From assembly GCA_016789245.1 (NCBI GenBank), contig JAEURM010000046.1:1-10381 (forward strand): a stretch of DNA of 10,381 nt, read 5' to 3'. This DNA is from Anaerolineales bacterium (GTDB lineage: Bacteria > Chloroflexota > Anaerolineae > Anaerolineales > UBA6663). Positions 1 through 10,381 of this stretch are shown piece after piece (the first letter of the stretch is position 1; every line of letters starts with the position of its first letter). The notes below the pieces were generated by a model, which saw only the letters and a list, made by a program, of their open reading frames with translations, did no database searches and was not told the DNA's origin. Position numbers and translations under genes: made by a program.

Positions 1-378
1 ACCTTTTTCTTCCGGTATATGCAGAATTTGATTGAGCAGGGCCACTTGTACATTGCCCAGCCGCCGCTGTACCGCATTGAGCATAAGAAGAACGCGCAAT
101 ATGTTTACAACGATGCGGAAAAAGATAAGGTGGTGAAGGCGTTGGGCACAGATGCCGAGCGCGCCAACATCCAACGCTTTAAAGGCTTGGGCGAAATGAA
201 CGCCGAGCAGTTGTGGGAAACCACCATGAACCCGGCTAACCGCACGCTTTTGCAAGTGGATATTGAAGATGCGGCCGAAGCTGACCGCACCTTTGATATG
301 CTGATGGGTGACGCCGTTGACCCTCGGCGCAAGTTCATCCAAACCCACGCCAAGAACGTGAAGAACTTGGATGTGTAA
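1..378 (+). CDS. gyrB: DNA gyrase subunit B, C-terminal end (5' truncated by window)
   Basis: This is the last 125 residues of the ATPase/TOPRIM subunit of DNA gyrase, which introduces negative supercoils as a GyrA2GyrB2 complex in the cytoplasm. The reading frame is open from base 1. The fragment starts in the TOPRIM region ([20 protein letters not shown], then PPLY). It continues into the conserved GyrB tail: [20 protein letters not shown] and [10 protein letters not shown]. The protein ends a few residues after the RRKFI segment, as full-length GyrB proteins do, so the 3' end is intact. ParE shares several of these motifs, so assignment as gyrB rather than parE rests on the overall resemblance of the tail. 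An intrinsic terminator follows only 5 bp after the stop, so this transcription unit is separate from what follows. Confidence 0.95.
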
Positions 379-383
379 TGAAG

Positions 384-409
384 AAAAGACCACCGAAAGG
401 TGGTCTTTT
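384..409 (+). terminator. Rho-independent terminator of gyrB
   Basis: A perfect 11-bp inverted repeat (AAAAGACCACC / GGTGGTCTTTT) closes on a GAAA tetraloop. The descending arm supplies the T-run, and more T-rich sequence follows (TTTTGTTTGATATTTTATT). It begins 5 bp after the gyrB stop. The A-run on the ascending arm could also make it work for transcription arriving from the right. Confidence 0.93.
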
Positions 410-441
410 GTTTGATATTTTATTACTTGTTTAAGCCTGCC

Positions 442-448
442 GCCTAAC
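442..448 (-). other. Candidate integron attI core site (GTTAGGC on the minus strand)
   Basis: On the minus strand the bases read GTTAGGC, an exact match to the integron core consensus GTTRRRY and to the version most often found at attI and attC recombination points. It lies 112 bp upstream of the intI start codon and on the strand opposite to intI, which is the position and orientation of attI in a canonical integron. No second core site that would make an attC, and no cassette ORF, is present between it and the gyrB terminator. A seven-base match can arise by chance, so the placement carries most of the weight. Confidence 0.35.
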
Positions 449-451
449 TAT

Positions 452-480
452 GTTTTATACAGCCACTGGCTATATAAAAC
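452..480. repeat. Palindrome 1 upstream of intI
   Basis: A 29-bp near-perfect inverted repeat is centred on base 466. The arms are GTTTTATACAGCCA and TGGCTATATAAAAC, with 13 of 14 positions paired. It shares its core with a second palindrome centred at 506, 15 of 19 core bases being identical and all four differences being transitions. It may be an operator for a dimeric repressor, an integrase-binding element of the attachment region, or an RNA hairpin. Confidence 0.6.
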
Positions 481-493
481 CCCAATATGGGTG

Positions 494-518
494 ATTATAC
501 AGTCGTTGGCTGTATAAT
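494..518. repeat. Palindrome 2 upstream of intI, 40 bp from palindrome 1
   Basis: A 25-bp inverted repeat is centred on base 506 (ATTATACAGTCG, T, TTGGCTGTATAAT with one G-T and one T-G mismatch near the centre). Its centre is exactly 40 bp from that of palindrome 1, about four helical turns, so two bound dimers would face the same side of the DNA. Each arm contains TATAAT read outward, one on each strand. A protein bound here would cover a -10 element for intI on the + strand and could cover one pointing towards the presumed cassette side. Confidence 0.6.
513..518 (+). promoter_or_regulatory. Possible -10 element of the intI promoter
   Basis: The hexamer TATAAT is a perfect -10 match, 42 bp upstream of the intI ATG, and lies inside the right arm of palindrome 2. 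No recognisable -35 hexamer sits 16-18 bp upstream, so the promoter assignment is weak. Confidence 0.3.
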
Positions 519-560
519 TCCCTATGTACAGATTATAAAGCCACACCCTCGAAGCCACAA

Positions 561-1538
561 ATGCAACCGCCAAAACCTGCTCCGAAGAAATTGCTTGATC
601 AATTTCGCGACCAGATTCGCGTCAAGCAGTATTCAACCCGCACCGAAAAGACTTATGTTTACTGGGTCAGAGAATACATTTTGTTTCACGATAAGCGTCA
701 TCCGAAAGACATGGGCGTAGCTGAAATTACGCAGTTTATTGCGCATTTGGTCACTGAGCGGAAAGTGTCGGGTTCCACTCAGAATCAAGCCTTGAGCGCC
801 ATTTTATTTTTATACCGTAACCTATTAAACATTGAGCTAGAAGAAGAAACTCTTTACCGCCTTCGGCCCCAAACGGGCAAAAGCGTGCCGGTAGTTTTAT
901 CTCGCTCAGAGGCCAAACAAGTCATTACCCACCTGACGGGCATCTACAAAACTATTACCCAAATCATGTATGGCAGTGGCTTGCGCATCATGGAAGTATT
1001 GCGTTTGCGGATCAAGGATTTGGATTTTGCCAATCACCAAATCATAGTGCGCGACGGCAAAGGCGGCAATGACCGAGTGACCATGTTGCCGGAGGCGGTC
1101 ATTGCACCCCTGCAAGACCATCTGAAGCAAGTAAAACTTATGCATGAGCGTGACTTGAAGGCGGGTTTTGGCTCCGTTTACTTGCCGTTTGCTTTAGAAC
1201 GCAAGTATCCCAACGCGCACAAAGAATGGATTTGGCAATACGTCTTTCCGGCTTCGTCACTTTACAAAGACGTAACCACTGGCATTACGCGGCGTCATCA
1301 TTTGCACGAAACAGCCGTGCAAAAAGCTGTTCGCCAAGCGGCGCAGACGGCGAACATCGCCAAACATGTTACGCCGCACACCTTCCGCCATTCGTTCGCC
1401 ACGCACCTGCTCCAAAATGGTTATGATATTCGCACCATCCAAGAACTCTTGGGTCACAAAGATGTGAAAACCACCATGATTTACACGCATGTGCTTCAAC
1501 GCGGCGGCCTCGCCGTCCGTAGCCCGTTAGATGACTAA
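561..1538 (+). CDS. intI: Integron integrase (tyrosine recombinase, IntI family)
   Basis: This 325-residue site-specific recombinase would catalyse attI x attC and attC x attC exchange to capture or shuffle gene cassettes. The N-terminal SAM-like/core-binding domain (about 8-95) carries typical IntI phrases such as [17 protein letters not shown] and KRHPKDMG. The catalytic domain has Arg142 (SGLR), Lys167 (GKGGNDR), His273 and Arg276 ([14 protein letters not shown]), His299 (LLGHKD) and the nucleophile Tyr308 (MIYTHV). The segment at about 195-231, with [20 protein letters not shown], is the extra element that separates IntI from XerC/XerD. The ending [16 protein letters not shown] is also IntI-like. 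All key residues are present, so the enzyme looks active. The start at 561 is the only ATG in frame after an upstream stop at 492; no clear Shine-Dalgarno precedes it. The coding sequence looks more AT-rich than its neighbours, which hints at transfer. No cassettes are visible. Confidence 0.95.
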
Positions 1539-1618
1539 GGGTGGGTTGCCGTTCCAAACAGGCGTATTGTTTCCTCGTTCGTGTTTGCTCCCCTCTTGCT
1601 AAAACTCCTAACACCCTC

Positions 1619-1647
1619 TTGACTCCGCTCTAAATTTGTCATAGACT
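1619..1647 (+). promoter_or_regulatory. Predicted promoter of the amino-sugar operon
   Basis: TTGACT (1619-1624) is followed after exactly 17 bp by TAGACT (1642-1647), a good -35 and a moderate -10 for a housekeeping sigma factor. The -10 overlaps the dre-like operator, a usual arrangement for repression. The expected start of transcription near 1654 would leave a leader of about 25 nt before the gntR ATG. Confidence 0.5.
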
Positions 1648-1668
1648 GGTATATACCACTCAATACCA
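1645..1668. promoter_or_regulatory. dre-like operator for the GntR/NagR regulator
   Basis: Bases 1645-1660 read ACTGGTATATACCACT, with a perfect 12-bp palindrome TGGTATATACCA at its heart. It matches 14 of 16 positions of the DasR-responsive element as I recall it (ACTGGTCTAGACCACT), the operator type of the NagR/DasR branch of HutC regulators. A second half-site ATACCA at 1663-1668 repeats the right half-site at 10-bp spacing, one helical turn. The operator covers the predicted -10 and start of transcription just upstream of the regulator gene, which fits autorepression. No similar full site was seen elsewhere in the window. Confidence 0.75.
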
Positions 1669-1678
1669 GATAAAGATT

Positions 1679-2419
1679 ATGCGCCTTCGCCGAGAATCCG
1701 CCGACCCACTATATATGCAACTCAAAGCCACCCTTGAGGCCGAAATCGCTTCTGGGCGGTATCCCGTTCATGAACGCCTACCATCCGAGCGTGAACTATC
1801 TGACCAATACCAAGTGAGCCGGATGACGGCGCGGCAGGCTTTACTGGACTTAGCCCGTGAAGGCTTGGTGTACACGCGCGTGGGGAAGGGCACGTTTGTG
1901 GCCCAGCCCAAGATTGACCAACAACTCCGCACCGTTACCGGCTTTAGCCAAGATATGCGTGAGCGGGGCAATCGGCCATCCAGCCGCGTGTTGGAAGCAC
2001 GCGTTATTCCGGCCACGCCGGAGGTGGCCGCCGCCCTGCGCCTTCTGCCGGAGGCGGATGTGGTTCTGCTCTCCCGCGTGCGTTTATCAGATGGTAGCCC
2101 ACTGGCGCTAGAAAACGCACACCTGCCGTTGGAGTTGGTTCCCAACTTATTGCAGAATGATTTTGCCTACGCCTCGCTGTACGGCCTGCTCAAAGATCAA
2201 TACCAATACAAACTCTCGCACGCCGAACAAACCATTGAAGCCGGTTTAGCTGAACCGGATGAAGCTGAATTGCTTGATCTTACGCCGCCAGCCGCTGTGC
2301 TACGCATCCAACGGCTCACGCTCCGGCAAGACGGCCGCGCGATTGAATACGTGCGCTCTACCTACCGTGGTGACCGGTACAAGTTCCGCTCACAACTGCA
2401 AACGCCAAACGCCGGATGA
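1679..2419 (+). CDS. nagR: GntR/HutC-family transcriptional regulator, NagR/DasR-like
   Basis: This 246-residue DNA-binding repressor probably senses GlcNAc-6-phosphate or GlcN-6-phosphate and controls the amino-sugar operon. The N-terminal winged helix-turn-helix (about 9-76) shows the GntR signature: PLYMQLKATLEAEI, LPSERELSDQYQVSRMTARQ and the wing GLVYTRVGKGTFVA. The C-terminal UTRA ligand domain (about 90-238) includes the expected VRLSDGSPLALENAHLP and IEYVRSTYRGDRYKF segments. R133, R135, E145, S166, Y168, E223 and Y229 fall about where Bacillus NagR, from memory, contacts the sugar phosphate. The length is normal for the family. It is the first gene of the cluster, sits behind a dre-like operator, and overlaps the next gene by four bases (ATGA), so the two are probably translationally coupled. 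The GlcNAc assignment rests on operator and neighbours; HutC regulators of other sugars cannot be told apart by sequence alone. Confidence 0.85.
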   Translation: MRLRRESADPLYMQLKATLEAEIASGRYPVHERLPSERELSDQYQVSRMTARQALLDLAREGLVYTRVGKGTFVAQPKIDQQLRTVTGFSQDMRERGNRPSSRVLEARVIPATPEVAAALRLLPEADVVLLSRVRLSDGSPLALENAHLPLELVPNLLQNDFAYASLYGLLKDQYQYKLSHAEQTIEAGLAEPDEAELLDLTPPAAVLRIQRLTLRQDGRAIEYVRSTYRGDRYKFRSQLQTPNAG

Positions 2420-3165
2420 TGATGGTGATGTATCCCAACACCGGCCTTGGGCGCTACTGGCAGGCCATTCAACAGTTGCAAGAAAAAGTGTGGCGTGAGC
2501 AAGCGGAAACCTTGGCGCAAGTGGCTAGCGTGATGGCCCAAGCCGTGCGGCGTGACCAACGCCTATTGGTGTTTGGAACCGGCCACTCACATCTTTTGGC
2601 CGAGGAGGGCCATTTCCGCGCGGGCGGTTTAGCGGCGGTGGTGCCCATTCTGGAGCCCAGTTTGATGTTGCACGTTAACGCTTCAATGGCCGCGGTGCGT
2701 GAACGGGAGCGGGGCGTGGCGGAACCATTGTTGAAGCGTTACGGCCCGCAACCCGGTGAAGTGCTGGTGGTGTTTTCTAACAGTGGCGTTAACGGCGTGC
2801 CGGTGGAAATGGCCCAAGCGGGCAAAGTGCACGGATTAACCGTAGTGGCTGTTTGCGCGCTGAAATACGCGCGGCAGGTGGTGCACTCCGGCCCGCGCTT
2901 ATTTGAAGTGGCTGATTTTGTAATTGATAACGGCGGCGAGCCGGGTGATAGCCTGATTGCCGTGGAAGGCTTGCCTTGGGCGGTGGGGCCAAGTTCCACC
3001 GTGCTGGGCGCGTTGATTTGGAATGCGTTGATAACTGAAGTGGCTTGCCAGTTGCAGGCCGCAAATGATTTAGTGCCAGTCTATGCCAGCGCCAATATGC
3101 TGAGCTCGGCGGAGCATAACGCCGCTCTGCTGGAGCACTGGCGGCCACGTAACCCACATTTATAG
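2416..3165 (+). CDS. SIS-domain sugar-phosphate-binding protein, UPF0309-like
   Basis: This 249-residue cytoplasmic protein has a single sugar isomerase (SIS_2 type) fold. Features seen are the nucleotide-like loop FGTGHSHLLAEE (53-64), the RAGG segment (68-71), the phosphate-binding VFSNSGVNGVPVE (119-131), a GPSSTV segment (191-196) and a C-terminal SAN (225-227). These match the uncharacterised UPF0309 family, relatives of which lie beside GntR regulators and amino-sugar genes. Its precise reaction is not known to me; isomerisation, epimerisation or ether cleavage of an amino-sugar phosphate are the obvious candidates. It lacks the second SIS domain of GlmS and the motif context of MurQ, so neither is claimed. 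Translation probably begins at 2416 through the ATGA overlap with gntR, but ATGs at 2419, 2422 and 2428 are equally possible. Confidence 0.85.
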   Translation: MMMVMYPNTGLGRYWQAIQQLQEKVWREQAETLAQVASVMAQAVRRDQRLLVFGTGHSHLLAEEGHFRAGGLAAVVPILEPSLMLHVNASMAAVRERERGVAEPLLKRYGPQPGEVLVVFSNSGVNGVPVEMAQAGKVHGLTVVAVCALKYARQVVHSGPRLFEVADFVIDNGGEPGDSLIAVEGLPWAVGPSSTVLGALIWNALITEVACQLQAANDLVPVYASANMLSSAEHNAALLEHWRPRNPHL

Positions 3166-3254
3166 AAATTTCTCTTTTGAGAGGAGGTGCTTTGCCCTTC
3201 ACCAATATCGCACGCCTACTTTGCACTTGTAAACACTTTTCCTTTATCCCTTGC

Positions 3255-3261
3255 GGAGGAG
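3255..3261 (+). promoter_or_regulatory. Strong Shine-Dalgarno fixing the lipoprotein start
   Basis: GGAGGAG lies 6 nt before the ATG at 3268. It settles the start of the binding protein against an in-frame GTG at 3187, whose use would put 27 extra residues before the lipoprotein signal. A second purine-rich run (GAGAGGAGG) at 3179-3187, just after the preceding stop, has no useful start codon at the right distance. Confidence 0.75.
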
Positions 3262-3267
3262 AATCTC

Positions 3268-4575
3268 ATGCGAACTAAATTACTTCATCTATTAGCGGTA
3301 GCTAGCTTAGTGTTGGGTGCCTGTGCGCCAGCGGCCACACAGGCTCCCGCTCCCACCAGTGCGCCCGAAAGCCGGACGCTCAAGATTTATCTGTTGGATT
3401 ACACGCCGGATACTATTGCGTGGCTGAAAAGCGAAATTAACCCAGCGTTTGAACAAGCGCACCCGGGCGTGACAGTTGAAATTACGGAAGGCAGTTGGAG
3501 CGGCTGGGATACCACCTTCAGCGGCTTTTTTGCCGCCGGTGATGGCCCAGATATTATCAACCTCGGCTCAGAAATGAACACGCTGTACGGCCAAAGCTTG
3601 GCCGATATGGAGCCGTACTTGGGTGAAGCCGCTTGGCCGGATATTAAAAACTTTGGCCCTGCTTTGGAAAACGCCAAGTACGAAGGTAAACTGCGCGGCC
3701 TGCCCATCTTCACCGCGCCGCGTTACGTGTTTTGCCGCACGGATTTGGCCAAAGGCACTCTGCCGCCCCAAAACTTTGGGGATTGGGTAACTTTTGCCAA
3801 AGAGAACTCCGTGGTGGATGGCGCCACTAATTCCCTAACGCAACAAGCGCTGGTGCCGGTGGATGCTGGCTCCATGGCCGATTGGCAATGGTGGTTGCTG
3901 GTCTTCTACTCCCTCGGCGGCCAACTGTACAAAGCCGATGGGAGCCCGAACTTTGACTCACCGGAAGCGTTGGCGGCCACACAATTCCTACTGGATATGC
4001 GCCAAGCCACCTATGGCTCAGCCTTGAACGCGGTGGGCGCACTGCCAGCTGGCCAAGGCTCGGTGATTGATGTGAACGATGGCTCGGGCGCGAACAACGG
4101 CGCGGTGTGTTTAGCGCACTCTGGTTGGGCGGCCCCCGCTTTTGACCGGCCCGTGTGGGAAAACGTGAGCATTGAGCCGTTCTACGGCGACCCGGCGAAC
4201 TTCCCAAACAGCAAGCCGGTGGTGTTGGCCTTCAATGATTGGTTGGCCGTGCCCGAATATAGCCAGAACAAAGAGTTGGCCGCCGAGTGGCTGAAGCTGG
4301 CGTTTAGCAAAGACGCCAACAATAAGTGGAATGAGACCATGGGCCTCATCCCGGCGCGCAACGATGCGCAATTCGGTTTCGTAACCGAATCTGAGCAGTT
4401 GAAGCGCGAAGCCGAACTGGCTTCCAAGTATGGCGTCGGCTTTGCCGGCATCGAAGAATCGGCTAAGCTGTCCACCATCATGCAAGATGCGTTGGGCAAG
4501 CTTATCACCGAAGAATTGACGCCCGCAGAAGTAGTGGCCAAGATTCAGGCCGATTACGCCGACGCGCTCAAGTAA
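3268..4575 (+). CDS. Sugar ABC transporter substrate-binding lipoprotein (CUT1 family)
   Basis: This 435-residue extracellular solute-binding protein (MalE/UgpB-like, family 1) would deliver an oligosaccharide to the two permeases downstream. The N-terminus is a lipoprotein signal: basic MRTK, a hydrophobic core LLHLLAVASLVLG, and a lipobox ending in Cys19 (LGAC). A disordered Ala/Pro/Thr linker (about 20-35) precedes the mature domain, which begins near residue 37. Within it, EITEGSWSGWDTTF and GDGPDIINLG (91-100) correspond to the usual early lobe motifs. Trp-rich DWQWWLL and an HSGW segment could provide stacking contacts for sugar rings. The substrate is inferred from the operon to be GlcNAc or chito-oligosaccharides and not from the protein itself. 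A strong RBS and a stem-loop right after the gene fit higher expression of the binding protein than of the permeases. Confidence 0.92.
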   Translation: MRTKLLHLLAVASLVLGACAPAATQAPAPTSAPESRTLKIYLLDYTPDTIAWLKSEINPAFEQAHPGVTVEITEGSWSGWDTTFSGFFAAGDGPDIINLGSEMNTLYGQSLADMEPYLGEAAWPDIKNFGPALENAKYEGKLRGLPIFTAPRYVFCRTDLAKGTLPPQNFGDWVTFAKENSVVDGATNSLTQQALVPVDAGSMADWQWWLLVFYSLGGQLYKADGSPNFDSPEALAATQFLLDMRQATYGSALNAVGALPAGQGSVIDVNDGSGANNGAVCLAHSGWAAPAFDRPVWENVSIEPFYGDPANFPNSKPVVLAFNDWLAVPEYSQNKELAAEWLKLAFSKDANNKWNETMGLIPARNDAQFGFVTESEQLKREAELASKYGVGFAGIEESAKLSTIMQDALGKLITEELTPAEVVAKIQADYADALK

Positions 4576-4589
4576 GTGTTTGCGAAAGT

Positions 4590-4627
4590 TTTGCCTCCCC
4601 AATCAAGACCATGGTTGGGGAGGCAAA
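4590..4627 (+). terminator. Strong stem-loop between binding-protein and permease genes (attenuator/mRNA stabiliser)
   Basis: A perfect 13-bp inverted repeat (TTTGCCTCCCCAA at 4590-4602, TTGGGGAGGCAAA at 4615-4627) encloses a 12-nt loop that can pair further. It starts 14 bp after the binding-protein stop. Only TTT follows the stem, so termination would be partial at best. Such elements often protect the upstream message and lower permease expression. The descending arm contains GGGGAGG, a good anti-16S sequence located upstream of the permease start, so the hairpin could also hide a ribosome site. Confidence 0.75.
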
Positions 4628-4646
4628 TTTGATAGAGACGTACCCT

Positions 4647-5801
4647 ATGCCAACTAATCCTTATCTCAACGTCAGCCTTGTGGCCGGGGTAACGATTGTT
4701 CTCATTATCGTGTTTAGTTTGGGGCTGGCCACGGTGGCGCGAGCCATTGCCAAAGCGGTGGGGGCCACGCGCATTAAGCAAGCCAACACCTTTGCCGGTT
4801 ACTTATTTGCCGCGCCGTGGATTTTGGGCTTTCTGATTTTTGTGGCCGTGCCCATGGCCTTCTCGCTTTACTGGAGCTTCACCGATTACCGCGTGACGGA
4901 TAACGCGCCGCCGAATTTAGTGGGCTTTGAGAATTACGCCAAGCTAATTTTCAACGATAGCAGTTTTCGCGCTTCCATCGTCAACACCCTCTTTCTCACC
5001 GTGATTGGCTTGCCCATTCAAATGGCGGTGGCGCTGTTTTTGGCCGTACTCCTCAACCAGAACACACGCGGTGAACGGGTCTTCCGCATGGCCTTTTACT
5101 TGCCGGTGATTTTGGGCTTCAACACCGCTGTGCTCTTATGCTGGCGGCTGATGCTGAACACCGGCACCGGCATCATCAACCAGCTCATCCGCGCCCTCAC
5201 CGAGGTTTTTCCGCCGTTCGGCTTACTCAATCGCGGCCTCATTTACCTCACAGAACTAACCAACGCCTTCTTCCTCGGCTTAGGCAGTGGCAAGTTCAAT
5301 CTAATGCTCAAGGTGTGGGAGGCCGGCTTCCCGGCAGAAAACCGCGTGCCGCTGTGGGTGCAAAGCCCGCTCTGGTCTAAAATGGCGGTGGTTTTGCTGA
5401 TGGTGTGGGGCTGTGGGGCCATGATGCTGATTTTCCTTTCCGGGCTAAAGAACATTCCCCGTGAACTGCACGAAGCGGCTGAAGTGGACGGGGCAGGCGC
5501 GTGGAAGCGTTTCTGGTCTATTTCTTTCCCACTGCTCACGCCGTTTGTGTTTTACAACTTAGTCATCGGCCTCATCAACTCTCTGCAAATTTTTGAGCCG
5601 ATTTTTGTGCTCTACCGTGATAACCAGCCACTCGTGCCCTCCACCATTTCCATGGTGTATTACTTGTGGCAGGCCAGCTTTAGCCATTTTGAAATTGGTT
5701 ACGGCTCGGCTATTTCGTGGTTGATTTTTGTGATGATTTTGATTGTCACCATTGTGCAGTTCAAAATGCAAGACCGTTGGGTGACGTACGATTTGTATTA
5801 G
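4647..5801 (+). CDS. Sugar ABC transporter permease, MalF/UgpA-like (CUT1)
   Basis: This 384-residue inner-membrane protein forms the channel with the next gene's product. Predicted membrane segments lie at about 9-32, 50-73, 111-135, 147-168, 245-264, 300-318 and 355-371; the first is an extra N-terminal helix ahead of the usual AGYLFAAPWILGFLIF helix. The EAA loop, which contacts the ATPase, is clear at 276-299 (EAAEVDGAGAWKRFW, then FPLLTP). Unusually, the outside loop between the fourth and fifth segments is about 75 residues (170-243) and aromatic-rich, whereas it is much shorter in ordinary CUT1 permeases. The ATG at 4647 was chosen because the upstream in-frame ATG at 4611 lies inside the preceding hairpin. 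A TTG at 4629, 5 nt after GGGGAGG, is a real alternative. No ATPase gene is present; a shared MsiK-like ATPase encoded elsewhere is likely. Confidence 0.9.
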   Translation: MPTNPYLNVSLVAGVTIVLIIVFSLGLATVARAIAKAVGATRIKQANTFAGYLFAAPWILGFLIFVAVPMAFSLYWSFTDYRVTDNAPPNLVGFENYAKLIFNDSSFRASIVNTLFLTVIGLPIQMAVALFLAVLLNQNTRGERVFRMAFYLPVILGFNTAVLLCWRLMLNTGTGIINQLIRALTEVFPPFGLLNRGLIYLTELTNAFFLGLGSGKFNLMLKVWEAGFPAENRVPLWVQSPLWSKMAVVLLMVWGCGAMMLIFLSGLKNIPRELHEAAEVDGAGAWKRFWSISFPLLTPFVFYNLVIGLINSLQIFEPIFVLYRDNQPLVPSTISMVYYLWQASFSHFEIGYGSAISWLIFVMILIVTIVQFKMQDRWVTYDLY

Positions 5802-5822
5802 ACAGTGTGTTACTAAACTCCC

Positions 5823-6665
5823 ATGCGCAACATTTCACCTGCTTTCATCCGCTTTGGGTTGTACGTTTTCCTCATCTCAGCTACCGTGCTGATGAGCTTT
5901 CCATTGTTTTGGATGATTTCCTCCTCGCTCAAAACACTGGAAGAAACCAACGCGCCCGGCATTGTGTGGGTTCCAGATCAGCCCACCGTGCAGGCCTACA
6001 CCGATATTTTCCAAAACGCCAATTTCTTGCGTGCGTACGGCAACTCCATCTTTTATACACTGTTGGCGCTGGTAGGCACGCTGGCCTCCATTGCGGCGGT
6101 GGCTTACGCCTTTAGCCGTGTAGATTGGCCAGGCCGCAATGTGGTGTTTTTTCTCATGCTCTCCACCATGCTCATTCCGGCGCAAGCGCTGATTGTGCCG
6201 CAATACGTTTTCTTCAACCGGCTCGATTGGATTGGCACGTTCAACCCCATCATCATCCCCGGTTACTTTGCGGGCGGCGCGGCCATGATTTTTCTTCTGC
6301 GGCAAGCCATGGCACAAATCCCAAAAGAGTTGGATGAATCCGCTTTTATGGATGGTGCTAATCATGTTCAAATTTGGTGGCATGTAATTTTGCCGCTGTG
6401 CAAAGCACCACTGGCTACCGTAGCCACCTTTTTGTTTGTGGGGCTGTGGAACAATTTGCTCGGCCCGCTCATTTATCTGCAAACGGTGGATTTGTACACC
6501 TTGCCCATTTTTGTGGCGAACTTGTACAACATCAATAGCGCCGTGCAACAGTGGCCCACCATTATGACGGCGGCCGTGCTCACTACCGTGCCGCTGATGG
6601 TGGTGTTCTTTTTTGCGCAACGGTTTATTTTGGAAAGCTCAGTGGTGAGCGGCCTGAAAGGCTAA
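5823..6665 (+). CDS. Sugar ABC transporter permease, MalG/UgpE-like (CUT1)
   Basis: This 280-residue partner permease has the normal length and layout of the MalG-type subunit, with about six membrane segments near 11-31, 74-97, 106-127, 142-160, 195-215 and 248-266. Family hallmarks are MSFPLFWMISSSLKT near the first helix, the NSIFYTLLA and AYAFSRVDWPGRN segments, and the EAA loop at 172-197 (ESAFMDGAN, then ILPLCKAPL). In that loop the canonical second residue Ala is Ser, which is common in this subfamily. The gene begins 21 bp after the first permease gene and has no convincing Shine-Dalgarno, consistent with re-initiation within an operon. It should pair with the preceding subunit in a heterodimer. 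Confidence 0.92.
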   Translation: MRNISPAFIRFGLYVFLISATVLMSFPLFWMISSSLKTLEETNAPGIVWVPDQPTVQAYTDIFQNANFLRAYGNSIFYTLLALVGTLASIAAVAYAFSRVDWPGRNVVFFLMLSTMLIPAQALIVPQYVFFNRLDWIGTFNPIIIPGYFAGGAAMIFLLRQAMAQIPKELDESAFMDGANHVQIWWHVILPLCKAPLATVATFLFVGLWNNLLGPLIYLQTVDLYTLPIFVANLYNINSAVQQWPTIMTAAVLTTVPLMVVFFFAQRFILESSVVSGLKG

Positions 6666-6675
6666 GTTGATTTTT

Positions 6676-8256
6676 ATGCTATCGCATTTGCGCCAAGCCT
6701 TAGGCCACAAGTTGCTGTTGGGGTTTGAGGGTCACACAGTCTCAGACGAGTTGGCTGATATTGTGCGCCAACAAACAATTGGTGGTTTTACGCTCTTTCG
6801 GCATAAGAATATTGAAACTGCCGCGCAAACTCGGGCGCTTACCGCTCACTTGCAGAATCTGGCTCAAGCCGCTGGTCATCCACCCTTGCTGATTGGCATT
6901 GACCAAGAAGGTGGGCAATTGATGGCGCTGGGTGAGGGCACAGCTTTCCCCGGCAACATGGCGCTGGGGGCCACGCGCTCTGCAGAATTGGCGTACCGCA
7001 CTGGTGTGGCGTTGGGGCGTGAAGTGGCGGCGGTGGGCGCGAACATTAATTACGCGCCGGTGTGTGATGTGAACGTCAATCCACGCAACCCGGTGGTGGG
7101 CACGCGTTCTTTTGGTGAAGAGGCCGTGTTGGTGGCGCAGTTAGGCGCGGCCATGGTGCGCGGTTTGCAGGCCGCTGGGGTGGCCGCCGCGCCCAAGCAT
7201 TTTCCCGGGCATGGGGATACGGCCTCAGACTCACATTACGGCGCGCCCGTTATTCTGCATGATGAAGCGCGTTTGCGCCGCGTGGAGTGGCCGCCGTTTG
7301 TGGCCGCCATTGAAGCGGGCGCAAAGATGGTGATGACGGCTCACGTGGCTATTCCGGCCCTCAACGGCGGTGTGGAAATTCCGGCCACGCTCTCCGCGCC
7401 GTTGCTCAATGGTTATCTACGGCGTGAATTGGGCTTTGCGGGCGTCATCATCAGTGATGCGTTGGATATGCACGCCATTACGCAAGGCGCGGGCATGATG
7501 ATTGATGTGCTGGCCGCCACGTTGGCTGGGGTGGATTTATTGCTGTTTACGGATTACGCCTCGGCGCTGAGCGGCGAATTTAACGCCTACGCCGCTTTGG
7601 TGCAGGCCGCCCAGCGCCAACTCCTGCCCGCCGCAGAAATTTTTGCCTCCGCCCAACGCATCATCGCGTTAAAAACGTGGGTGGCCCAACAACCGCAACC
7701 TGCATTAGAAGTGGTGGGTTGTGCCGAGCACTTGGCTTTGGCGCGTGAAATTGCGGAACGTTCTGTAACGCTGGTGAAGGATGAAGCTGGGCGTTTACCC
7801 TTGCGGCTGGCCCCAGAAGCCAAAGTGCTGGCCATTGTGCCGCGTCCAGCTGACCTTACGCCAGCGGATACTTCTTCCTACGTTACGCCCACGCTGGCGC
7901 ACGCCCTCCGCCAATATCATCCGTATGTGGAAGAACTCATCATCCCGATTGATCCAAGTGAAACGGAAGTGGCCGCCCTGCGTGAGCTGGCGGCAGGCTG
8001 TAATTTAGTGGTGGTGGGGACTCTCAACGCCACCGTGCATGCGGGCCAAGCCGCGTTGGTGCAAGCTCTGCTCCGGCAAGCGCCGCCGGTGATTGTGGTG
8101 GCTTTGCGCTTGCCCTATGATTTGCAAGCCTTCCCAAACGCGCCCACGTATGTGTGCACGTACAGCTTACACGCGGCCTCCATGCACGCACTGGCGCGTG
8201 GCTTATGGGGTGAGTTAAAGTTCACCGGCCAGTTGCCAGTTTCTATTTTGGAGTGA
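6676..8256 (+). CDS. nagZ: Cytoplasmic GH3 beta-N-acetylglucosaminidase, NagZ-like, two-domain
   Basis: This 526-residue enzyme removes terminal beta-linked GlcNAc from imported chito-oligosaccharides or muropeptide sugars. The (beta/alpha)8 domain carries IDQEGG (Asp76), GTRSFG (Arg144) and the NagZ signature KHFPGHGDTASDSH (174-187), where Asp185 and His187 form the Asp-His dyad specific to GH3 N-acetylglucosaminidases. The nucleophile is Asp261 in IISDALDMHAI. After about residue 340 comes a second alpha/beta domain (ERSVTLVKDE onward), making it longer than the single-domain E. coli enzyme of about 340 residues. No signal peptide is present, so it acts inside the cell. The usual Arg of DQEGGRV is Gln81 here. 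The ATG at 6676 is preferred, but an in-frame TTG at 6667 sits 5 nt after AAAGG and cannot be excluded. Some GH3 enzymes with this dyad act as phosphorylases. Confidence 0.9.
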   Translation: MLSHLRQALGHKLLLGFEGHTVSDELADIVRQQTIGGFTLFRHKNIETAAQTRALTAHLQNLAQAAGHPPLLIGIDQEGGQLMALGEGTAFPGNMALGATRSAELAYRTGVALGREVAAVGANINYAPVCDVNVNPRNPVVGTRSFGEEAVLVAQLGAAMVRGLQAAGVAAAPKHFPGHGDTASDSHYGAPVILHDEARLRRVEWPPFVAAIEAGAKMVMTAHVAIPALNGGVEIPATLSAPLLNGYLRRELGFAGVIISDALDMHAITQGAGMMIDVLAATLAGVDLLLFTDYASALSGEFNAYAALVQAAQRQLLPAAEIFASAQRIIALKTWVAQQPQPALEVVGCAEHLALAREIAERSVTLVKDEAGRLPLRLAPEAKVLAIVPRPADLTPADTSSYVTPTLAHALRQYHPYVEELIIPIDPSETEVAALRELAAGCNLVVVGTLNATVHAGQAALVQALLRQAPPVIVVALRLPYDLQAFPNAPTYVCTYSLHAASMHALARGLWGELKFTGQLPVSILE

Positions 8257-8259
8257 GTG

Positions 8260-8724
8260 ATGCCGGATATTTTGATTAAACTTTACGCCCTCCCGCGCGC
8301 CCCGCGTAACATGGAAGGTGTGGAAATTCGGCGGCCAATGCCGCACGAGAAGCACCACATCTCTGCTTGGGTGGCCCAGCATTTTGAGCCGGGCTGGGCG
8401 GCGGAGTTTGAAGTTTCGTATCGGCATAGCCCCGCTTCTAGTTTGATTGCCGTGCGTGCGGCGCAGGTGGTGGGTTTTGCCTGTTTTGATGTAACCAGCC
8501 GTGGCTTTTTTGGCCCCACCGGCGTTTTGCCCTCTGAGCGCGGGCAAGGTTTGGGCACGGAATTACTTATCCGGAGTTTGTGGGCGTTGCGAGAGCTAGG
8601 TTATGCCTACGCCATCATTGGAGATGCTGGCCCGGTGGAGTTTTATCAGCGGGCGGTGGGCGGCTTGGTGATTCCAGAGTCTGAGCCGGGCATTTACCCA
8701 GCGCCTTTGCAAGGTGAGGCGTGA
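8260..8724 (+). CDS. GNAT-family N-acetyltransferase in the nag operon
   Basis: This 154-residue acyl-CoA-dependent acetyltransferase has a standard GNAT length. Motif A, which binds the CoA pyrophosphate, is visible as GVLPSERGQGLGTELL with the R-G-Q-G-L-G loop at 94-99. It follows the beta-4 strand FFGPTGVL. The beta-5 to C-terminal region has AYAIIGDAGPVEFYQRAVGG, in which Tyr129 stands where many GNATs have their general acid. The target is unknown. Its place between the GH3 enzyme and nagA suggests an amino sugar such as free glucosamine or a partly deacetylated chito-oligosaccharide, but this is inference from context only. ATG 8260 was chosen over GTG 8257 because GGAG at 8250-8253 lies 6 nt before it. 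The gene starts 3 bp after the upstream stop and overlaps nagA by one base. Confidence 0.85.
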   Translation: MPDILIKLYALPRAPRNMEGVEIRRPMPHEKHHISAWVAQHFEPGWAAEFEVSYRHSPASSLIAVRAAQVVGFACFDVTSRGFFGPTGVLPSERGQGLGTELLIRSLWALRELGYAYAIIGDAGPVEFYQRAVGGLVIPESEPGIYPAPLQGEA

Positions 8725-9893
8725 TGGCTCAACGTTTGTTCATCACTAACGCGCAACTTTACGGCCTTACGGAAATGTGGCCGGTTGGTTGGTTATTAAC
8801 TGAAGACCGTGAAATTAAATTGATGGGTGCCGGCCAGCCGCCAGAATTCCCGGCGAGCTTCATCACTGAACACATTAATGCTAGCGGCTTACATTTGCTT
8901 CCGGGGTTCATTGATATTCACGTACACGGCGGCAATGGCCATGAGCTGATGGATGCCACGCCCGATGGCTTGCTGGCGATGGCACGTTTTTTTGCGCAAC
9001 ACGGCGTGACGAGTTTTCTACCCACCACGTGGACGGCCACGCGCGAAGCCATAACACGTGCGCTGAATTTGGTGGCCGAACGGCTGGGGCCAGTGCCGGG
9101 CGGCGCAACCATTTTGGGCGCACACGTGGAGGGGCCGTATCTCAATCCGGAAAAATGCGGCGCGCAAGATGTGAGCTTAATCCGCCGTGCGGCGCGGGAT
9201 GAAGCGTTAGAATTTTTGGAAACGGGCGTGGTGCGTTTGTTGGCGCTCGCCCCAGAATTTCCTGAAAACCATTGGCTGATTGAAGAGTGCACGCGGCGCG
9301 GCATCACCGTCTCAGCCGCACACACCGCCGCCACGTACGCGCACATGCATAATGCCGTGCGGCTGGGCTTGCGGCACGCCACGCACAGCTTCAACGCTAT
9401 GCTCGGCCTCAACCACCGTGAGCCGGGCACGGTGGGCGCTATCCTCACCCGGCCAGAAATTAATTGTGAGTTGATTGCGGATAACGTGCACGTACACCCC
9501 GCCGTGCAGAATCTTTTGCTTAAGGCCAAAGGGCCGCGCGGCGTAATTTTGATTACGGATGCCGTGCGCGCCGCCGGTTTGCCGGAAGGGGACTATCAAA
9601 TTGATACGCGTACCGTGCGCGTGCAGGGCGGGGCGGTGCGTTTGCCCGATGGGCAATTGGCGGGCAGTGTGCTTACCATGGAAACGGCGCTTAAGAATTT
9701 TCGCCAAGCCACAGGCCTCAGCTTGCCAGAGGCGTGGCCCACTACCAGCCTAAACGCCGCGTGCGCCATTGGTGTGGCTGAGCGCAAAGGCAGTTTAGAA
9801 GTTGGCAAAGATGCGGATTTGGTTTTGCTCGATGAGGCTGGTAATGTGCGCACTACTGTGGTTGAGGGTGTGGTGGTGTTTAGAAGCGTTTAA
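8724..9893 (+). CDS. nagA: N-acetylglucosamine-6-phosphate deacetylase
   Basis: This 389-residue amidohydrolase converts GlcNAc-6-phosphate to glucosamine-6-phosphate and acetate in the cytoplasm. Seen in order are the metal-site entry GFIDIHVHGG (His66-x-His68), HVEGPYLNPEKCGAQ with metal ligand Glu136, VSAAHTAATYA with His200, ATHSFNAM with His221, a substrate-binding NVHVHP segment (about 254-259), and the catalytic Asp279 in ITDAVRAAGLPEGDY. The C-terminus has the familiar SLNAACAIGVAERKGSLEVG and DADLVLLD returning to the small beta-sandwich. All catalytic and metal residues are present and the length matches the family. ATG 8724 overlaps the GNAT stop codon by one base (TGATG). It is preceded by AAGGTGAGG at 8711-8719, a good ribosome site, and is preferred to the GTG at 8721. 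A long hairpin spans its stop codon. Confidence 0.96.
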   Translation: MAQRLFITNAQLYGLTEMWPVGWLLTEDREIKLMGAGQPPEFPASFITEHINASGLHLLPGFIDIHVHGGNGHELMDATPDGLLAMARFFAQHGVTSFLPTTWTATREAITRALNLVAERLGPVPGGATILGAHVEGPYLNPEKCGAQDVSLIRRAARDEALEFLETGVVRLLALAPEFPENHWLIEECTRRGITVSAAHTAATYAHMHNAVRLGLRHATHSFNAMLGLNHREPGTVGAILTRPEINCELIADNVHVHPAVQNLLLKAKGPRGVILITDAVRAAGLPEGDYQIDTRTVRVQGGAVRLPDGQLAGSVLTMETALKNFRQATGLSLPEAWPTTSLNAACAIGVAERKGSLEVGKDADLVLLDEAGNVRTTVVEGVVVFRSV

Positions 9894-9957
9894 CACGAAC
9901 TGCACTAATTGCACGAATTGAAAAATCAACTTCGTGAAATTCGCGCAATTCGTGTTT
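9891..9957. repeat. Long imperfect inverted repeat spanning the nagA stop codon
   Basis: The left arm (9891-9920) and right arm (9927-9957) are imperfect complements: about 25 of 30 positions pair, with one bulged base and a 6-nt loop AAAAAT. The innermost part of the left arm also matches the outermost part of the right arm perfectly (CACGAATTG / CAATTCGTG), because each arm is built from two copies of a CACGAA-containing unit. The nagA stop TAA forms the outer edge. Only TTT follows, so it is a poor intrinsic terminator. It looks more like a REP-like dispersed intergenic element or an mRNA-stabilising structure placed 12 bp before the next start codon. Confidence 0.65.
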
Positions 9958-9969
9958 GGTAATGAAATC

Positions 9970-10381
9970 ATGGGCTTGCGTGACGAAATTTTAGAACAGC
10001 CGGATGTGCTTGAGAATCTTTTAGAAACTCAACTTCCCAACATTCAAAAAACGGCGGCCGCTATCCGCGCGCGCGGCGTGGAGTTTGTGCTGTTGGCGGC
10101 GCGCGGCACCTCAGACCATGCGGGCACGTACGCACAATACTTGTGGGGCGCGAATAACCAGCTAGCCGTGGCACTGGCCGCGCCGTCCTTGTTCTCGCTG
10201 TACGGCAGTTCACCGCGCCTCAGCAACGCGCTGGTGGTGGGTATCTCACAATCCGGCCAATCTCCAGATGTGGTGAGCGTAATTGCCGAGGCGCAACGGC
10301 AAGGCGCACTCACACTGACGCTCACCAACAATCCACAATCACCGTTGGCGCAGGCCGCCGCGCACACGCTAGATTTAAGCG
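9970..10381 (+). CDS. GlmS-like SIS protein, probable glucosamine-6-phosphate deaminase (NagB-II type), 3' truncated
   Basis: The frame is open from ATG 9970 to the window end (137 residues). It resembles the isomerase half of GlmS without the glutaminase domain. Motifs seen are [18 protein letters not shown] (41-58), which holds the first sugar-phosphate loop, then [11 protein letters not shown] (69-79) and the phosphate-binding [14 protein letters not shown] (89-102), followed by [10 protein letters not shown]. GlmS itself usually reads SQSGET at this loop; SQSGQSPD is typical of stand-alone SIS proteins acting as NagB-II deaminases or AgaS-like enzymes. Next to nagA, the simplest role is conversion of glucosamine-6-phosphate to fructose-6-phosphate and ammonia, completing the pathway. 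The second SIS domain should lie beyond the window. The start codon follows the nagA hairpin by 12 bp, with only a weak ribosome site, so its translation may be influenced by that structure. Confidence 0.85.

Follow-up and report, generated by a model that had tools for sequence, protein, structure and literature searches.

An integron integrase gene without cassettes beside gyrB in an Anaerolineae contig, and dispersed attI sites without integrase genes in its relatives

An integron integrase gene that stands by itself beside a housekeeping gene may be what is left of a decaying integron, a recombinase with some other function, or a working part of a system whose cassettes lie elsewhere. Such a gene is found on a stretch of 10,381 bases (the window), which was analysed over its whole length and is, to judge by that length, a complete metagenome contig. 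The contig begins within gyrB, whose 3′ end occupies positions 1–378 of the + strand and is followed by an intrinsic terminator at 384–409, listed by the terminator prediction on the + strand only. The right flank of the integron is a GntR/UTRA regulator gene (1,679–2,419, + strand), the first gene of a GlcNAc-type operon. Behind it come genes for a SIS protein, for the binding protein and two permeases of a sugar ABC transporter, for a beta-N-acetylhexosaminidase-like enzyme and for a small protein that matches nothing in NCBIfam; then follow nagA and a final gene, SIS-like by reading of the protein only, that runs off the contig end. This setting, gyrB upstream of intI and a GntR regulator with a sugar operon downstream, is the one described by the first-pass annotation, and matches to TIGR01059 and PF00986 for gyrB and profile matches for the regulator bear it out. 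A palindrome, TGGTATATACCA, lies at 1,647–1,658 just ahead of the regulator gene and is perhaps the regulator's operator. An Rfam scan of the contig returned eight matches at E ≤ 5, every one far below its gathering score, and a weak MicX match at 372–523 was rejected on this ground.

The integrase gene itself, intI (561–1,538, + strand), is full-length and uninterrupted and encodes an integron integrase of 325 aa; the public gene call is 315 aa long, with its start at a TTG ten codons later. Against TIGR02249 (cut-off 265) it reaches 446.7 bits, compared with 154.5 bits for XerC and 152.5 for XerD, and residues 14–323 of the protein align with IntI4 of PDB 2a3v at 284.9 bits, an alignment spanning the IntI-specific insert and the catalytic motifs. 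The motifs GSGLR, GKGG, HTFRH, LLGHKD and YTHV, which hold the residues regarded as catalytic in tyrosine recombinases, are all present, together with an insert of 18 residues. The profile score, the alignment and the motifs uphold the earlier description of a complete IntI with its catalytic residues and specific insert. In a tree rooted on a single poor Xer row (L275; L269, L270, L271 and L273 were left out for lack of a usable frame), with unsettled bootstrap values, the protein pairs with the IntI of Chloroflexi bacterium OLB14 (96/79) amid Chloroflexota and cyanobacterial IntI. This pairing, and the named genomes that hold the closest IntI among the matches listed, are consistent with the Chloroflexota (Anaerolineae) host that had been proposed. 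Relatives are abundant: the best 80 loci were kept from a genome scan, so at least 80 exist, and a match at E ≤ 1e-80 is present in 52 of the 101 genomes related to that of OLB14, three of these matches being partial or broken (G417, G436, G444).

Are there cassettes on the contig? A motif-and-fold search, which requires an RYYYAAC...GTTRRRY pair whose ends complement each other and come together in the fold, with inner boxes between them, gave 24 matches upstream of intI and two to three downstream, by strand, across the best 80 relatives and the contig, and none in the 10,381 bp of the contig. A covariance model (R1) was built from 17 of the 24 sites, leaving out seven that were weak or cyanobacterial (L010, L038 twice, L039, L044, L058, L068). 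Run without filters on the contig, R1 reached at best 12.0 bits (E 0.022, a rough value), and no convincing attC was found. That best match is a hairpin of 26 nt at 8,374–8,399, 6.8 kb from intI and inside a gene (8,257–8,724), and it matches only the outermost ends of the model. On 61 of the best 80 relatives, the 19 cyanobacterial loci being left out, R1 found 49 attC at E ≤ 0.01 with 27.2–119.8 bits, 17 of them training sites; all 49 lie on the minus strand upstream of intI. In a control of 45 stretches of related genomes (186,201 bases) there was one match, of 37.3 bits. This control match (L275:178–305) is attC-like and lies near a different tyrosine recombinase in genome G006.

The first-pass annotation had seen no attC-like pair near intI and had suggested a scan with an attC covariance model; on the contig both searches agree with it. 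A complete integron has at least one attC cassette adjoining attI. Here none does, and gyrB ends 63 bp before the attI core. By its sequence the locus is thus an In0, an already known class defined as intI without attC in the IntegronFinder 2.0 survey (PMC9024848), with attC absent within the contig; cassettes may lie elsewhere in its genome. Cassettes are common among its relatives: among the 61 loci, attC are present at 18 of the 23 that have at least 2 kb upstream of intI. The five others (L003, L007, L021, L025, L077) lack attC despite this length, but we do not claim them as In0, because at one of them (L025, in genome G423), tried as a second In0 for want of attC within 5 kb and then rejected, an array of 17 attC was found, the nearest of which lies 5.0 kb from attI.

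The interval between gyrB and intI (379–560), in which the first-pass annotation had seen no attC-like pair and no cassette ORF, is not empty: it holds the gyrB terminator and an intact-looking attI that had been overlooked (440–528, + strand). The site belongs to a block common to many relatives upstream of intI, which starts with RYYYAACTA and contains two palindromes with a C-run and a G-run between them. A model (R2) was built from 18 intI-linked attI only, those of the contig and 17 relatives; the contig site scores 91.1 bits (E 1.1e-18) as one of these training rows, and sites outside the training set score up to 92.1 bits. The core, a conserved block of the 18 aligned attI, lies on the minus strand at 442–448 (GCCTAAC on +, GTTAGGC on −), and its AACTA is invariant across the alignment. 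Crossover is predicted between 447 and 448. The cassette side of the site is occupied on the contig by gyrB.

Five boxes of a common half-site can be recognized: the core box at 440–447, which points leftward, and those at 455–462, 470–477, 495–502 and 510–517. The second and third are the arms of palindrome P1 (452–480), whose left arm reads TTATACAG, and the last two are the half-sites of palindrome P2 (494–518), whose pairing was compared across the 18 attI. The core box and the first arm of P1 face each other over 7 nt, and the remaining arms stand back to back. Facing boxes of this kind are how the pair of integrase sites in an attI is expected to be arranged, and the left arm of P1 is a probable L box. 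The half-site motif TTA[TG][AG]C[AG]G, in which the first position may also be A, has 226 matches in the 93 attI regions from which it was itself derived, compared with 26 after mononucleotide shuffling; in these regions 131 palindromes form 7 or more of their 8 outer pairs, against 62 in dinucleotide-preserving shuffles. In the alignment of 18 attI, 84.3% of the palindrome cells pair (78.4% when shuffled) and 16 cells are changed on both sides (6.6 when shuffled), values reached in none of 500 shuffles, and two-sided change affects seven pairs (4.2 when shuffled; 14 of 500 shuffles came as high), of which six belong to P1 and only one, out of nine, to P2; in these statistics related rows can exceed shuffles without any structure, and the structure was chosen from the same sequences. 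Similar palindromes about 40 bp apart occur in cyanobacterial attI regions (L038, L044, L058, L062), with three copies in L062 and with half-sites closer to the core sequence in L038 and L044.

A search of the 101 related genomes with R2 gave a match at E ≤ 0.001 in 38 of them and, once opposite-strand echoes were dropped, at least 75 attI at E ≤ 1e-6 (73 of full length, the other two slightly shorter), a lower bound since only the best 43 candidates per genome were scored, under stricter filters; the control of 186,201 bases yielded no match. Sixteen of the 75 adjoin an intI, several of them being training sites. The other 59 have no complete intI alongside, and one of these (G001 C10) is accompanied by a truncated one. 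These orphan attI (L210–L268) were analysed together with as much as 5 kb of flanking sequence to the left and right, and R2 recovered all 59 in the flanked loci. At least 1 kb of contig is available on the intI side of 54; at the remaining five (L210, L236, L242, L249, L251) an intI could lie past the contig end. An attC is found within 5 kb of 41 of the 59 orphan sites, and of 38 of the 54 with sufficient intI-side sequence; at 18 of the 59, R1 found none in the sequence searched, up to 5 kb on each side. The model made 101 matches at E ≤ 0.01 in these loci, 100 on the cassette side and on the expected strand, the other being the opposite strand of a site already counted. In a tblastn search of the 59 loci, pieces of intI were seen beside L230 and L268 only. 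An IntI match at L236 (32% identical) was rejected as intI, since the recombinase is diverged and lies on the opposite flank of attI.

The orphan attI are spread over 25 genomes, 13 of which also carry an intI (12 if G323, whose sole orphan site is L251, is set aside). In G428 an orphan attI (at 169,577) and an intI (at 3,989,108) share a single contig of 4.74 Mb, a layout that cannot be put down to breaks between contigs. Ten attI-bearing genomes have no IntI match at E ≤ 1e-20 (G353, G426, G408, G415, G443, G416, G425, G420, G407, G447), and their intI has been either lost or missed by the assemblies; G422 and G434 hold IntI fragments or a diverged recombinase. On the intI side the neighbours of the orphan sites, by reading of their proteins, are varied and include rpsP, ribF, ftsZ, clpC and gapdh. 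In three genomes the site lies upstream of rpsP and rimM and points towards rpsP (L252, L259, L267), which suggests an inherited position. In G418, three copies (L214, L215, L218) about 97% identical to their closest copy have different flanks, as if attI itself had recently been copied. Identity between attI averages 0.713 within and 0.669 between genomes (a difference reached in 0 of 1000 permutations), and host-specific lineages are not clean, since the closest copy is often in another genome.

The right arm of P2 contains TATAAT (513–518, + strand), probably the −10 of the intI promoter, although a promoter scan found no sigma-70 −35/−10 pair there. This hexamer is present in 16 of the 18 intI-linked attI on which R2 was built, compared with 11 of the 59 orphan attI (Fisher P = 1.0e-7, an optimistic value because the rows are related; two orphan sites without a readable hexamer were counted as lacking it), and the training of R2 on TATAAT sites works against this difference. 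In 28 of the 59 orphan sites the position reads TATAAC, which restores the symmetry of P2.

The overlap of palindrome and −10, together with arms that change and still stay symmetric, would also be expected if intI were controlled by a host repressor of the TetR or LexA kind and the palindromes were its operators, in place of boxes for IntI. Such operators would be compatible with an In0, and we regard them as rather unlikely in light of the distribution of the palindromes. The strict form TTATACAG N3-10 CTGTATAA occurs 24 times in ten genomes, whereas the reversed control pattern does not occur: 23 occurrences fall within core-bearing attI copies and the remaining one (G006 C34) is beside a core-less attI remnant, so that all 24 belong to attI or to what is left of one. 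Many of these copies have no adjoining intI, and the palindromes thus persist where there is no intI to control. The half-site is also similar to the core box, which it faces over 7 nt, and the distance between the arms of P1 varies from 4 to 9 nt, which is unusual for a rigid protein-binding pair and speaks against IntI binding as well.

The orphan attI bear equally on the suggestion that the integron has lost its array and that intI persists only for lack of time. Orphan attI are common in the clade, pieces of intI lie beside two of the 59, and In0 are a regular minority, 356 among 3116 intI in the IntegronFinder 2.0 survey (PMC9024848). On the contig, by contrast, intI is intact with its motifs, and the probable −10 and the attI core are kept, the reverse of the decay seen at orphan sites; we consider a decaying integron unlikely. 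Of the earlier proposal of an integron that lost its array, the cassette-less part stands, and both loss of an array and its never having been acquired fit the locus. The second earlier proposal, a recombinase kept for another purpose, draws on intI being alone on its contig beside a housekeeping gene. A domesticated enzyme with a non-integron function is nonetheless highly improbable, given the intact-looking attI that adjoins intI and the cassette arrays at 18 of the 23 close relatives with enough upstream sequence, among the best 80. Another purpose is not required either, because relatives show cassette-bearing attI without intI, and 13 of the 25 genomes with such orphan sites carry an intI; this IntI may simply carry out the usual integron recombination, at sites that it serves in trans.

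The position next to gyrB has so far no counterpart among relatives. The first-pass annotation had proposed a comparison of the gyrB–nagR interval across related genomes; no attI was seen at 12 gyrB loci of relatives, within about 0.7–1.5 kb past gyrB and with C-termini only 73–81% identical, and no gyrB–GntR synteny was found. In the stretches compared around the best match to the GntR regulator (71% identical), both gyrB and intI are absent.

Our preferred reading, held with somewhat better than even confidence, is an Anaerolineae-type chromosomal integron in its empty state, with a working-looking intI, a probable promoter and an attI, and with an IntI that acts also, or mainly, in trans. 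In such an integron, the recombination site bound by IntI would consist of the core box and the first arm of P1 opposite it, with the remaining palindrome arms as accessory sites for IntI; since these arms extend over the intI −10, their occupation by IntI could lower the expression of its own gene. Cassette insertion would occur at 447/448, and the cassette would then be read leftward in the direction of the gyrB terminator, which could stop attI-derived transcription too, a two-way action suggested by the A/T flanks on both of its sides. Because relatives have several attI-plus-cassette platforms without intI, the IntI made here would most likely work in trans on the other attI and attC of its genome. 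Several observations weigh against this reading: the variable spacing of P1, the single two-sided change among the nine pairs of P2, the lack of a sigma-70 −35/−10 pair at the intI promoter, and the 18 orphan attI at which no attC was found. The sequences themselves show intI, attI, the lack of a convincing attC on the contig and, in relatives, orphan attI with cassettes; that IntI is active, binds the palindromes, represses its own gene and acts in trans we infer from sequence comparison.

More broadly, one IntI may serve dispersed attI in trans, and the cassette-less intI of the contig may be such a source. We put forward tentatively, at a little under even confidence, a distributed Anaerolineae integron, in which one intI, sometimes cassette-less, serves dispersed attI that have no intI of their own and keep their boxes and arrays, attI being a repeated element of about 90–115 bp. 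Integrons are usually described as a single integrase beside a single attI with its array. If several attI on a chromosome do share one integrase, cassettes could land at many places that differ in their neighbours, a cassette-less intI would be no dead end, and counts of In0 and CALIN would need a new reading. Orphan attI would further be a natural experiment that separates the attI bases serving recombination from those serving the intI promoter.

The known systems offer partial parallels. Two archaeal In0 have been described, each from a genome whose other contigs hold attC clusters, and the cassettes of CALIN, attC clusters without intI, are usable by IntI in trans (PMC9668308). Accessory direct repeats of attI1, attI × attI recombination and co-evolution of attI with its integrase have been reported (PMC8946536), and several integron integrase types have been linked to sul4 (PMC12772301). 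Among the open-licence integron papers listed, no title or opening of an abstract describes several attI per genome. Taken alone, the contig is an ordinary In0, a class known across bacteria (PMC9024848), with an integrase and no attC nearby; it differs in that its attI is resolved, next to gyrB, and that its relatives have orphan attI platforms. Like attI1 of class 1 integrons with its DR1 and DR2 (PMC8946536), the site has a core with L and R boxes and extra putative integrase sites beside the integrase gene, but these form palindromes, with arms back to back and about 40 bp from one palindrome to the next, where attI1 has direct repeats, and one of the palindromes overlaps the probable intI −10. 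What is new lies in the relatives, where attI outnumber integrases and bear cassettes without one. These platforms resemble CALIN in having attC and no intI, and differ from them in keeping a full attI, whereas the accessible definition of CALIN turns on the absence of intI and leaves attI unmentioned.
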